Source: Lewinella sp. IMCC34183 (lineage in GTDB: Bacteria; Bacteroidota; Bacteroidia; Chitinophagales; Saprospiraceae). Taken from it: 64,000 bases of DNA. A model generated the notes under the pieces. The model saw only the letters and a program-made list of their open reading frames with translations, did not search any database and had not been told where the DNA came from. A program made the position numbers and the translations under genes. Below, piece after piece: positions 1 through 64,000 of this stretch. Positions within the stretch are counted from its first letter, which is position 1, and the number at the start of each line of letters is the position of its first letter. The stretch is taken from contig NZ_QMEM01000001.1 of assembly GCF_003390915.1 (NCBI RefSeq), forward strand, positions 868,001-932,000, written 5' to 3'.

Positions 1-206
1 GTCCGGAGTTCGTCATCCATACCCGTAGCCGCAGCTTCAGCGGCGAAATCCGCAAACTCCAAGACCTCAGGGAGATTGCCCACCAACTACTGGACGAAAA
101 CGTAGAGGAGGTACCCACCGTCCGACTACTGGGCCTCAGCGTGAGCAACCTGGAGCGGGAAGGGGGCGAGGGGGTGCAGCTGTTGTTACCTTTTGAGGAG
201 GAGTGA
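1..206 (+). CDS. dinB: DNA polymerase IV (DinB), 3' end only
   Basis: The window opens inside this gene. The reading frame that begins at base 3 gives 67 residues and a TGA stop at 204-206. The end of the protein reads VRLLGLSVSNLE, then a short acidic linker and QLLLPFEEE, which is the usual C-terminal little-finger end and beta-clamp-binding tail (QLxLF type) of Y-family translesion polymerases. The catalytic palm lies outside the window and cannot be checked. The frame is open and in normal codon usage, and it is followed directly by a simple tandem repeat. The identification rests on the C-terminal signature alone; another Y-family member such as a UmuC-type protein is possible but less likely. 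Confidence 0.75.
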   Translation, partial: PEFVIHTRSRSFSGEIRKLQDLREIAHQLLDENVEEVPTVRLLGLSVSNLEREGGEGVQLLLPFEEE

Positions 207-390
207 GTAGTTCTGTAGTTCTGTAGTTCTGTAGTTCTGTAGTTCTGTAGTTCTGTAGTTCAAATTCCGCGACTCGAGGCAGGTTCACCTCAGCCCAGCT
301 AGCCTCCAAAATACCAGCGACCGCCGGGAGCAAGACTACAGAACTACCAGCGACCGCCGGGAGCAAGACTACAGAACTACCGAACTAAAA
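207..390. repeat. Tandem 8-bp repeat and inverted 33-bp direct repeat
   Basis: Directly after the dinB stop, about six copies of the 8-mer TTCTGTAG run from 210 to about 260. At 312-344 and 345-377 a 33-bp unit occurs twice in direct orientation and contains CTACAGAACTAC, the reverse complement of the left repeat. A third, degraded unit follows to about 406. The two arms could fold into a long imperfect hairpin between dinB (+) and the methyltransferase (-), where it might act as a terminator. There are no unique spacers, so it is not a CRISPR. Confidence 0.8.
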
Positions 391-408
391 GCGACCACAG
401 GGAGCGCA

Positions 409-1233
409 CTAACTATTCATCTTCTGAAACATCATGATCCCCCAATCCAGGCAACCGTCCTCGGCGAGGCGGATGAAGTTCTTGTAGGTTTTGATGCGTT
501 CATTCACGAAGCGCTCGCTGCTCTGTTCGATGAGCTTCTCCTTGTTGGCCTGCAGGGTATACAGCACCTTGGTGTAGTGGTGTACGAGCTGCTCCGAGAG
601 CTCGATGCTGTAGATCTGCTGCAAAAATCCGCGGGCGGCGTCGGTACCGTACTGCTCCTCTGTGATGAGTTCTTCGAGCGGCAGTTTCTTGATAAGTTTC
701 TCGGAATCGGGGTCGTCGCAGGTATCGCTGCGCATGAGAGCGCTGATGATGAGCCGGCCTTCGGGCTTCAGGACGCGGTGGATCGCCCGGAAGGTTTCGC
801 GCTTTTTGCCGGTCAGGCTGAATGCATCCTGGGCGATGACGAAATCGAAGTAATCGGGGTCGTAAGGCATGTATTCAACGAATCCCTTCGCAACTTTCAC
901 TTTTTTGCTTAGTTCGAGCTCTTCGATCTTCCGCTCGTTGTATTCATTTTGCTTTTCGTCGTCGTTGAGGCACCAGACCTTACACTTGTATTTCTCGGCG
1001 ATAAAGCGTGCGGCGCCTCCGAAGCCTGACTGAACCACTAGAATTTTCGATGCCCGCTTGATACGCGGCAGCAACTTGATCATGCGCTCCGTCGTCTTGC
1101 GGTTAGCTTCGTGCAGACTCAGACTCTTCGGACGGTAGATACCAATGTGCAGATCGTCCCCGCCCCAAACATTGTGATAAATGTGCTGGCCTTTCTTTTC
1201 TTCAACGAACAGGGGGTTGGGATTGGTAGACAT
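409..1233 (-). CDS. SAM-dependent methyltransferase, sarcosine/dimethylglycine methyltransferase-like
   Basis: The 274-residue protein has a class I Rossmann methyltransferase core. Motif I is degenerate (ILVVQSGFGGAARFIAEKY, residues about 64-82). The acidic end of strand 2 is seen in VWCLNDDEKQNE, motif IV in FDFVIAQDAF and motif VI in HRVLKPEGRLIIS. The N-terminus reads YHNVWGGDDLHIGIY, very like the start of sarcosine/dimethylglycine N-methyltransferases, which make glycine betaine as an osmoprotectant. A marine organism would have use for that, but the substrate is inferred from similarity only. The gene stands alone, with a TACGTTGG -7-like box 19 nt upstream of the ATG. Small-molecule methyltransferase is secure; the exact substrate is not. 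Confidence 0.75.
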   Translation of the reverse strand: MSTNPNPLFVEEKKGQHIYHNVWGGDDLHIGIYRPKSLSLHEANRKTTERMIKLLPRIKRASKILVVQSGFGGAARFIAEKYKCKVWCLNDDEKQNEYNERKIEELELSKKVKVAKGFVEYMPYDPDYFDFVIAQDAFSLTGKKRETFRAIHRVLKPEGRLIISALMRSDTCDDPDSEKLIKKLPLEELITEEQYGTDAARGFLQQIYSIELSEQLVHHYTKVLYTLQANKEKLIEQSSERFVNERIKTYKNFIRLAEDGCLDWGIMMFQKMNS

Positions 1234-1251
1234 AGGTGTTGTTTACCTATA

Positions 1252-1259
1252 CCAACGTA
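1252..1259 (-). promoter_or_regulatory. -7 promoter box (TACGTTGG) of the methyltransferase gene
   Basis: Read on the minus strand the box is TACGTTGG, a TAnnTTTG variant in which the third T is G, as in several other genes here. It ends 19 nt before the ATG at 1233. No clear -33 TTTG was found. Confidence 0.4.
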
Positions 1260-1366
1260 GGTACACCGGTTTTGTTCGCAATTTGATGATTGCTTTCATC
1301 CTATCCTAGCACTACCCGTACAATGCCCCAATACGGGCAGCAGTAGGTGCTCCGGGAAGGGTTTTG

Positions 1367-1738
1367 CTAGTCGCGCTTGGTCAGTTCCTGTTGCCAACCC
1401 CGCACCTCGCCCAGGCGGAACCTTACGGGAAAGTGAGTAGCGGCCTCGATATTCAATTCCAGTCGGCAGAAAAACGCCAGATAAGGCTTGGTCGAAGCGA
1501 AATCAAAGTCAGATGACTCGAAGGATCCGACTGTCTCGGCAAAGGGGGCGGGAACGCGGGTGCCGGGGTCAGTTGCCAACCGCAAGGCCGCCGGCTTACA
1601 TACCGCGAGCGGCTCCGGAACCAGGGTGGCCCGCCGTTCGGTCAGGGAACCTGCACCTGCGTCCGCGCCCACGGTAAGTTGGGCCTGCAGCGCTCCGCAG
1701 GAAAGTAGCAACAGTACAGCCAGGGCAGCGCGCATCAC
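1367..1738 (-). CDS. Small secreted protein of unknown function
   Basis: The 123-residue product begins with a signal peptide (about residues 1-19: MMRAALAVLLLLSCGALQA, cleavage likely after ALQA). The rest is short and has no motif I recognise. Two cysteines remain (in AVCKPAAL and FFCRLEL) and could form a disulfide bond in the periplasm. The start codon overlaps the stop of the upstream VWA gene by 4 nt (ATGA type), so the two are almost certainly co-transcribed and translationally coupled. That suggests a shared job, which I cannot name. It is probably a lineage-restricted protein. Confidence 0.6.
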   Translation of the reverse strand: MMRAALAVLLLLSCGALQAQLTVGADAGAGSLTERRATLVPEPLAVCKPAALRLATDPGTRVPAPFAETVGSFESSDFDFASTKPYLAFFCRLELNIEAATHFPVRFRLGEVRGWQQELTKRD

Positions 1739-2829
1739 TTCTTCTTATTGCGTTTGTAGTCGCGGAAAACGAAGTCGCCGAGGCCCTGTAGCCCACTGTA
1801 GTAGGCCTTGCCGCCGTTGGTCTCGGTGAAGCTCTGCACGAACTGTACGAGGTAGGGGTCGCGGGCGATCATGAAGGTGGTGACTGGGATGCTGATCTTG
1901 CGCAGGCGGGCGGCGAGGTTGAGCGTACGATTGACGATGGTGCGGTCTAGGCCCATGCTGTTCTTGATGTAGCGTTTGCCGCGCTTGATGCAGGTGGGCT
2001 TGCCGTCGGTGATCATGAAGATCTGCTTGTTGGGGTTGCGGCGGCGGCGCAGGATGTCCATGGCCAGCTCGAGCCCGGCTACGGTGTTGGTGTGGTAGGG
2101 GCCCACCTGGAGATAGGGCAGGTCCTTGATCTCCACCGGCCAGGCGTCGTTGCCGAAAACGATGATGTCGAGGGTATCCTTGGGGAAGCGGGTGGTGATG
2201 TACTCACTGAGCGCCATGGCCACCTTCTTGGCGGGGGTAATGCGGTCCTCGCCGTAGAGGATCATGGAATGGCTGATGTCGATCATCAGCACCGTTGACA
2301 TCTGGGCCTGGTAGTGGGTTTCGTAGACTTCGAGGTCGCTGGTGGTCAGTTTGAAGTCGTCGATGCCGTTGTTGATCTGGGCATTGCGGAGACTCTCGCT
2401 GACGGCCATTTTGTCGAGCGCGTCGCCGAACTCGAAGGGGCGGCGCTCGGAGGTGGTCTCGTCGCCGCGGCCGCTGTAGCGGGTGGAGTGGTTACCGCGC
2501 TTCGTCTTCTTGATGTCGCCGAAAATATCCTTGAGGGCTTTCTGGCGCAGCTCGCCCTCCATCTTGGCGGTGGGTACGTAGCCGGGCTTACCGGGTCCGT
2601 CGCCGGGTTCGATGTAGTTTTTGTCGATGAGCTCCTGGATGAAGTCTCCGATGCTGTAGTCTTCGTTGGTCAGTTCGTACTGCCGGTCGAGGTTGGTGAG
2701 CCACTGCAGGGCTTCGCCGACGTTGCCGGAGGTGTGGGTAAGGAGTTCCTGGAAGAGCTTGAGGAGCTTTTCGAAGGGGGTTTCGTCGTCTTGCCCGGCG
2801 ATGTAGTTTGAGAATTTCCAGCCTATCAT
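1735..2829 (-). CDS. VWA domain protein (CoxE/ChlD-like)
   Basis: This 364-residue protein has a C-terminal von Willebrand factor A domain (about residues 175-364). The metal-ion-dependent adhesion site is complete: DISHS fits DxSxS in VLMIDISHSMILYGEDR, the threonine loop is in GPYHTNTVAGLE, and the aspartate loop is in IFMITDGKP. The N-terminal half is helical and charged. There is no signal peptide, so it is probably cytoplasmic. Such proteins often work with MoxR-type AAA+ ATPases as metal-insertion or chaperone systems; no MoxR gene lies nearby in the window. The gene overlaps the small secreted protein gene by 4 nt. The family assignment is firm, the role is unknown. Confidence 0.85.
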   Translation of the reverse strand: MIGWKFSNYIAGQDDETPFEKLLKLFQELLTHTSGNVGEALQWLTNLDRQYELTNEDYSIGDFIQELIDKNYIEPGDGPGKPGYVPTAKMEGELRQKALKDIFGDIKKTKRGNHSTRYSGRGDETTSERRPFEFGDALDKMAVSESLRNAQINNGIDDFKLTTSDLEVYETHYQAQMSTVLMIDISHSMILYGEDRITPAKKVAMALSEYITTRFPKDTLDIIVFGNDAWPVEIKDLPYLQVGPYHTNTVAGLELAMDILRRRRNPNKQIFMITDGKPTCIKRGKRYIKNSMGLDRTIVNRTLNLAARLRKISIPVTTFMIARDPYLVQFVQSFTETNGGKAYYSGLQGLGDFVFRDYKRNKKK

Positions 2830-2884
2830 ATAGGGGGAACGGGTGGGGGCTGGGGATGGTTTTGGCGGAGTGGCCGGTGCGGTA

Positions 2885-3002
2885 GCGGCCGGTCGACTAG
2901 TGGCCGGTGGAGGAGCCGCCGGTCGGCTAGTGGCCGGTCGACTAGTCGACCGGCCACTAGCCCTACGTACCAGTTCGGCATTCTTAACCCACAGTTAACA
3001 CG
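2885..3002. repeat. REP-like palindromic element upstream of the RAYT gene (copy A)
   Basis: Bases 2927-2960 form a perfect 34-bp palindrome with arms CTAGTGGCCGGTCGACT. To its left lie partial copies of the same arm (2886-2908 and 2918-2935). To its right a 44-bp extension contains TACGTACCAGTT and TTAACCCACAGTTAACACG. The extension and palindrome core recur without gaps at 24199-24269. The element ends 28 nt before the GTG (40 nt before the ATG) of the adjacent RAYT-type transposase gene, the usual arrangement of a REP sequence and its cognate enzyme. Confidence 0.85.
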
Positions 3003-3030
3003 AGTCCACCCAGCGTAGACTGCGGGTACC

Positions 3031-3738
3031 GTGATTTGCCGCATGTACCACGAACACGTTATCTACCACGTCTATAATCAGAGCATCAATTACGAGACCA
3101 TCTTCAAGGAAGAGAGTAACTACCACTACTTCCTGGAGAAAGTGAAAAAGCACCTCGTGCCGGTCGCCGACGTATTAGCGTTCTGTCTGATGCCCGATCA
3201 TTTTCACTTCCTGCTCAAACCCACCCCGCGGGGGTGCCAACCCAGTCCGTGCGGGCGGTTCCTCGCGGCGGATGAAGACGGTACCGAAGTGAAGTACCAG
3301 CAGAACCTGAGCCACGCGCTTAAAATCATGCTCAGCAGCTACACCCGAGCGATCAACGGGCAGTACCGACGACGGGGCTCCCTGTTCCGGATCAGGACCA
3401 AAAAGAAGCCGGGCTACGCCAATTTTTACCCGGATGCCGCAGACTTGGCCGATGATGAGCCCTTCACCCGCTTCGTGCCGTACCTCCAGATTTGCTTTTT
3501 GTACATCCACGATAACCCCGTCAAGGCCGGACTTGTCCATGACCCGCTCGAGTGGGGCTGGTCTTCCGCACTAGACTACGCGGGCTGGCGCGACACGGGA
3601 GTATGCAACTTCCAGGCGACGGAACACCTGTTAGGCATCCGGCGGGCGGCTGATCTCTCTGCTCCACGTGCCACGTCGTATAGCGATGGGCCGCTGCACC
3701 ACAATGCAACGGCCCTACCCCACCCGCCCAGTTTCTAA
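3031..3738 (+). CDS. REP-associated tyrosine transposase (RAYT, Y1_Tnp/IS200-like)
   Basis: The 235-residue protein is a single-tyrosine HUH nuclease of the TnpA-REP type. The HUH motif is in CLMPDHFHFLLKP (about residues 50-62), and the catalytic tyrosine helix matches FLYIHDNPVKAGLV (about residues 157-170), followed by the usual WGWSS. RAYTs nick and move REP palindromes. Unlike true IS200 copies it has no partner TnpB and appears as one domesticated-looking copy. The track start is a GTG at 3031; the ATG at 3043 (MYHEHVIYHVYNQS) fits the family better. The palindromic repeat immediately upstream is the likely substrate. The C-terminal 30 residues look low in conservation. Confidence 0.88.
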   Translation: MICRMYHEHVIYHVYNQSINYETIFKEESNYHYFLEKVKKHLVPVADVLAFCLMPDHFHFLLKPTPRGCQPSPCGRFLAADEDGTEVKYQQNLSHALKIMLSSYTRAINGQYRRRGSLFRIRTKKKPGYANFYPDAADLADDEPFTRFVPYLQICFLYIHDNPVKAGLVHDPLEWGWSSALDYAGWRDTGVCNFQATEHLLGIRRAADLSAPRATSYSDGPLHHNATALPHPPSF

Positions 3739-3788
3739 GCAATATGGTGGTGGCAAAAAAATCTGATAGGTTGTAAACGCAGGGCGAT

Positions 3789-4433
3789 TTAGGGTGCAGG
3801 ACGCTCAAGCAACTCCACCAGCCCCGCCTCGCTGCTCTCCGCCGGCCACGTACACGGGATACCCCGCCGCTCCAGTTCGCCGCCCGTACTCGGACCGATG
3901 GCCAGGACGCGCGCACCAGGTGACAGTGCGAAGTGATCAAGGTAGGCAGCGACGTTGAGCGGGCTAGTGAAGATGTAGGTACGCGCCTCGATCGGCTCCC
4001 GCGGCGGGGCCGGGCGATTATCGTAGCAGACCGCATCTAGCACCGTAAGTCGGTCGGTCAGCGCGGACTGCACACTAAGACGCGACTGCCGGGCGCGGGG
4101 AAAGAAAACCCGACGACCCTCAGCAACGGCCAAAAAATCCTCGGCTACCCGCTCCGGGTGACCGTCGCCGCAGAAGTCCACCCGCCGGCCGGCGGTCAGC
4201 AGCGTGGCTGCCGTACCGCCGCCGATAGCGGCCAATTTGGTACCATCGGGTACCTCACCGGCGAATGTGACCGCCCGGGAACTGTAAAAGAACCACCAGT
4301 CGGCGTCCGCAGGTGCTGTAAACGGGACCGCCGCGAATGCGAGCAGGGACCGCGCCTCCAGCCGTTCGCCCACGCTGTCGGTCCACTGCCGCAGGGGGCT
4401 GTCGCCCTTGAGTTTACGACTGATGAAGATCAC
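3789..4433 (-). CDS. hemD: Uroporphyrinogen-III synthase
   Basis: The 214-residue product matches HemD in length and layout: an N-terminal MIFISRKL strand, a WWFFYSSRAVTFA segment where the family has FTSxxAV, AAIGGGTAATL for the A(I/V)GxxTA motif, then IFTSPLNVAAYLDHF and VLAIGPSTGGELERRG in the second domain. It cyclises hydroxymethylbilane to uroporphyrinogen III in haem and sirohaem synthesis. HemD sequences diverge widely, so the call rests on the repeated two-domain pattern. The start is GTG, and the upstream NYN gene ends only 2 nt before it, so the two genes are co-transcribed. No other haem gene is in the window. Confidence 0.85.
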   Translation of the reverse strand: MIFISRKLKGDSPLRQWTDSVGERLEARSLLAFAAVPFTAPADADWWFFYSSRAVTFAGEVPDGTKLAAIGGGTAATLLTAGRRVDFCGDGHPERVAEDFLAVAEGRRVFFPRARQSRLSVQSALTDRLTVLDAVCYDNRPAPPREPIEARTYIFTSPLNVAAYLDHFALSPGARVLAIGPSTGGELERRGIPCTWPAESSEAGLVELLERPAP

Positions 4434-4435
4434 CC

Positions 4436-5401
4436 CTACTCCTGTTCGCCCTCGTCGCCCTCCAGCTCTCCGAGGAAGTATACTTCCTGGGCCACCAGCT
4501 TACCCTTGTCACTGTGGCTGAGCACGAACTCGACGGGGTCGCCCTCCAGCAGGTCCTCGAAGCGGACGTTCTTGACGTTGGTATGGTGAAAGAACAGATT
4601 GTTCGGGGGGTAGGTGATGAAACCATACCCACCCTTCAGGCTGAAGATCTGGCTCTCCATGACTTCCCCGATCTCGCCCTCCACGGGTTCCTCCAAGACG
4701 ACCTTGTCCGATTTCTTGTTTTCGGCCGCGGGTGTAGGTGCATCCTTCTTCTTGTCGCTGACGAACAAGTGATGCACCAGCCGCGCCTCCGCCTCCGAAC
4801 TGGGGTGGTCGATGATCTCCGACATCGCCAGCGGATAGCTCGCCTCCCGCAGCAGGTCCTGGCTGGTACGGGTAACCATGCCGCTGCCGTTGTCAGTGGT
4901 GAATTCAAAGTCCCAACCAACGATCATGACCCTGCAGCCCAGGGCGTTGAGCTTACGGACGAGCGGAACGTAATCACCGTCGCTCGCGATGAGCACCACC
5001 ACGTCGAACCGGTGTAGCAGGGTCTGCTCGAAGGTTTCCAAGGCGAACCACACGTCGATCCCCTTTTCCTGCCGCCGTCCGTGGGTCGACCGCAGGGGGG
5101 CGTAGTGGGTGGTGACGCCGCTCGACATCAGGATGTCGTCGAAAACCCGGTCGTAATACAGGGCGCTGCCCCGCTGCTGGGCCTCCGTGGCATTGAGGCG
5201 GGCGCGGAAGTAATGACTGTCCACGATTTTACTGCGCCGCAGCGGGACCCCTTCCTCCTGGGCTACGCGGGCTTCGATAAACTGGTGGAGGCCCGTGATG
5301 GACAGCCGGCGGCGCTGCGGATGATCGTAGTTGTAGTAGTTGCTAACGTGGAGGAAGTAATTTCCGTCGTAAAAGACACCTATCTTGGTGAGTTGCGGCA
5401 T
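4436..5401 (-). CDS. NYN-domain (LabA/DUF88) RNase fused to a cold-shock domain
   Basis: With the ATG at 5401 the protein has 321 residues; an upstream TTG would add 16 residues that do not look like protein. Residues 5-190 form a NYN/PIN-like nuclease domain: GVFYDGNYF (Asp12, Asn14), KGIDVWFALE and LIASDGDYVPLVRKL supply the acidic metal site. After an acidic/lysine-rich linker, residues about 255-312 form an OB-fold cold-shock-like domain (GGYGFITYPPNNLFFHHTNV, then a VEFVLS strand). The domain pair suggests a ribonuclease that grips single-stranded RNA. hemD follows 2 nt downstream. Function beyond RNA processing is an inference. Confidence 0.85.
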   Translation of the reverse strand: MPQLTKIGVFYDGNYFLHVSNYYNYDHPQRRRLSITGLHQFIEARVAQEEGVPLRRSKIVDSHYFRARLNATEAQQRGSALYYDRVFDDILMSSGVTTHYAPLRSTHGRRQEKGIDVWFALETFEQTLLHRFDVVVLIASDGDYVPLVRKLNALGCRVMIVGWDFEFTTDNGSGMVTRTSQDLLREASYPLAMSEIIDHPSSEAEARLVHHLFVSDKKKDAPTPAAENKKSDKVVLEEPVEGEIGEVMESQIFSLKGGYGFITYPPNNLFFHHTNVKNVRFEDLLEGDPVEFVLSHSDKGKLVAQEVYFLGELEGDEGEQE

Positions 5402-5454
5402 TTCTATTTCAGGTATGGTATATGAATCCGTATCGGTAGTACGGCACAAAGAAA

Positions 5455-5483
5455 AGCCCCATCCACGGAACGCGGACGGGGCT
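5455..5483 (-). terminator. Intrinsic terminator after tRNA-Lys
   Basis: On the minus strand AGCCCCGTCC pairs with GGATGGGGCT around a short loop and is followed by TTTCTTTG. It lies 10 nt past the 3' end of tRNA-Lys and just before the NYN gene. Confidence 0.75.
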
Positions 5484-5492
5484 TAGCGTATG

Positions 5493-5566
5493 TGAGCCCC
5501 CAGGGGCTCGAACCCTGGACCCCCTCATTAAAAGTGAGGTGCTCTAGCCAGCTGAGCTAGGGGCTC
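5493..5566 (-). tRNA. tRNA-Lys (anticodon TTT)
   Basis: A full cloverleaf can be drawn on the minus strand: acceptor GAGCCCC/GGGGCTC with discriminator A, D-loop TAGCTCAGCTGG, anticodon stem CCTCA/TGAGG with loop CTTTTAA (anticodon TTT), and T-loop GGTTCGAGCC. The CCA end is not encoded. A -7 box TACCTTTG lies about 29 nt upstream and a terminator follows. Confidence 0.97.
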
Positions 5567-5594
5567 TGGAGGATGCTTTATTTCTAAAGCGTCG

Positions 5595-5602
5595 CAAAGG
5601 TA
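5595..5602 (-). promoter_or_regulatory. -7 promoter box (TACCTTTG) of tRNA-Lys
   Basis: Perfect match to the Bacteroidota -7 consensus TAnnTTTG on the minus strand, 29 nt upstream of the mature tRNA 5' end. Confidence 0.6.
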
Positions 5603-5653
5603 AGCACGTCCAACTTATTTAACCAAGCCGTACGCCACTTTCTTCGCGAATTC

Positions 5654-5929
5654 CTACTTCCGGATACCGAGCTTGGCGATCAGCGAACGGTAACCTTCAA
5701 GATCTTTACGCTTGAGGTAGTTGAGCATCTTGCCCCGGCTGCCGACGAGCGAAAGCAGCGCCTTGCGGCTGCTGTGATCTTTCGGGTGCTCGCGCAGGTG
5801 GTCCGAGAGGGCCTTGATGCGGAAGGTGAACAGAGCGATCTGTCCTTCGGTGGATCCAGTATTCTGGGCGGATCCGCCGTATTCGGTGAAGATGTCGTCC
5901 ATCTTCTCCTGAGTCAGGTAAACGGGCAT
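5654..5929 (-). CDS. rpsO: 30S ribosomal protein S15
   Basis: The 91-residue sequence is collinear with S15: [39 protein letters not shown] and [20 protein letters not shown] are hallmark stretches binding the 16S rRNA central domain, and the C-terminus IAKLGIRK is standard. Length matches the family. The gene stands alone, upstream of tRNA-Lys on the same strand, and has its own -7 box (TACCTTTG at 6009-6002) with a leader of about 70 nt. That leader could hold the S15 autoregulatory site, though I cannot see a clear pseudoknot. Confidence 0.98.
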
Positions 5930-6001
5930 AGTATAAAGCCTTTAGTAAATAGCCCGCCGCGTACGGCCGACTAATCAGTTAAAGCGAAAAATTTCGGGCC
6001 G

Positions 6002-6009
6002 CAAAGGTA
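6002..6009 (-). promoter_or_regulatory. -7 promoter box (TACCTTTG) of rpsO
   Basis: Consensus TAnnTTTG match on the minus strand, 73 nt before the rpsO ATG. Confidence 0.55.
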
Positions 6010-6108
6010 GGGATTTTATTTGTACCATGCTACCCGACCGGTCGAAAGATAAGTTTTTGCGATAATCGCCCCCCGCTTTACTTACCTTCCGACTACAATG
6101 CTCCCCAG

Positions 6109-7542
6109 ATGAAGTACCTGTCTACCCTGCTCCTTTTCTGCGCGCTCAGCACCTGCGTCCGCGCCCAGACCTACGTCAGCGTCGAGAAACAAGACAGCGT
6201 TCCGCGAAGCCAGCTCACCTTTCTGGCCGGCCCCTACAACGTGGTCAATTACAAAGTACGCTACCGCACCATCGATACCCAGGGCCAACCCGATACCGCC
6301 AGCGGCCTGCTGACGATTCCGTACGACCGTGGCCTGGAGTTCCCGCTGGGCGCGTACATGCACGGTACCGTAACGAACCGGGAGGCGGTGCCCAGCCGTA
6401 TGGGCGTTACCGAACGCACCCTGGTGGACCTGATGGCCTCCTACGGATACGTGATGGTAGCGCCGGACTACCTCGGCCTGGGCGACAACGAAGGCTTTCA
6501 CCCCTACGTGCACGCCGCCAGCGAAGCCAGCGCGGGACGCGACCTGCTACTCGCCGCCCGCCAGTGGCTCGCGGAGCAGAAAATCCCCTACAACGATCAG
6601 CTGTTCCTTACCGGATACAGCCAGGGAGGCCACGCCGTGCAGGCGCTCCACCGCGACATTCAGGAAAATCCGGGTGACGACGACCTGACCGTCACGGCGG
6701 CCACCCACCTGTCCGGCCCCTACAGCATCAGCGACGTCATGCGGCGGGCGGCCTTCGAAGAGGAGCCTGCTACCCTGCCCGGCTACATCATCTATACCTA
6801 CGTAAGCTACGACAACGTCTACGGCATCTACGACAACCTGGGCGAGGTATTCAAGGAGCCCTATCTGGATGTCATCGAGGATTTCAATATGGACGTCATC
6901 GACGGCACCAGCTTCAACAACCAACTCTACCAGTTGCTGGAGGACCGCGACGAACGGCTGGCCGACATGTTCCAGGACTCCATCCGCCAGCAGCTTGAGG
7001 AAAACGACCCCGACAGCCGGATCATTCAGGCCCTGCGCGACAACGATACCTATGACTGGGCTCCCGAAGCCCCGACCCTGCTCTACTACTGTACGGACGA
7101 CGAGCAGGTCCCCTTCGAGAACGCCATCCTCGCCGACAGCGTGATGCGCATCAACGGGTCCACAACGGTCATGATCGAGTCGGGCGGTGAACGCAGTCAC
7201 ACCGAATGCGTACAGCCCGCCCTGCTGCGCACCCTCGGCCTGTTCGAAGGCCTCGCTTCCCGCAGCGAGGTAGCTACGGCCACCGGCCGGCCGGTCCGTC
7301 AGGTCAGCCTCTCCGTGAGCCCCAACCCCGTTTCCGTCGGTGGCGTCGTACGGGTCTCCGGACTCACGACGGGGGCCTATACCTATACCTTGTACGATGC
7401 CGCCGGCCGCAACGTGCAGCGCGGCACACTGCCCGCCGACGGTAGCCTGTCGGTGTCCGCCAGGGCCGTAGCCGGCCTGCACCTGCTGCGGATCAACCTC
7501 CCCGACGGCAACTTTGCGGTCAGGAAGGTCATGCTTCGGTAG
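6109..7542 (+). CDS. Secreted alpha/beta hydrolase with T9SS sorting domain
   Basis: The 477-residue protein has a signal peptide (residues 1-20, ending VRAQ). An alpha/beta hydrolase domain follows, with nucleophile elbow LTGYSQGGHA (Ser171), a likely acid in YYCTDDEQVPF and a likely catalytic His in GGERSHTEC. The layout resembles secretory lipases and prolyl-peptidase-like esterases. Residues about 393-477 are a type A type IX secretion sorting domain: SVSPNPVSVG, then YTYTLYDAAGR and the end FAVRKVMLR. The protein is therefore probably carried through T9SS to the cell surface or the medium. The substrate is unknown; esterase or lipase activity is likely. No cognate enzymes lie next to it. 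Confidence 0.85.
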   Translation: MKYLSTLLLFCALSTCVRAQTYVSVEKQDSVPRSQLTFLAGPYNVVNYKVRYRTIDTQGQPDTASGLLTIPYDRGLEFPLGAYMHGTVTNREAVPSRMGVTERTLVDLMASYGYVMVAPDYLGLGDNEGFHPYVHAASEASAGRDLLLAARQWLAEQKIPYNDQLFLTGYSQGGHAVQALHRDIQENPGDDDLTVTAATHLSGPYSISDVMRRAAFEEEPATLPGYIIYTYVSYDNVYGIYDNLGEVFKEPYLDVIEDFNMDVIDGTSFNNQLYQLLEDRDERLADMFQDSIRQQLEENDPDSRIIQALRDNDTYDWAPEAPTLLYYCTDDEQVPFENAILADSVMRINGSTTVMIESGGERSHTECVQPALLRTLGLFEGLASRSEVATATGRPVRQVSLSVSPNPVSVGGVVRVSGLTTGAYTYTLYDAAGRNVQRGTLPADGSLSVSARAVAGLHLLRINLPDGNFAVRKVMLR

Positions 7543-7563
7543 GCACGCCGTTACTTTGCGGGC

Positions 7564-8013
7564 ATGAGTATACAAATACGTCAGGGCTCCGCCGCCGACC
7601 TCCCCGCCGTACACGGACTGGTGGGCGAGCTGGCCCGCTTCGAGCGCGCGGCCGATGCCTTTACCGCTACGCTGGAAGAGTACCACGAGGACTTTACCGA
7701 CCGCTTCTTTCACGTCATCGTAGCCGAGGAAACCGGTAGCGGGAAAGTCGTGGGTATGGCCCTTTACAACTTCGTCTACAGCACCTGGAAGGGCCGCATG
7801 CTCTACCTGGAGGACTTCGTCGTCGACCCGGAATACCGGCGCCACGGCATCGGACAGCGCCTCTGGGATGTCCTGAAGGAACGCGGGCGGGAACGCAGGT
7901 GCAAGCTGATGAAGTGGCAGGTACTAGACTGGAACGAGGACGCCATCCGCTTCTACGAGAACCAGGATGCCGAAATTGAAAAGGAATGGTACAACGGTAA
8001 GCTGACCCTTTAG
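7564..8013 (+). CDS. GNAT N-acetyltransferase, SSAT/thialysine acetyltransferase-like (copy 1)
   Basis: The 149-residue GNAT protein has the acetyl-CoA pyrophosphate loop in VVDPEYRRHGIGQRLW (R/QxxGxG/A) and the SSAT-like stretch YNFVYSTWKGRMLYLEDFVV, which is typical of diamine and thialysine acetyltransferases. WQVLDWNEDAIRFYE is the C-terminal acetyl-CoA/substrate segment. It probably acetylates a small primary amine, with coenzyme A as by-product. A close paralogue follows 26 nt downstream. A -7-like TTACTTTG ends only 6 nt before the ATG, so the mRNA may be leaderless. Confidence 0.88.
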   Translation: MSIQIRQGSAADLPAVHGLVGELARFERAADAFTATLEEYHEDFTDRFFHVIVAEETGSGKVVGMALYNFVYSTWKGRMLYLEDFVVDPEYRRHGIGQRLWDVLKERGRERRCKLMKWQVLDWNEDAIRFYENQDAEIEKEWYNGKLTL

Positions 8014-8026
8014 TCCACCGTACCTG

Positions 8027-8034
8027 TACCTTTG
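8027..8034 (+). promoter_or_regulatory. -7 promoter box (TACCTTTG) of the second GNAT gene
   Basis: Perfect TAnnTTTG box whose last base is 6 nt from the A of the ATG at 8040. With the usual spacing, transcription would begin at or within a base or two of the start codon. Confidence 0.55.
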
Positions 8035-8039
8035 CGGCC

Positions 8040-8489
8040 ATGAACGTAACTATCCGCCAGGGCACCGCCCACGACCTACCCGCCGCCTACCGCCTGGTGG
8101 GCGAACTCGCCCACCACCTCGACGCCGCCCACGACTTCACGGCGACCATCGACAATTTCCGGGCCGATTTCAGCGCCGGGTTCTTCCACTTTATCGTCGC
8201 GGAAGACCTGGAAGCCGGTAAAGTGGTAGGCCTGGCCCTCTACAATTTCGTGTACAGCACCTGGAAAGGGCGCATGATCTACCTGGAAGACCTCGTAACC
8301 GACCCGGCCTACCGCGGAAAGGGCATCGGGCAGCAGCTGTGGGACGAACTCAAGCAGCGCGGGCGCGAGAAGGAATGTCAACTGCTGAAGTGGCAGGTAG
8401 TGGAGTCCGACGACAGCGCCCTGCGGTTCTACAGCCGGCAGGAGGCAACTTTCGAAGAACAGTGGTTCACCGGCAAGATCGAGCTGTAG
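8040..8489 (+). CDS. GNAT N-acetyltransferase, SSAT/thialysine acetyltransferase-like (copy 2)
   Basis: Same length (149 residues) and layout as the gene before it, and clearly a tandem duplicate: YNFVYSTWKGRMIYLEDLV and KGIGQQLWDELKQRGREKE recur with scattered substitutions. The substrate-facing N-terminal and C-terminal parts differ more (for example HHLDAAHDFTAT against RFERAADAFTAT), so the two enzymes may have different amines as substrates. The gene has its own -7 box despite the short gap. It converges with the polyprenyl synthase gene, with one base between the stop codons. Confidence 0.88.
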   Translation: MNVTIRQGTAHDLPAAYRLVGELAHHLDAAHDFTATIDNFRADFSAGFFHFIVAEDLEAGKVVGLALYNFVYSTWKGRMIYLEDLVTDPAYRGKGIGQQLWDELKQRGREKECQLLKWQVVESDDSALRFYSRQEATFEEQWFTGKIEL

Positions 8490-8490
8490 A

Positions 8491-9489
8491 CTAATAGGTA
8501 CGCTGCAGCAAATCTTCGGCCACAGCCCGCAGTACCCGCTTCCACTGCGGATCGCCGGCCACGGCGTCGAGGTGGGCGTAGGCCTCCTCCTGCAACTCGT
8601 CGCGCAACTCGGCCACGAGCCGCGGCACATCCTGCAACCGCATCAGCTCCGTGACCCGCGCCACCTTGGGGCCGGGGTCCGCCGGGGTGTGGCTGAACCA
8701 GTGGATCAGCTCCTCGCGCTCCGTGTCCTGCAAGCCCTCCACCGCCTTGATGTACAGGAAAGTTTTTTTGTTCCGGATGATGTCGTTGCCAGTCAACTTG
8801 CCGGTAGTAGCCGTTTCCCCAAAGGCGTCGAGAAGGTCATCGTGGAGCTGAAAGGCCAGCCCGGTAAGGCGTCCGAAGGCGTATAAATGATCGGCATCCT
8901 CGCGGCTGCCGCCGGCGGCCAGGGCACCCAATTCTAGGGCCCCACCCAGGAGGATAGCCGTCTTGAGCTCGATCATGCGGAGGTATTCCTCGATGCTGAC
9001 GTCGGCGCGCCGCTCGAAGTCCACGTCGTACTGCTGCCCCTCGCAGACCCCGGTGGCCACCCGGTTGAAGGTGGTCAGCAGCTCCGGCAGCCGGCGCCGG
9101 TCGGGCAGGGTGTTGAGCAGTTCGTAGGCCCGGATCAGCATGAGGTCGCCGCTCAGGATGGCGGTGTTCACGTCCCACCGCTCATGGACGGTAGGCCGGC
9201 CGCGCCGCAGCGGGCTCTGGTCCATGACGTCGTCGTGCAGGAGCGTAAAGTTGTGGAACACCTCGACCGCCAGGGCCACCGGCATTCCCTGCGGCAGGTC
9301 GGGGTCGTCGCCGAACATGCGGGCGGCGATCAGCGCCAGCAGCGGCCGCACCCGCTTGCCCCCCACCTCGAGAATGTAGGCGATGGGCTCGTAGAGTCCG
9401 CGGGGCTCCGAGCGGGGCAGGCTGTTGTCCAGCCGCTCGAGAAATCTTAGGTTGAGGTCCTGGATCTGGCTCAGGTCGCGGAACGGCAT
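8491..9489 (-). CDS. Polyprenyl diphosphate synthase (FPP/GGPP synthase family)
   Basis: With the ATG at 9489 (MPFRDLSQIQ) the enzyme has 332 residues, the normal length. It has both aspartate-rich motifs: HDDVMDQSPLRRGRPT (first) and FQLHDDLLDAFG (second), plus GGKRVRPLL and the KT of IELKTAILL. It condenses isopentenyl diphosphate with allylic diphosphates in isoprenoid synthesis. The residues before the first motif (FHNFTLLHDDVMD) suggest a medium-chain product such as geranylgeranyl diphosphate, but chain length cannot be fixed by eye. An in-frame ATG at 9516 is the alternative start. Confidence 0.92.
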   Translation of the reverse strand: MPFRDLSQIQDLNLRFLERLDNSLPRSEPRGLYEPIAYILEVGGKRVRPLLALIAARMFGDDPDLPQGMPVALAVEVFHNFTLLHDDVMDQSPLRRGRPTVHERWDVNTAILSGDLMLIRAYELLNTLPDRRRLPELLTTFNRVATGVCEGQQYDVDFERRADVSIEEYLRMIELKTAILLGGALELGALAAGGSREDADHLYAFGRLTGLAFQLHDDLLDAFGETATTGKLTGNDIIRNKKTFLYIKAVEGLQDTEREELIHWFSHTPADPGPKVARVTELMRLQDVPRLVAELRDELQEEAYAHLDAVAGDPQWKRVLRAVAEDLLQRTY

Positions 9490-9611
9490 GTATCGGGGCG
9501 TTGAGGCCACAAACATACAAAGATCGCCGACGCGGCGAACGGCAAGCCGCCCTCCTGAACCATGCTTCGCGTTTACGTGTCCTATGGCAGTACCCACTAT
9601 TTACCTCGCGT

Positions 9612-10586
9612 ATGCTCGACCTTGTCATCATCGGCGGCGGCCCCTCCGGCATCAACGTAGCCATCAGCGCCAAGCGCGCCGGGCTCGACTACCTCATCAT
9701 CGAGAAGGGCGTGATCGCCAACAGCCTGTACCACTTCCCGGTCAACATGACCTTCTTCAGCACCTCGCTGAAGCTGGAGATCCAGGACACCCCCTTCATC
9801 AGCCACCAGGACAAACCCACCCGCAAGGAAGCCCTCGAGTACTACCGCCGGCTGGTCGACAGCTTCGATCTCAACATTCACCTCTACGAGCCGGTGGAGC
9901 GTATGACACCCATTGACGAAGGCTACGAGGTAGTGACCGAAAAAGATAGCTACCGCACCCGCAACGTGGTGGTGTCCACCGGCTTTTACGATACGCCCAA
10001 CTTCATGAACATCCCCGGCGAGGACCTGCCCAAGGTGCGCCACTACTACGACGACCCCCACGTCTACATCGGCCAGCGGGTCCTGGTGGTCGGCGCCGCC
10101 AACTCCGCCTGCGACGCCGCCCTGGAGTGCTGGCGCAAGGGCGCGGAGGTCACTATGGCCATCCGCGGCGACAGCATCTACGACCGGGTGAAATACTGGA
10201 TCAAGCCCGACATCGAGAACCGCATCAAGGAGGGCAGCATCAAAGCCTACTTCAACACCACGACCGACGAGATCCGGCCCCGCGAGGTGGTGCTCGGTAC
10301 GCCGGACGGACAGGTCACCCTGCCCAATGACTTCGTGCTGGCCATGACGGGCTACCGACCCAACTACGAACTTTTCGAGCGGCTGGGACTCCCCGTCCAC
10401 CACGACGCCTACTGCAAGCCGGTCTTCGACCCCGACACCCTGGAAACCAGTCTCCCCGGCGTCTACATGGCCGGCGTAGCCTGCGCGGGCCTGCAAACCA
10501 GTAAGTTGTTTATCGAGAATACCCGCGACCACGGGCAGATCATCGTCGACGGTATCCTGCAACACTCACGCAGTCTGGCGAATTAG
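9612..10586 (+). CDS. ypdA: YpdA-family bacillithiol disulfide reductase
   Basis: From the ATG at 9612 the protein has 324 residues. It begins with an FAD-binding GGGPSG motif (LVIIGGGPSGINVAISAK) and has a second nucleotide-binding site in VLVVGAANSACDAALE. The stretch VIANSLYHFPVNMTFFSTS and the absence of a CxxC redox pair are typical of YpdA/Bdr, which reduces bacillithiol disulfide with NADPH. Bacillithiol occurs in many Bacteroidota. Another flavoprotein reductase follows 30 nt downstream in the same direction, so the two may be co-transcribed and work in thiol-redox balance. The upstream extension in the same frame overlaps the polyprenyl synthase leader and is unlikely to be translated. 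Confidence 0.82.
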   Translation: MLDLVIIGGGPSGINVAISAKRAGLDYLIIEKGVIANSLYHFPVNMTFFSTSLKLEIQDTPFISHQDKPTRKEALEYYRRLVDSFDLNIHLYEPVERMTPIDEGYEVVTEKDSYRTRNVVVSTGFYDTPNFMNIPGEDLPKVRHYYDDPHVYIGQRVLVVGAANSACDAALECWRKGAEVTMAIRGDSIYDRVKYWIKPDIENRIKEGSIKAYFNTTTDEIRPREVVLGTPDGQVTLPNDFVLAMTGYRPNYELFERLGLPVHHDAYCKPVFDPDTLETSLPGVYMAGVACAGLQTSKLFIENTRDHGQIIVDGILQHSRSLAN

Positions 10587-10616
10587 TACAACAGGACGCC
10601 ACCCTAAACAATATAC

Positions 10617-11975
10617 ATGCCTGACATTAACTACGACGTCATCGTCGTCGGAGCCGGATCCGCCGGACAATCCGTAGCCGTATCCGCCGCCAAAGCCGGC
10701 AAGACGGTTGCCATCACCGAGGGCCGGGAGTACGGCGGCACCTGTCCCTTGCGCGGCTGCGACCCCAAGCTGGTTCTCCACGCCGCGGCCGAGGCCATGC
10801 ACCGCGTGAGTTGTCTGGCGGGTAAGGGTTTCACTTCTACCCCTCCCTTCTCCTGGTCCGACCTGATCGCCTGGAAGCGCACCTTTACCGAACCCGTGCC
10901 CGGGGGGAGCCGGAAGAAAATGAAGTCCAACGGGATCGACGTGTACTCCGATTACGCAAGCTTCAAGGATACCCACACCCTCCTCATCGGCGACCGCGAA
11001 GTCCGTGGGGAGACCATCATTCTCGCCACCGGCATGCGGCCGGCCCCGCTCGACATTCCCGGTCATGAGCTGATGCTCACCAGCGACGAGTTCCTCGAGA
11101 TGGAGGACCTGCCCGAAGAAATGATCGTCGTAGGCGGCGGCTACATCGGCACCGAGGCGGCCCACATTTGCCACGCCCTGGGTTGCCGCATCACGCTGGT
11201 CGTCACCGAGAACGTCCCCCTCGACAAGTTTGATCATGACCTGAGCGCCCTGCTCCGGCAGTCCGACGAGGCGCGCGGCATGAAATACCAACTCAACAGT
11301 AAGGCCACCGCCGTACGCCGCAAGGGCGATCGCTTCGAGGTCGACCTGGAAGATACCGGCGGCAACACCACTACCCTCCTTACCGACCGCGTCATCCACG
11401 CCGCCGGCCGCATCCCCAATACCGAAAAGCTGACGCTCGATCGCGCCGGTATCAAGACCGACAAGAAAGGCCGCATCTGCGTCGACGAGCGCCTGCGCAC
11501 CAACCTCGACCACGTTTACGCGCTGGGCGATTGTGCCGACACCGGTCTGCCCTTAACGCCGGTGGGGACCCACGCGGCCGGGGTGCTGGCGCAGAACCTG
11601 TTTCACGGCAATGATCTCGCTCTCGACTATTACCCTATCCCAACGGTAGCCTTTTGCCTCCCGGGCATGGCCAGCGTTGGTATGACCGCCCAGGAGGCCG
11701 AGGACTCTGATCGGGAGATCACCGTGCACTACCAGGCGGCCAGCTCCTGGTTCCATCCCCACCACCTCAATGAGGGCGTATTCGGCTTTAAACTGCTCGT
11801 GGACGAAGCGGATCAGGTCCTCGTCGGCGCCCACCTTCTCGGTCCCGATGCCACCGAGCTGATCAACCTGCTCTACGTGGCCATCCGCCGCCGTATTTCC
11901 GTGCGCGACCTCAAGGACCTCATCTTCGCCTACCCCACCGCCGCCTCGAATATCTCGGCGATGCTGAGTGCGTAG
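10617..11975 (+). CDS. Class-I pyridine nucleotide-disulfide oxidoreductase, glutathione-reductase-like, lacking the C-terminal His-Glu pair
   Basis: The 452-residue flavoprotein has the FAD site GAGSAGQSVAVSAAKAG, the redox pair Cys43/Cys48 (GGTCPLRGCDPK), the NAD(P) motif VVGGGYIGTEAA, and the second FAD motif VYALGDCADTG. It thus resembles glutathione, mercuric and lipoamide dehydrogenases. At the end, where these enzymes have HxHPTxxE, it reads FAYPTAASN, so the catalytic His and Glu are missing. That group exists in databases as an uncharacterised oxidoreductase branch. Lying after ypdA, it may reduce a thiol in the same pathway; this is inference. Substrate unknown. Confidence 0.85.
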   Translation: MPDINYDVIVVGAGSAGQSVAVSAAKAGKTVAITEGREYGGTCPLRGCDPKLVLHAAAEAMHRVSCLAGKGFTSTPPFSWSDLIAWKRTFTEPVPGGSRKKMKSNGIDVYSDYASFKDTHTLLIGDREVRGETIILATGMRPAPLDIPGHELMLTSDEFLEMEDLPEEMIVVGGGYIGTEAAHICHALGCRITLVVTENVPLDKFDHDLSALLRQSDEARGMKYQLNSKATAVRRKGDRFEVDLEDTGGNTTTLLTDRVIHAAGRIPNTEKLTLDRAGIKTDKKGRICVDERLRTNLDHVYALGDCADTGLPLTPVGTHAAGVLAQNLFHGNDLALDYYPIPTVAFCLPGMASVGMTAQEAEDSDREITVHYQAASSWFHPHHLNEGVFGFKLLVDEADQVLVGAHLLGPDATELINLLYVAIRRRISVRDLKDLIFAYPTAASNISAMLSA

Positions 11976-11976
11976 T

Positions 11977-12064
11977 TTAGCGGGTAGAGCGGGTAGAGCG
12001 GGTAGAGCGGGTACCTAGTAGCGGGTAGCGCACTGCAGCGTACATGCTACCTGCTACCTGCTAC
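11977..12064. repeat. Tandem 9-bp repeat with inverted arm
   Basis: The 9-mer AGCGGGTAG (or a rotation of it) is repeated about four times from 11978, then comes GTAGCGGGTAGC and, after a short gap, GCTACCTGCTACCTGCTACT. The right arm is nearly the reverse complement of the left, allowing an imperfect hairpin. It separates the reductase gene from polX and resembles the dinB-side repeat in design though not in sequence. Confidence 0.7.
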
Positions 12065-12070
12065 TAAAGC

Positions 12071-12078
12071 TACCTTTG
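12071..12078 (+). promoter_or_regulatory. -7 promoter box (TACCTTTG) of the polX-like gene
   Basis: Perfect box ending 5 nt before the ATG at 12083. This is too close for a normal leader and suggests a leaderless transcript. Confidence 0.55.
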
Positions 12079-12082
12079 CAAA

Positions 12083-13747
12083 ATGACGAACCCCGAGATC
12101 GCCCGGCACTTCCGCGAACTGGGCAAGCTCATGGAGCTGCACGGCGACAATCCCTTCAAGATCCGCTCGTACACCAATGCGTACAACAAGCTGCGCAAGG
12201 ACGAGCGCGACCTGGCCGGCATGTCCGAGGAGGACCTTCAAAAACTCGAAGGCGTCGGCAAGGCCATCGCGGGCAAGATCCACGAACTGGCGACGACGGG
12301 GAAAATGGAGACCCTGGAAAAGTGGCGGACCCAGACCCCGGAAGGCATACGGGAGATGCTGAACATCAGCGGCTTCGGCCCGAAGAAGGTGAAGGCGGTC
12401 TGGGACGGGCTCGGGGTCACCACCGTCGGACAGCTACTCTATGCCATAAACGAGAATCGCCTGGTGGAACTGAAGGGGTTCGGCCTGAAGACCCAAGAAT
12501 CCCTTAAGCAAAAGCTTGAATTCCTGCAGCGCAGCCGCGGCCGCTTCCTGTACCGCACCCTCGCCATCGCGGCGGACGCCCTGCTCGAGCAGCTCCGCAA
12601 CCGGTACCCCGACGAGCAATTTGCGCCTACCGGAGCCCTCCGCCGCGGCTGCCCCACCCTGGCCCGCATTGAGTTGCTCACCACCCTTGCACCCGCGCTC
12701 GTCGCCGAAATTCCTGGGTTGGTTGTTAAAAATAATGACGAAACCGCCACCCACGGGGAAGTCGACGAACTCTCCGTGACGCTGTACCACTGTACGCCGG
12801 AAACCTTCGGCAGCAAGCAGTTTCGGCGGACCGGCAGCCCCGAGTTTCTGGCCGCCTTTGTCGCCCGGTTTCCGGACCTCGATTTTTCCGGGCTGGCCGA
12901 CGAGCGGGAGGTCTTTGCGCGGGCGCAGGTGCAGTGGATCGCCCCCGAACAACGCGAACAGGACTGGATCCTCGACGCGGCGGCGACCCCCACCCCCCTG
13001 CCCGACCTGATCACCGCGGCCGACATTCGCGGAGTGGTGCACAGCCACACTACCTACAGCGACGGCATCCATACCCTGCGGGAGATGGCCGAAGCGGCGC
13101 GCGCACGCGGCTACGAATACCTGCTGGTCACGGACCACTCCCAGGCGGCCTTCTACGCCAACGGACTGAAGCCCGACCGTGTACGGGAGCAGTGGGCCGA
13201 GATCGACACCCTGAACCGGGAGCTGGCCCCCTTCCGCATCCTGAAGGGTACGGAGTGCGACATCCTCTCCGACGGCAGCCTGGACTATGACGATGACTTA
13301 CTCGCTGGCTTTGAGGTAGTTATCGCTTCCGTTCACAGCAACCTCAATATGGATGAGGAGCGGGCCACCGAGCGGCTGCTGGGTGCCATCCGCCACCCCG
13401 CCACCAACATCCTGGGGCACCCCACGGGGCGGCTGTTGCTGAGCCGGGAGGGCTACCCCATCGATCACCGGCGCATTATCGACGCCTGCGCCGAGCACGG
13501 CGTCGCCATTGAGCTCAATGCCAATCCCTACCGGTTGGATCTCGACTGGCAGTGGCTCCCCTACGCCCGGGAACGCGGGGTGCTCATTTCCGTCAATCCC
13601 GACGCCCACAGCACGGGGGGCATCGACGATATCCGCTGGGGGGTAATAGCCGCGCGAAAAGGGGGGCTGACGGTGGCCGAGTGCCTAAATGCGCTTCCGG
13701 CTGACCAATTCCTCGATTTTCTGCGAGACCATAAGACCAAATCCTAA
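12083..13747 (+). CDS. polX: PolX-family protein: helix-hairpin-helix and PHP domains intact, polymerase site degenerate
   Basis: The 554-residue protein has helix-hairpin-helix units (LEGVGKAIAGKI, NISGFGPKKVKAV), a Pol-beta-like middle and a C-terminal PHP phosphoesterase domain from about residue 315. PHP metal ligands are present: VHSHTTYSDG, LVTDHS, LKGTECDI, ASVHS, GHPTGR and NPDAHS, so 3'-5' exonuclease or AP-endonuclease activity is plausible. In the palm, GALRRGCPTLARIELL stands where active enzymes have GSxRRGxxTxGDxDxL, so both aspartates are gone (Arg195, Glu197). The third is replaced by Thr233. DNA synthesis is therefore unlikely. A repair nuclease role is inferred. Length matches bacterial PolX. 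Confidence 0.9.
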   Translation: MTNPEIARHFRELGKLMELHGDNPFKIRSYTNAYNKLRKDERDLAGMSEEDLQKLEGVGKAIAGKIHELATTGKMETLEKWRTQTPEGIREMLNISGFGPKKVKAVWDGLGVTTVGQLLYAINENRLVELKGFGLKTQESLKQKLEFLQRSRGRFLYRTLAIAADALLEQLRNRYPDEQFAPTGALRRGCPTLARIELLTTLAPALVAEIPGLVVKNNDETATHGEVDELSVTLYHCTPETFGSKQFRRTGSPEFLAAFVARFPDLDFSGLADEREVFARAQVQWIAPEQREQDWILDAAATPTPLPDLITAADIRGVVHSHTTYSDGIHTLREMAEAARARGYEYLLVTDHSQAAFYANGLKPDRVREQWAEIDTLNRELAPFRILKGTECDILSDGSLDYDDDLLAGFEVVIASVHSNLNMDEERATERLLGAIRHPATNILGHPTGRLLLSREGYPIDHRRIIDACAEHGVAIELNANPYRLDLDWQWLPYARERGVLISVNPDAHSTGGIDDIRWGVIAARKGGLTVAECLNALPADQFLDFLRDHKTKS

Positions 13748-13776
13748 CAATGCGGACTACGGCAAATCCCTTTTTA

Positions 13777-13784
13777 TATATTTG
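13777..13784 (+). promoter_or_regulatory. -7 promoter box (TATATTTG) of the susCD operon
   Basis: Perfect TAnnTTTG. The SusC ATG is at 13976, so the leader is about 190 nt, by far the longest in this window for a protein operon. A small inverted repeat (TTGTCCCGACAA, 13796-13807) lies just downstream of the expected start and could be an operator. No ORF in the leader is convincing. Confidence 0.6.
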
Positions 13785-13975
13785 CGGCCCGGTAGTTGTC
13801 CCGACAATTACTGTTCTTATGAATTTCGGAGGCAGCGTTCGCCAGATGTTAAGAGTTCCTTAACCCGTGCGGTTCCTTCGTTCATAATATCCCCACGTTT
13901 CCGTGCCCGCTGGCCCGTCACTTGGCGTAAGGCAGGGCACCCCATCATCCAAATTTCCAACCAATAAACCACAGT

Positions 13976-16900
13976 ATGAAGTCATTTAAACTTATTGTGT
14001 GGGTGCTCCTCCTAGGGGGCGTAAGTGCTCTGCACGCCCAGCAGTCCATCACCGGCGTGGTGACGGACGACAGCGGCGTTCCGCTGATCGGTGCTTCGAT
14101 CCTCGCCGCGGGCACGACGACCGGTACCGTAACGGACATTGACGGCAACTTTACCCTCAGCCTTCCCGAAAGCGCGCAGGAGCTCGTCGTATCCTATACG
14201 GGATACACCACCGGTACCGTACCGGTGACGGGTGCCAGCAACTACACGATTACCCTGTACGAAAATGCTGCTACCCTTAATGAGGTAGTCGTCACGGGCT
14301 ACGGAACGCAGACGCGCCGCCGCCTGACGACCTCCATTGCCTCGGTCAACTCCGAGGAACTGAAGGGCGTACCGGTGACCGATTTCCAGAACGCCCTGCA
14401 GGGCCGCCTTCCCGGTGTGACCATCTCCTCCAACTCTGGATCGCTGGGTTCCCAGACGAGTATCCGCGTGCGTGGTATCGGCTCCATCAACAGTGACGTA
14501 CAGCCCCTCTACGTGGTCGACGGCGTTATTCTGGAGACCAACGCCGAAGGTTACCAGCTCGGTGGCCCGGGTACCAGCCCCCTCTCCAACATCAACCCCA
14601 ACGACATCGAGTCGATCGACGTCCTGAAGGACGCCGCCAGTGCCGCCATCTACGGATCGCGGGGCTCCAACGGTGTTGTCCTCATCACCACCAAGTCCGG
14701 CAACTACAACGCCCCGGCCAACGTGAGCGTAAACCAGTACGTCGGATTCTCCAATCCTACCGCCCAGTACGACTTGCTAAGTGGCCCGGAATACGCCCGT
14801 TACTGGAACCAGGCCGTCCTCGCCGGTGGTGACTCCACCAAGATTGCTACGCAGCTTTACGACAACCCCGACGAGGAGCCCGATGCCAACTGGATCGACC
14901 TCGTGACCCGCACCGGTTCCGTAGCGGAGACCAACGCCAGCGTCAGCGGCGGTACGTCGGACCTCAGCTACTTCCTCGGTGGCGGTTACCGCGACGAGAA
15001 GGGCTGGACGGAAGGTACCAGCCTGCAGCGCTACTCCTTCCGCCTCAACCTCGAGCAGCGCTTCGGTGACAAGTGGACGGTAGGCCTCAACCTCAACCCT
15101 ACCCGCACGGTCAACAACCGGCAGAACGAGGACAATAACGTAGCCTCGCCCCAGACCTTTGCCTCCCTGTTCTTCCCCAACCTCGACCCCTACGACGAGA
15201 ACGGCGAAGCAAAAGGTGGCGTACTGAGTACCAGCACCGGCCGCACCCAGTTTGCCGGTAGCCCCCTCATCAACTGGCAGGACCAGGAGATCAGCCTGAC
15301 CACCAACCAGGTGATCGCCAACATAAACGCTTCGTTCAAGCCCCTGGACAACCTGACCTTCGCTACCCGCTTCGGTACCCAGTTCCTCTCCCTGGAAGAT
15401 TTCCAGCGCTCCGGCGTCCTCACGACCGACGGCTACGGCTCGGGCGGTACGGGCGGTGCCCAGCAGCAGTCGGTACTCAACTACACTTGGAACAACACGG
15501 CGCTGTACAACTTCTCCATCAACACCTCCGAGTTTGAGGTGCTTGCCGGTATCGAGTTGAATCGCCAGACCGAGAACGGCTTCTTCGTCGATGGTAACAC
15601 CTTCGCCGACGATCGCCTGGCGACCCTCAACTCCGCCGCCGAAATCACCGGCGGTGGTGGCTCGCGTACCGAGTCGAATTTCGTGGGCTACTTCTCCCGC
15701 CTCGGTTACGTATTTGACAACCGCCTGTTCGTGAACGTGGTGGCCCGCCTCGACGGTTCCTCGCGCTTCGGTTCGGACAACTACTACGGCTTCTTCCCCG
15801 CCGTATCGGCCGCCTACGACTTCTCCAATGACCTCAACACCCCGAGTGTCAGCCAGCTGAAACTTCGTTCCAGCTACGGTAAGACCGGTAACGCCGGCAT
15901 CGGTAACTTCGCCAGCCGGGGTCTCGTTTCTTTTGGTAACGACTACAACGCCGTTCCCGGCTTCCTGCTGAGCCAGCTCGCCAACACCGAACTGACCTGG
16001 GAAACCGCAACCACCTTCGACGTTGCTGTTGACTTCGGTTTCTTCAACGATAAGATCAAGGGCTCGCTGGGCTACTACAACAAGGTAAGCTCCGACCTGC
16101 TCCTCGATATCCCCCAGCCCTACACGGCCGGTATCAGCACGGCGGCCCTTACGGCCAACGCCGGTGAGATCGTCAACCAGGGTGTGGAATTCAGCCTCCG
16201 CTACAACGCGATCTATCGTCCTGACTTCCAGCTGTCCTTCAACGTGAACGGCGCCACCGTAGATAACAAAGTTACCCAGCTCGTCGACAACAACGGAGAC
16301 GGTGAGCCCGACGACATCAATCTCGGCAACCAGCTGATCCGCGAAGGCGAGGCCATCGGTTCCTGGTACCTCACCGAGTACGCCGGGGTCAACCCCGACA
16401 ACGGAGACGCGCTCTTCGTCAACGCGGACGGAGAGATTTCGAAGACCTACCAGCAGGGCAACGCCCGTCAGATCGTTGGTAATCCGCTGCCTGACTTCAG
16501 TGGCGGCTTCGGCGGTAACCTGTACTTCAAGGGTGTCGACCTGAGCTTCTTCTTCCAGGCCGCCCTCGGTCACCAGCTGTACCTAAGCGAAGGCCGCTTC
16601 TACGCTACCAACATGTCTTCGGTCTACAACCAGGAGCGCGGTCAGCTCAACAGTTGGCGCCCCGACAACCGGATCACCGACATCCCGGAGGCCCGCCAGG
16701 TGGGTAACGGCAACCAGCACTCGACCCGTTACCTGTCGGATGCCGACTTCCTGCGCCTGCGTAACGTGCAGCTTGGCTACACCTTCGACGGCCTCAACTC
16801 GAACGGTGCTTCTCTGCGGCTCTACGTGAGCGGACAAAACCTGCTGACGTTTACCGACTTCGCCGGCCTCGACCCCGAAGCCAGCGGCCAGGACGTCAAC

Positions 16901-16978
16901 GGTGTTGCCAGCGGTTCGCTGTTCTTCAGCCGCCCGCAGAGCAAGCTGTTCACCTTCGGCCTCAACCTCAACCTCTAA
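13976..16978 (+). CDS. SusC/RagA-family TonB-linked outer membrane protein
   Basis: The 1000-residue receptor has a signal peptide (1-21, ending LHAQ), a carboxypeptidase-regulatory-like domain (about 23-105: ITGVVTDDSGVPLIGASI), the TonB-box-like LNEVVVTGYGTQ, a plug domain with GRLPGVTI and IRVRGIGSINSD, and a long beta-barrel ending LFTFGLNLNL. It forms the outer-membrane channel that imports oligomeric nutrients using TonB energy. The SusD partner follows 19 nt downstream. No glycosidase, peptidase, sensor or anti-sigma gene flanks the pair, so the substrate cannot be guessed. Codon usage is strongly biased towards GGT, CGT and ACC, as in highly expressed genes. Confidence 0.96.
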   Translation: MKSFKLIVWVLLLGGVSALHAQQSITGVVTDDSGVPLIGASILAAGTTTGTVTDIDGNFTLSLPESAQELVVSYTGYTTGTVPVTGASNYTITLYENAATLNEVVVTGYGTQTRRRLTTSIASVNSEELKGVPVTDFQNALQGRLPGVTISSNSGSLGSQTSIRVRGIGSINSDVQPLYVVDGVILETNAEGYQLGGPGTSPLSNINPNDIESIDVLKDAASAAIYGSRGSNGVVLITTKSGNYNAPANVSVNQYVGFSNPTAQYDLLSGPEYARYWNQAVLAGGDSTKIATQLYDNPDEEPDANWIDLVTRTGSVAETNASVSGGTSDLSYFLGGGYRDEKGWTEGTSLQRYSFRLNLEQRFGDKWTVGLNLNPTRTVNNRQNEDNNVASPQTFASLFFPNLDPYDENGEAKGGVLSTSTGRTQFAGSPLINWQDQEISLTTNQVIANINASFKPLDNLTFATRFGTQFLSLEDFQRSGVLTTDGYGSGGTGGAQQQSVLNYTWNNTALYNFSINTSEFEVLAGIELNRQTENGFFVDGNTFADDRLATLNSAAEITGGGGSRTESNFVGYFSRLGYVFDNRLFVNVVARLDGSSRFGSDNYYGFFPAVSAAYDFSNDLNTPSVSQLKLRSSYGKTGNAGIGNFASRGLVSFGNDYNAVPGFLLSQLANTELTWETATTFDVAVDFGFFNDKIKGSLGYYNKVSSDLLLDIPQPYTAGISTAALTANAGEIVNQGVEFSLRYNAIYRPDFQLSFNVNGATVDNKVTQLVDNNGDGEPDDINLGNQLIREGEAIGSWYLTEYAGVNPDNGDALFVNADGEISKTYQQGNARQIVGNPLPDFSGGFGGNLYFKGVDLSFFFQAALGHQLYLSEGRFYATNMSSVYNQERGQLNSWRPDNRITDIPEARQVGNGNQHSTRYLSDADFLRLRNVQLGYTFDGLNSNGASLRLYVSGQNLLTFTDFAGLDPEASGQDVNGVASGSLFFSRPQSKLFTFGLNLNL

Positions 16979-16997
16979 CTAGAAAGATTCTTGCTAT

Positions 16998-18470
16998 ATG
17001 CAAATCCCCAAAATATTCCTACTCACCGGCCTGGTCGTAAGTATGGCCTCGGGCTGTAACGACTTTATCGAACGGCCGACCCCGGCGCAGTCGCTGCCCT
17101 CTGACGCGGCTTTCTCCGACGTTCCCGGATTGCAAACTGCCCTGGTAGGTGCCTACGATGCCGTTCAAAACGCCGACTTTGGCGCCGCAGGCATTGCGAT
17201 GAACTCCAGCATCCTGTCGGACAACGCCGACTGGCGCGGTTCCTTTCCCAGCTACGCGGAAATGTACGAGCGTCAGCTTACGCCCTCCAACGCGGAGGTC
17301 AACGGCTTGTGGTACCAGGCTTACCTGGCCATCAACCAGGCTAACCTCGTAATTCGCGGCGTTGAGACCATCGATGATCCCAACCTCACCGAGGACGTGG
17401 CGGCGCAGCTGCGGGGCGAAGCCCTGTTTATCCGGGCGTTCTCCCACTTCGAACTCGTGAAGGCCTTTGCACAGCCCTACGGTGCCGACTCCGGTTCCGA
17501 CCTTGGCGTGCCGGTAATCACCACTCCTACCGCTACCAGCGGTGACATCACCTTCCCCGCCCGCAATACCGTGGCTGAGGTGTACAACGCGGTAATCAGC
17601 GATCTGATGACGGCCCAGGACTTGCTGGGACCCGACTACGAATACGGTTTCGCCAGTGGTACCGCCGCTACCGCACTGCTCGCCGACGTGTACTTCCAGC
17701 AGCGTAACTACGAGCAGGCCGCCGCGCTTGCCGAGGAAGTAATCAATACCCCGGGCTATTCCCTGACCGACTCTCCCGAGCAGCCCTTTTTCAACGAGGG
17801 GACCAGCGAGGAGATCTTCGCGGTAGTTTCCACCGTGCAGGACAACCCCGGCGTCAACGGCTCACTCGCCACCTTCCACAACATCAACGGCCGGGGCGGT
17901 GACATCGTAGTTAATCAGGCCCTCCAGAACCAGGGCTACTTCCAGATCATCACCGACGAGGAGATCGCCGCCGCGGGTGGCGACTCGCTGGTCGATCTGC
18001 GCCTCGCCCGCCTAGCTGCTCCGAACGCCGCCGGCTTCTACAACGTGGAGAAGTACGACGACTTCGCGAATAACTCCGACGACCTGATCGTGCTGCGCCT
18101 CGCCACCTACTACCTCATGCGTGCCGAAGCACTGGTCCGCCTCGAGGGAGTGAACGAGGAAAGCATCGAACTGCTCAACACCATCCGTAACCGTTCGCTC
18201 CGTCGGGTCAGTGCCGATGGCACCCCAATGAAGGATGCCGAGCTGTTCAGCTACTCGGAGGACGACTTCGACAGCCCCGAGGAACTCATCGACGCCATTG
18301 TCCTCGAACGGTGGGTAGAGCTCGCCTTCGAGCCCAACCGCCTGAACGACCTGAAGCGACTGATGCGCAGCGTACGCGGCCTGCCCTACGATTCGGACAA
18401 CTTGGTTTTCCCGATCCCCCAGCGGGAGCTCGACGCCAACGACCAGTTGGTACAGAATAGCGGCTACTAG
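16998..18470 (+). CDS. SusD/RagB-family nutrient-binding lipoprotein
   Basis: The 490-residue protein starts with a lipoprotein signal peptide; the lipobox SMASGC puts the acylated Cys at residue 20, followed by NDF, so it is likely surface-exposed. SusD features include the N-terminal TPR-like helices (LVGAYDAVQNADFG, YQAYLAINQANLVIRG), AQLRGEALFIRAFSHFELVKAFAQPY, and the C-terminal stretch LIDAIVLERWVELAFEPNRLNDLKRL. It caps the SusC barrel and captures ligand. The pair is one operon, ended by a strong terminator 18 nt after the stop. Confidence 0.96.
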   Translation: MQIPKIFLLTGLVVSMASGCNDFIERPTPAQSLPSDAAFSDVPGLQTALVGAYDAVQNADFGAAGIAMNSSILSDNADWRGSFPSYAEMYERQLTPSNAEVNGLWYQAYLAINQANLVIRGVETIDDPNLTEDVAAQLRGEALFIRAFSHFELVKAFAQPYGADSGSDLGVPVITTPTATSGDITFPARNTVAEVYNAVISDLMTAQDLLGPDYEYGFASGTAATALLADVYFQQRNYEQAAALAEEVINTPGYSLTDSPEQPFFNEGTSEEIFAVVSTVQDNPGVNGSLATFHNINGRGGDIVVNQALQNQGYFQIITDEEIAAAGGDSLVDLRLARLAAPNAAGFYNVEKYDDFANNSDDLIVLRLATYYLMRAEALVRLEGVNEESIELLNTIRNRSLRRVSADGTPMKDAELFSYSEDDFDSPEELIDAIVLERWVELAFEPNRLNDLKRLMRSVRGLPYDSDNLVFPIPQRELDANDQLVQNSGY

Positions 18471-18487
18471 TCCGGCTGTTCACCCGA

Positions 18488-18528
18488 TAAAAACGCCCCG
18501 CTTCCGGTCCCGGAAGCGGGGCGTTTTT
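18488..18528 (+). terminator. Strong intrinsic terminator after susD
   Basis: A GC-rich stem with arms AACGCCCCGCTTCCGG and CCGGAAGCGGGGCGTT around a TCC loop, followed by a T run. The A/T flanks make it potentially bidirectional. Confidence 0.93.
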
Positions 18529-18535
18529 GATTGTC

Positions 18536-18543
18536 TATCTTTC
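18536..18543 (+). promoter_or_regulatory. -7-like box (TATCTTTC) of the small membrane protein gene
   Basis: One mismatch to TAnnTTTG; ends 9 nt before the ATG at 18552. Confidence 0.4.
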
Positions 18544-18551
18544 ATCCCGTT

Positions 18552-18767
18552 ATGCCCAACCGTTTTCGCTCCTCCCGCCACCTTATCGTGCTCGTTGCCT
18601 GCCTTGCGCTGTTGGCGCTGGGGGTCTATCAGGCCTATTCCTTTCAGCAAACCGCCGGGGACGGATTTGGCATCAGGCACACTAGCATCACCGTTACGCC
18701 CTGGATTTTGCTGCTGTGGATTGTGGGAGCGGTGGGACTTATCGTCGTCTTCCGCCGGCGCGCCTAG
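18552..18767 (+). CDS. Small two-helix membrane protein
   Basis: The predicted 71-residue protein has two hydrophobic helices, about residues 12-28 (LIVLVACLALLALGVYQ) and 50-66 (WILLLWIVGAVGLIVVF), with an RRRA tail that should stay in the cytoplasm. I know of no family. The ATG at 18552 is preferred to 18531 because the upstream start lies on the terminator flank and the -7 box sits between. It may be a two-TM structural or stress protein; nothing in the sequence says more. Confidence 0.6.
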   Translation: MPNRFRSSRHLIVLVACLALLALGVYQAYSFQQTAGDGFGIRHTSITVTPWILLLWIVGAVGLIVVFRRRA

Positions 18768-18817
18768 TCAGCGGGCGGGGCCGCGGGTGCCGGGGCGTGC
18801 GGAATACCGCATAACCC

Positions 18818-18845
18818 TTTGGCTATAAATTTTGTACTACGTTTG
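18818..18845 (+). promoter_or_regulatory. -33/-7 promoter of the FMN reductase gene
   Basis: TTTG at 18818-18821, a 16-bp spacer and TACGTTTG at 18838-18845. The ATG follows at 18867, giving a leader of about 17 nt. One of the few promoters here with both boxes visible. Confidence 0.55.
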
Positions 18846-18866
18846 CCCCCGCCTAACCCCCACCCT

Positions 18867-19403
18867 ATGATTACCGTCATCTCCGGTACCAACCGGCCCG
18901 AAAGCCGCACCCGCCTGTTTGCCGATTACTTCAGTGCGGCACTGGAAGAGCTCGGTCAGCCGACGCAGTTACTGGACATGGCCGACCTCCACCACGGCTA
19001 CTTCCACACGGAGATGTACGCGGGCAAGCCCGGCGACCCGCGGCTCGTGGATATTCACCGGCAGTATATTCAGCCGGTCCGGAAATTTGCCGTCTTCGTG
19101 CCGGAGTACAACGGGAGCTATCCGGGGGTGCTGAAGCTTTTCCTCGACGGTATCTCCGTGCTCGACTACGCCGGCAACTTCAAGGGCAAGCACGTGGCCC
19201 TGGTCGGCCTGGCCTCGGGCCGCGCCGGTAACCTGCGGGGGATGGACCACCTGGCGGACGTATTCGCGCACATGGGGGCCTGGGTCCTGCCCAACCGGCT
19301 TCCGATTTCGGGCGTGGAAGGCCTCATTTCATCCGACGAACTCACCGATGCCGATACGAAAAACGCACTTCTCCAACAGGCGGAACAACTAATTGCGTCC
19401 TAG
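18867..19403 (+). CDS. NADPH-dependent FMN reductase family protein
   Basis: From the ATG at 18867 the protein has 178 residues. It is a flavodoxin-like quinone/azo reductase fold: MITVISGTNRPESRTRLFADYF is the phosphate-binding start (GTNRPxSxT/S), VFVPEYNGSYPGVLKLFLDG matches the family's PEYN(G/H)SxPGxLK motif, and VALVGLASGRAGNLRGMDHL is the central strand/loop. It probably passes electrons from NAD(P)H to a flavin or quinone. topA follows 30 nt downstream without a clear promoter between them, so the two may be co-transcribed. Confidence 0.9.
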   Translation: MITVISGTNRPESRTRLFADYFSAALEELGQPTQLLDMADLHHGYFHTEMYAGKPGDPRLVDIHRQYIQPVRKFAVFVPEYNGSYPGVLKLFLDGISVLDYAGNFKGKHVALVGLASGRAGNLRGMDHLADVFAHMGAWVLPNRLPISGVEGLISSDELTDADTKNALLQQAEQLIAS

Positions 19404-19433
19404 AATCGTAACCCTAGAGGAAGCTAATCACCT

Positions 19434-22037
19434 ATGTCTAAGAATCTATTGATTGTCGAGTCTCCCGCGAAAGCGAAGACCATTGAAAAAATACTCGGTA
19501 AAGACTATACCGTCAAATCGTCCTTCGGCCACGTACGCGACCTGGACAAGGGAGACGGGGCCGTCGACGTCGACCGCAACTTCGCCACGAAGTACGTCGT
19601 CTCCCCCGAGAAGCGTAAGGTGGTGAAGGACCTCAAGGCCGCGGTCAGCAAGGTGGATACCGTGTGGCTCGCAACGGACGAAGACCGGGAAGGAGAGGCC
19701 ATCAGCTGGCACCTCTGCGAAGTGCTCAAGCTTCCGGTCGATTCCACCAAACGGATCGTTTTCCGGGAGATCACCCCACCTGCGATTCGCGCCGCGATCA
19801 ACAATCCGCGCACGGTCGACGTGAACCTGGTCAATGCCCAGCAGGCCCGCCGCGTACTGGACCGCCTGGTCGGCTACGAACTGTCGGGCGTACTCTGGAA
19901 GAAAGTGAAGTTCGGCCTGAGTGCCGGCCGCGTGCAGTCGGTCACCGTCAAGCTGGTGGTGGAGCGCGAACGGGAGATCATGGGCTTTACCCCCTCTCCC
20001 TTCTTCCGGGTCAACGCCATCTTCACGGTGCGCAACGAGCAGGGCCGGGAAGTAGAACTGAAGGCCGAATGCCCTGACCGCTTCGACGACCAGGCCGGCG
20101 CCGAAGCCTTCTTAAAGAAGTGCATGGGCGCCGAATTCAGCATCAGCGACATCGAGGTAAAGCCCACCAAGCGCAAGCCCGCCCCGCCCTTCACCACTTC
20201 CACCCTCCAGCAGGAGGCCAGCCGCAAGCTGTACATGAACGTGGAGCGGACCATGCGTACCGCCCAGCGCCTCTACGAGGCCGGCCTGATCACCTACATG
20301 CGGACCGACAGCATCAGCCTGTCCGAGACCGCCCTGCAGGCCATCGAGCAGGAGGTGACCAAGGAGTACGGCGCCAACTACAGCAAGGTGCGCCGCTACA
20401 AGAGCAAAAAGAAGGACGCCCAGGAGGCCCACGAGGCCATCCGCCCCAGCTACGTCGACCGCCACAGCATCAACCAGGGTGACCGCGACGAGCAGCGCCT
20501 CTACGAACTGATCTGGAAGCGCACCATGGCGAGCCAGATGGCCGACGCCGAGCTCGAGAAGACGACCGTCAATATCGCGGTGGACAAGGCCCCCGACGCC
20601 CGGCTCCGGGCCCAGGGCGAGGTACTTAAATTCGACGGCTTCCTCAAGCTGTACATTGAGAGCAACGACGACGACGAGGAAGACGAGACCACCGACGGCA
20701 TCCTTCCGCCCCTCTCCCAGGGACAGATCCTGCCCCTCAGCGAGATGACGGCCACCCAGCGGTTCACCCGTCCGCCGACCCGCTACACCGAGGCCAGCCT
20801 GGTGAAGAAACTCGAGGAGCTCGGTATCGGCCGCCCGTCCACCTACGCGCCCACCGTTTCCAAGATCATGGACCCCAAGCGCGGTTACGTGACCCGCGAG
20901 AACCGCGACGGAGAGGAGCGCGCCTACGCCGTACTGACCCTGAAGGACGACTCCATTACCGAGGAGAGCAAGACGGAGGTCACCGGTACCGTGAAGAACC
21001 GCCTCTTCGCCAGCGACATCGGCATGGCGGTGAGCGACTTCCTGGACGAGCACTTCGAGGACGTCATGAACTACCAGTTCACCGCCGAGATCGAGGACAA
21101 GTTTGACGAGGTGGCCGACGGCCACGTCACCTGGACCCAGATGCTGGAGGACTTTTATCTCCCCTTCCACGAAATTGTGGACGAAACTACCGAAAGCGCC
21201 GAGCGCGTAACGGGCGAACGCATTCTGGGCAATGACCCCGCTACCGGCAAGACCATCCTTGTACGGCTGAGCCGCAACGGCCCGGTGATCCAGCTGGGCG
21301 CCCCCGACGAGTTGGTCCCCGACGAAAAGCCCCGCTACGCCAACCTGCCCGCCGGGGTAAGTATGGAAGAGATCGAGCTGGAGCAGGCCCTGCCCCTCTT
21401 CGACCTACCGAAGGTGCTCGGTGAGATCGACGGCCGGGAAACCGTCGTCGGTATAGGCCGCTTCGGGCCGTACATCCGCTGGGGGGACGACTTCATCAGC
21501 CTGCCCAAAGGAGACGATCCCCACTCCGCCACCCTGGCCGACGCTAAGGTGCTGGTAGCCGCCAAGAAGAAGGCGGACGAGCCGGTGATGACCTACAAAG
21601 GACAGCCCGTCACCCAGGGGGCGGGACGTTTCGGGCCCTTCCTGAAGTGGAACGGCATGTTCGTCAACATCCCGAAGCGCTACGACCCCGATAACCTCAA
21701 GAAGGACGAGATGACCGAGCTCATCCAGGCCAAGGAGGAAAAGGAGGCCAACCGTTACATCCAGCGCTTCGAAGCGGACAAGATCGACGTCGAGCAGGGC
21801 CGCTGGGGCCCCTTCATCCGCTTCAAGAAGAAGTCGCTGAAGCTGCCCACCGTGGACGGCAAGAAGATGTCCCGCGAGCAGGCTGCCGAGCTTTCCCTGG
21901 AAGAAGTAAAGGCGATCATTGAAGACCAGGTGCCCAACGCGTTTAAGACAAAGGCCAAGAAGGCTCCGGCGAAGAAGAAGCCGGCCGCCAAGAAAAAGGC
22001 CCCCGCGAAGAAGAAGACTGCCGCGCGGAAGAAGTGA
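19434..22037 (+). CDS. topA: DNA topoisomerase I (type IA)
   Basis: The 867-residue enzyme has an N-terminal Toprim domain (LLIVESPAKAKTIEKIL; acidic DEDREGEAISWH), the RVLDRLVGYELSGVLWKK and GLSAGRVQSV core, and the active-site tyrosine in GLITYMRTDSISLS. It relaxes negative supercoils. After the core, residues about 660-830 hold three C-terminal repeats of the GRFGPYIRW type (GRFGPYIRWGDDF, GRFGPFLKWNGMF, GRWGPFIRFKKKS) instead of cysteine zinc ribbons. The last 30 residues are a Lys/Ala/Pro tail (KKAPAKKKPAAKKK) likely to bind DNA non-specifically. The length is normal for the phylum. Confidence 0.98.
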   Translation: MSKNLLIVESPAKAKTIEKILGKDYTVKSSFGHVRDLDKGDGAVDVDRNFATKYVVSPEKRKVVKDLKAAVSKVDTVWLATDEDREGEAISWHLCEVLKLPVDSTKRIVFREITPPAIRAAINNPRTVDVNLVNAQQARRVLDRLVGYELSGVLWKKVKFGLSAGRVQSVTVKLVVEREREIMGFTPSPFFRVNAIFTVRNEQGREVELKAECPDRFDDQAGAEAFLKKCMGAEFSISDIEVKPTKRKPAPPFTTSTLQQEASRKLYMNVERTMRTAQRLYEAGLITYMRTDSISLSETALQAIEQEVTKEYGANYSKVRRYKSKKKDAQEAHEAIRPSYVDRHSINQGDRDEQRLYELIWKRTMASQMADAELEKTTVNIAVDKAPDARLRAQGEVLKFDGFLKLYIESNDDDEEDETTDGILPPLSQGQILPLSEMTATQRFTRPPTRYTEASLVKKLEELGIGRPSTYAPTVSKIMDPKRGYVTRENRDGEERAYAVLTLKDDSITEESKTEVTGTVKNRLFASDIGMAVSDFLDEHFEDVMNYQFTAEIEDKFDEVADGHVTWTQMLEDFYLPFHEIVDETTESAERVTGERILGNDPATGKTILVRLSRNGPVIQLGAPDELVPDEKPRYANLPAGVSMEEIELEQALPLFDLPKVLGEIDGRETVVGIGRFGPYIRWGDDFISLPKGDDPHSATLADAKVLVAAKKKADEPVMTYKGQPVTQGAGRFGPFLKWNGMFVNIPKRYDPDNLKKDEMTELIQAKEEKEANRYIQRFEADKIDVEQGRWGPFIRFKKKSLKLPTVDGKKMSREQAAELSLEEVKAIIEDQVPNAFKTKAKKAPAKKKPAAKKKAPAKKKTAARKK

Positions 22038-22086
22038 TGATTACCCCCCGCCGGTCGGCCTCGGTCCGGCGGGGTATATTGTGGCC

Positions 22087-22416
22087 ATGGCAGACGACAA
22101 TAAAAAGCAACAGGGTAACCAATTGAGTATTGACCTCCCCGAGGACATTGCCGAGGGGGTGTACTCCAACCTGGCGATTATCACCCACTCCAGTTCTGAA
22201 TTCGTGGTGGATTTCGTGCGCATCGTACCCAATGCCCCCAAGGCAAAGGTGAAGAGCCGCGTGATCCTCACGCCCGAGCACGCCAAGCGGCTGTTGGCGG
22301 CCCTGGCCGATAACGTGCAGAAGTACGAGCGGCAATTCGGCGCCATCAATAATAGCGGCGGAAACAACGGTCCGCAGTTCCCGCCCACTTCTTTCACGCC
22401 GACGGCCCAGGCCTGA
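22087..22416 (+). CDS. DUF3467 family protein
   Basis: The 109-residue protein reads QLSIDLPEDIAEGVYSNLAII, then SSSEFVVDFVRIVPN and SRVILTPEHAKRLLAALADNV, the conserved core of DUF3467. The fold is small and the function is unknown; the family is common in Bacteroidota. The ATG at 22087 follows a GC-rich hairpin (22047-22075, arms CCCCGCCGG/CCGGCGGGG) after topA and a TATATTGTG that might be a weak -7 box. The longer frame back into topA is spurious. The last 30 residues are Asn/Gly/Pro-rich and look disordered. Confidence 0.88.
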   Translation: MADDNKKQQGNQLSIDLPEDIAEGVYSNLAIITHSSSEFVVDFVRIVPNAPKAKVKSRVILTPEHAKRLLAALADNVQKYERQFGAINNSGGNNGPQFPPTSFTPTAQA

Positions 22417-22449
22417 TGCACGAAAGGGGAGAATTTCTTAGCCAGAACT

Positions 22450-22479
22450 TTTGTGCTCCCGCGGGTAATTGTATATTTG
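22450..22479 (+). promoter_or_regulatory. -33/-7 promoter of the tRNA-Val/tRNA-Pro operon
   Basis: TTTG at 22450-22453, an 18-bp spacer and TATATTTG at 22472-22479: an almost ideal Bacteroidota sigma-A promoter, 20 nt before the mature tRNA-Val. Confidence 0.75.
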
Positions 22480-22498
22480 CAGCCGCTTAGCTTTACAG

Positions 22499-22573
22499 GG
22501 TCGATTAGCTCAGTTGGTTTAGAGCGTTGCATTGACATTGCAGAGGTCACTGGTTCGAATCCAGTATCGACCA
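22499..22573 (+). tRNA. tRNA-Val (anticodon GAC)
   Basis: Acceptor GGTCGAT/ATCGACC with discriminator A, D-arm TAGCTCAGTTGGTTTAGAGC, anticodon loop TTGACAT (GAC) and T-loop GGTTCGAATCC. CCA is not encoded. tRNA-Pro follows 37 nt downstream in the same transcript. Confidence 0.97.
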
Positions 22574-22610
22574 CCCGCAGCTGATCACCGGATAGCTGCA
22601 AAGAAGAGTT

Positions 22611-22684
22611 CGGGATGTGGCGCAGCCCGGTAGCGCACACGCCTGGGGGGCGTGGGGCCGCTGGTTCGAATCCAGTCATCCCGA
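22611..22684 (+). tRNA. tRNA-Pro (anticodon GGG)
   Basis: Acceptor CGGGATG/CATCCCG with discriminator A, D-arm TGGCGCAGCCCGGTAGCGCA typical of tRNA-Pro, anticodon stem CACGC/GCGTG with loop CTGGGGG (GGG) and T-loop GGTTCGAATCC. CCA is not encoded. Confidence 0.97.
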
Positions 22685-22694
22685 CACTACGTGA

Positions 22695-22725
22695 GAAGGT
22701 CAACCTGCTGGTCAGGTTGGCCTTC
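22695..22725 (+). terminator. Terminator of the tRNA-Val/Pro operon
   Basis: Stem GAAGGTCAACCTG/CAGGTTGGCCTTC (one G-U pair) with a CTGGT loop, then CTCATTT. The T tract is weak, but the stem is long and starts 11 nt after tRNA-Pro. Confidence 0.7.
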
Positions 22726-23084
22726 CTCATTTACGGAAACCTCCATCTTGCTTATTATCAGCTAGTTAGGCCGATTTAGGATCCGAAATTCCGGAATTCT
22801 TGCGGAACGCAGCGACGAAAAGTGTCCTTGCTATCCACTTTCCACCCGCCTATCTTTGTCGTCCCGAGCATCCTACTTACCAGCATTACGACACGACCGT
22901 TCTTAAGCATTACCCAGCCGGCTGACCCCCGGAACCGCTTTCGTAACCGTTAAACACGCTGAACCCATGGTCGAGGACGAACTCATCTGAACCCACACTA
23001 CCCTACCCCGCTTACCGCGTTACGCGCCTTTGGCATACGTATCGGTTGCATTTTGCCACAAAATGTTCCCTATCTTGGGCGCGT
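22726..23084 (+). other. 360-nt non-coding stretch with an orphan -7 box at 22851-22858
   Basis: No ORF of useful length is present on either strand. TATCTTTG at 22851-22858 is a perfect -7 box, yet the next gene, ruvB, has its own box 213 nt further on (23071). Transcription from 22851 would give either a long second leader for ruvB or a small RNA. The only start codon with a plausible frame on the way encodes seven residues (22966). The segment before the box (22740-22850) shows nothing I recognise. Confidence 0.4.
23071..23078 (+). promoter_or_regulatory. -7-like box (TATCTTGG) of ruvB
   Basis: TAnnTTGG variant ending 7 nt before the ruvB ATG at 23085, so the transcript would have almost no leader. 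Confidence 0.45.
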
Positions 23085-24113
23085 ATGAACGAGCACCTAG
23101 ATCCGACCGCCGCCCACCTGTCCCCCGAGGATGGAGCGATGGAGCGCGCCCTGCGCCCCGACAGCCTCAGTGAATTTAGTGGCCAGCCCAAGATCGTGGA
23201 CAACCTTAAGGTGTTCATTCAGGCGGCCGTCCAGCGGGGCGACTCGCTGGATCACGTACTCCTACACGGCCCCCCGGGCCTGGGCAAGACCACGCTGAGC
23301 CACATCATCGCTAACGAGCTGGGCGCTGAGCTCCGCCTCACCAGCGGCCCCGTACTGGAGAAGCCCGGCGACCTGGCCGGCCTGCTCACGAACCTCAATG
23401 AAGGCGACGTGCTCTTCATCGACGAGATCCACCGCCTGAATAACGTGGTCGAGGAGTACCTCTACTCGGCCATGGAAGACTACCGCATCGACATCATGAT
23501 CGACAGCGGACCGAATGCGCGGTCCGTACAGATCTCGCTGAACCCCTTTACCCTGGTGGGGGCTACGACCCGAATGGGCTTGCTTACCGCCCCCATGCGT
23601 GCGCGGTTCGGCATCAATTGCCTGCTCGACTACTACGACACCCAGACCCTCGTCAAGATCATCCACCGCTCCTGCGAGATCATGCATGTGCCGATTACCG
23701 ATGCCGGCGCCGAGGAGATCGCCCGCCGCAGCCGGGGTACTCCGCGTATCGCCAATGCCTTGCTGCGTCGCATCCGTGACTTCGCCCAGGTGAAGGGCAA
23801 CGGCACCATCGACAAGGAGATCGCCGACTACGGTCTGGCCGCCCTCAACGTCGACGAGGGCGGCCTCGACGAAATGGACAACAAGATTCTCGACGCCATC
23901 ATCCACAAGTTCAAGGGTGGCCCGGTGGGTCTCTCGACAATCGCTACGGCCGTAGGCGAGGAAACGGGTACCATCGAAGAAGTCCACGAACCCTTCCTCA
24001 TCATGGAGGGCTACCTCATGCGTACCCCCCGGGGCCGGCAGGCTACGGAGAAGGCGTACTACCACATCGGGGCTACTCCTCCGGGTAGCGCGGGTACGCT
24101 GTTTGAGTTTTAG
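23085..24113 (+). CDS. ruvB: Holliday junction branch migration helicase RuvB
   Basis: The 342-residue AAA+ ATPase is collinear with Ruv[17 protein letters not shown], Walker [14 protein letters not shown], Walker [16 protein letters not shown], sensor [20 protein letters not shown], the arginine finger region [17 protein letters not shown], and the C-terminal winged helix ending [13 protein letters not shown]. It forms hexameric rings that drive Holliday junction migration with RuvA. The ATG at 23085 is preferred to the in-frame ATG at 23046, because a TATCTTGG box lies between them. ruvA and ruvC are not in the window. Confidence 0.98.
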
Positions 24114-24198
24114 GTCGCTTCCCCCAACATTGCGGATTCTGGTTGCCGCCCTTTTATGGGGGGTAAACCCTACTGTGCGCTAATCGTGGCCTACTCGC

Positions 24199-24269
24199 GG
24201 CCGGTCGACTAGTCGACCGGCCACTTACCGTACGTACCAGTTTCGAAAAATTAACGCACAGTTAACACG
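24199..24269. repeat. REP-like palindromic element, solitary copy B
   Basis: Bases 24199-24222 form a perfect 24-bp palindrome with arms GGCCGGTCGACT. A 44-bp right-hand extension (TACGTACCAGTT ... TTAACGCACAGTTAACACG) aligns without gaps to that of copy A at 2885-3002, and the distance from palindrome centre to extension end is identical. No transposase gene is adjacent, so this looks like a non-autonomous relative moved by the RAYT at 3031-3738. Confidence 0.85.
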
Positions 24270-24553
24270 GTTCGAACTCGTATGTCGCGATATAGACCTT
24301 CGGTCGATTCAGAAATAAGCCGTCTATTCCAGGACGCGTAGGGCTACTGACCCCGCGCCTCACCAACCGTCCCGGATCATGCTCCGGTAGGCCGGCCAAA
24401 CACCGCGATGGATTCAATTCACATGCAGACCGCCAGGTGCCCCGGGCTATCCCAGCTGGGTTTCCAGGTACAGGTAAGTGGGGCCGTAATTACTCCAGCA
24501 GGCCAATCGCCTCAGCGTAGCCTTATCGGTGCTCCCCATCTTGCGGAGCGCCA
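24270..24553. other. Intergenic stretch after REP-like copy B
   Basis: Together with the 85 nt before the repeat, this is a 440-nt gap between ruvB and the coiled-coil gene. It holds no ORF of normal length. On the minus strand an ATG at 24539 opens a 30-codon frame (MGSTDKATLRRLACWSNYG...) just downstream of the coiled-coil gene. It could be a tiny protein or a gene remnant; I cannot decide. No promoter box is clear. Confidence 0.3.
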
Positions 24554-26005
24554 CTATTCCTCTTCGGATACCACCTGAGCAGCGGCCTTCACCGTATCAA
24601 CGGCTTGCTGCACCCGGTGAGTAGCTTCGTCCACGGCCTGGTCGATACGCTCGGTGGCTTGGTTAAGCAGGGAGGGAGCGGCCGTCCGCTGCTTCTTGGG
24701 TACGTGCACCTCATTGGCCAGGACCTGGCTAAAGGCGGTAAAGTTGGCTACGATGTCGCCGGGCGCGGCGGACTTAAGCGACTTGCGGTCCGCCTTCGCC
24801 TGCTTCTTGCCCGACCGGATCGCCTCGGCGGCGGCCTTCAGCTTCGCCTCTTCCTCGGGGCTCAGGTTGCGGCCGGACATCTCGGCGGCGATCTTGGCGC
24901 GGGCGGCTTCCTTTGCCTGCCGCTCGGCGGCCTTACGCGCCTGCTTCTCGGCGCGCTTCTTGTCCTTCTCGATGCGGGCCTCCAGCATGGTCTGGGTCTT
25001 CACCATGTCGGACAGCTTCTCGTTCTTGCTGTTGATCCGGCTCTCGATCATGATGATCTTGGCTTGGCGGATCTGGGCTTCGAGTTGACCATCGGTCCGC
25101 TCGATGCGGCGCTTTTCGAATTTCAGGTCCTCCTGGTCGCGACCGATACTCTTGCGCATACGCTCCATGGCCTTCATCAGCCCCTGGTAGCGGGCCTCGT
25201 TTCGACCGAGTGCTCCGCCGGCGGCGCCCGACTTATCTCCCCCACCCTGTCCGCGCTTTTCCTTCACGGATTTGAACGCGGCATCGATACGGCCGTAGAT
25301 CTTTTCGCGGTCTTCCTTGGTGAACTTCACGCCGTGAAACTTGCGCTGCACTTCACGGAGCTCCTGGAATACCTTATTCAGGTGGGTGCCCTCCACAATA
25401 CGGGCCTCGAGGTCGGCCAACAGCTTGCCGAACTTCTCCATCTGCTTGGCGGACTCGGCCTCGTACTGCTTGTTGACCTCCTGCCGCAGCTCCTTCAGGC
25501 GGGCGAACACGGCGTCGGACCGCTTGCGCAGCTCGTTGCCCTGTTCGCGCAACAGGGTCTTGTCTTGCAGCTGCGATTGCACCTTCTGCCAGAAGGCCTT
25601 GGCCTGGTTCCAGAGGTCGCTGCTGTAGGCACCGGCCCGCTCGATCCGATCCTCGATCTCGGCGATCTCGCTACGGTAATTCTCGGCCAGCTTCTCGCTC
25701 AGCACGTGGAAGTGCCACTCGGTCTGGGCGCGGACGATCATGTCGGTCTGTTCGGCGCGCAGGTCGTCGGGCAGCAGCGATTCGGTGACGCTGAGTTCGC
25801 GGGCGATGACGCGGTCGGGCTCGGGCAATTCGGCCTCCGCTTCCTTGCGCCATTTTTCCATGAAGGCGGTATAGACCTCGTCGGTCACGACCTTCTCGGG
25901 GAAAGTCTCGATGCGCACGATGTTATCGGCTACCTGGAGCTCGATCGTGATCAGTACGCGTTTTTCCTGGGCGTCACGCCCCCAGACGGCAATTCGGTTT
26001 CGCAT
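24554..26005 (-). CDS. Large coiled-coil protein, DUF349-like segment
   Basis: The 483-residue product has no signal peptide or membrane helix. The first 60 residues form a beta-rich start (RIAVWGRDAQEKRVLITIELQ). Then come long helices with heptad patterns: about residues 115-260 contain a DUF349-like piece (FQELREVQRKFHGVKFTKEDREKI), and about 290-400 contain a strongly charged helix rich in Lys, Glu, Arg and Ala (KKRAEKQARKAAERQAKEAA). A short amphipathic end follows (TERIDQAVDEATHRVQQAVD). It is probably a cytoplasmic scaffold or nucleic-acid-associated protein. DUF349 is known from few functional studies, and the match is weak. It stands alone; its neighbours give no clue. Confidence 0.6.
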   Translation of the reverse strand: MRNRIAVWGRDAQEKRVLITIELQVADNIVRIETFPEKVVTDEVYTAFMEKWRKEAEAELPEPDRVIARELSVTESLLPDDLRAEQTDMIVRAQTEWHFHVLSEKLAENYRSEIAEIEDRIERAGAYSSDLWNQAKAFWQKVQSQLQDKTLLREQGNELRKRSDAVFARLKELRQEVNKQYEAESAKQMEKFGKLLADLEARIVEGTHLNKVFQELREVQRKFHGVKFTKEDREKIYGRIDAAFKSVKEKRGQGGGDKSGAAGGALGRNEARYQGLMKAMERMRKSIGRDQEDLKFEKRRIERTDGQLEAQIRQAKIIMIESRINSKNEKLSDMVKTQTMLEARIEKDKKRAEKQARKAAERQAKEAARAKIAAEMSGRNLSPEEEAKLKAAAEAIRSGKKQAKADRKSLKSAAPGDIVANFTAFSQVLANEVHVPKKQRTAAPSLLNQATERIDQAVDEATHRVQQAVDTVKAAAQVVSEEE

Positions 26006-26120
26006 GGCGGTGGTCTATCGTAGCCGGCGCGGCCGCGGGTGCGGCGGGTCACGCGTCGGGTGGTATGCATTGGTTCAAGTCAGCAATGCGCTAACTTACT
26101 AATTATAATGGCGCGTTGAA

Positions 26121-27131
26121 TCAGGCGGTCACCCGCTGGCCAACGAGCTTGTGCTCAAGAAGGTATTCGGCAATCTGGACGGCATTCGTGGCGGCTCCCT
26201 TGCGCAGGTTGTCGGCCACGATCCAGAGGTTGAGGCCGTTTTCGATGCTCTCGTCGCGGCGGATGCGGCCCACGAATACTTCGTCGCGGTGCTTGGCCAG
26301 TAACGGCATGGGGTAGCTGTTAGTTTTGGGATCGTCCTGCAGCACCACGCCGGGGACGCTACCGAGCAGCTCCCGCACCTTCTCTACCGTGAAGGGACGC
26401 TCGAATTCGACGTTCACGCTTTCGCTGTGGCCGCCGTGCACGGGTACCCGCACCGCAGTAGCGGTTACAGCGAGGTTGGGCGCACCGAGGATTTTGCGGG
26501 TCTCGTGGACGAGCTTCATCTCCTCCTTGGTGTAGTCGTTGTCGAGAAAGACGTCGCAGTGCGGAATGCAGTTCTCGAAGATCGGGTAGTGGTACGCCGG
26601 TTCCTCGCTCTTGCCGCCGTCGCGCTCCGTTTCGTACTGCTTGACGGCCTTGACACCGGTACCGGTGAAGGACTGGTACGTGGAGATGACGAGGCGCTTG
26701 ATGCCGAAGGCCTTATGGAGGGGGGCCAGGGCCACGACCATCTGGATCGTGGAGCAATTAGGGTTCGCGATGATGCGGTCCGCGGGGGTAAGCTCGTCGG
26801 CGTTCACTTCGGGAACCACGAGCTTTTTATCGGGGTCCATGCGCCAAGCGCTGCTGTTGTCGATGACGGTGGTGCCCACTTCCGCGAAGCGCGGTGCCCA
26901 CTCGAGGCTGGTGCTGCCGCCGGCCGAGAAGATGGCGATGTCGCATCGGGCATCCACTGCGTCCTGCAGGGAGACCACGGTATAGTTCTTTCCCCGGTAC
27001 TCGATCTGCTTGCCGACCGAGCGCTCGGAAGCGACGGGAAGCAGCTCGGTAATGGGGAAATCGTGTTCCTTAAGTACTTCGAACATGACGCCTCCGACCA
27101 GGCCGGTAGCGCCGACAACGGCAACTTTCAT
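26121..27131 (-). CDS. asd: Aspartate-semialdehyde dehydrogenase
   Basis: With the ATG at 27131 (MKVAVVGATGLVGGVMFEVL) the enzyme has 336 residues, the family length. NADP binding is at GATGLVG, the catalytic cysteine in IANPNCSTIQMV, and the substrate/active-site part in VRVPVHGGHSESVNVEF (His). It reduces aspartyl phosphate to the semialdehyde for lysine/diaminopimelate, threonine and methionine synthesis. A TATCTTCG box lies 24 nt upstream. A frame extension to 27215 has no family similarity. The gene is a single transcription unit. Confidence 0.97.
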   Translation of the reverse strand: MKVAVVGATGLVGGVMFEVLKEHDFPITELLPVASERSVGKQIEYRGKNYTVVSLQDAVDARCDIAIFSAGGSTSLEWAPRFAEVGTTVIDNSSAWRMDPDKKLVVPEVNADELTPADRIIANPNCSTIQMVVALAPLHKAFGIKRLVISTYQSFTGTGVKAVKQYETERDGGKSEEPAYHYPIFENCIPHCDVFLDNDYTKEEMKLVHETRKILGAPNLAVTATAVRVPVHGGHSESVNVEFERPFTVEKVRELLGSVPGVVLQDDPKTNSYPMPLLAKHRDEVFVGRIRRDESIENGLNLWIVADNLRKGAATNAVQIAEYLLEHKLVGQRVTA

Positions 27132-27154
27132 CGTAGTATGATTTTTGGGGACAA

Positions 27155-27162
27155 CGAAGATA
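27155..27162 (-). promoter_or_regulatory. -7-like box (TATCTTCG) of asd
   Basis: Minus-strand TAnnTTCG variant ending 24 nt before the asd ATG. The same variant precedes panC. Confidence 0.45.
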
Positions 27163-27405
27163 GGGTTTCCCGCCGGTTGGCTCCCTCCTTGGGGAACTAC
27201 ACCGCACCCGCGCACCGCAGGCCTACCTGTATACGCACGCGTACCATAGTTCGGATGTATGCGCCGACCGTCGTCCGGTCGAGGTGATCGCCCGTACTCC
27301 CGAAAAATGGCTACCGGTATTCTGAAAGCGGTGGATGTAGGTCAGTTCCTCGCCGAAGCGGGTACAAGCGTGGGGCGGCGGCGGGCCGGTCTATCCCGGG
27401 GTTGG

Positions 27406-27750
27406 TCAGAGCCGGTTGCCCTCTCCGGGGAACGCGACCTTGGGCTCGAAGGCCAGTGCCTCCTCGGTGGTCATGTATCCGTAGGCGATGATGATGACGG
27501 TATCGCCCACCTGGCAACGCCGCGCGGCGGCTCCGTTGAGGCAGATGATGCCGGACCCCTCCTCACCGCGGATGGTGTAGGTTTCTATGCGCTCGCCGTT
27601 GTTGTTGTTGACGATCTGCACCTTCTCGCCCTCAATGATGCCGGCCGCGTCGAGCAGCTGGCCGTCGATGGTGATGCTGCCGACGTAGTTGAGGTTGGCC
27701 TCGGTTACGGTAGCACGGTGAATCTTTCCTTTGAAACGTTGGATGAGCAT
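27406..27750 (-). CDS. panD: Aspartate 1-decarboxylase (pyruvoyl-dependent)
   Basis: The 114-residue proenzyme has the hallmark start [24 protein letters not shown] followed by Ser: cleavage between Gly24 and Ser25 makes the pyruvoyl group. The rest ([37 protein letters not shown]) is typical. It makes beta-alanine for pantothenate. It lies 58 nt downstream of panC on the same strand; both are needed for the same product, so an operon is likely. The 274-nt gap to asd downstream holds nothing I recognise. Confidence 0.97.
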
Positions 27751-27808
27751 AATCGGAATAAAGTGGTGGGGCGGGAAATACGTCCGGCAATCAAACGCGC
27801 CGGGGTGG

Positions 27809-28681
27809 TCAAGGGTTGGGCGGGCGCAGGGTACGGTTGTCGATGAGGCGCACCGATCCGGCGTGGACGGCGGTGGCGGCGACCACTTCGCGGGCGGGCG
27901 CGCCGTCCTGGTACGGCAGCAGGGTGTCGCCGTCGACCACCTCCACGTATTCGGGTTCCAGGAGGGGGTGGGCACGCAGGGCGGCGAGGGCCAGGCGTTC
28001 CAGCTCCCGGGCGGGCCAGCCGCAGTTCAGGCCCGTTACGATGCCCGCCAGCTGCCGGTTGATGACGGTGGCGGCGCGGCGTTCGGCCTCCCCCAGTCGG
28101 CGGTTGCGGGAGCTGAGGGCCAGCCCGTCGGCTTCGCGGACGGTCTCCACCGTCTCCACGGCCACCTCCAGGCCGAGTTGCCCGATCATGTGCCGTATCA
28201 CGGCCACCTGCTGGTAGTCTTTCTGGCCTAGGAAAAGCACATGGGGACGCACGATATCGAGCAGGCGACTGACCACCTGTACGACGCCTTCGAAGTGCCC
28301 GGGGCGGTGGGCGCCTTCCAGACGAGTGGTCAGGGCGCCGTACTCCAGGTCCGCGGCGGCGGAAGGGGCGGCGGTGCCTGCGGGATAGACGTCTTCTATT
28401 GTAGGCCGGTACAGGTGGGTACAGCCCGCGTCGCGGAGCAACTCGGCATCGGCCTCCGGTGTGCGGGGATAAGCGTCGAGATCGGAACCGTCGTTAAACT
28501 GGGTAGGGTTGACGAAGACGCTGACCACGGTGCGGTCACAACTCGCCACGCTGGACGCTACCAAGCTTGCGTGCCCCGCGTGCAGGGCGCCCATGGTGGG
28601 CACGAAACCTACGCGGTGGCCGGCGGATCGCTCGGCGGCGAGGGCGGTGGAAAGCTCGGATGCGGTGGTAAAGATCAGCAA
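27809..28681 (-). CDS. panC: Pantothenate synthetase
   Basis: The 290-residue ligase joins pantoate and beta-alanine with ATP. It shows HIGH-type HAGHASLV after [45 protein letters not shown] (KMSKS-region equivalent is LSSRNRRL) and [19 protein letters not shown]. No ATG lies near the expected N-terminus, and [10 protein letters not shown] is the natural start; I therefore place it at the TTG at 28681. The longer frame to 28822 crosses two promoters and is unlikely. A -7-like TATCTTCG lies 44 nt upstream. panD follows. Confidence 0.94.
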
Positions 28682-28724
28682 ATACCGATGGGATTGGGCG
28701 GGCGGACGGGCCGCTAAGGGCGGC

Positions 28725-28761
28725 CGAAGATAGGGGGTATCGGCAATATTTTGTAACTTTG
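28725..28761. promoter_or_regulatory. Divergent -7 boxes for panC (-) and the glycogen-synthase-like gene (+)
   Basis: TATCTTCG on the minus strand (28732-28725) and TAACTTTG on the plus strand (28754-28761) are 21 bp apart. The plus box leaves a leader of about 80 nt before the ATG at 28846. Confidence 0.5.
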
Positions 28762-28845
28762 CCACTCTTGGGGCCGCGCGAGGGCTCCCGTGCCGCGCTG
28801 CAATGGCAGTCGGGCTCGTCAATAACCTGTAACGCGATCATAGAT

Positions 28846-29670
28846 ATGAGCAAAACTAAGGTGCTGATTGTTACCCAGGAAATGGATCCCTACACGGAGC
28901 TGACAGAAATTGCCACTACCGTCCGGGCCCTGGCCCCCTACCTCCAGAAAAACCAGATGGAAATCCGTGTGCTGATGCCACGTTACGGAACCATCAACGA
29001 GCGCCGCCACCGGCTGCACGAGGTCGTCCGCCTCTCGGGCATGAATATCATCGTCGACGACGACGACTACCCCCTCATCATTAAAGTAGCCTCCCTGCCC
29101 GACAAGGGCGTACGTATGCAGGTTTACTTCCTTGACAACGAAGACTTCTTCAAGCGCAAGTTCGTCCACGTCGACAAGCAGGGCAATCCCTTCGACGACA
29201 ACGCCGACCGCGCGGTCTTCTTCAGCAAGGGCGTGATCGAGACGGTCCGTAAGTTCGGCTGGCCGCCCGACATCATCCACGTACACGGTTGGATGACGAG
29301 CCTCATTCCCTTCTACCTGCGTACCGCCTACAAAAACGAGCCGCTGTTCAAGAACAGCAAGATCGTTTACAGCCTCTACCAGAGCGGGCCCGAGAAGCAC
29401 ATCACGGACGACTTCGCCATGAAGGCCAGCATCAATGCCCTGAGTGAAGAAGATCTCGCCCCCTACCTGGAAGACGGCAAGCCCGCCCTGCACCGCGGGG
29501 CCATCAAGTACAGCGATGCCGTTATCCGGGGCAGCGAGGAACTCGACGATACCCTGGCTACCGCCCTGGCGCAGGCCGATATCCCCGTACTGAATGTACA
29601 GGGAAGCGAAGCCCCCCAGGCGAGTGTGGAGTTCTACCGCGAGCTCTTGGCCGCGGAGGTAGAGAAGTAG
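28846..29670 (+). CDS. Glycogen/starch synthase-like protein, GT5 N-terminal domain only
   Basis: The 274-residue protein matches only the N-terminal (GT5) half of glycogen synthases: VLIVTQEMDPYTELTEIA, LMPRYGTINERRHRLHEVVRL, VYFLDNEDFFKRK and PDIIHVHGWMTSLIPFYL. It lacks the C-terminal GT-B half with the nucleotide-sugar site. A protein of this length, divergent from panC and close to a DUF4270 gene, is conserved across Bacteroidota, so it is not a truncation here. Whether it transfers glucose is doubtful; its role is unknown. The ATG at 28846 follows the family start (MSKTKVLIVTQE). Confidence 0.9.
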   Translation: MSKTKVLIVTQEMDPYTELTEIATTVRALAPYLQKNQMEIRVLMPRYGTINERRHRLHEVVRLSGMNIIVDDDDYPLIIKVASLPDKGVRMQVYFLDNEDFFKRKFVHVDKQGNPFDDNADRAVFFSKGVIETVRKFGWPPDIIHVHGWMTSLIPFYLRTAYKNEPLFKNSKIVYSLYQSGPEKHITDDFAMKASINALSEEDLAPYLEDGKPALHRGAIKYSDAVIRGSEELDDTLATALAQADIPVLNVQGSEAPQASVEFYRELLAAEVEK

Positions 29671-29714
29671 CAACCAACCTTACCTACCGCCCGCCCCCTC
29701 CCTACAGCAGAACC

Positions 29715-29749
29715 ACGAGTCCTTCCCCTTTGTCCGGGGAAGGACTCGT
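29715..29749 (+). terminator. Intrinsic terminator after the GT5-like gene
   Basis: Perfect 14-bp stem (ACGAGTCCTTCCCC with its complement) around a TTTGTCC loop, then TTTACTTTT. Confidence 0.93.
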
Positions 29750-29812
29750 TTACTTTTCCCCCGCTCATCCACTGACCGTCCCCTACGTTATATCAGTCTT
29801 AGACGCTACCAG

Positions 29813-31192
29813 ATGAAAGTACTTTGCGCCCTAGCGCTGCCCCTCCTGTTGCTGGCCTGTACCGACCCCATTACCGTGGGATCCGAATTGCTTGTCACCG
29901 ACCGCGCCACGGTGGGCGAAATCACCGATATCCCGTTCACTACCCGGGTCGTTACGGAAGATAGCCTGCTGGCCTACGACGGCACCGTGTCGTACGTCCC
30001 GCCTTCCCCCTTCACCTTTGGAAGCCTGCAGGATCCGGAGTTCGGAACCACCCGACACGGTGTTTACCTGACGCCGCGGCTCCCGCGCAACGCCAGCCAG
30101 CTGCCGGTCGTCCCCCCTTACGCCAGACTGGTTAACGTGACGATCGATTCGGCCGTCGTAATCCTGCCCATCGACACGGTCCGCGGCTTCTACGGCCCCG
30201 GACGCGAATTTCCGGTCCGGGCCACGCAGATCAGCGAAGCGGTGAGCTTCACCGAACGCTTTTACAACACGATCTTCTTGCCCACCGGGCAAACCAACGT
30301 AGCAGCGAATGCCACCTTCAGCGCCACGGCGACCCCTACCCTGGTACGCGACACCGCCATCACCAAGCCAGAGCTGTTGCGCCCCCACGCGCGCATCCGC
30401 CTGAGCGACGACTTTGCCCGGCAAATCGGGGCTCTCGGTCCGGAGAACTATGCGTTCGACTCCACCTTCCGCGACGCCTTCGCCGGACTCTACCTGGCAC
30501 CGGACGGCCCCAGCAACTCGCTGGTGACCTTCGCCCCCACGGAGGGGCAAAACGAGACCCCCTACAGCGGCTTTAATTTCTATTACCGGGACTCCACCGG
30601 GCGGGCGGCCGTTTACCGGATCGGTTTTCTGCAGGCCCTGCCCGCCAACTCGTACGACTTTGACGGCTCACTCGCCGGGACCCTACTCGATTCCACGACC
30701 AGCAATACCCTGGTGGCGGTAGCCGGACAGAGTGGCCTGATGACCGAGATCAATCTTGGTGACATCAGCGAGCTGCGCGGCCGCGTCATCAACCGGGCCG
30801 AACTGGAAATTCCCGTTGCCGACGTGGAGGGCGTTTCCTATACCGATTACCCCCTGCCCACCCGGCTGGAACTCTTCTACCGGGCTACCCCGGACGGCCC
30901 CCTGCTGAGTATTGCCGACCGCCTCGAGCTCGCCCGCACACGGGCTATCCCAGCCAACATTTTGTTCTTCATGGGCGGTCAGCTACGGACCGAGGACAAC
31001 ATCCGTTTGTACTCGCCGGCCTTCTCCATCCACCTGCAACGCATTCTCGACGGTGAAGCACCGCCGCAGCTTTACCTCCGGGTCTCGCCACTGGACAATA
31101 CCGAGGTACGTGCCGCACGGGCATTTCTTAACGGCCCGGCTGCGGCGACCAACCCCGCGCGCATCCGCGTCACCTACACTGATCTGGATTAG
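29813..31192 (+). CDS. DUF4270 lipoprotein
   Basis: The 459-residue protein starts with a lipoprotein signal (MKVLCALALPLLLLAC, Cys16) and follows the DUF4270 pattern: DPITVGSELL, then FTTRVVTEDSL, FTFGSLQDPEFGTTRHGVYL, VTIDSAVVILPID and a C-terminal NPARIRVTYTDLD. It is probably outer-membrane-anchored and beta-rich. In other Bacteroidota this family also sits between the GT5-like gene and glmS, so the order is syntenic. The function is unknown; the location suggests an envelope or exopolysaccharide role. Confidence 0.9.
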   Translation: MKVLCALALPLLLLACTDPITVGSELLVTDRATVGEITDIPFTTRVVTEDSLLAYDGTVSYVPPSPFTFGSLQDPEFGTTRHGVYLTPRLPRNASQLPVVPPYARLVNVTIDSAVVILPIDTVRGFYGPGREFPVRATQISEAVSFTERFYNTIFLPTGQTNVAANATFSATATPTLVRDTAITKPELLRPHARIRLSDDFARQIGALGPENYAFDSTFRDAFAGLYLAPDGPSNSLVTFAPTEGQNETPYSGFNFYYRDSTGRAAVYRIGFLQALPANSYDFDGSLAGTLLDSTTSNTLVAVAGQSGLMTEINLGDISELRGRVINRAELEIPVADVEGVSYTDYPLPTRLELFYRATPDGPLLSIADRLELARTRAIPANILFFMGGQLRTEDNIRLYSPAFSIHLQRILDGEAPPQLYLRVSPLDNTEVRAARAFLNGPAAATNPARIRVTYTDLD

Positions 31193-31326
31193 GGGAAGGC
31201 AACTTCTGCGTGTTACTCCCGTTAAACCTTGTGGAAACGCTACCGTCGTGTCCCGTTTTACCTATCCGTGTGCCTTTATGGCGCGACCCTGTTACCTAAC
31301 ACTAACCTATTAAATTTATATACGCT

Positions 31327-33165
31327 ATGTGCGGAATCGTTGGATATATTGGACACCGCCAGGCCGATGCCCTTATTATCAAGGGGCTTGAGCGCCTGGA
31401 ATACCGGGGCTACGATAGCGCCGGTATCGCCATACTCAACGACCACCTGTCCGTTTGGAAGAAAAAGGGGAAAGTATCTGCGCTGCGCAAGGAAATTGCG
31501 CGGAACGATACCACGGGCACCGTGGGGATCGGCCATACCCGATGGGCCACCCACGGAGAACCCAACGACGTCAACGCTCACCCCCACACCGGCGGTAACG
31601 GCCGGCTAGCCCTGGTCCACAACGGAATCATCGAAAACTACGCCGTACTCAAGAATGCCCTGGAGGCCGAAGGCCACGTCTTCTCGAGTGAAACGGATAC
31701 CGAGGTACTCGTCCACCTGATCGAGGAGATCCAGGACGAGGGTCAGCTTGCCCTGGAAGAAGCGGTCCGCCTTGCCCTTACCCGGGTCGAGGGCGCCTAC
31801 GCCATCGCCGTAGTCGATAGCCAGAACCCCAACGTACTGGTGGGCGCGCGCAAGGCGAGCCCGCTGGTGGTTGGTATTGGCGAGGGAGAGTTTTTCATCG
31901 GCTCCGACGCTTCTCCTTTCCTCGACAGCACCCGCCGCGTAGTGTACCTGGACGACAACCAGATCGCCAGCATTACCCTGGAAGAGGGACTGGTGATCAA
32001 GAACACGAAGAACGAAAACCAACCTCCCTTCATTCAGGAACTGGACATGCAGATCGAAGCGCTCGAAAAGAACGGCTTCGATCACTTCATGCTCAAAGAG
32101 ATCCACGAGCAGCCGATCACGGTGTTCGACGCGATGCGCGGACGGATCAGCAGCAAGGACAACCGGGTCACCCTCCGTGGAATGGAGGAGTACGCAAACC
32201 GATTCGTTCGGGCTAACCGCATCATCATCGTAGCCTGCGGAACGAGCTACCACTCGGGCCTCATCGGGGAATACCTCATCGAGGATCTCGCGCGTATCCC
32301 GGTAGAGGTAGAGTACGCCAGTGAGTTCCGTTACCGCAACCCCATTCTCAACGAGCGCGACATCGTGATCGCCCTGAGCCAGAGCGGGGAAACGGCAGAT
32401 ACCCTGGCTGCCCTCGAACTCGCCAAGAGCAAGGGTGCCATGATCTATGGCATCGTAAACGCCGTCGGCAGCAGTATCGCCCGCCTTACCGACGCGGGCA
32501 GCTACATCCACGCCGGTCCCGAGATCGGGGTGGCCAGTACCAAGGCCTTCACCGGACAGGTGACGGTGCTCACGCTGCTGGCCCTCAGCCTGGCCGAAAA
32601 ACTGAGTACGATCAGCACCACGACGCTGCATACGCTCACCGCGGAACTGGAACGTATCCCCGACAAGATCCGCCAGTGCCTCAAGGCGGACGAGCATATC
32701 CGCTACATCGCCAAAGAGATCAAGCACCACCACAACGCCCTTTACCTGGGACGCGGCTATAATTTCCCCGTAGCCCTGGAAGGTGCCCTGAAGCTCAAGG
32801 AAATCAGCTACATTCACGCCGAAGGCTACCCGGCCGCGGAAATGAAGCACGGCCCCATCGCTCTGATCGACGAAACCATGCCCGTGATCGTCACCGCGAC
32901 GAATCGCTCGGCGTACGAGAAGATTATCAGCAACGTGCAGGAAGTTCTCGCCCGCAAGGGAGTAGTGATCGCGGTCGTACCGGAAGGCGAAACGGCGATC
33001 AGTTCCATGGCCCACCACGTCATCGAGATCCCCAATACCGAAGAACAGCTCTCTCCCCTTCTGTCGGTCATCCCCCTGCAGTTGCTCAGCTACCATATCG
33101 CCGTCGAACTGGGCCGTAACGTCGACCAGCCCCGCAACCTGGCTAAATCCGTAACCGTAGAGTAG
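31327..33165 (+). CDS. glmS: Glutamine-fructose-6-phosphate aminotransferase (isomerizing)
   Basis: The 612-residue enzyme begins MCGIVGYIG, where Cys2 is the glutaminase nucleophile, and has HTRWATHGEPND. Two SIS domains follow (ACGTSYHSGLIGEYLIED and LGRGYNFPVALEGALKLKEISYIHAEGY), and the C-terminus ends RNLAKSVTVE as in the family. It makes glucosamine-6-phosphate for peptidoglycan and LPS. The gap to the DUF4270 gene (134 nt) contains no glmS ribozyme or obvious hairpin. DUF4290 follows 33 nt after the stop. Confidence 0.98.
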   Translation: MCGIVGYIGHRQADALIIKGLERLEYRGYDSAGIAILNDHLSVWKKKGKVSALRKEIARNDTTGTVGIGHTRWATHGEPNDVNAHPHTGGNGRLALVHNGIIENYAVLKNALEAEGHVFSSETDTEVLVHLIEEIQDEGQLALEEAVRLALTRVEGAYAIAVVDSQNPNVLVGARKASPLVVGIGEGEFFIGSDASPFLDSTRRVVYLDDNQIASITLEEGLVIKNTKNENQPPFIQELDMQIEALEKNGFDHFMLKEIHEQPITVFDAMRGRISSKDNRVTLRGMEEYANRFVRANRIIIVACGTSYHSGLIGEYLIEDLARIPVEVEYASEFRYRNPILNERDIVIALSQSGETADTLAALELAKSKGAMIYGIVNAVGSSIARLTDAGSYIHAGPEIGVASTKAFTGQVTVLTLLALSLAEKLSTISTTTLHTLTAELERIPDKIRQCLKADEHIRYIAKEIKHHHNALYLGRGYNFPVALEGALKLKEISYIHAEGYPAAEMKHGPIALIDETMPVIVTATNRSAYEKIISNVQEVLARKGVVIAVVPEGETAISSMAHHVIEIPNTEEQLSPLLSVIPLQLLSYHIAVELGRNVDQPRNLAKSVTVE

Positions 33166-33198
33166 ACCACTCACCCAACACAAGAAAACTTACCCTCC

Positions 33199-33885
33199 AT
33201 GGAATGGGACATTGAATACAACACCAGCAACGCCGAGCTGATCTACAGCGAATACGGCCGGACCGTACAGGAATTGCTTCAGAAAGCAAACGAGATCGAG
33301 GACGAGGCCGACCGCCAGGCCTACGTCGAGCGCGTCATTAAGCTGATGCTCCAGATGCAGCCCAGCGTAAAGCAGCAGGAGAACTACGAGGAGCGCCTCT
33401 GGAAGCATGCGTTCCGCATTGCGGGTGGCCACCTCAACGTCACGGTGCCCGAAGGCATCAACGCCACCCCCGATCCCGAAGGCGTCAGCCCGGAGCCCCT
33501 GCCCTACCCCGACAGCCACAAGCGCATGCTGCACTACGGCAAGAACGTCCTGGCGCTGATCGAACAGGGCAAAGCCATGGAAGACGGCCCGGAGCGTGAC
33601 CTGGTCACCTACACCGCCGCCTACTACATGAAGGTGGCGCTGACCGACTGGCGGGACGGCAAATTCTACAACGAGGACATGATCCGTAAGGACCTCTACG
33701 AACTTAGCGATAAGACGTTGGTCCTACCCAAGGACGCCAAGATCGGCGAACCGTCCGGCAACCAGCCCTCCCAGGATACAGGTACCCGGCGCAAGAAGAA
33801 GAAAAAGAAAGGCGGCGGCGGTGGCGGCGGCGGTGGTAACCGCAGCCGGAACTCCGGCCGCAGTCGCGGTCGCCGACGGCGCTAG
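33199..33885 (+). CDS. DUF4290 protein with basic, Gly-rich tail
   Basis: The 228-residue protein matches DUF4290: EYNTSNAELIYSEYGRTVQEL, RLWKHAFRIAGGHLNV, and VTYTAAYYMKVALTDWR. The helical core covers residues 1-180. The last 45 residues are extreme in composition: KKKKKKGGGGGGGGGNRSRN then SRGRRRR, an RNA-binding-like disordered tail. It lies in the glmS transcript and ends at a strong terminator. The function is unknown. The basic tail points to nucleic acid or ribosome contact, as an inference only. Confidence 0.88.
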   Translation: MEWDIEYNTSNAELIYSEYGRTVQELLQKANEIEDEADRQAYVERVIKLMLQMQPSVKQQENYEERLWKHAFRIAGGHLNVTVPEGINATPDPEGVSPEPLPYPDSHKRMLHYGKNVLALIEQGKAMEDGPERDLVTYTAAYYMKVALTDWRDGKFYNEDMIRKDLYELSDKTLVLPKDAKIGEPSGNQPSQDTGTRRKKKKKKGGGGGGGGGNRSRNSGRSRGRRRR

Positions 33886-33916
33886 CTAGCGTCCCGACTA
33901 CTCCGCGCCGCAACGC

Positions 33917-33953
33917 AAAAAGCCCCGCTACGTGATCGTAGCGGGGCTTTTTT
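33917..33953. terminator. Bidirectional terminator between DUF4290 and rpsT
   Basis: AAAAAGCCCCGCTACG and CGTAGCGGGGCTTTTT form a perfect stem around a TGAT loop, with A and T runs on both sides, so it can stop transcripts from both convergent genes. Confidence 0.93.
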
Positions 33954-34006
33954 GTTGGGCCGCAAAAACGGCCGGAGCGGCGGCGAAGCAGAACGCGCGA
34001 ACGGTA

Positions 34007-34261
34007 CTAGCCGAGGCGGTTAACGTGCATGGCCAGTCCGGACTTCAGGTTGTCGGCCTTGTTCTGGTGCCAGAGGTTGCGCTTGGCGAGACGATCGATC
34101 ATGCTGAACAGCTTGGGGAGCTGCTTCTCGGCCTCGGAACGGTCCTCGAGGTCACGGAGCTTACGGATGGCCGTACGCGCGGATTTCTTGTAGTAGCGGT
34201 TGTGGAGGCGCTTGCGTTCGTCCTGCCGGATCCGCTTCTTTGCTGATTTGTGGTGTGCCAT
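34007..34261 (-). CDS. rpsT: 30S ribosomal protein S20
   Basis: The 84-residue basic protein starts MAHHKSAKKRIRQDERKRLHN and has the family pattern of helices (KSARTAIRKL, LPKLFSMIDRLAKRNLWHQNKADNLKSGLAMHV). It binds 16S rRNA early in assembly. Length and composition match. It is monocistronic: a -7 box (TACTTTTG) lies about 59 nt upstream and the shared terminator lies downstream. Confidence 0.97.
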   Translation of the reverse strand: MAHHKSAKKRIRQDERKRLHNRYYKKSARTAIRKLRDLEDRSEAEKQLPKLFSMIDRLAKRNLWHQNKADNLKSGLAMHVNRLG

Positions 34262-34319
34262 GTTATTATATTTTTATCGTGGTTCGGCTCCGCCGCGAGG
34301 ATAGAGCTCAATTAGTCCG

Positions 34320-34327
34320 CAAAAGTA
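34320..34327 (-). promoter_or_regulatory. -7 promoter box (TACTTTTG) of rpsT
   Basis: TAnnTTTG match on the minus strand, 59 nt before the rpsT ATG. Confidence 0.5.
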
Positions 34328-34343
34328 CGACTTATCCCGAGAT

Positions 34344-36614
34344 TTACCAACTGTAGCTCACCCGAAAATTCAGGCTCCGCCCCGGAGCGTCGGCAAAGTA
34401 CCGCTGTCGGTCGAGGTAATCGCGGTAAGCTTGGTTCAGCAGGTTTTCTACCTCAAGTTCCAGGTGGAGTTCCCGATCGCCCAGGGCCACGGTCCGACTG
34501 GCACCTACCCCGACAATCGCGTAGCCCGGCGGTGGCGGAAGGAAATCCTGCTCGGGTACCGTGCGCTGCTGCCGCGCTACGGCGAGTACCGAGGCCCGCG
34601 CTACCCACGCCCCCGAAAGATTGTACGCCAGGGAGGTCCGCCAGTTGGGGGGCGGCATGAAGACCAGCGGCGTACCGTCCGTAAGATTGTTGCCCCGCAC
34701 CACGGCGGCGGCGGTTTCCAGGTCGAGCGCGCCAAGCTGGGCCAGGACGCTGAGTTTACCGCCGGAGAGGTCCGCATCGACACCCCGATACGTAAAGACC
34801 GGGAAGGCCCCGCGGATCGTCTGTCGGAATTCCTGCTCGGGCTCCAGGTTAATGAAGTTGTTGACCCGCTGGTAGAAAAGTCCGCCGGTAACCGTAAGGC
34901 TACCGTCACGGCTGCCGTAGGTCAGGTCCACGGAGCTTTTCGCGGAGTGCTCGGGTAGCAGGCTACGGTCGCCCTCCTCTATACCACTCACGCCCTGGTG
35001 CAGTCCCTGACTGTACAGCTCGTTGATCTGGGGAGCCCGCTGCCGGTAGGTAAAATCCGCGTCCGCACTCCAGCGCTGCCCGAATTTGATACTGCCGCCC
35101 GCGCTGCCTCCGACGGTCGTGTAGTGATGGGTGTATCGCAGGATTCGTCGCGGCAGGTCGCGGCTGATCGTAACGGCTTCGTAGTACTGGTGGTCGGCCC
35201 GGAGGCCCACGTGGTAGCGCACCCGCTCGGGCTTCACGTGGTAGGTGACGTATCCCCCGGCCCGGTTGCCCAGGTAATCCGGAATCAGCGGCAGCACACC
35301 GGTCCCCGGCTGGTTGGTATTGTCGACGTTCTCGAGCTGTACACCTGCCTCCACGCTTCGTTGTCCACCCAGGCGCCGCTGGTAGCGCCCCTCGAGCGTA
35401 TGGCTCACCTGTAGCAGCTGCAGGGCGGCCTGGTCGTCGTCGCCCCGGCGCACGTCGAACTCCTTGCGGTCGTCCACCTGCCCTCCGTACTGCAGGGTGT
35501 AAGTAGTACGGTCAGAAGGTGCGTAGCTCAGCTCAGCCTTGAGCAGGTGGTGGGTCACGCGTTGGCGCGGCGAGTTGATGCCGTAGCTGAAACTGGATTC
35601 GGTGAAGAAGGGACGCTCGCGTCCAATAGCCTCCTCCAGGTCGCTGAGGTTGCCGATGTGTGACCCGCGCAGTACACCTACCTCGGCGTTAAAGAGGCTG
35701 TAGTAGAGACGGGTCGTCAACGCCGGCGAAAGGAACTTGGCCAGCTGAACGGCCACGTCACCCTCCCGCTGTCCGGTATTCGTCAGGTAATAGTCGGGTG
35801 CCCGGCGGTCTCCGATGGCCTTCAGACTGCCGCTGAGCCGGTAGGCAACAAAGGCCGTATCGGTCAGCCGCGCATTCAGGGTATGACCCCACCCGTTGGT
35901 ACGCAGGCCGTACGCCAGCTTACCGCCGGGTTGGCTACGCGGCGTGAGCGGGGAGGGCTCCACCAGGACAGTAGGGCCCAGGGTGCTGCCGCCGTACCGC
36001 AGTGCGTCCACCCCCTCAACCACCCGCACATAGGCCGCTACCCAGGGGTCGATCTCGGGAGCGTGGTCGTTCCCCCACTGCTGTCCGGCCTGGGCGATGC
36101 CGTTGTTCTGAATACTCAGGCGGTTCCCGTAGAGACCGTCGAAGACCGGTTTGTTGGCGGAGGTACCGGTGCGCAGGCTGCTTACGCCCGTGATCCGCTC
36201 CAGTACCAGCCCCAGCTGCCGGTCCGCTTCCCGGTCCAGCCGCTCCTCGTAAGAAACGGCCGCCCCGCTGGCGGATACAGTGACGGTCTCCGTGTAGTTA
36301 TCGTGGTGGTGGAGGTAAACCGTCAGGCTGGTATCCCTCCGCAGATCTACCGTCACGACCTTCGGATCACAGCCGATGTGGCTGAACCGAAGGTCATAGG
36401 TACCGGCGCAGAGGTCCCCGATCACGAAATTCCCGTTCTCATCAGCCTGCGCGCCGCGTTCCGCCTCGATTACGTATACACTCGCGAAGGACAGCTCCGT
36501 GCGGTCGTGTTCGTCGAGCATGGTTCCCGCAACCTGCAGGCTGCAGGACTGGGCGCGGACGCAGGTGCCGTGCACAGCGACGAGAAAGAAAGCGAGCAGG
36601 ATGATACGGACCAT
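34344..36614 (-). CDS. TonB-dependent outer membrane receptor
   Basis: With the ATG at 36614 (MVRIILLAFFLVAVHGTCVRAQ signal peptide) the receptor has 756 residues. A carboxypeptidase-like domain (about 25-110: GTMLDEHDRTELSFASVYVIE, FSHIGCDP) precedes a plug with ITGVSSLRTGTSANKPVFDGLYG and GGSTLGPTVLVE, and a beta-barrel ends RSLNFRVSYSW. His residues cluster after the first domain (YLHHHDNY), which is common in metal-linked receptors. The lipoprotein gene upstream in the same operon is 4 nt away. The pair occurs together in other Bacteroidota. A metal or metallophore substrate is possible, but unproven. Confidence 0.93.
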   Translation of the reverse strand: MVRIILLAFFLVAVHGTCVRAQSCSLQVAGTMLDEHDRTELSFASVYVIEAERGAQADENGNFVIGDLCAGTYDLRFSHIGCDPKVVTVDLRRDTSLTVYLHHHDNYTETVTVSASGAAVSYEERLDREADRQLGLVLERITGVSSLRTGTSANKPVFDGLYGNRLSIQNNGIAQAGQQWGNDHAPEIDPWVAAYVRVVEGVDALRYGGSTLGPTVLVEPSPLTPRSQPGGKLAYGLRTNGWGHTLNARLTDTAFVAYRLSGSLKAIGDRRAPDYYLTNTGQREGDVAVQLAKFLSPALTTRLYYSLFNAEVGVLRGSHIGNLSDLEEAIGRERPFFTESSFSYGINSPRQRVTHHLLKAELSYAPSDRTTYTLQYGGQVDDRKEFDVRRGDDDQAALQLLQVSHTLEGRYQRRLGGQRSVEAGVQLENVDNTNQPGTGVLPLIPDYLGNRAGGYVTYHVKPERVRYHVGLRADHQYYEAVTISRDLPRRILRYTHHYTTVGGSAGGSIKFGQRWSADADFTYRQRAPQINELYSQGLHQGVSGIEEGDRSLLPEHSAKSSVDLTYGSRDGSLTVTGGLFYQRVNNFINLEPEQEFRQTIRGAFPVFTYRGVDADLSGGKLSVLAQLGALDLETAAAVVRGNNLTDGTPLVFMPPPNWRTSLAYNLSGAWVARASVLAVARQQRTVPEQDFLPPPPGYAIVGVGASRTVALGDRELHLELEVENLLNQAYRDYLDRQRYFADAPGRSLNFRVSYSW

Positions 36615-36618
36615 AGAC

Positions 36619-37182
36619 CTAGTTTCCGACAGAGACCGGGAAGGTAACGGCAATATCCGTTTCTCCCCCCGCACCGGTCGGATCGGAGATCGTTGCACCG
36701 GCCGCCTTGTTGGGCTCGTGGCGCAGAATGATCTGCAGCCCGCCACTGGAAACGGCGCCGGTCTCCATCTCGGTCAGTAGACCGACCGGATTTCCGTCGT
36801 TGTCGCTGTCCGCGTAGGCCACCGTGACGTCTAGTCCTCCCGACGGTACAAAGAAGAATTGATGGTCTTCATCTTCGGCCGAGATCTCGGCGGTGATGTC
36901 TTCCGGATCACTCGGGTCCGAAGCGTTCGTGAGGCTGAGGGTACCGAGGTAGCTGGTATTGGCCATCAGGTCACCGGTAATATCGGTAGTAGCCATCTCC
37001 GGTCCGTCACCGTCGGGGTCGGAGAAGCGGAAGGTGACCGTCTCCCCATTGTCCACCGGGGTGAGCACGTAGACCAGGTCGGTGATGACCTCCTCCTCGT
37101 TTTCGATCACGGGATCGTCTTTGTCTCCGCAGGAGGTGAACAGAAGAAGTAAGAGAGGCAGTAGAGAGAGTAAGCGGGCCAT
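36619..37182 (-). CDS. Lipoprotein of the TonB-receptor-linked type 1 periplasmic-binding-fold-named family
   Basis: From the ATG at 37182 (MARLLSLLPLLLLLFTSC, lipobox Cys18) the product has 187 residues. The pattern ENEEEVITDLVYVLTPVD, FRFSDPDGDGPE, SYLGTLSLTNASDPSDPEDIT and GGLQIILRHEPNKAAG matches a small Bacteroidota lipoprotein family that databases label as type 1 periplasmic binding fold. The length is too short for a true binding-protein fold, so the label is doubtful. It is 4 nt upstream of the receptor gene and under the promoter at 37218-37225. It probably serves the receptor as a surface partner. Confidence 0.82.
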   Translation of the reverse strand: MARLLSLLPLLLLLFTSCGDKDDPVIENEEEVITDLVYVLTPVDNGETVTFRFSDPDGDGPEMATTDITGDLMANTSYLGTLSLTNASDPSDPEDITAEISAEDEDHQFFFVPSGGLDVTVAYADSDNDGNPVGLLTEMETGAVSSGGLQIILRHEPNKAAGATISDPTGAGGETDIAVTFPVSVGN

Positions 37183-37217
37183 GGGCTGGTTTTCTGGGTT
37201 AGTTAAAAAGCGTACGG

Positions 37218-37225
37218 CAAAGATA
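37218..37225 (-). promoter_or_regulatory. -7 promoter box (TATCTTTG) of the lipoprotein/TonB receptor operon
   Basis: Perfect TAnnTTTG on the minus strand, 36 nt before the lipoprotein ATG. Confidence 0.55.
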
Positions 37226-37444
37226 GCCACGCATTCCTTACTGCAACACCGTAGCGTTAATAAATGATCGTGCAAGGTGGGAATACTTCTGCCCGAAGTG
37301 CCGTAGTCGCCGGGCTGGAGCGCTCCGGCGGCCTACCGCAGGAAGCGCGCCCCAGCCTGCCGGAAGGGTACCGGGTGCAGGACTTCAACAGTACCGTGGC
37401 GGGCTTTTTCCGGAACTGTTCGGAGAACTCGGACGTAACAAAAA

Positions 37445-37471
37445 AGCCCCCGTGCACGGCGGCACGGGGGC
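37445..37471 (-). terminator. Intrinsic terminator after the serine hydrolase gene
   Basis: On the minus strand GCCCCCGTGC and GCACGGGGGC pair around a short loop and are followed by TTTTTTG. It lies about 60 nt past the stop codon. Confidence 0.85.
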
Positions 37472-37532
37472 AATACGGGTCATGTATATTGCGGAGACTG
37501 CCCGGGGGCGGCCTAGCATATAAAACGGTTCT

Positions 37533-38537
37533 TTAGTTCTTGGCCAGGCGGTCCATCACCTCACCCAGCTCGCGGATGATCTGTTCGCCGTTGGGGTCCT
37601 CTACCAGGGCGGTCATGATGTAGTTGCGCTGCGGTCCCTGCACCAGCGCACAGTCGGCGTGGTAGACGCTCCAGCTGCCCGACTTGCGGTACACCTTGGC
37701 CTGGGGAGCTACGCGATCGAGGGTGTTGACGAACTTATGGTGCAGCTCGGGGTCGACCAGGTAGCTCATCATCTTTTCGCTGCTCTTGGGACTTACGAGA
37801 CGGCCGTTGGCCAGCAGGTAAAAGTACCGGCAAATCTGCTCGGTAGTGGCGGCGTGGCTGATGCCCTTCATCGGATCGGGGTAGCGGCGGCCGCCGGCAG
37901 CGTAGCGCTTGCCTACCCAGAGACCACCGCCGTAGGTGGGGTCGTAGAGTTTGTGGCGGGGATCGCGCATGGTACGCTCGATGTGTTCGAAGCTGATGCG
38001 GTCGATCATCCGCGTGGTAGCGGCGTTATTCGACTTGGCGATCATGAGGCGCATGTCGCGCTTGATCTCGGGCGTCTCGCGCAGTTCGCCGCGCTCGATA
38101 GCGTCGTGGGCAGCGGCGAGGACGGCGATCTTGGGAAGGCTGGCGGCGTACATCATGTGCTTGCCGTTCAGGGTGGCGAAGCGGGGGTGCTCCTCGTCCT
38201 TGAGGTCTACCAGACCGACGGAAAGTTTCTTGTTGCGGTAGAGCTTGGCCCAGGTAGGATTGGCCAGAATGGCAGCTTTAAGCTGGGATTCGAAGCTCTG
38301 ATCGGCAAAGTCGCGGAGCCGTGCGGCCGGGGCAGGCGCGGACTCAGAAATTTCGGGGACGACGGGCTCGGGGGCCGTTACTTTTTTCGGGGCCTTCGTC
38401 TCAAGGTTAACCGGCACGAAAAAGGCGGAGGCAGTAGAGAATTCTCCGTCTACGTAGCGGGAGATATCGAACTCGGTGCTGCTCATCAGGAAAGCGGCGG
38501 CGACCGAAAGAAGGAAGAATAAGGTGCGCTTTAGCAT
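37533..38537 (-). CDS. Beta-lactamase class A-like serine hydrolase
   Basis: The 334-residue protein has an N-terminal hydrophobic segment (MLKRTLFFLLSVAAAFLMSS) and then a Pro/Glu-rich linker (to about 75). The serine-hydrolase domain has SxxK in YAASLPKIAVLAA, SNN in IAKSNNAATTRMI where class A enzymes have SDN, and KSG in YRKSGSWSVYHAD where they have KTG. It is thus a penicillin-binding fold. The omega-loop Glu166 of true beta-lactamases is not evident, so a peptidase or cell-wall enzyme is as likely as antibiotic resistance. A 160-nt leader separates the -7 box from the ATG. Confidence 0.85.
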   Translation of the reverse strand: MLKRTLFFLLSVAAAFLMSSTEFDISRYVDGEFSTASAFFVPVNLETKAPKKVTAPEPVVPEISESAPAPAARLRDFADQSFESQLKAAILANPTWAKLYRNKKLSVGLVDLKDEEHPRFATLNGKHMMYAASLPKIAVLAAAHDAIERGELRETPEIKRDMRLMIAKSNNAATTRMIDRISFEHIERTMRDPRHKLYDPTYGGGLWVGKRYAAGGRRYPDPMKGISHAATTEQICRYFYLLANGRLVSPKSSEKMMSYLVDPELHHKFVNTLDRVAPQAKVYRKSGSWSVYHADCALVQGPQRNYIMTALVEDPNGEQIIRELGEVMDRLAKN

Positions 38538-38689
38538 AAAAATAACTTGCTGTTAATAGGGCTTCGGTCAACCCGGAGGCGCCGAAAAGAAGCTAAAGTC
38601 TCGTGTTGCTTGGGCTGGAAAGTCTAAAATGCGGCCGTAAGATGGGGTCCGCATGGGGTTGCTCTGTGAGCTGTGGATTAAATACAATA

Positions 38690-38697
38690 CAAAGGTA
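38690..38697 (-). promoter_or_regulatory. -7 promoter box (TACCTTTG) upstream of the serine hydrolase gene
   Basis: Perfect TAnnTTTG on the minus strand; the ATG is 153 nt further on, so the leader is long. The rest of the 276-nt intergenic region shows no ORF. Confidence 0.5.
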
Positions 38698-38813
38698 GGC
38701 AGGGTTGCGCAGCATTCCAACTGAAATGCGGCGATTGATTCGTTTAACAGAATCTTAACGGATGCCCCGCGACCGTAGTACGCACCGGCCCTGAACAAAT
38801 TGGCGGCCGGCCG

Positions 38814-40400
38814 TTAAAATTCGGACGTCTGGTGAAACCGGATCTCCGGATGGGCGTCCCGGATGGTCTGTAAGATCCACGCGCTCTCGGCCAGGTACAC
38901 GAGCCGCCCTTCCTTGTCGGTAGCGATCTGTTGCCGCCGCCGCTCGGCGAAGGCGTCCAGGGCGGCTGCATCGTCGGCACTTATCCACAGGGCCTTGTGC
39001 AGGTTGATGGGCTCGTAGAGTACGGTGGCACCGTATTCGTGCTCCAGCCGGTACTGGATCACGTCGAATTGCAGCGCGCCTACGGTACCGATGATCTGGG
39101 CGTTGTCGACGCCGCGGGTAAACAGCTGGGCGACGCCCTCGTCCATCAACTGATCGATGCCCTTGGCCAGCTGCTTTGATTTCATGGGGTCCCCGTTGAT
39201 CACCCGGCGGAACTGCTCCGGACTAAAGCTCGGGATGCCCTTGAAGTGCAGCTCCTCCCCTTCCGTGAGCGTATCTCCGATCTTGAAATTGCCGGAATCG
39301 TATAGACCGACCACGTCGCCGGCGTAGGCCGAGTCGATGACCTCCTTACGGTCGGCCATAAAGCTGGTGGGGTTGGCAAATTTGAGCTTCCGCCCCTGCC
39401 GTACGTGCAGGTAATTCGTGTTGCGCTCGAAGGTACCCGAGCAGATGCGCAGGAACGCGATCCGGTCCCGGTGCCGCGGATCCATGTTAGCGTGGATCTT
39501 GAAGACGAAGCCGGCAAACTGCTCCTCGCCGGGCTCCACCTGCCGCTCCTCCGTCGGCCGCGGCAGAGGCGGTGGAGCGATACGCACGAAGCAGTCAAGC
39601 AGCTCCTTCACGCCGAAGTTGTTGACCGCGGAGCCAAAAAAGACGGGGCTGACGTTGCCGTTCAGGTATACGCTGCGGTCGAAGGCCGGGTACACGCCCC
39701 GGATCATCTCTACCTCCTCGCGCAGTTCCTCGGCGGCGTCCTCCCCGATAAGCTTCACCAGCTCGGGATCGTCCAGGTCGGTAAACTCGATGGTCTCCTC
39801 CGGGCGGCCCTGTTTGTTGTCGGGGCGAAAGAGCACGATCCGTTCCTCGAAGAGGTTGTACACCCCCTGGAAGCGGTCACCCATCCCGATAGGCCAGCTG
39901 AGCGGAACCGCCTTTAGGAGCAGCTTCTGCTCGATCTCGTCGAGCAGATCAAAAGCTTCCTTACCGGGGCGGTCCATCTTGTTGACGAAGACGATCACCG
40001 GCGTTTTCCGCATCCGGCATACCTCGACCAGCTTTTCGGTCTGCTCCTCCACGCCTTTAGCCACGTCGATGACCACGATTACGCTGTCCACGGCTGTCAG
40101 GGTACGGTAAGTATCCTCGGCAAAGTCCTTGTGGCCCGGGGTATCGAGAATATTTATTTTTTTGTCCGCGTAGTCGAAGGCCATTACGGAGGTGGCCACC
40201 GAGATTCCCCGCTGTCGCTCGATCTCCATGAAGTCGGAGGTCGTGCTTTTCTTGATCTTGTTGCTTTTTACCGCCCCCGCTTCCTGGATGGCGCCACCGA
40301 AGAGCAGCAGCTTTTCGGTAAGGGTAGTCTTGCCCGCATCGGGGTGGGCAACGATACCAAAGGTGCGTCGGCGCGCAATTTCTGAATTTTGCTTGGTCAT
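38814..40400 (-). CDS. prfC: Peptide chain release factor 3
   Basis: The 528-residue GTPase reads [25 protein letters not shown] (G1), [22 protein letters not shown] (G2), [18 protein letters not shown] (G3) and [13 protein letters not shown] (G4), all typical of RF3. It recycles RF1/RF2 after peptide release. The ATG at 40400 ([12 protein letters not shown]) is correct; the track frame extends across its promoter. The -7 box is shared in a palindrome with tRNA-Thr. The start codon is only 10 nt from that box, so the leader is close to nil. Confidence 0.97.
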
Positions 40401-40408
40401 AATCGGCC

Positions 40409-40426
40409 GCAAAGATATATCTTTGC
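40409..40426. promoter_or_regulatory. Palindromic divergent -7 boxes for prfC and tRNA-Thr
   Basis: GCAAAGATATATCTTTGC is a perfect 18-bp palindrome made of two back-to-back TATCTTTG boxes: 40410-40417 for prfC (-) and 40418-40425 for tRNA-Thr (+). RNA polymerase could not occupy both at once. The ATG of prfC is at 40400 and the tRNA starts at 40436. Confidence 0.7.
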
Positions 40427-40435
40427 CGCCCAATC

Positions 40436-40508
40436 GCCATCCTAGCTCAGTTGGTAGAGCAATTCATTCGTAATGAATAGGTCGTCGGTTCGAGTCCGAT
40501 GGATGGCT
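40436..40508 (+). tRNA. tRNA-Thr (anticodon CGT)
   Basis: Acceptor GCCATCC/GGATGGC with discriminator T, D-arm TAGCTCAGTTGGTAGAGC, anticodon stem ATTCA/TGAAT with loop TTCGTAA (CGT) and T-loop GGTTCGAGTCC. CCA is not encoded. Confidence 0.97.
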
Positions 40509-40522
40509 CTCCGCCCGAACGT

Positions 40523-40558
40523 AAAAAGTCCCGCCACCTTCCGGTGCCGGGACTTTTT
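40523..40558. terminator. Terminator after tRNA-Thr (likely bidirectional)
   Basis: AAAAAGTCCCG pairs with CGGGACTTTTT, with an inner CCACC/GGTG stem. T runs on both strands could also stop the convergent lipoprotein gene. Confidence 0.88.
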
Positions 40559-40576
40559 CGTTTTGGCAACTTCGCC

Positions 40577-40948
40577 TTACTGCTTCTTCTGGTTATTGCC
40601 GGGGGTGATGCCCACGGCCCCCTGGTTCTTGGGGTTGGTGCTGGAAGTGCTGTAGGCCGCCTCGTACTCGTCGTCGGTATAGCGGGGAGTGATCAGGGTA
40701 TCACGCGTGGCCCGGATGGAGTCGGCCCGCTTCGAATAATTGGTCGTCAACGTGGTGATGCTGTCGCTGGTAGACTGCTCTACGTAGTCGATCTTGCCGT
40801 TGTTGTTGGCATCGTCGTCCTCGTAATCGGGTGAGCTATCGATCACCTCGGCGGGGTCCACCTCGCCTTCCCGCATATCGGCATCACCGCAGGCGGTAAA
40901 GACGGAACAGAAAGAAAGCAGCAGCAAGCTGCGGTATAGGATGGTCAT
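40577..40948 (-). CDS. Small lipoprotein of unknown function
   Basis: The 123-residue protein has a signal with lipobox (LSFCSVFTAC, Cys20). The mature part is acidic and probably disordered at first (EVIDSSPDYEDDDANNNGKID), then helical with many Ser/Thr residues (DSITTLTTNYSKRADSIRATRD) and a Gln/Lys tail. DDDANNNGKIDYVE resembles an EF-hand-like Ca-binding loop (DxNxNGxID) but a single one. It lies 23 nt downstream of the baeRF gene on the same strand and may be its co-transcribed envelope partner. No family recognised. Confidence 0.6.
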   Translation of the reverse strand: MTILYRSLLLLSFCSVFTACGDADMREGEVDPAEVIDSSPDYEDDDANNNGKIDYVEQSTSDSITTLTTNYSKRADSIRATRDTLITPRYTDDEYEAAYSTSSTNPKNQGAVGITPGNNQKKQ

Positions 40949-40971
40949 TATTGGCAGATTTTAGGTCAGGG

Positions 40972-42153
40972 TTATCGGTTGGTGGTGTCGGCATCGACGG
41001 CGTACCGGTAGATCGCATTGGCGTCCGAGCCGTCGTTGGGAAGCATCTCGCGGTCTACGTTGTAGACACGGGCACCGGCCTGAAAAGCGCGTACCGCGGC
41101 GAGGTTAAGCAGTTCGGTAGCGTTTTTGTCCTCGTCGTGGAGCACCGTGATGCCGTTGTTGTCCGGCGTGTACTCTCCATAGACGTAGGCCTTGCGATCC
41201 AGCCAGAGGGCCGCGATGCGGCCGTTAACGGCTGCGGGAACGATTTCCTGCAGGTCGTTTCCGGCCTCACCGGCGGCCACGTTGTCGCCGTATAGCTTGC
41301 GGTCGCGGTCGTACTGCCGGTCAAAATGGTCGGCGATAGCGGTCCAGGCTTTTTCGTGGATCAGGGCCGGTCCGTCCTCCTCGAGGTTACCGTGCGCGAA
41401 GTTCTCGGTGTAGAGGTGTGCGTAGGTATTGGCCTCCTGGTAAATGGGGATAAGCTCCTCCACACCACCAAGGACCAGGGGTGCCTTGTCATCACAGAGA
41501 TAGTCGCTGATGCCAGCGTCCACGCGGTCTAGGTAGGCTTTTACGTCCTCCACGTCGTTGCTGGGATCGCCGCCCCGGCCAAAGAAGACCTGGTTGTTGC
41601 TACCCCGGCCTCCTTCGGCACCTCCGGCGCGCGAGAGGTGGTTGTCGGCGCCGTCCTGCATGAGTGCCGCCTCCATGTTCTCGGGTACGAGGCCCTTGAG
41701 GTCGACGGAACTGATCGAATATTCCGTGGCGGTATAAAGGCGCACGGCACCCTTACTGAGGGCCAGGAAGTGAAAGCGGTGCTGATCACCTACCAGGGCC
41801 ACGAGGGGACGCAGGTAGTACTCTTCGGAGACGTAGACCAGGGGATTAAAATCGAGCGGACAGGTGTAGTATTCAAAGCGATCGGGGCCGACGAAGACGG
41901 CCAGTCCATCGCTCTGCTGCTGCCAGAACTCCGAGTTGTCGGCCAGCTCATGCGCCGGCTTGAGGAAGGTTTCGGCTTCCTTTTCGGAAAGGCCGTAGCG
42001 CTTGCCCAGCTTGTCGGCGGCCTTTTTCAGGGCGTTCTTGAACCGGATGTGGTCTTCTTTTTCGTTGCCGACGCGGTAGGTGGGCGTGTAGATGCTGACG
42101 GAGTATTCGTTGGTGGCCGCAGCCAGGGCATTAAAATTTTCGAGGGTAATCAT
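40972..42153 (-). CDS. Bacterial archaeo-eukaryotic release factor family protein (baeRF)
   Basis: The 393-residue protein resembles the baeRF (eRF1-like) families: LENFNALAAATNEYSVSIYTPTYRVGNEKEDHIRFKNALK start, GLAVFVGPDRFEYYTCP, HFLALSKGAVRLYTATEYSI, and a C-terminal ATELLNLAAVRAFQAGARVYNV like the eRF1 C-domain. There is no GGQ release motif that I can see (GRGGDPSN is not equivalent). Members are proposed, from gene neighbourhoods, to act in ribosome stress or hibernation. Here it is next to small membrane proteins. The role is unproven. Confidence 0.75.
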   Translation of the reverse strand: MITLENFNALAAATNEYSVSIYTPTYRVGNEKEDHIRFKNALKKAADKLGKRYGLSEKEAETFLKPAHELADNSEFWQQQSDGLAVFVGPDRFEYYTCPLDFNPLVYVSEEYYLRPLVALVGDQHRFHFLALSKGAVRLYTATEYSISSVDLKGLVPENMEAALMQDGADNHLSRAGGAEGGRGSNNQVFFGRGGDPSNDVEDVKAYLDRVDAGISDYLCDDKAPLVLGGVEELIPIYQEANTYAHLYTENFAHGNLEEDGPALIHEKAWTAIADHFDRQYDRDRKLYGDNVAAGEAGNDLQEIVPAAVNGRIAALWLDRKAYVYGEYTPDNNGITVLHDEDKNATELLNLAAVRAFQAGARVYNVDREMLPNDGSDANAIYRYAVDADTTNR

Positions 42154-42195
42154 AACGTATAGGTTTTAAAGTAAAATGGGTGGACCGACCGGAAA

Positions 42196-42438
42196 TCAGG
42201 TACGGGTCCGTCCGCGCAGCGATACAAACAGAATCAGCCCGACAAAAATCACGAGACAGACAATGACGAGTCCGTAGGAAGAGAAGAAGTCCTCATTGGG
42301 GGGCGCCTCCGTCGTGGAGGAACTGTACGGGCTTTCCCCCTCGGCACCGCTGCCGCCGGAAGCTTGGGCCAGCAGGGCGGAGCCGCTTACGAGCAGGGTG
42401 GCCAGAAGAAGGAGAAATTTTGAATAGATGGTTCGCAT
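42196..42438 (-). CDS. Small membrane protein with signal peptide and C-terminal helix
   Basis: The 80-residue product has an N-terminal signal (MRTIYSKFLLLLATLLVSGSALLAQA), a short acidic Gly/Ser stretch, and a C-terminal hydrophobic helix (YGLVIVCLVIFVGLILFVSL) before a basic RGRTRT tail. It is probably anchored with the tail in the cytoplasm. No family is recognised. It lies between the DUF1328 gene and the baeRF gene, and it is separated from DUF1328 by a terminator, so it may have its own promoter. Confidence 0.6.
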   Translation of the reverse strand: MRTIYSKFLLLLATLLVSGSALLAQASGGSGAEGESPYSSSTTEAPPNEDFFSSYGLVIVCLVIFVGLILFVSLRGRTRT

Positions 42439-42460
42439 AGTGCAGGTTGGATGGAAAGAA

Positions 42461-42494
42461 AAGGCCGCGAACGGGCAATCCCGGACGCGGCCTT
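42461..42494 (-). terminator. Intrinsic terminator after the DUF1328 gene
   Basis: On the minus strand AAGGCCGCG and CGCGGCCTT pair around a 16-nt loop, then TTTCTTT. It lies 21 nt after the DUF1328 stop. Confidence 0.75.
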
Positions 42495-42514
42495 GTTGTC
42501 AGTTAGTGTTGTTT

Positions 42515-42679
42515 CTAGGCTCTTCTGAACAGACCCGAGATCAGGCTGATGACCAGCAGAACGAGGAAGATGTAGAACAGGATCTTGGCAATACCGGCTG
42601 CGGCGCCAGCAAATCCACCAAAACCTAGTAGTGCCGCAACAATTGCGATCACGAAGAAGATCAGGGCATAACGTAACAT
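42515..42679 (-). CDS. DUF1328 (YtjA-type) small membrane protein
   Basis: This 54-residue gene is too short for most ORF callers. It reads [38 protein letters not shown] and [13 protein letters not shown], which is the DUF1328/YtjA pattern of two transmembrane helices with the [16 protein letters not shown] centre. The family is often found in stress regulons, but its function is unknown. A terminator follows. The nearby baeRF and small membrane genes are on the same strand, making a plausible stress cluster. Confidence 0.92.
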
Positions 42680-42837
42680 GATGTGGATGTTTGGTTTGAT
42701 GATTAAAAGCCGTCTGGCAACCAGCGAGTTGTACTGCGGTCTTTCTGTCTTTATAACCGGTCCTGCGTTGTGCGTGTTCGTTGTTGCATTAATTTATGCC
42801 CCACCAACATCCCGCTTCGTCTACCCGTTTGTACCCC

Positions 42838-43428
42838 ATGCCCCACCCTTCACAGCTCATCTTTCAGAACGTACAGAGCGAGCACCTCAAAGCCTGGTTT
42901 GCCGATACCCTGGCCGCCTACCCTGAGTTGCGCGACCGGCCGGTATACCTGCGCCGGCTACCGATGCGCTACAGCACCATGCGCGCCCAGCCGGTGATCA
43001 ACTGGGCCTTTTTCCGGCGGGCACGCCGCCACTACCGCGTAGATTTCAGTAGCCACCTCGACGTGACCGAGCACGTCCGCGTGCGCGAACTTCCGCGCGA
43101 AGTCGTCGTCGGCTGGTTTGCCCACGAGCTGGGCCACATTGTCGATTACCTAGACCGGCCCTGGCGCGGGATGATCGCCTTTGGCCTCGGCTACGCCCTC
43201 TGGTCGCGGTATATGCGGCGGGCCGAGCAGCGGGCCGACTCCATCGCCGTAGATCACGGCTTCGGTAGCGAGGTGCTGGCCACCAAGAAGTACCTGCTGG
43301 GGCACGCTACCCTGCCCCGCCACTACAAGAAGCGCCTGAAGAAGTACTACCTCTCGGCCGACGAGCTGGAGGCGCTCATCAATGCCTACGAGGAACGGGG
43401 CGAGATGCCCGACATCGTCGAAATTTAG
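42838..43428 (+). CDS. Zinc metallopeptidase-like protein with HExxH motif
   Basis: The protein has about 196 residues from the ATG at 42838; an ATG at 42796 would add 14. The motif VGWFAHELGHIVDYL gives the HExxH zinc site, and RRAEQRADSIAVDHG supplies a downstream acidic (ExxAD) ligand. A hydrophobic stretch (GMIAFGLGYALWSRYM) could bind the membrane. Other parts match no peptidase family I can name, although the arrangement recalls M48-like proteins. It is likely a cytoplasmic or membrane-associated protease. The two genes downstream are on the same strand. Confidence 0.75.
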   Translation: MPHPSQLIFQNVQSEHLKAWFADTLAAYPELRDRPVYLRRLPMRYSTMRAQPVINWAFFRRARRHYRVDFSSHLDVTEHVRVRELPREVVVGWFAHELGHIVDYLDRPWRGMIAFGLGYALWSRYMRRAEQRADSIAVDHGFGSEVLATKKYLLGHATLPRHYKKRLKKYYLSADELEALINAYEERGEMPDIVEI

Positions 43429-43511
43429 GCCGGCGCGGCCGCAGGTGCCATGCGGCGTTCACAAAAGGAGTAACTACGCGGTTTCGCTACCGTAACCAGT
43501 CCTTCCCGCCC

Positions 43512-43781
43512 ATGTCCGCCAATAATTCCGAACTGCAGTACCGCAACTGGCTCATCAAGGCACCGCTCGGTCTCGTGCTTACGGGGCTAGGCGCCAGCCT
43601 CATCGGCGACGTCACCGCCCGCCGCCACGGAGGCGCTCCCGCCAGCACCTGGATCCCCTACGGTACGCTCGCCCTCACGGTCTTCAACAGTGGCCTGAGT
43701 ATCTTGGCCGACGCCGCCAAGCACCGCGCGCACTACGAGCGGCTGCGGGAGGCCCCCGCGGCCCAGCCCCCCCTCACCTAA
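43512..43781 (+). CDS. Small membrane protein of unknown function
   Basis: The 89-residue protein has two probable membrane helices (about residues 15-32: KAPLGLVLTGLGASLIGD; 46-66: WIPYGTLALTVFNSGLSILAD) and ends in an Ala/Pro-rich tail. No family is recognised. The next gene starts within 80 nt and probably shares the transcript. Confidence 0.65.
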   Translation: MSANNSELQYRNWLIKAPLGLVLTGLGASLIGDVTARRHGGAPASTWIPYGTLALTVFNSGLSILADAAKHRAHYERLREAPAAQPPLT

Positions 43782-43857
43782 TCTCCGTCCCCTGGCCTAC
43801 CTCAAACTCTTCGGCAAAATCCTTCTGTGGCTGCTGGCCCCGGTAGCCCTGTACCTG

Positions 43858-44448
43858 GTGTGTGCCCTGGTGCTCTCCCTCATTCCCACCCGCGCGTCCG
43901 CCCCGGAGGGGCCGCGCGACCGCCGCATCCACCTCTCCTCCAACGGGGTGCATACCGACTTCATCCTGCCGCGGGAATTTGTCGATCCCGCCCTCCGCGA
44001 GCAACTCGGCCCCCTGGCCGACTACCCCCACCTTGCCTTCGGCTGGGGCGATAAAGGGTTCTACCTCGATACGCCCACGTGGGCACAACTGAAGGCGAGT
44101 ACCGCCGTACGGGCCATGCTGCTGCCCAGTCCCACGGCCATGCACGTAACCGGCTACCGCGGCGTCGGACGTGACTGGGCCACCCTCGACCTCAGCCGCG
44201 AGCAGCTTGTCACCCTCAACACTTACCTGCGGGAAGGTTTCCGGCGGGGCACCGATGGCCGCCTGCAGCCGATCGACGCGCCGGGCTACGGGCCGGACGA
44301 TACGTTTTACGAGGCCGTCGGCTCCTACAATGCGATCTATACCTGCAACAGCTGGATCAATGAAGGCCTGAAAAAAATGGGCGTGCGAACCGCAGTGTGG
44401 GCCCCCTCCGAATGGGGCATCATGCGGTGGCGGCAGAGCGGCGGATGA
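43858..44448 (+). CDS. TIGR02117/DUF2459 family protein
   Basis: From the GTG at 43858 the product has 196 residues. It reads RIHLSSNGVHTDFILPR, LAFGWGDKGFYLDTPTW, TAMHVTGYRG, and YNAIYTCNSWINEGLKKMGVRTAVWAP, a match to TIGR02117 (DUF2459). The reading frame continues upstream without a stop and encodes a natural N-terminal anchor (LKLFGKILLWLLAPVALYLV) from about 43792, with no ATG or GTG, only CTG or TTG candidates. The true start is therefore probably upstream of 43858, perhaps a CTG at 43792. Function unknown; a Cys-containing catalytic-looking TCNSW motif is suggestive. Confidence 0.75.
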   Translation: MCALVLSLIPTRASAPEGPRDRRIHLSSNGVHTDFILPREFVDPALREQLGPLADYPHLAFGWGDKGFYLDTPTWAQLKASTAVRAMLLPSPTAMHVTGYRGVGRDWATLDLSREQLVTLNTYLREGFRRGTDGRLQPIDAPGYGPDDTFYEAVGSYNAIYTCNSWINEGLKKMGVRTAVWAPSEWGIMRWRQSGG

Positions 44449-44490
44449 TTGTTAGGGCAAGGGTCGCGCCACCGACCGGACTCCACGCGC

Positions 44491-44498
44491 TATCTTGG
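44491..44498 (+). promoter_or_regulatory. -7-like box (TATCTTGG) of the S9 peptidase gene
   Basis: Same TAnnTTGG variant as ruvB; ends 17 nt before the ATG at 44515. Confidence 0.4.
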
Positions 44499-44514
44499 GA
44501 CAAAGCTCCTAACT

Positions 44515-46971
44515 ATGACCACCTTGCTACGCACTTTTCTCTGGCTTACCGTGCTCGGCCTGCTCCCGCTGGCGTCCCTTTGCACCCGCGGCAGCGCCCA
44601 ACTTAACCTCGACTACCAAAAGCCGCCACAGGCCATCCTCGATCTGGTAGACGTGCCGTTGGCCCCCTCCGTGCTGATGGACCACGAACGCGAGCACATG
44701 GTACTGCTGTACCGTGATGCCTACGCGACCATCGCGGAACTTTCCGAAGCCGAGCTGCGCCTCGGCGGGCTGCGGATCGACCCGAAAAAGAACATCGGCA
44801 GCCGGACCACCTACTACAATGACGTGAAGGTGCGGGCCGTCGACGCTACCCCCGGTACCGAAGCTTCCCTGACCGGACTGCCCGCCACCCCCCGGCTGGC
44901 CAACGTGACCTGGTCGCCCGACCAGCAAATGGTCGCCATGACGCACACCTCCGACGAAGGCGTGGAAGTGTGGGTTGCCGACCTGCGCACCGCAGCAGCC
45001 CGCCGCCTTACCGGCCCGACCGTCAATGCCAACCTGCGCGACGTGATCAACTGGGCCAAGGACGGAAAGTCGCTGCTGGTGAAAATGCTGCCCGACGACC
45101 GTAAGCCCCTGGTCGACGTGGCCAGCGCCGTACCGACCGGACCCACGATCTCCACCGCCGACGGCGAAAAGGCGCAGAACCGTACCTACCAGGATCTCCT
45201 CAGCAACCCCAACGACGAATACAACTTCGAGCAGCTGGCCCGCTCGGTTATCCACCGGGTAACCCTCGACGGCCAGAGCGCCGAATTCCTACCGGCGGCC
45301 ATGTACGACGGCATCACGTTCAGCCCGGACGGCGAATACGTAATGGTGGAATCCATCGAGCGGCCGTTCTCCTACATCGTACCCTACTACCGCTTCCCGA
45401 CCACGATCACGGTATACACCCGCGGCGGCCAGCCCGTACAAACGGTGGCGGAGCTGCCCCTCACCGAGGTGATGCCGCAGGGCTTCATGGCCACGACCAA
45501 GGACCGCCGCAGCATCTCCTGGCGCGCCGACAAGCCCGCCACCCTCGTTTACGTGCAGGCCCTGGACGGCGGCGATCCGGAGCAGGAAGCCGAGTACCGC
45601 GATGCCCTGTACCAGCTGGAGGCCCCCTTCAGTGGTGAGGGCACCGAACTGCTAAAGGTGACCAACCGCTACGCCGGCGTCCAGTGGGGCGACGACGAAA
45701 CCGCCGTGGCTTACGACCGGTGGTTTGACACCCGCAATTCGAAAGTGTACGTCTTCAACCCCTCAGAGCCGGGCGAAACCCCCGAAGTACTGTTTGATCT
45801 CAACTACCAGGACCGGTACAGCGACCCGGGGAACTTCGTAACGACCCGCAATGCGTACGGAAGCTCCGTCCTTGCCCTGGAAGGCAACGAGGCCTACCTC
45901 ATCGGCGACGGCTATACGGCCGAGGGGCAGTTTCCCTTCCTGCACGCGATCGACCTGGAGACCGGCACCACCGAGGACCTCTACACCTCGGCCTACACCG
46001 ACCGCCTGGAGGAGCTCATCGACTTCGACCCCGAAAGCGACCGGCTGCTGGTACGCGAGGAATCGCCCATCGAATACCCCAACTATTATTTCCGGGACCT
46101 GGACGGCGGGGAGCTGACCCAGCTGACGGCCTTCCCGAATCCCTTCCAGAGCCTGCAGGACGTACACAAAGAAGTGATCACCTACCGCCGCGACGACGGA
46201 CTCGAACTGTCGGGCACGCTGTACCTGCCGGTCGGGTACGATACCACCGCCAAGGAGAAAGTACCCCTGATCCTGTGGGCCTACCCACGGGAGTACAAGG
46301 ATAAGGCCAGCGCGGCCCAGTCGACGTCCAACCCCAACCAGTTCACTTACCCCTACTACGGTTCCCCCGTGTACTGGGTGACCCGCGGCTATGCCGTGCT
46401 CGACGACGCGGCTTTCCCGATCGTAGGCGAGGGAGACGAGGAGCCCAATGACTCGTTCCGGAAACAACTGGTCGCTAACGCCAAGGCCGCGATCGACGCG
46501 GTAGACGCGATGGGCTACGTGGACCGCGAGCGGGTTGCCGTGGGCGGACACAGCTACGGTGCCTTCATGGTCGCCAACCTGCTGAGCCACAGCGATCTCT
46601 TTGCGGCCGGTATCGCCCGCAGCGGTGCCTATAACCGGACGCTAACCCCCTTCGGCTTCCAGAGCGAACAGCGTAACTACTGGGAAGCGCCCGAAATTTA
46701 TAACGGCATGTCGCCCTTCATGCACGCCGATAAGATGAAGACGCCCCTGCTGCTTATCCACGGGGAGGCCGACAACAACTCAGGAACCTACCCCCTGCAG
46801 AGCGAGCGCTACTTCAACGCCCTGAAGGGGCTGGGCGCCACGGTCCGGTTAGTGATGTTGCCCCGCGAAAGCCACGGCTACCGCGCCAAGGAGAGCATCC
46901 TGCACCTGCTGTGGGAACAGGACCAGTGGCTGCAGCAGCATGTGATGAACAAGGACGCGTCCCGCAAGTAA
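44515..46971 (+). CDS. S9 family (prolyl oligopeptidase-type) serine peptidase
   Basis: From the ATG at 44515 (MTTLLRTFLWLTVLGLLPLAS signal peptide) the protein has 818 residues. A long beta-propeller (about 60-560) with repeats such as NVTWSPDQQMVAMTH and GITFSPDGEYVMVES precedes an alpha/beta hydrolase domain. That domain has nucleophile VAVGGHSYGAFMVANLL, acid GEADNNSGTYPLQ and His SHGYRAKES. The propeller pattern resembles the glutamyl endopeptidase/dipeptidyl peptidase-like S9 branch rather than true prolyl oligopeptidase. It is probably periplasmic and removes oligopeptides. It converges with the M61 gene, with 6 nt between stops. Confidence 0.92.
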   Translation: MTTLLRTFLWLTVLGLLPLASLCTRGSAQLNLDYQKPPQAILDLVDVPLAPSVLMDHEREHMVLLYRDAYATIAELSEAELRLGGLRIDPKKNIGSRTTYYNDVKVRAVDATPGTEASLTGLPATPRLANVTWSPDQQMVAMTHTSDEGVEVWVADLRTAAARRLTGPTVNANLRDVINWAKDGKSLLVKMLPDDRKPLVDVASAVPTGPTISTADGEKAQNRTYQDLLSNPNDEYNFEQLARSVIHRVTLDGQSAEFLPAAMYDGITFSPDGEYVMVESIERPFSYIVPYYRFPTTITVYTRGGQPVQTVAELPLTEVMPQGFMATTKDRRSISWRADKPATLVYVQALDGGDPEQEAEYRDALYQLEAPFSGEGTELLKVTNRYAGVQWGDDETAVAYDRWFDTRNSKVYVFNPSEPGETPEVLFDLNYQDRYSDPGNFVTTRNAYGSSVLALEGNEAYLIGDGYTAEGQFPFLHAIDLETGTTEDLYTSAYTDRLEELIDFDPESDRLLVREESPIEYPNYYFRDLDGGELTQLTAFPNPFQSLQDVHKEVITYRRDDGLELSGTLYLPVGYDTTAKEKVPLILWAYPREYKDKASAAQSTSNPNQFTYPYYGSPVYWVTRGYAVLDDAAFPIVGEGDEEPNDSFRKQLVANAKAAIDAVDAMGYVDRERVAVGGHSYGAFMVANLLSHSDLFAAGIARSGAYNRTLTPFGFQSEQRNYWEAPEIYNGMSPFMHADKMKTPLLLIHGEADNNSGTYPLQSERYFNALKGLGATVRLVMLPRESHGYRAKESILHLLWEQDQWLQQHVMNKDASRK

Positions 46972-46977
46972 TCCGGA

Positions 46978-48792
46978 CTAGTACCCCAGCCAGGCTTTCC
47001 GCCGTGCTACCGCCTCCGCTCCGGCCTCCTCCATGAGTCCGGAGCGGAAGGCCGGCGCGGCGGTCGCGGCGAAGGTAACCGACCGCTCGCGCCCGAGCTG
47101 AATGAAGCTTACCGGGTAGCGTTGTCCGAGGGTCAGGCCCGCCACGGCCGTCTCCCACTCGGCGGGGCTGGTTACGGGCGTACCGTTCACGGAAGTGATC
47201 ACCGCTCCGGCGTCGACGCCGGCCGCGTACAGCGGGTTGTTTTCCAATACGGGACCGGCCACGACCAGCTGGTTATCGCGTGTCTGGAGGCGCAATCCGT
47301 TGAAACCGGCGCTGTCCGGACGTGCCTGTGTCACCTCGATTCCGTACGGTTGTAGCAGCGGGGCAAAGTCCGGTAGTTCGCTGCCCCGGATGTACCGGTC
47401 GAACCAGTCGGCCGCCCAGGCGGAGTCACCTACTACCGTGGCCAGTCCCAGCTGTAGGTCGCGGACGTGGTAGGGGATCTCCGGTTTCCCGTACTGCCGC
47501 CACAGCTGCTGCATCAGTTCGTCGAGCGTATGCCCGCGCTCCCGCAGTTCCAGATCGAGGGCCAGGCCGAGCACCGCACCGTAGGTGTAGTAGCTGACGA
47601 AGGTATTTGCGTAGTTGTCCGGGTCGTTGGCCGTTGCAGCGTCAACGAAGGGAGCCTGCTGGCTCATCCCGATGGGACCCCGGTAGCCGCGCCCCGGCGA
47701 ATTGACGACGTAGTTGAGCTGACCGGCGATTCCTCTGGCGTAGTCCTCCGGTGCAAGGATGCCGGCGCGGGCCAGCGCCAGGTCGTCAAAGTAGCTCGTG
47801 AATCCCTCGGCGAACCAGAGGTTGTCGCTCATATTGACGTGGTCGAAGGCAAAGGGCTCCAGGTCGGCGGGGCGGATACGCTCGACGTTCCAGCAGTGGA
47901 AAAATTCGTGGCTTACGGTCCCGATCAGCCGTTGCTGGTTGCCCTCCAATCCGATGGGTGCGGAGCAGATGGTGGAATTGCGGTGCTCCATGCCGTCGCC
48001 CCCGATCCAGGGATTGTAGGAGCAGAGGAAAACGTAGCGGCCGTAGTCGTATGCCGGCAGCTCCCCGAAAATGGCCTGCTGGGCCCGGACGGTCCGCTCG
48101 ACTAACCCGACGTACTCGTGGAAGGTGGAATCGCTGTCCTCACTCATAAGGGCCACCTCGATGGTGTCGACCCGCTCCCCGCTTGCGACGGTGAATTCCT
48201 CGCGCTGCAGGGTACCCACCATCGTGGGCGAATCGTAAAAGTAGTAGTAGTCAGGGGCGGCAAAGCGGCGCTCCCCGAGCGCTACGAGTTGGGTGGCGAC
48301 ATCCCAGTCGGGCCGTTGTCCGGGCGGAATACGCAGCATGACGGGACGGTCGTTGAGCTCCTCCCCGTAGACGAAACTGGCGGGCATGTTGAGGTGCAGC
48401 TTGCGGTCGTCGACTCCGGAGTAGGTTCCGTCGCCGCCGTTGGCGAAGAGGGTGTAGGTAAGGTGCACGGCGCCCCCGTGGCCGGTAACGGCCCAGGTTG
48501 TCGGGTCCACGCGGCTGACCGTAGCGGCGGTACCATCCGCGCCGGTGGCCTGCACGTCATATACGTTGCGGGCGAAATTGTGCTGGGCATAGCGCCCGGG
48601 GCTTGCCTGGGGCATCTTGACGTAGAAGACTCCCTCCGGCACGGCCGGGAAATCGACGGTAACGCCCAGTTCGTGCTCCTGCACGTTGGCGAGATCGAGG
48701 GTGTACACGATGGTGCCGGGGTGGTCGGCTACCCAGTCGAGCTGGGCGGTGAGCGAAAGGGAGCAGAGAAGAAGCAGGGGGAGCAGGCGCAT
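46978..48792 (-). CDS. M61 family glycyl aminopeptidase-like metallopeptidase with PDZ domain
   Basis: With the ATG at 48792 (MRLLPLLLLCSLSLTAQ signal) the enzyme has 604 residues. The zinc motif is SHEFFHCWNVERIRP (HEFFH at 295-299), followed by LWFAEGFTSYF, as in M61. A PDZ domain (about 525-575: LENNPLYAAGVDAGAVITSVNG) sits near the end. It is probably periplasmic and clips N-terminal Gly/Ala residues from peptides. It is 7 nt downstream of the subtilase gene on the same strand, so the two are co-transcribed. Confidence 0.93.
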   Translation of the reverse strand: MRLLPLLLLCSLSLTAQLDWVADHPGTIVYTLDLANVQEHELGVTVDFPAVPEGVFYVKMPQASPGRYAQHNFARNVYDVQATGADGTAATVSRVDPTTWAVTGHGGAVHLTYTLFANGGDGTYSGVDDRKLHLNMPASFVYGEELNDRPVMLRIPPGQRPDWDVATQLVALGERRFAAPDYYYFYDSPTMVGTLQREEFTVASGERVDTIEVALMSEDSDSTFHEYVGLVERTVRAQQAIFGELPAYDYGRYVFLCSYNPWIGGDGMEHRNSTICSAPIGLEGNQQRLIGTVSHEFFHCWNVERIRPADLEPFAFDHVNMSDNLWFAEGFTSYFDDLALARAGILAPEDYARGIAGQLNYVVNSPGRGYRGPIGMSQQAPFVDAATANDPDNYANTFVSYYTYGAVLGLALDLELRERGHTLDELMQQLWRQYGKPEIPYHVRDLQLGLATVVGDSAWAADWFDRYIRGSELPDFAPLLQPYGIEVTQARPDSAGFNGLRLQTRDNQLVVAGPVLENNPLYAAGVDAGAVITSVNGTPVTSPAEWETAVAGLTLGQRYPVSFIQLGRERSVTFAATAAPAFRSGLMEEAGAEAVARRKAWLGY

Positions 48793-48799
48793 GAGTAGG

Positions 48800-50638
48800 T
48801 CAGCTGAGGGTGGACAAATCCCGTACGAAGGGGCGGTACCCAAGCTGCTGCGCCCGGGGGAGCAGGTCGCGGGCCGCCTGGGGATCGGTAAAAGTACCCA
48901 GAATGACCTTATGCACGCCACCATCGTCGGCCACCACGACCGGCAGATCGAACTCCCGCTCGAGCCGGGTCACCAGCTGCAGGGCGTTGCTGGTTTCCCG
49001 GAAAGCACTGATTTGCAGGCCGAAGCCCATTCGTGGCTGCGGTTCCGCCCGCACACGAAGCACGGGATCCGCGGGTGGGGAAGGATCCTGTGCAAGGGTG
49101 GGTGTGGCCCCGACGTTTCTGAGCCGCAGGGCTTCCGTTACCGCCCGTTCCGCGTTGACCCGCCCGTAGCCGAATCGGGGGCTGTAGCCCGATGCGCCGT
49201 ATTCGCCCGGACTGCCGATCCGGTCGGCTGTACGCTCGAGGATGTCCTTTACCTGGGTCGCCGTAAGGCCGGGATGGGCCGTCAGCAGGAGGGCGCAGAT
49301 GCCGGCGACAAGCGGTGTTGCTCCGGAGGTTCCGCCAAAGTGCTTATGGTACGGGCCGCGGTCGCGTCCGTCGACGTAGTATCGCTTTGCGGCCGGCGCC
49401 TGGGTGTTGCCGGGGTCCCAGCTGGCCCGGGCGGCTAGCAGGGGCCAGCCGCCGTCGCTCGGAGCGACTACGGACAGGCCGTCGCCGGTATTGGAATAGG
49501 CCGGATGGGTATCGTTGCTGGTGGACGCACCGACGGCGATAACTCCCGGCATTCGGCAGTAATAGTTGAGTACCGCCCGGCCCTCGTTGCCGCCGGCGAA
49601 GAGTACCACACAACCCAGGCCGCCCCGGCCCTGGGTGATCGCCTTGCGGATGGCCCGTTCGTGGAAGGGCCCGGGCCGAAAGCGGTCGTCTACGGTACCC
49701 CAGCTGCAGGAGATGACGTCGGCCCCGTGCTGCAGGCAGTGATCGAACATCCGCTCGGTCAGGAAGGCAGAGTAGGTCAGACCGTGCAGGGGCATGAGCC
49801 GGCAGCCGGGGGCCGCCCCGACGATACCCGTCCCGTTGGCCGCGGCCACGGCTACGCTGGCGCAGGGCGTGCCGTGGCTGCCGTAAACGGCCCCGCGCGG
49901 TACGCCGGCGGCACCGCTCGATACGGTGAGGGGGGCCACGGACTTACCCCGCAGGTCGGGGTGTTCGAGGTCGAATCCGTTATCGATAACGGCGACGGTC
50001 ACCTCCGCCGAGCCGAGGTTGTCCAGCGCGCGCCAGGCCCCGGGTACCCGCGCATCGGCGCCCTCCCGCGTGGCGAAGCCGGGCACGCCGGGTACGTATC
50101 CCGGATTGTGGAACGACCACTGCTGGTCGTACAGCCCGTCGCGGGGCTCGCTGAAGTACTGTTCGAGGGGTATGTCCAGATCGGGGACGGCCGAGTCGAC
50201 CATCGCCAGCTGATCGAGTTGGCGGGCGACGTGCAGCGGGTTGCGACTCCGTTCGGTAACGGAGAGAACGACCGTATTGTCATCCCGCCGCTCGACGACC
50301 CGCAGGTGGTACAGATCAAAGACCCGCTGGCTTTCCTCCTCCCCTACCCCCTCCGCGAGCCGGCAGTACACAATGCCGGTCGGGACCACGGGCCGGTCAT
50401 CACCCGTGGCGAAGTACACGTGGGTTCCGGTTGCTACATCGGGCCGCCGCCGCGCCGCATCGAGGCCGCGTTCCACGTCGCCGTCGGGCAGCTTAACCAG
50501 CTCGAAGCCGCCCAGCTCCGGGCGGGGGTTTTCCGCGCCGTCCGGGGGGGAGGCGGCCTGTTGACGGAGGCCAACGAATTCTTGGCTCTTGCGGAGGGGG
50601 AGGGGGCCGTGGGTGGTCGGTACGGTGAGGGTGGACAT
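48800..50638 (-). CDS. Subtilisin-like serine protease (S8) with C-terminal SPOR domain
   Basis: The 612-residue protein carries the complete subtilase triad: Asp219 (VAVIDNGFDLEHPDL), His255 (YGSHGTPCASVAV) and Ser438 (HFGGTSGATPLVAG), with Asn351 (FAGGNEGRA) as oxyanion residue. Residues about 528-608 form a SPOR domain (GLQISAFRETSNALQLVTRLE, VHKVILGTFTDPQAARDLL), which binds denuded peptidoglycan in other proteins. There is no signal peptide: the start is MSTLTVPTTHGPLPLRKSQEF. So either export is unusual or SPOR has another role. The N-terminal 150 residues look like a propeptide. The ECF sigma gene is divergent. Confidence 0.88.
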   Translation of the reverse strand: MSTLTVPTTHGPLPLRKSQEFVGLRQQAASPPDGAENPRPELGGFELVKLPDGDVERGLDAARRRPDVATGTHVYFATGDDRPVVPTGIVYCRLAEGVGEEESQRVFDLYHLRVVERRDDNTVVLSVTERSRNPLHVARQLDQLAMVDSAVPDLDIPLEQYFSEPRDGLYDQQWSFHNPGYVPGVPGFATREGADARVPGAWRALDNLGSAEVTVAVIDNGFDLEHPDLRGKSVAPLTVSSGAAGVPRGAVYGSHGTPCASVAVAAANGTGIVGAAPGCRLMPLHGLTYSAFLTERMFDHCLQHGADVISCSWGTVDDRFRPGPFHERAIRKAITQGRGGLGCVVLFAGGNEGRAVLNYYCRMPGVIAVGASTSNDTHPAYSNTGDGLSVVAPSDGGWPLLAARASWDPGNTQAPAAKRYYVDGRDRGPYHKHFGGTSGATPLVAGICALLLTAHPGLTATQVKDILERTADRIGSPGEYGASGYSPRFGYGRVNAERAVTEALRLRNVGATPTLAQDPSPPADPVLRVRAEPQPRMGFGLQISAFRETSNALQLVTRLEREFDLPVVVADDGGVHKVILGTFTDPQAARDLLPRAQQLGYRPFVRDLSTLS

Positions 50639-50794
50639 AACCGAAAAGTAGGGATTGCAGCACCGACGGGGCGGGTACCGGACAAAAATAGCGGTGGCCT
50701 GGCAGCGGCGGAGCGGAAGAAACCGTTTACCTTACGGTAATTCCACCGCGGCCCGCCGACCAACGGACCGGGGTATTTTACCCGTCAGCTTTTT

Positions 50795-51346
50795 ATGGAT
50801 TACGCAATTTGCCTGGAGAACGATGAAGAACGTTTCGTAGCCGCTCTCTTGCGGGGCGACCGCGAGGCGCAGCGTGTACTCTACGAAACCTATTACAGCC
50901 CCCTTATGGCCATCTGTCAGCGGTACACCGGCACCGAAGACGAAGCCATGGACTTGCTGCACGAAAGTTTTATCAAGATCTTCGGCAAGATCGGGCGCTA
51001 CGAAAGCGGCACGGCGTTACTGGCCTGGATGCGCCGCATCACGGTCAATACCGCCATCGACCACTACCGGCGCACGGTACGGCGGCGCACCGAGGACATC
51101 GAACGGGCCTACCAGGTCAGTTCCGATCTCCCCGACGTCATCAGCCAGTGCTCCGCCCGGGAGATACTGGCTGCCGTGCAGCAGTTGCCGCCGACCTACC
51201 GTACCATCTTCAACCTTTACGTAATTGAAGGGTACAGCCATAAAGAGATTGCCGAACAGTTAAATATTACGGATTCCACTTCACGGTCGAACCTGGTCAA
51301 GGCGAGAAGTAAGCTGCAGAAAGCGCTGACCGCTCCAGGACGCTAG
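50795..51346 (+). CDS. RNA polymerase sigma factor, ECF type
   Basis: The 183-residue protein has sigma-2 (about 15-80: REAQRVLYETYYSPLMAICQRY, EDEAMDLLHESFIKIFGKI, TALLAWMRRITVNTAIDHYRR) and sigma-4 (about 128-178: LPPTYRTIFNLYVIEGYSHKEIAEQL, then SNLVKARSKLQKAL) without sigma-3, as in ECF factors. The stop is 4 nt before the next gene. That partner is not a standard anti-sigma but a fusion of a three-repeat cytoplasmic region, a membrane helix and an outer-membrane-like barrel. The subtilase gene starts 157 nt away on the other strand. Confidence 0.92.
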   Translation: MDYAICLENDEERFVAALLRGDREAQRVLYETYYSPLMAICQRYTGTEDEAMDLLHESFIKIFGKIGRYESGTALLAWMRRITVNTAIDHYRRTVRRRTEDIERAYQVSSDLPDVISQCSAREILAAVQQLPPTYRTIFNLYVIEGYSHKEIAEQLNITDSTSRSNLVKARSKLQKALTAPGR

Positions 51347-51350
51347 TATA

Positions 51351-52877
51351 ATGAAACAAGAAACGAACCCCTTTGACGACCTGATCCGGCAACGGATCGC
51401 CGACCTCCCGCCGGGCTCCGCCCGGGGATGGGAGGGATTGGAACGCCGGCTCGACGGGAGCGAAATGGCTGATGCGGCTATTGCCGATAAGCTCAATTCG
51501 CTGTCCCCCACAGCGGCTCCGGCCGGCAGCTGGTCTACCATGGCGAGCAAACTGACCGCCGCGGAAACCGAAACGGCCGCCGCGGTAGACAGTGCCCTGG
51601 CCAGCGGCCTGCAACAGGCAGGACCGGTAGCCCCTACCGGTTGGGCGCGCCTGGCCGCCCGACTCGAACTCATCGGCCAACGCCGTGAGATGGTAGTCTG
51701 CCTCAAAATTTCCGAGGCTGCCCTGTTGATGAGCCTGCTGCTTATCGGCCTCCGCTTCATCTCCTGGGCGGAAGCCAGTCCGCCGCTGGCAAACGCTGCC
51801 GCCGCCACGGGCCAGGCTTTCCCCATATCCGAAACCCCCACCGCACCCGCGGTACCCGCAGTATTGCCAGCCCTGCCCCTGTCCAACGAATTGCCCGAAT
51901 CCGCGGCCACCGGGACCGATGCTATTGCTGTTCCGCCGACCCAAAATTCCGGCACGCGCGCCGTTTCGCCGCTGCCTGCTTCACCCATCGCGGCACTCAC
52001 GCTCGGAGACGCCCCCTTGCTTGCTCCGTCGCTGGCGGGAATGGCGGTCGCGGGCGTGAACGGACTGGACTACGAGGTGACCCGGGAAGATCAGGGCCCC
52101 TTTGTCCCCCTTAAGCTTGCAGGCCTGTTCGGCAGTGAACCGGCACGCTACTACCTCAACCTGTTCGTTTCGCCGGTGGACCTCAACCAGGTGATCACCC
52201 AGGAAAACGCCCGCCTCGGCATTGAGGCCCAGCGCAAACTGTCTTTAGGCTACAGCGTCGGCTCGCTGCTGGACGTGACGCAGGGCAAGAACGGCATTCA
52301 GATCGGACTGATCTACGGCAACCGTTCCTACGTCCCCGCTGAAATACTCCGGATCGAGCAGGACTCCGCCTTCACCCCTCAGGACGAGAACGTGCGCTAC
52401 GGCCGCCTTACTTACCGCACCCTGTCGCTGCCCCTCAACTACGAGCGCGAGCTGTTCGCCAACGACAAGTGGCGCCTGACCGGTGGTGTTGGCATGTCGA
52501 TGAATATCATCCTGGCCTCCGAATTCCAGCTGGCCGACAACTACACGAAGGACGACCTGGAGCGCGTGATCGACCGTTTCGTCGCCGTCAATAAGGTGAG
52601 TACCGACGGACGCGCCTCCAACAGCCGCCGCAACATTCTGTATCCCTCCGTGGGGTACCTGCAGGGCGGCTCGATCTTTCAGAACAGCAGCCTTTACCTC
52701 GCCGGCAACCTTCGGGTGGAGCGGTTGCTGACCGATCGCTGGAGCCTCTACTTCGCTCCGACGGTCAGCCGGCTCGTTACCGTGCGAGCAACCGACGGCG
52801 GGAAGGGGCCCCTCGAGGACCGTATCCACAACACCATGCTGCGGTTCGGTACCCGGCTGCGGCTATCGAATAAGTAG
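51351..52877 (+). CDS. Predicted envelope-spanning fusion: three Trp-repeat cytoplasmic region, TM helix, linker and outer-membrane beta-barrel-like domain
   Basis: The 508-residue protein starts 4 nt after the ECF sigma gene. Residues 8-36, 41-72 and 78-109 are three related helical modules, each ending in a GW/SWxxLxxxL motif (RGWEGLERRL, GSWSTMASKL, TGWARLAARL; Trp27, 61 and 98). A membrane helix follows (about 116-138: CLKISEAALLMSLLLIGLRF), then a 120-residue Ala/Pro-rich linker, then about residues 265-508 with beta-strand patterns (YYLNLFVSPVDLN, LSLPLNYERELF, MLRFGTRLRL). The first part looks like an anti-sigma region, the last like an outer-membrane barrel. Whether one chain can span both membranes is the question. 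The family is unassigned. Confidence 0.7.
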   Translation: MKQETNPFDDLIRQRIADLPPGSARGWEGLERRLDGSEMADAAIADKLNSLSPTAAPAGSWSTMASKLTAAETETAAAVDSALASGLQQAGPVAPTGWARLAARLELIGQRREMVVCLKISEAALLMSLLLIGLRFISWAEASPPLANAAAATGQAFPISETPTAPAVPAVLPALPLSNELPESAATGTDAIAVPPTQNSGTRAVSPLPASPIAALTLGDAPLLAPSLAGMAVAGVNGLDYEVTREDQGPFVPLKLAGLFGSEPARYYLNLFVSPVDLNQVITQENARLGIEAQRKLSLGYSVGSLLDVTQGKNGIQIGLIYGNRSYVPAEILRIEQDSAFTPQDENVRYGRLTYRTLSLPLNYERELFANDKWRLTGGVGMSMNIILASEFQLADNYTKDDLERVIDRFVAVNKVSTDGRASNSRRNILYPSVGYLQGGSIFQNSSLYLAGNLRVERLLTDRWSLYFAPTVSRLVTVRATDGGKGPLEDRIHNTMLRFGTRLRLSNK

Positions 52878-52941
52878 GGCCCGGGCGTTAAACTTATCTT
52901 AGTGCGCCAACCCCGCTCCGCCGGGCCAACGTTTTCCGACC

Positions 52942-54531
52942 ATGACCAGACTGCTATTCACGGGAGCCCTGTTCCTGACCCTCGCCGTATCGGCCCAGGA
53001 TCGCTCGCCGCTACCCACCACCGACGAAGAAGCGCGGGAGATCGCCGCCACCATCGTGACCGACGACCTGCGCCGCCACCTCACCGTTCTCTCGGCCGAC
53101 GACATGGAAGGGCGCGAAACGGGTGAGCCCGGCCAGAAACGGGCCGCGGCGTACCTCGCCGGGCAACTGGCCGAACTGGGATACCCCGCTATCGGCGAGA
53201 ACGGCGGATACTTCCAGACCATCAAATTCAGTCGGCAGAAGTGGAACACGATTGGCATGAAACTTAACGGCCGCGACCTGCGCCACCTCTGGGAGTTCTA
53301 CAGTGCTCCCAGCCGGAACACCGACCGCGACAGCGTTGCCATCGACGCCATTACTTTCCTCGGCTACGGGATTGACGATCCGGCATACAGCGACTACGCC
53401 GGCCGCGACCTGCGCGGAAAGACGATTATGATCTTTTCGGGGGAGCCCAAAGGCCGGGACGGCAATTTTCTGGTTTCCGGATCGAAGGACCCCAGCGAAT
53501 ACAGCCTCGACACGGGCAGCAAGCTCCGGATCGCCCGCGACCACGGCGTGGAAACGGTACTCGTGATCGACCCCTCCTTCCGGAAAAACGTACAGGACGT
53601 CCGCCGGGAGACCCTGGACGGACGCCTGCGGATGACCGACTTTACGGAGGCGGAGCGGCAGGAAGCCAATAGTGTATTCATAACCTCCGACCTGGCCCGC
53701 GAGATCCTGGGCAAGGACTACCGCAAGGTCGTCAAGGCCCGCAAGCGGCTGGAGCGTACCGGGCGATTCCGGGCGGTCGAGGTGCCGACCGACCTGCGCA
53801 TTTACCAGGATAAGGAAAGCCGGGAACTGATCGGGGAGAACGTGCTTGGCTTTCTCGAAGGCAGCGACCCTGACCTGTCGGACGAAGTGGTGGTCGTCAG
53901 CGCCCACTACGATCACATCGGTAAGCGCGGCGACGCCATCTTCAACGGGGCCGACGACAACGGTTCGGGCAGCAGTACGGTGCTGGAACTGGCGGAGGCC
54001 TTCGCCCTGGCCAAGCAGGAGGGCCGGGGACCGCGGCGCAGTGTGCTATTCCTGTGGGTTAGTGGCGAAGAAAAAGGGCTGCTGGGTTCCGAATACTACT
54101 CCACCCATCCCGTCTTCCCGCTGGAGAACACCGTAGCGGACATCAACGTCGACATGGTGGGCCGTATCGACGACGCCCACGCCGGCAACCCCAACTACAT
54201 CTACGTGATCGGCAGCAACCGCCTGAGTACCGAGCTCCACGACATCAACGAAGCGGTGAACCGCGATTTCACCCAGCTCGACCTGGACTACAAGTACAAC
54301 GCGAAGGACGATCCCAACAACTTTTACGAGCGTTCGGACCACTACAACTTCGCTGAGAAGGGCATCCCCAGTATCTTCTTTTTCAACGGTACCCACGCGG
54401 ATTATCACCGGGATACCGATACGATCGAAAAGATCAACTTCGAGAAGATGGCCCGCATCGGGCAACTGATCTTCTACAACGCCTGGCAGCTGGCCAACCA
54501 GGACAAGCGCATCGAGGTAGACGTAAAGTAG
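52942..54531 (+). CDS. M28 family zinc aminopeptidase with PA domain
   Basis: The 529-residue enzyme has a signal peptide (MTRLLFTGALFLTLAVSAQ). An insert of the PA type (about 110-300, LGYGIDDPAYSDYAGRDLRGK) splits the chain, and the M28 domain carries the two-zinc ligands: VSAHYDHIG, FNGADDNGSGSS, VSGEEKGLLGSEYY, NVDMVGR and THADYHRDTD. It cleaves N-terminal residues from peptides in the periplasm. It is 64 nt downstream of the sigma/fusion pair, without a clear promoter, and so may be part of their transcript. It converges with the HD-PycTM gene. Confidence 0.94.
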   Translation: MTRLLFTGALFLTLAVSAQDRSPLPTTDEEAREIAATIVTDDLRRHLTVLSADDMEGRETGEPGQKRAAAYLAGQLAELGYPAIGENGGYFQTIKFSRQKWNTIGMKLNGRDLRHLWEFYSAPSRNTDRDSVAIDAITFLGYGIDDPAYSDYAGRDLRGKTIMIFSGEPKGRDGNFLVSGSKDPSEYSLDTGSKLRIARDHGVETVLVIDPSFRKNVQDVRRETLDGRLRMTDFTEAERQEANSVFITSDLAREILGKDYRKVVKARKRLERTGRFRAVEVPTDLRIYQDKESRELIGENVLGFLEGSDPDLSDEVVVVSAHYDHIGKRGDAIFNGADDNGSGSSTVLELAEAFALAKQEGRGPRRSVLFLWVSGEEKGLLGSEYYSTHPVFPLENTVADINVDMVGRIDDAHAGNPNYIYVIGSNRLSTELHDINEAVNRDFTQLDLDYKYNAKDDPNNFYERSDHYNFAEKGIPSIFFFNGTHADYHRDTDTIEKINFEKMARIGQLIFYNAWQLANQDKRIEVDVK

Positions 54532-54547
54532 TTCCGGCCGGGGCGGC

Positions 54548-55834
54548 TCAGTTAAACAGATCGAATACCTGGGCCGCGCCGTGCTGGTGGTTGTCGTAGA
54601 GCGAGGCCGCGATAAAGGCCGCTACCGCCAGGATGATGCCGTAGAGAAACACGTTGTAACAGATGCGCAGGTACATGTACTTTTTAGCCAGTACCACGCC
54701 GAGGAAGTAAAGGTCGCGGGTCATGGAGGAATAGAGAAACTCCTCGTCGCGGATCATCTCCATCATGCCGAAGTGGAAGTCATCCAGCTTCATATTGTAA
54801 AAATTGCCGAAGAAGAGCAGGTTGCTCTGGCGGTTCTGGATATCCTCCAGGCCGGTATTTCCTTCGGTCACCTTCGGGCGGGTGGCCTGGATGGCGTAAT
54901 ACAGCGAGCCGAGGCAGACGCCGACCAGGATGATGGACGGCAGGGTCAGGTGGGGATTGCTGTCGAGCTTGGGAAAGAGGTTGGCCGCCGATATACTTAG
55001 GATGATGGCATTGACCGAAAGCATGATGTTGGCCTTATTGTCGGCGATGCTGCTCAGGTTGATGTGGGTGCGGTAGGTGGTGCGGTACATGGTTTCCACG
55101 CCGCGGCCGGGCTTGAGGTCGGGATCGCGGTTGCCTGGGTCCTTTTTGCTCCGGCTCCGTTTTTTCTTGTTCTTCTTGTCCTGCTTGAATTCCGCCAGCG
55201 TACTCGGGGTCGCGTCGGGCAACAGCGCCTTCTTGCGTTTGTAGAGCTGCTTGACGTGCTTGCCCTTGAGCGGCCCGTAGCGTTCACGCGCGGCCTCGGT
55301 GTGGTACTCGTGGTCGAGCATAAAGGCCAACTCGAAATCGATCCATTGCTGGTCCGACATGACCATGTCGCGGGTAAGGGCGAATTCCTGGCGCACCCGA
55401 CCGCAGCGGTCCCAGTAACTGACGTCGCCCAGGTGGCTGAGGTCGGCGTCGGCAAGCAACTCTTCCAGCAGCGACTGCGGGCGCTGGGGCATGCCGGTGG
55501 CCATGATGGCTCCGCGAATGGCGGCGAAGAGGCCGGGGTCGTCAATGCCGTTGGAGTGCAGGAAGTCCCGCGCCAGTTCCGCGCTTCGCTCTTCATGCCC
55601 GGCGTATCCTCCGGCGTAACCGGTATCGTGAAACCAGCCGGCCAGGCGCAGGGCCAGGAGATCGCTTTCACTCAGGTCGTAGTCCTGAGCCAGCTCTTCG
55701 GCCGCTTCGACTACGGCCACCGTGTGCTGAAAGTTGTGGTAGACATAGCGAGGATCGATGTTCTTTCGCAGGTAGGTCTCCACGTAGCTCTCCGTTTGGG
55801 TCAGCAGATCGGCCGAATTCGTGGTTGGGTACAT
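54548..55834 (-). CDS. HD phosphohydrolase fused to a PycTM (Pycsar effector-type) membrane domain
   Basis: The 428-residue protein has an N-terminal HD domain (about 10-200): YHNFQHTVAVVEAAEEL (His33, His37), AGWFHDTGY (His69, Asp70) and ADADLSHLG. A very basic linker (QDKKNKKKRSRSKKD, about 218-234) leads to a C-terminal domain (about 245-428): YRTHINLSSIADNKANIML and VNAIILSISAANLFPKL, then two more helices (SIILVGVCLGSLYYAIQAT, FLYGIILAVAAFIAASLY). This is the PycTM pattern of Pycsar anti-phage effectors, in which cCMP or cUMP triggers membrane damage. No pyrimidine cyclase lies nearby. Confidence 0.88.
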   Translation of the reverse strand: MYPTTNSADLLTQTESYVETYLRKNIDPRYVYHNFQHTVAVVEAAEELAQDYDLSESDLLALRLAGWFHDTGYAGGYAGHEERSAELARDFLHSNGIDDPGLFAAIRGAIMATGMPQRPQSLLEELLADADLSHLGDVSYWDRCGRVRQEFALTRDMVMSDQQWIDFELAFMLDHEYHTEAARERYGPLKGKHVKQLYKRKKALLPDATPSTLAEFKQDKKNKKKRSRSKKDPGNRDPDLKPGRGVETMYRTTYRTHINLSSIADNKANIMLSVNAIILSISAANLFPKLDSNPHLTLPSIILVGVCLGSLYYAIQATRPKVTEGNTGLEDIQNRQSNLLFFGNFYNMKLDDFHFGMMEMIRDEEFLYSSMTRDLYFLGVVLAKKYMYLRICYNVFLYGIILAVAAFIAASLYDNHQHGAAQVFDLFN

Positions 55835-55903
55835 CGGGGTAAAGATAACCCCGGGCCGGGTTTGCGCGTTTGTATTGGCAGCACCCCTTCACCGACCTCC
55901 GTC

Positions 55904-56284
55904 ATGAATATGCCCTCTTTCCCGTCTTACTTCACTCCCAAACGGTTCTGGGCTCGCCTCGGGAGCATCGCCCGTGCCGCCGGCACGAAGACCGTCTATT
56001 CCGCCCTGCTCCTCTACTACGCCTACGAACGCAAGGACACGCCGGCGTGGGCCAAACGGACGATTCTCGGCGTGCTGGGGTATCTGCTCATGCCGCTCGA
56101 CGCCGTGCCCGATTTGACCCCCATCCTGGGGTACACCGACGACCTGGGCGTGCTGGCTGTGGGGCTCGCTACCGTGGCCGTGTACATCAACCGCGACGTC
56201 CGCGACCGGGCACGGGCCAAGCTCGGCCAGTGGCTGCCCGACGCTGCCGAAGCCGACGTGCAGGCGATCGAAGACGACCTCTGA
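55904..56284 (+). CDS. YkvA/DUF1232 family membrane protein
   Basis: The 126-residue protein matches DUF1232: YYAYERKDTPAWAKRTILGVLGYLL, then the hallmark MPLDAVPDLTPILGYTDDLGVLAVG. It has two hydrophobic helices and a charged end. The ATG at 55904 is chosen because the longer frame runs through the HD-PycTM gene on the opposite strand. The function is not known. The gene stands between that gene and the coiled-coil pair. Confidence 0.9.
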   Translation: MNMPSFPSYFTPKRFWARLGSIARAAGTKTVYSALLLYYAYERKDTPAWAKRTILGVLGYLLMPLDAVPDLTPILGYTDDLGVLAVGLATVAVYINRDVRDRARAKLGQWLPDAAEADVQAIEDDL

Positions 56285-56351
56285 CGGTCCCCGTCGATCG
56301 CGCAATTCCGGCCGCCGGTCGATGCGGACCATCGCGCAACTTGTCAAACCT

Positions 56352-56359
56352 TACCTTTG
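56352..56359 (+). promoter_or_regulatory. -7 promoter box (TACCTTTG) of the coiled-coil operon
   Basis: Perfect TAnnTTTG, ending 20 nt before the ATG at 56379. Confidence 0.55.
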
Positions 56360-56378
56360 CCCCACTAAATCCATCTGA

Positions 56379-56900
56379 ATGTCCGGCTCCAATAACCGAT
56401 TCGCCAATGCCCTGATGAAGGCCCTCGAGAAGAAGAACCTGGAAGGCTTCGACTACCTTGAGTTCAAGCAATCGGTGGGCCGGCTGACCGAGATCGGCAT
56501 GGACCTGGACACGGCCATCAATTCCGCGTTCATTACCGGTTCGTCGGTGGGCCTCACCAAGGACAAACTCATCAAGACGGCCAACTATTACGCCGAGGTA
56601 CTCCAGGACGAAAAGGCGCAGTTCATGCGCAGCCTGGACAAGCACCTGGCCGAAAACGTGGAAGGCAAGGCCAAGCAGACCGGCGAGCTGAAAAAGAAGA
56701 TCGCCACCTGGGAGGCCAAGATCGCCGAACTGCAGCAGCAGATAGACGCGGCCCGCACCCAGATCGAGTCGGCCGATAGCCAGATCAACGCCGCGCGCAC
56801 CAAGGCCGAGGAAAACCAGCAGGGCTTCGACGAGGCCCTCGAAGTGATCACCAATACCATCAAGCAGGACGTGGACGATATTCGCCGGGTCCTCTCCTAA
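56379..56900 (+). CDS. Coiled-coil protein of unknown function (first gene of a two-gene operon)
   Basis: The 173-residue protein has an N-terminal helical part (about 1-85: FANALMKALEKKNLEGFDYLEFKQ, MDLDTAINSAFITG) and a C-terminal coiled coil (about 90-165: TGELKKKIATWEAKIAELQQ then DAARTQIESADSQINAARTKAE). There is no signal peptide and no membrane helix. The next gene starts 9 nt downstream and also has a long coiled coil, so the two products probably interact. I recognise no family. The small helical N-terminus followed by a coiled coil would suit a soluble partner for a membrane-bound PspA-like protein. Confidence 0.7.
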   Translation: MSGSNNRFANALMKALEKKNLEGFDYLEFKQSVGRLTEIGMDLDTAINSAFITGSSVGLTKDKLIKTANYYAEVLQDEKAQFMRSLDKHLAENVEGKAKQTGELKKKIATWEAKIAELQQQIDAARTQIESADSQINAARTKAEENQQGFDEALEVITNTIKQDVDDIRRVLS

Positions 56901-56909
56901 CCCACACCC

Positions 56910-57959
56910 ATGTTACCGGCCCCCAAAAAAGACAAATCGTTCTGGCAACGCCCCGAAGGCGTCACGGGCCTCATTTTCCTGGTGGCCCTGCTCGCGGGGC
57001 TCGGCTTCCTGTTCACCACCTTCGCCGGGGTGATCGTCCCCTTCCTGTCGACCACCATCGGACTGGTCGTCGCCGCCCTCACGCTGCTCGCCGTTGTTTT
57101 CGCTATTGTCGATCCGAGAACCCGTACCCTCCTGAGCTATATGTACAAGAGTGCCATGCGGAAGGTCACCGGGCTGTTTGTCAACATCGACCCGATCGGC
57201 ATCCTCAAGACCTACGTCGAAGAACTGGAGCGTAACCTGCAGGAGATGCGTAAACAGATCGGGAAGATCCGCGGTCAGATGCGCCACCTTACGACCCTGA
57301 TGGAGACCAACGAAGCCGAGGTCAAGAAACAACTCAAACTGGCGGCCCTGGCCAAGGAAAAGGGGAAGAACCAGCAGATGGTCCTCAGCAGCCGCCGCGC
57401 CGCCCGCCTCCGCGAAAGCAACCAGAAGTACCAGGTACTACTGACCAAAATGGAGGTCCTCAACCGCGTGCTGAACCGGATGCACCAGAACAGCGAGGTG
57501 CTCCTGGAAGATACCCGCGACCAGGTCGATCTCCGCATCCAGGAACGCAAGGCCATCCGCGCCAGCCACGGGGCCATGGAGTCCGCGATGAGCGTCATCA
57601 ACGGCAATCCCGACCAGCGCGCCATGTTCGACCAGGCCATGGAGTCGATCGCCGAGGACGTGGCCACCAAGGTAGGTGAGATGGAGCGCATGATGGAACT
57701 GAGCAGCAGCTTCATGGACAGCGTCGACCTGCAAAACGGTGTCTTCGCCGACGAGGGGCTCCGCATGCTCGAAGAATGGGAAAAGAAGAGTGAGCTGCTC
57801 CTGAGTGAAGGCCACCTGGAGTTCGATCTCGAAGACCGGCCCGGCACCACCACCACCGCCGCCCCCGATGCCGAGCTCGACCTCGACGAGCTGAAGCGCC
57901 GGCCCGACCCCCAGGCCCGCGGCAATTCGGAATCCGGATACGACCAGTTCTTCAGCTAG
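56910..57959 (+). CDS. Membrane-anchored coiled-coil protein, PspA-like in part
   Basis: The 349-residue protein has two membrane helices (about 18-42: VTGLIFLVALLAGLGFLFTTFAG; 45-66: FLSTTIGLVVAALTLLAVVFAI). From about residue 90 it is helical and coiled: IDPIGILKTYVEELERNL resembles the PspA/IM30 start (DPxxxLxxxxxxxExxL), followed by KIRGQMRHLTTLM, RIQERKAIRASHG and long heptads to about residue 300. The end is acidic (AELDLDELKRR). It may be a membrane-tethered relative of PspA. Similarity is by pattern only. It converges with the trypsin-like gene, with one base between stops. Confidence 0.65.
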   Translation: MLPAPKKDKSFWQRPEGVTGLIFLVALLAGLGFLFTTFAGVIVPFLSTTIGLVVAALTLLAVVFAIVDPRTRTLLSYMYKSAMRKVTGLFVNIDPIGILKTYVEELERNLQEMRKQIGKIRGQMRHLTTLMETNEAEVKKQLKLAALAKEKGKNQQMVLSSRRAARLRESNQKYQVLLTKMEVLNRVLNRMHQNSEVLLEDTRDQVDLRIQERKAIRASHGAMESAMSVINGNPDQRAMFDQAMESIAEDVATKVGEMERMMELSSSFMDSVDLQNGVFADEGLRMLEEWEKKSELLLSEGHLEFDLEDRPGTTTTAAPDAELDLDELKRRPDPQARGNSESGYDQFFS

Positions 57960-57960
57960 C

Positions 57961-59007
57961 CTACCAGCCCGCGCCGTACTGCTCCACCAATACGTTATCG
58001 TAGGCATCGGCCTGGGCGAACAGGTACTCGAAGCGCGGCAGGGCGGTGTCGACCGTCAGGTAGCGGTCGTAGATCAGGAGGCTCAGGATGATGTCGCGCC
58101 CGTACGTGGAAAAACTCAGCTGCCGCAGCGTGGCATTCTCCCGCAGTAAATAGGCAAAAAGGTCTGCGGAAGGCGCCTCCGGTACTTGGCAGAGGTAGGC
58201 ATCGCCGGTCACCAGCCCGCTCTCCTCGTGGTAGGCCAGTTGGATGGTGGCACTGCCCCGGGTAATGTTCCAGAGATTCGGCCCGCGACGCGCCAGCCGG
58301 GGATCGTGACCGCCCACCCGGATGATCTCCTCGATGGTGGCGCTTACGCCCACCGGGGCCGGATCCTCTACCATCGAGGGAAGCGTCAGGTCGGCGCCGC
58401 AGTGCGGGCACCGGCCCTGCGGGCGTTGCCCGGGGGTTTCGAAGGTGATGCTTCGGCAGTCGAGGCAGCGCGCTGCCGGGGTGCCGCCGCCGGCACTGAA
58501 CTCCGCCAGCACGGTGAGGAGGGTAACGGAAGGCAGCGCCAGGCTCCGGTCGTCCCCTTCCGGCGCGTCCTGCATGTTGATCCCCAGCAGCCCGCCGGCG
58601 GTATCGTAGAGGCCGCTGCCGCAGAGGGTATTGCCATCGCGGGCATCGTGGACCAGGTAGCGGACGCCGTGGCGTTCGCGGTCGGTCTCGAGAATTCGTC
58701 CGCGGGCCGTACGCCGATGCTCTCCGAAGTGCTGTCCGACCGAGATCACTTCAGTCTCCGGGGCCGGAAGGTGGTCTACCAGATTGAGGTCGGCAAAGTC
58801 GATCGCTTCCGGTAACTGGAGAAACGCGAGATCGTAAACGGGATCCAGGTAAACCACGGGTACCAGCTGCTCCTCCACCCCTTCCCGGCCGATTACTACC
58901 AGGGCATTGTCCCGCACCACGTGTTCGTTGGTCACCACCAGTCCGGGGCCGGGCAGGTAGGTACCGGTACCGGTGCTGAAGGGCGTAGCGACCTGAATGA
59001 CGTGCAT
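57961..59007 (-). CDS. Trypsin-like protease with zinc ribbon and YbjN-like C-terminal domain
   Basis: With the ATG at 59007 (MHVIQVATPFSTGTGTYL) the protein has 348 residues and no signal peptide. The trypsin-like domain (1-170) has His29 (VVTNEHVV), Asp59 (VYDLAFLQL) and Ser131 (NTLCGSGLYD). A four-cysteine ribbon (CLDC at 181-184, CPHC at 200-203) follows, and then a domain (about 225-348) with LFAYLLRENATLRQLSFSTYGRDIILSLLI, like YbjN or type III secretion chaperone folds. The order is unusual. A TACCTTGG box lies 21 nt upstream. Confidence 0.78.
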   Translation of the reverse strand: MHVIQVATPFSTGTGTYLPGPGLVVTNEHVVRDNALVVIGREGVEEQLVPVVYLDPVYDLAFLQLPEAIDFADLNLVDHLPAPETEVISVGQHFGEHRRTARGRILETDRERHGVRYLVHDARDGNTLCGSGLYDTAGGLLGINMQDAPEGDDRSLALPSVTLLTVLAEFSAGGGTPAARCLDCRSITFETPGQRPQGRCPHCGADLTLPSMVEDPAPVGVSATIEEIIRVGGHDPRLARRGPNLWNITRGSATIQLAYHEESGLVTGDAYLCQVPEAPSADLFAYLLRENATLRQLSFSTYGRDIILSLLIYDRYLTVDTALPRFEYLFAQADAYDNVLVEQYGAGW

Positions 59008-59027
59008 GGACGGCAGTTTTTGCGTTG

Positions 59028-59035
59028 CCAAGGTA
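59028..59035 (-). promoter_or_regulatory. -7-like box (TACCTTGG) of the trypsin-like gene
   Basis: TAnnTTGG variant on the minus strand, 21 nt before the ATG; divergent from the CATCTTTG box of the MutS-like gene 32 bp away. Confidence 0.4.
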
Positions 59036-59066
59036 CGGAAAACGGGCCCGTCGCCGCTGGAATTCC

Positions 59067-59074
59067 CATCTTTG
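59067..59074 (+). promoter_or_regulatory. -7-like box (CATCTTTG) of the MutS-like gene
   Basis: One mismatch to TAnnTTTG; ends 5 nt before the GTG at 59079, again suggesting a leaderless transcript. Confidence 0.45.
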
Positions 59075-59078
59075 CACC

Positions 59079-60863
59079 GTGGAAGCTCCCCTACCCTACT
59101 ACCGGCGCGTATCGGCCGATCAGGCCGCCCTCGCCTGGGCGCTGCGACAGCGCTACGACCGCCTGGCGATCGTGCGCCTCGTTGTTTTCTTCGGAGCGGT
59201 AGCGGCACTCATCGTAGCCTGGTCGCTGGGGGCGTGGCCCGGGTTGCTCGCTACCCTGCTGATCGTGCCCGCGGTGGCCTGGGGCGTACGCGCCCACCAC
59301 CGCATCGGACAGCGGGCGGACGGCGCGCAGGTGCGGTACGAACTCGCGGAAGCTGAGATCCGTGGCTTGCAGCACGACTTCGCCCACTGGCCCGACGGCC
59401 GGCAGTACGCGGACCCCATGCACCCCTACGCTACCGATCTCGACCTGTTCGGCTCCTTTTCCCTGTACCAGTTCCTCAACCGCACGGTGACCGCCATCGG
59501 CGGACGGCGGCTGGCCGATCACCTGCTCTTCCCCGCCGCGCCCGGGGCCGCGGCCACCCGCCGTACGGCCGCCCGGGAACTCGTCGGCGACCCGGACTGG
59601 TGCCTCACCTTCCGGCAACTCGGCCACGGGCTGGCCGACGACCCCGACTACGCGCGGCGGCTGCTCGACTGGGTGGACCGGCCCCCGGTGATCACCGGAA
59701 GCCTGCCGCGGCTTATGCGTTGGGCCGCCGTACCCCTGGCGCTGATCGCGGGGTGGTGGTGTTTCACCCAGCAACCGTGGCAGGTGGGGCTGCTGTTCCT
59801 CGTACCGGCCTTCGTGGTGCTGCGCCGCTATGCCGAAACCGCCACCGCGGAACATACCTACACCGCCAACGCCGGCCGCTTACTCACCGGCTACGCGGCC
59901 CTGTTCCGCCACCTGGAAAGCCGCTATCCGGCCAATGACGGCGCGGCGGCCCCGGCCATCGACCGGCTGGCCTACTACGCCAGCCAGCTCGACGTTCGGT
60001 ATAACCCGTTCGTATTCCTGCTGGAAATAACGGGACTGTGGAGTGTGCAGTGGCTCTACCTCCTGGATCGGTGGCGGGAAACTCACCGGGGCGACCTGCG
60101 CTGTTGGTTCGACGAGCTCGCCGCGGCCGACGCCCGGATATCGTGGGCGACCCTCCGCTTCAACCGGCCGGAGTGGACGGAGGCGGAACTGACCGAAGAG
60201 CCCGTCCTGGAAGGAGAGGCCCTGGGCCACCCCCTGCTGGCACCCGGCGTACGGGTGACGAACGATATCCATATGCGCACCGACGGCCACATCCACCTGG
60301 TGACCGGCAGCAACATGGCCGGCAAATCGACCTGGCTACGTACCGTGGGCACCAACCTGGTCCTGGCCCGGGCCGGCGGCCCCGTGTGTGCCCGGCACCT
60401 GCGCACCGCCGCCCTGCAGGTGTGGACATCCATGCGCACCCACGACGACCTGAGCGAAAGCACGTCCAGCTTTTACGCGGAGCTCAAGCGCCTCAAGGCC
60501 ATCATCGAGGCCGTCGCCGACCCGGAACAGCGCGTATTCTTCCTGCTCGACGAGATCCTGAAGGGGACCAACAGCCGTGACCGGCACACGGGCTCGCGGG
60601 CGCTGATCCGGCAGCTCATCCACGAGCGGGGCGCCGGCATCATCGCCACCCACGACCTTGACCTGGCCGTACTGGAACACGAGGGCGGTCCGGAAGCCGG
60701 CCGCGTGGAGAACTACGCGATGGAAGTACAGACCCGGGACGGGGAGCTGGTCTTCGACTATAAACTACACCGCGGGGTAAGCCGTAGCTTCAACGCTACC
60801 GCCCTGATGGCCCGCATGGGCATCCGGATCGACCCCGAAGACATCAAACTTACCCACGACTAA
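59079..60863 (+). CDS. Membrane-associated MutS-family ATPase
   Basis: The product has 594 residues from the GTG at 59079 (VEAPLPYYRRVS). Two N-terminal helices (IVRLVVFFGAVAALIVAWSL, GLLATLLIVPAVAWG) and further hydrophobic segments (about 215-250) anchor it. Residues 150-390 resemble the MutS lever/core region (LFGSFSLYQFLNRTVTAIGGRRLADHL). The C-terminal ATPase has Walker A VTGSNMAGKSTWLRTVG (410-418 core), DLSESTSSFYAEL and Walker B RVFFLLDEILKGTNSRDR. The mismatch-recognition domain I is absent. Bacteroidota often carry such MutS-like proteins; the role is unknown and not necessarily mismatch repair. galE follows. Confidence 0.88.
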   Translation: MEAPLPYYRRVSADQAALAWALRQRYDRLAIVRLVVFFGAVAALIVAWSLGAWPGLLATLLIVPAVAWGVRAHHRIGQRADGAQVRYELAEAEIRGLQHDFAHWPDGRQYADPMHPYATDLDLFGSFSLYQFLNRTVTAIGGRRLADHLLFPAAPGAAATRRTAARELVGDPDWCLTFRQLGHGLADDPDYARRLLDWVDRPPVITGSLPRLMRWAAVPLALIAGWWCFTQQPWQVGLLFLVPAFVVLRRYAETATAEHTYTANAGRLLTGYAALFRHLESRYPANDGAAAPAIDRLAYYASQLDVRYNPFVFLLEITGLWSVQWLYLLDRWRETHRGDLRCWFDELAAADARISWATLRFNRPEWTEAELTEEPVLEGEALGHPLLAPGVRVTNDIHMRTDGHIHLVTGSNMAGKSTWLRTVGTNLVLARAGGPVCARHLRTAALQVWTSMRTHDDLSESTSSFYAELKRLKAIIEAVADPEQRVFFLLDEILKGTNSRDRHTGSRALIRQLIHERGAGIIATHDLDLAVLEHEGGPEAGRVENYAMEVQTRDGELVFDYKLHRGVSRSFNATALMARMGIRIDPEDIKLTHD

Positions 60864-60872
60864 CCATCACCC

Positions 60873-61889
60873 ATGAGCAAAGGAAAAATTCTGGTGGCCG
60901 GCGGAACCGGCTATATCGGCAGTCACACGGTCGTCGACCTGATCGAGAACGGCTTCGACGTAGTGAGCGCCGATAATTACCACAACAGCAAGGCCGGCGT
61001 ACTTGACGGCATCGAGGCGATCACGGGCGTACGGGTGGTCAACCATACGGTAGACCTCGCGGACGCCGAAGCGACCGCCAAGCTCTTCGAAAAGCACCAG
61101 TTCGACGGGGCCATCCACTTCGCCGCCTACAAAGCCGTGGGCGAAAGCGTCGACAAGCCCCTGGAATACTTCCGGAACAACCTGAACAGCCTGCTCAACG
61201 TGATCGACGGACTGCGGCGGCAGGGAAGCAGCAACCTGGTCTTCTCCTCGAGCTGCTCGGTGTACGGCAACGCCGACGAGTTGCCCGTGCGCGAATCGAC
61301 CCCCCGGAAGCCGGCCGAGAGCCCCTACGCCCGCACCAAGCAGATGGGCGAGGACATCCTGTACGATTTCTGCGCCAAGCATACCGACTTCCAGGCTGTA
61401 CTGCTCCGCTACTTCAACCCGGCCGGGGCACACCCCAGCGGCCGGATCGGCGAGGACGCCGCCAACCCCGCCAGCAACCTGGTGCCCGTCATCACCGAGG
61501 TAGGGGCCGGAAAGCGGGAAAAACTTACCGTATTCGGTAGCGATTACGATACCCGCGACGGGAGCGCCGTACGCGACTACATCCACGTTTCCGACCTGGC
61601 CCACGCCCACACGCTGGCGCTCCAGTTCCTGATGGAGGGGCGCAGCACCGAAAACCCCAGCCTCTTCAACCTCGGCATCGGCGAGGGGCTCACCGTACTC
61701 GAAGTGATCCATGCCTTCGAGCGGGTGAGCGGCAAGTCGCTTAACTACGAGGTCGGCCCGCGCCGGGCGGGAGACGTAGTAGCCGTGTACGCAGACCGGA
61801 CCAAGGCCAGCCAGGAACTCGGCTGGGAGCCGCAGTACGACGTCGACGACATCATGCGCACCGCCTGGGCGTGGGAGGAGAAGCGGTAG
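60873..61889 (+). CDS. galE: UDP-glucose 4-epimerase
   Basis: The 338-residue short-chain dehydrogenase reads VAGGTGYIGSHTVVDLIE (NAD motif GxxGxxG), FAAYKAVGESVDKPLEYFRNN, SSSCSVYGNADELPV (catalytic Ser), SPYARTKQMGEDIL (YxxxK), and LRYFNPAGAHPSGRIGED. It interconverts UDP-glucose and UDP-galactose for polysaccharide synthesis. The gene follows the MutS-like gene by 9 nt, and the MBL hydrolase starts 2 nt after its stop, so the three are probably one operon. Confidence 0.96.
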   Translation: MSKGKILVAGGTGYIGSHTVVDLIENGFDVVSADNYHNSKAGVLDGIEAITGVRVVNHTVDLADAEATAKLFEKHQFDGAIHFAAYKAVGESVDKPLEYFRNNLNSLLNVIDGLRRQGSSNLVFSSSCSVYGNADELPVRESTPRKPAESPYARTKQMGEDILYDFCAKHTDFQAVLLRYFNPAGAHPSGRIGEDAANPASNLVPVITEVGAGKREKLTVFGSDYDTRDGSAVRDYIHVSDLAHAHTLALQFLMEGRSTENPSLFNLGIGEGLTVLEVIHAFERVSGKSLNYEVGPRRAGDVVAVYADRTKASQELGWEPQYDVDDIMRTAWAWEEKR

Positions 61890-61891
61890 CC

Positions 61892-62650
61892 ATGTACTTG
61901 CAGCTGCTCGGAACGGCCACCTCCCAGGGGGTACCGGTTATCGGCTGCCACTGCGCGGCCTGCACCTCTACGGATCCACGCGACCAACGCCTCCGGACGA
62001 GCGCCGTGCTGTGCGCCGGAGAGGAGCGGCTAAGTATCGACGCCGGCCCCGATTTCCGTACCCAGATGCTGGGTGCACGGGTGGAACGGCTGGACGGCAT
62101 CTTGCTCACCCACGAGCACAACGACCACACCGCCGGCATCGACGACGTGCGCCCCTTCTGTTTTATGCAGCAGATGGATATGCCGGTGTACTGCCTGGAC
62201 CGCGTGGCCACCGAGCTGCGCGAGCGGTTCGCCTACGCCTTCACCAACTACCCGGGGGTGCCGAAACTGGACGTGCGCCCCGTCGACTTCGGTACCACCC
62301 TGCCCTTCGGGGGCAAGCAGCTGCACCTGCTGCGGGTCAACCACGGAAAACTGCCGATCCTGGGGTTCCGCGTGGGCGGCCTGGCCTACCTGACGGACGT
62401 AAAGACCCTGCCCGACGCTACCCTGGACGCCCTGACCGGCCTGGATACGCTGATCATTTCCTGCCTCAATTACCACGGGACGCACAGCCACCTCTCAGTG
62501 GAAGAGACGCTGGCCTACGTCGCGCGGTTGCAGCCGCGGCGGGCGGTACTCTTTCACCTGAGTCACCGGCTGGGGCCGCACGCCGAGTTTAACGAGAGCC
62601 TGCCCGACGGGGTCGAAGTAGGCTACGACGGGCTCCGCCTGGAGGTATAG
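61892..62650 (+). CDS. MBL-fold metallohydrolase, PhnP-like
   Basis: The 252-residue protein starts YLQLLGTATSQGVPVIGCHCAAC and has a metal site ILLTHEHNDHTAGIDDVRPF (HxHxDH), LRVNHGKLPILGFRVGG, and FHLSHRLGPHAEF at the end. The GxGTSxGxPxxGCxCxxC start is typical of PhnP and lipoate-related phosphodiesterase relatives, where the cysteines may bind a structural zinc. It probably cleaves a cyclic phosphate or other phosphodiester. The ATG at 61892 is 2 nt after galE. Confidence 0.92.
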   Translation: MYLQLLGTATSQGVPVIGCHCAACTSTDPRDQRLRTSAVLCAGEERLSIDAGPDFRTQMLGARVERLDGILLTHEHNDHTAGIDDVRPFCFMQQMDMPVYCLDRVATELRERFAYAFTNYPGVPKLDVRPVDFGTTLPFGGKQLHLLRVNHGKLPILGFRVGGLAYLTDVKTLPDATLDALTGLDTLIISCLNYHGTHSHLSVEETLAYVARLQPRRAVLFHLSHRLGPHAEFNESLPDGVEVGYDGLRLEV

Positions 62651-62748
62651 GCAAACCGTCCGGCGCGGGTGCGTTAACGGCCCGTTAAAGGGACAGGATG
62701 GGTCCGCGTCCGGGCGTGGCGCGTCGTTTCCCAGCCGACCCCGCGTGT

Positions 62749-62756
62749 TACCTTTG
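62749..62756 (+). promoter_or_regulatory. -7 promoter box (TACCTTTG) of the OstA-like gene
   Basis: Perfect TAnnTTTG, ending 9 nt before the ATG at 62765, so the leader would be about 4 nt. Confidence 0.55.
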
Positions 62757-62764
62757 CGTCCCCT

Positions 62765-64000
62765 ATGATCCTGCGCTTCTCTTTCCTGCTTCTTTTGCTG
62801 ATGGCCACGGCCTCCGGCTACGGCCAGGTCCGCCCCGACCCGGTGGAGCGGGAGACGGTGAGCATCGACCACGCCAACGAACTGCGCTTCCTGCAGCAGG
62901 GCACGGCGCAGCGGCTGATCGGGGAGGTAGAGCTGAGCCAGGACAGTATCTTCATGTACTGCGACAGCGCCGAACTGGTCAGGGAAGTACAAGTGTACGC
63001 CTACGAGAACGTGACCATCCAACAGGGCGACAGCATTGCCGCCTTCTCGGAGTACCTCGACTACAACGCCGAAACCCTGCTGGCCAAGTTGCGGACGGAC
63101 GTGGTCCTGAAACGCGGACAAACGGAGCTATTCACCGACGCGCTGGACTACGACCTGAGTACCAAGCTGGCCACCTACCACACCGGCGGGCGGGTCACCA
63201 ACGGGACGACCGAGCTGAGCAGTACCCACGGCTACTACTACGCCGAGGACCGCAACGTCTACTTTCGTGACAGCGTGGTGGTGGTGGACGACCGCTTCGA
63301 GATGCGCGCGGATACGCTGCGCTACGACCTGGGCAACGAGATTGTACACTTCCTGGGACCCACCGTCATCCGCAGCGATACCCACACCATATACTGCGAG
63401 GCCGGCTACTACGACGTGGCACTGGACCGGGCCGTCTTCCGGCAAAACGCCCAGTACCGCAGCGGCGAACGGCTGGCCGCGGCCGACTCGATCCAGTACT
63501 TCGGACAGGACGAGCGCTACGTGCTGCGGGGGGACGCCTACGTGGCCGAGGGAGAATTTCAGCGCGCGACGGCCGACCGCATCGATTACTTTCGCGCCCT
63601 CGACCGGTACCGGCTGGAGGGCAACGCGACGGTGATAGACTCCGCCCAGACGGTCAGGGGCGACACCATCGATTACAATGCCGCAACTGAATCGTACGCC
63701 GTGAGCGGCGGTCGACCGCAGGTTTCTAATCCTCCGATGCTTATGGTAGCCGACCGGATGTACTCCGACGAGGCCACCGGCCTGGGCCGCGCCATCGGAA
63801 ATATCGTTTGGCAGGACACCTCCGCCGATTTGCGGATCGAGGCGGGCGAGGCCGACTACAGCCAGACGACCGGTTACCTGAAAGCGTACGGCGGAGAGCG
63901 CGGTCGCGCCCTGCTCACCACCCTGCTCGAACAGGATACGCTTTACATGGCCGCCGACACCCTGCTTTCCGTACGGTCCGACTCCGTGGACGCCTCGGGC
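62765..64000 (+). CDS. OstA-like LPS transport protein (LptA/LptD N-terminal type), cut by window end
   Basis: The frame opens at 62765 with a signal peptide (MILRFSFLLLLLMATASGYGQ) and stays open for 412 residues to the last base. It has many short beta-strand repeats of the OstA type (LIGEVELSQDSIFMYCDSAEL, AYENVTIQQGDSI, YVLRGDAYVAEG, YRLEGNATVIDS), which build the periplasmic beta-jellyroll that carries LPS. Bacteroidota OstA-like proteins are longer than E. coli LptA. The C-terminus is not in the window, so a fusion to an LptD barrel cannot be excluded. The gene has its own promoter. Confidence 0.85.
   Translation, partial: MILRFSFLLLLLMATASGYGQVRPDPVERETVSIDHANELRFLQQGTAQRLIGEVELSQDSIFMYCDSAELVREVQVYAYENVTIQQGDSIAAFSEYLDYNAETLLAKLRTDVVLKRGQTELFTDALDYDLSTKLATYHTGGRVTNGTTELSSTHGYYYAEDRNVYFRDSVVVVDDRFEMRADTLRYDLGNEIVHFLGPTVIRSDTHTIYCEAGYYDVALDRAVFRQNAQYRSGERLAAADSIQYFGQDERYVLRGDAYVAEGEFQRATADRIDYFRALDRYRLEGNATVIDSAQTVRGDTIDYNAATESYAVSGGRPQVSNPPMLMVADRMYSDEATGLGRAIGNIVWQDTSADLRIEAGEADYSQTTGYLKAYGGERGRALLTTLLEQDTLYMAADTLLSVRSDSVDASG

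Follow-up and report, generated by a model that had tools for sequence, protein, structure and literature searches.

A probable single-chain trans-envelope anti-sigma factor with tandem tryptophan hairpins beside an ECF sigma gene in Lewinella

Two adjacent genes in a 64,000-nucleotide stretch of the genome of Lewinella sp. IMCC34183 (hereafter the window) very probably encode an ECF sigma factor and an anti-sigma factor that spans the envelope in a single chain, a type of pair named Dma/Das in Bacteroides. We favour this reading because of the architecture of the second protein (the partner), its strict pairing with one clade of sigma factors, a lower limit on the length of its tether, the charge bias around its membrane helix, a conserved promoter motif and the published pairs of the same kind. 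The initial annotation of this DNA had suggested that sensor, transmembrane relay and anti-sigma factor might be one chain; anatomy and gene pairing support this in part, and the concept itself is not new, the layout being already described in the available text on Dma/Das. New relative to the published text available are the near-universality of the layout in one family, the minimum length of the tether, the promoter conserved before the pair and the tandem arrangement of the hairpins, with some overlap with the founding 2024 Dma paper possible, and we regard the window pair as a Dma-type system that is unusual for its tandem modules. If one protein both monitors the outer membrane and keeps a transcription factor bound in the cytoplasm, an envelope-stress circuit could hardly be shorter.

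In the mechanism that we propose, three tryptophan hairpins on the cytoplasmic side would hold the sigma factor at the inner membrane, and the tether would cross the periplasm, linking the inner-membrane helix to an outer-membrane barrel. The barrel, presumably inserted by BAM, would report the state of the outer membrane, be it failed insertion, damage or a bound ligand. When anchoring is lost, proteases would cut the chain on its periplasmic side and then within the membrane, and the freed sigma factor would transcribe its own operon from GCAGC-N17-CGTT, remaking sigma factor and sensor, together with other genes.

The gene pair and the anatomy of the partner

The features of the pair, with window coordinates, are as follows.

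50795..51346, + strand: ECF sigma factor gene, 183 aa (Pfam, sigma tree)
51351..52877, + strand: partner gene, probable Dma-type anti-sigma/outer-membrane barrel protein, 508 aa (sequence, AlphaFold2 model, fold matches)
51372..51455, + strand: Trp hairpin module 1, residues 8-35, Trp27 (hairpin profile)
51471..51554, + strand: Trp hairpin module 2, residues 41-68, Trp61 (hairpin profile)
51588..51668, + strand: Trp hairpin module 3, membrane-proximal, residues 80-106, Trp98 (alignment)
51690..51761, + strand: membrane helix, residues 114-137 (AlphaFold2 model, hydrophobicity; N-terminus placed in the cytoplasm by charge bias)
51768..52136, + strand: Ala/Pro-rich tether, probably disordered, residues 140-262 (ten-residue block pLDDT 25-33, composition)
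52137..52874, + strand: predicted 8-stranded outer-membrane-type beta-barrel, residues 263-508 (model, fold matches, weak PF13568)

The first gene encodes a clear ECF factor (Pfam Sigma70_r2, 7.7e-15; Sigma70_r4_2, 2.9e-18), as the initial annotation had called it, and the positions given there for the sigma frame, the 4-nt spacer (51347-51350) and the 508-residue partner were exact. The nearest named relatives are from Neolewinella, at 64% identity, which places the window in that genus or very close to it, within the Bacteroidota.

Several elements that had been read from the letters of the partner alone were recovered by computation. It has a single hydrophobic segment, at about residues 113-142, in agreement with the one membrane helix proposed, and the suggested Ala/Pro linker of 120 residues corresponds to a stretch of 123 (residues 140-262) in which Ala makes up 21% and Pro 15%, compared with 10% and 4% over the remainder of the protein. 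The three related modules around Trp27, Trp61 and Trp98 each form a similar two-helix hairpin, and a hairpin profile finds all three; when the four loci of the window's genus are left out of the profile, they score 15.6, 20.4 and 7.7 bits, the third being the weakest, with the profile covering only about residues 92-106 of module 3. At the same threshold of 5 bits, no hairpin was found in 1000 residue shuffles of the partner's N-terminus.

An AlphaFold2 model of the whole partner shows the hairpins as helix pairs, followed by the membrane helix, a disordered tether and strands. The partner models are based on seven sequences and their confidence is low at the N-terminus: the mean pLDDT of the full-length model is 47.6, which is limited confidence, and ten-residue blocks average 34-47 up to residue 110 and 34-81 across the barrel region. 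When residues 1-150 were modelled separately, the result contained helices only (mean pLDDT 56.5), and in this second model the second helix of module 3 runs into the membrane helix as one continuous helix (97-141). At this joint K119 and E122 are conserved in at least 90% of 32 sequences.

The initial annotation had allowed that a structure model might contain no barrel; the model contains one, with eight strands between residues 266 and 506. Its fold matches NspA (Z 16.8, rmsd 2.7 over 154 residues) and also OmpA and OmpW, all three with Z of 16-17, which is consistent with the C-terminal outer-membrane barrel that the annotation suggested. All fold matches with Z of at least 13 are membrane barrels, nearly all of them natural outer-membrane proteins and one a designed membrane barrel, and soluble barrels such as PsbO come further down the list, with Z of about 9-10. 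Sequence families give less. The Pfam family OMP_b-brl_2 (PF13568) matches the partner with 18 bits, below its cut-off of 27, and apart from one relative outside the family (L053), whose barrel reaches 34 bits, Pfam and NCBIfam yield only weak barrel matches or matches at chance level for the partner and its relatives. No FecR-family domain was found in the partner with Pfam (E up to 1), no TonB-dependent receptor match with Pfam, no match of any kind with NCBIfam, and no known anti-sigma family with either collection; a sequence search of the PDB returned a single match at E 0.26, which is chance level.

Conservation of the pair, its hairpins and its tether

We searched for the partner in 199 genomes of the GTDB family to which the window genome belongs, a family made up mostly of environmental bacteria. 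The full-length sequence has matches in 127 genomes and an N-terminal profile in 183 (at E of 0.001 or less, in a few cases weakly), which together cover 185 genomes, two of them through the full-length search alone. Among the 127 primary matches, a script placed the end of a sigma frame within 160 nt of the partner's open-frame start in 119, and inspection added two more adjacent sigma genes (in L013 with an overlap of 11 nt, in L110 across a gap of 232 nt), giving an upstream sigma gene in 121; the remaining six loci are cut by contig ends. From the 58 genomes matched by the profile only, 33 loci were fetched and every one has the sigma gene. Homologues that mostly lack a sigma gene, an outcome that the initial annotation had considered, are therefore not what is found, and the one-chain anatomy, with an anti-sigma-like N-terminus, helix, tether and barrel beside an ECF gene, is conserved across the family. 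The cases of this layout in the available published text come from gut Bacteroidales (PMC13088901, PMC9308784). That the layout occurs in nearly every genome of the family suggests that envelope monitoring of this kind is basic to the phylum.

The annotation had also guessed that relatives exist elsewhere in the phylum, and rightly, since the full layout occurs outside the family, within the class. A barrel profile was run on 395 genomes sampled across the class and matched 86, six of them inside the family. From outside the family we fetched 24 loci: in 14 the layout is complete and includes a sigma gene, and in the other 10 no sigma gene lies nearby, a point against the reading. Nine of these ten are short frames of 232-313 aa and the tenth (L073) is one of 587 aa; seven further outside loci, chosen for length, all have the full layout and a sigma gene. 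Searches of plasmids found no relatives.

In a midpoint-rooted tree of 29 sampled family sigma factors, 19 Dma-adjacent sigma factors from outside the family and 27 paralogues from the window genome itself, the 29 family sequences form one clade (support 0.871), which joins the 19 outside sequences before any of the 27 paralogues. The nearest paralogue is L006, followed by L227, L228, L214 and L215, and these genes, too, precede hairpin-like proteins. The tree and the partners of the paralogues together indicate that the pairing looks old and that the type of sigma factor tracks the type of partner.

The number of hairpins varies. At least two were found in 146 of 153 family proteins and fewer in the other seven, the commonest numbers being two (76 proteins) and three (49); in one 823-aa protein (L174, 3348-5816 of its locus, + strand) nine or ten tandem hairpins precede the helix, depending on the version of the profile. 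Outside the family a single hairpin prevails (15 of 21 relatives, with none found in two), and the remaining four, which belong to a single further family of the class, have four or five. Such tandem arrays raise the question of whether one receptor holds one sigma factor or several.

Hairpins also occur beside other sigma genes of the same genome. Of 28 sigma-like loci, 6 are directly followed by a frame that the hairpin profile matches, against 0 of 827 control frames. These six include the window's own locus, whose sequence went into the profile, and among the remaining five matches four are weak (3.6-7.2 bits). Three more hairpin-like proteins after ECF genes (L002, L005 and L007) were recognised by eye; they have one or two Trp hairpins and a membrane helix followed by about 100-125 residues, which leaves no room for a large barrel. 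By eye, this short C-terminal part looks helical. In L006, L215 and L227 a tether and a probable barrel come after the hairpins, the barrel with weak Pfam support in L006 and L215 and none in L227. The partner frame at L228, which also follows an ECF gene, ends about 115 residues past the helix. One cytoplasmic unit carried by different sensors is what would be expected of an anti-sigma module. A phrase search of the literature other than the 2024 Dma and EcfO papers found no description of tandem or repeated anti-sigma domains. We can formulate a wider proposal, which we consider unlikely: that the hairpin of about 29 residues is an undescribed anti-sigma unit of the Bacteroidota, used singly or in tandem on different periplasmic or outer-membrane sensors, and that barrel-anchored Dma chains with 2-10 copies store several sigma factors, which one event at the outer membrane would release as a graded burst with the copy number as gain.

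Direct coupling between sigma factor and hairpins, computed over 147 pairs, gave no significant signal relative to simulations that preserve the phylogeny. In 4 of 30 such simulations the top score was higher than that of the strongest observed coupling, between sigma M52 and residue 97, which adjoins Trp98. The ten best observed couplings averaged 1.40, above the 20 shuffled pairings (1.06) but below the simulations (1.45). On these grounds we rejected coevolution as proof of contact between the sigma factor and the hairpins.

The tether, taken from the end of the helix to the barrel, measures 117-271 residues in 121 proteins (median 164), 118-226 in 33 further family proteins (with L206 unreliable) and, beyond the family, 115-196 in 21 relatives. 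It is therefore never shorter than 115 residues in 175 measured relatives, and this with a method that would permit lengths down to about 20-30 residues. The length of the N-terminal open frame is far more variable (45-369 residues). A floor common to three sets of sequences suggests a chain that must bridge the periplasm; at a span of about 0.3 nm per residue, 115 residues would reach about 35 nm, and the floor thus amounts to a measurable prediction about periplasmic span. The orientation of the chain can be predicted from its charges: Lys and Arg are richer before the helix than after it in 104 of 121 relatives and poorer in four, which places the N-terminus on the cytoplasmic side.

Alternative readings and published systems

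Three other readings of the partner have to be weighed against a Dma-type anti-sigma factor. The protein might be a polyprotein, in which the helix is an internal signal peptide that is always cut, leaving a small anchored anti-sigma factor and a free outer-membrane barrel. Ala-Glu-Ala directly after the helix of the window protein (residues 140-142) would fit a signal-peptidase site, and 52 of 121 relatives have a loose small-x-small motif at that place, although a motif of this looseness will often arise by chance; the strict A-x-A form is present in only 5 of the 121, and these counts led us to reject internal cleavage as a general rule. Free chains, moreover, need no tether of a given length, yet the floor lies at 115-118 residues in all three sequence sets, and we give this reading a small chance. 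A second possibility is that the partner is simply an outer-membrane protein whose unusual N-terminus does not bind the sigma factor, and that it is co-transcribed with a sigma factor that regulates it. Binding of the sigma factor is indeed something that we infer, and the coevolution signal, as described above, does not reach significance. Such a protein would not, however, be expected to pair strictly with one sigma clade, nor would its N-terminal unit be expected after other sigma-like genes of the same genome and absent from the control frames, or on L002, L005 and L007, which cannot accommodate a large barrel; in addition, same-layout pairs restrain the sigma factor in Bacteroidales, according to the available text of two reports (PMC9308784, PMC13088901). 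We hold it to be very improbable.

The C-terminal region might also be a periplasmic beta domain that lies outside the outer membrane. The low confidence of the model and the presence of soluble barrels such as PsbO in the fold list leave room for this, but every match in the upper part of that list is a membrane barrel, PF13568 is matched weakly by the partner and by some of its relatives, and the length of the tether is constrained; there is scarcely any chance, in our estimate, that this reading is correct. The reading as a Dma-type anti-sigma factor is the one that we retain, and it can be set beside several known systems.

Cell-surface signalling by FecI, FecR and a TonB-dependent transducer uses three proteins, with the barrel being that of a TonB-dependent receptor. 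The window pair resembles this relay in the path from an outer-membrane barrel through an inner-membrane anti-sigma factor to an ECF sigma factor, but here the path would be one chain with an 8-stranded barrel, and the chain has no FecR-family or receptor match. With the class I anti-sigma domain (ASDI) factors the partner would share a cytoplasmic anti-sigma domain before a membrane helix, although it matches none of the known anti-sigma families. According to the available text of one paper, an ASDI neighbour stands beside only 6% of Bacteroidetes ECF genes (PMC7406223). Anti-sigma domains thus seem to be missing beside most ECF genes of the Bacteroidota, and the Trp hairpin is a candidate to fill this gap.

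The closest counterparts are Dma1/Das1 and Dma2/Das2 of Bacteroides thetaiotaomicron, for which the available text describes a dual membrane-spanning anti-sigma factor in one chain (PMC13088901). The likeness, which is one of layout and not of compared sequences, comprises an N-terminal anti-sigma domain (predicted for the window protein), a helix, a long disordered tether, a barrel and an adjoining ECF gene, all in the Bacteroidota. The difference lies in the three tandem Trp hairpins of the window protein, as against the one N-terminal anti-sigma domain that the same text gives for Dma2. The sigma partners of Dma belong to ECF21; in our tree the window sigma factor groups with other Dma-adjacent sigma factors of the class. 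Loss of a Dma protein reportedly frees the sigma factor and raises vesiculation. The delta-dma2 phenotype is stated to require das2 (PMC13088901). A literature search for Saprospira together with dual membrane-spanning found no paper.

As far as the accessible text goes, the pair M0N98_03760/61 of Phocaeicola vulgatus has the same layout, a transposon insertion in its anti-sigma gene raises the expression of 14 genes, a small regulon, and its sigma gene is induced by an envelope-acting toxin (PMC9308784). This pair and EcfO-Reo share with ours a predicted anti-sigma factor that spans the periplasm, ends in an outer-membrane barrel and is encoded 3' of the ECF gene; on their side, the regulon as described includes nigD genes and affects O-antigen (PMC9308784, PMC13114119).

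The upstream motif and the neighbouring genes

The following features flank the pair.

50701..50706, + strand: GGCAGC, putative -35 of the ECF promoter of the operon (conserved upstream of the sigma gene in genus relatives)
50724..50729, + strand: CGTTTA, putative -10, 17 nt after GGCAGC (genus alignment, family motif count)
50731..50737, + strand: CTTACGG box just past the -10 (conserved in aligned genus loci)
52942..54531, + strand: M28 peptidase gene, possible operon member (64 nt 3' of the partner gene)

Loci of the genus share upstream of the sigma gene the pattern (G/A)GCAGC, about 17 nt, CGTTTA and then CTTACGG (50701-50737 in the window). Over the family, GCAGC-N15-19-CGTT is present in 105 of 136 upstream regions and in none of 136 equal stretches inside the sigma genes, a control that consists of coding DNA, and the 105 regions are not independent events because upstream regions are homologous. 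The spacing is 17 in 90 instances, 16 in 15 and 15 in one, with one region holding two. This motif is likely to be the promoter recognised by the operon's own sigma factor, and its ECF-promoter form suggests autoregulation. A scan of 50500-53000 found no sigma-70-type promoters and no terminators.

A promoter motif makes the regulon searchable, and in this genome exact-motif searches distinguished no regulon members beyond the operon from chance. GGCAGC-N16-18-CGTTTA has three sites against one for the reversed control, and GCAGC-N17-CGTT has 38 against 25, of which 30 were looked at individually. The other copy of CGTTTANCTTACGG in the genome was rejected as a promoter, as it directly follows an inverted repeat that is terminator-like and has no -35. 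Over 100 family genomes, GCAGCA-N16-CGTTW occurs at 570 sites against 269 for a reversed control that is unmatched for codon phase, with the count above the control in 82 genomes and below it in nine; in the window genome itself there are four sites against four. This excess hints at a few extra sites per family genome. At one site (L239), not above chance, GCAGC-N17-CGTT lies 46 nt before a possible start within a longer frame; the protein, of 374 aa, has an N-terminus resembling a signal sequence and is a possible member of the regulon.

The M28 peptidase gene is found at the same place in seven of nine loci of the genus (six distinct genomes) and is absent within 1.5-kb flanks of two genus relatives, L011 and L012, so that it may share an operon with the sigma-partner pair in some species. 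Divergent from the sigma gene, at 48800-50638 on the - strand, lies a subtilase (S8) with a C-terminal SPOR domain (Pfam), which likewise occupies this place in seven of the nine genus loci (six distinct genomes), L011 and L012 being the exceptions. On the other side, at 54548-55834 of the - strand, an HD domain (2.8e-8) is joined to a Pycsar-effector membrane domain (PF18967, E 2.8e-30), and a role of this protein in defence or nucleotide signalling is possible.
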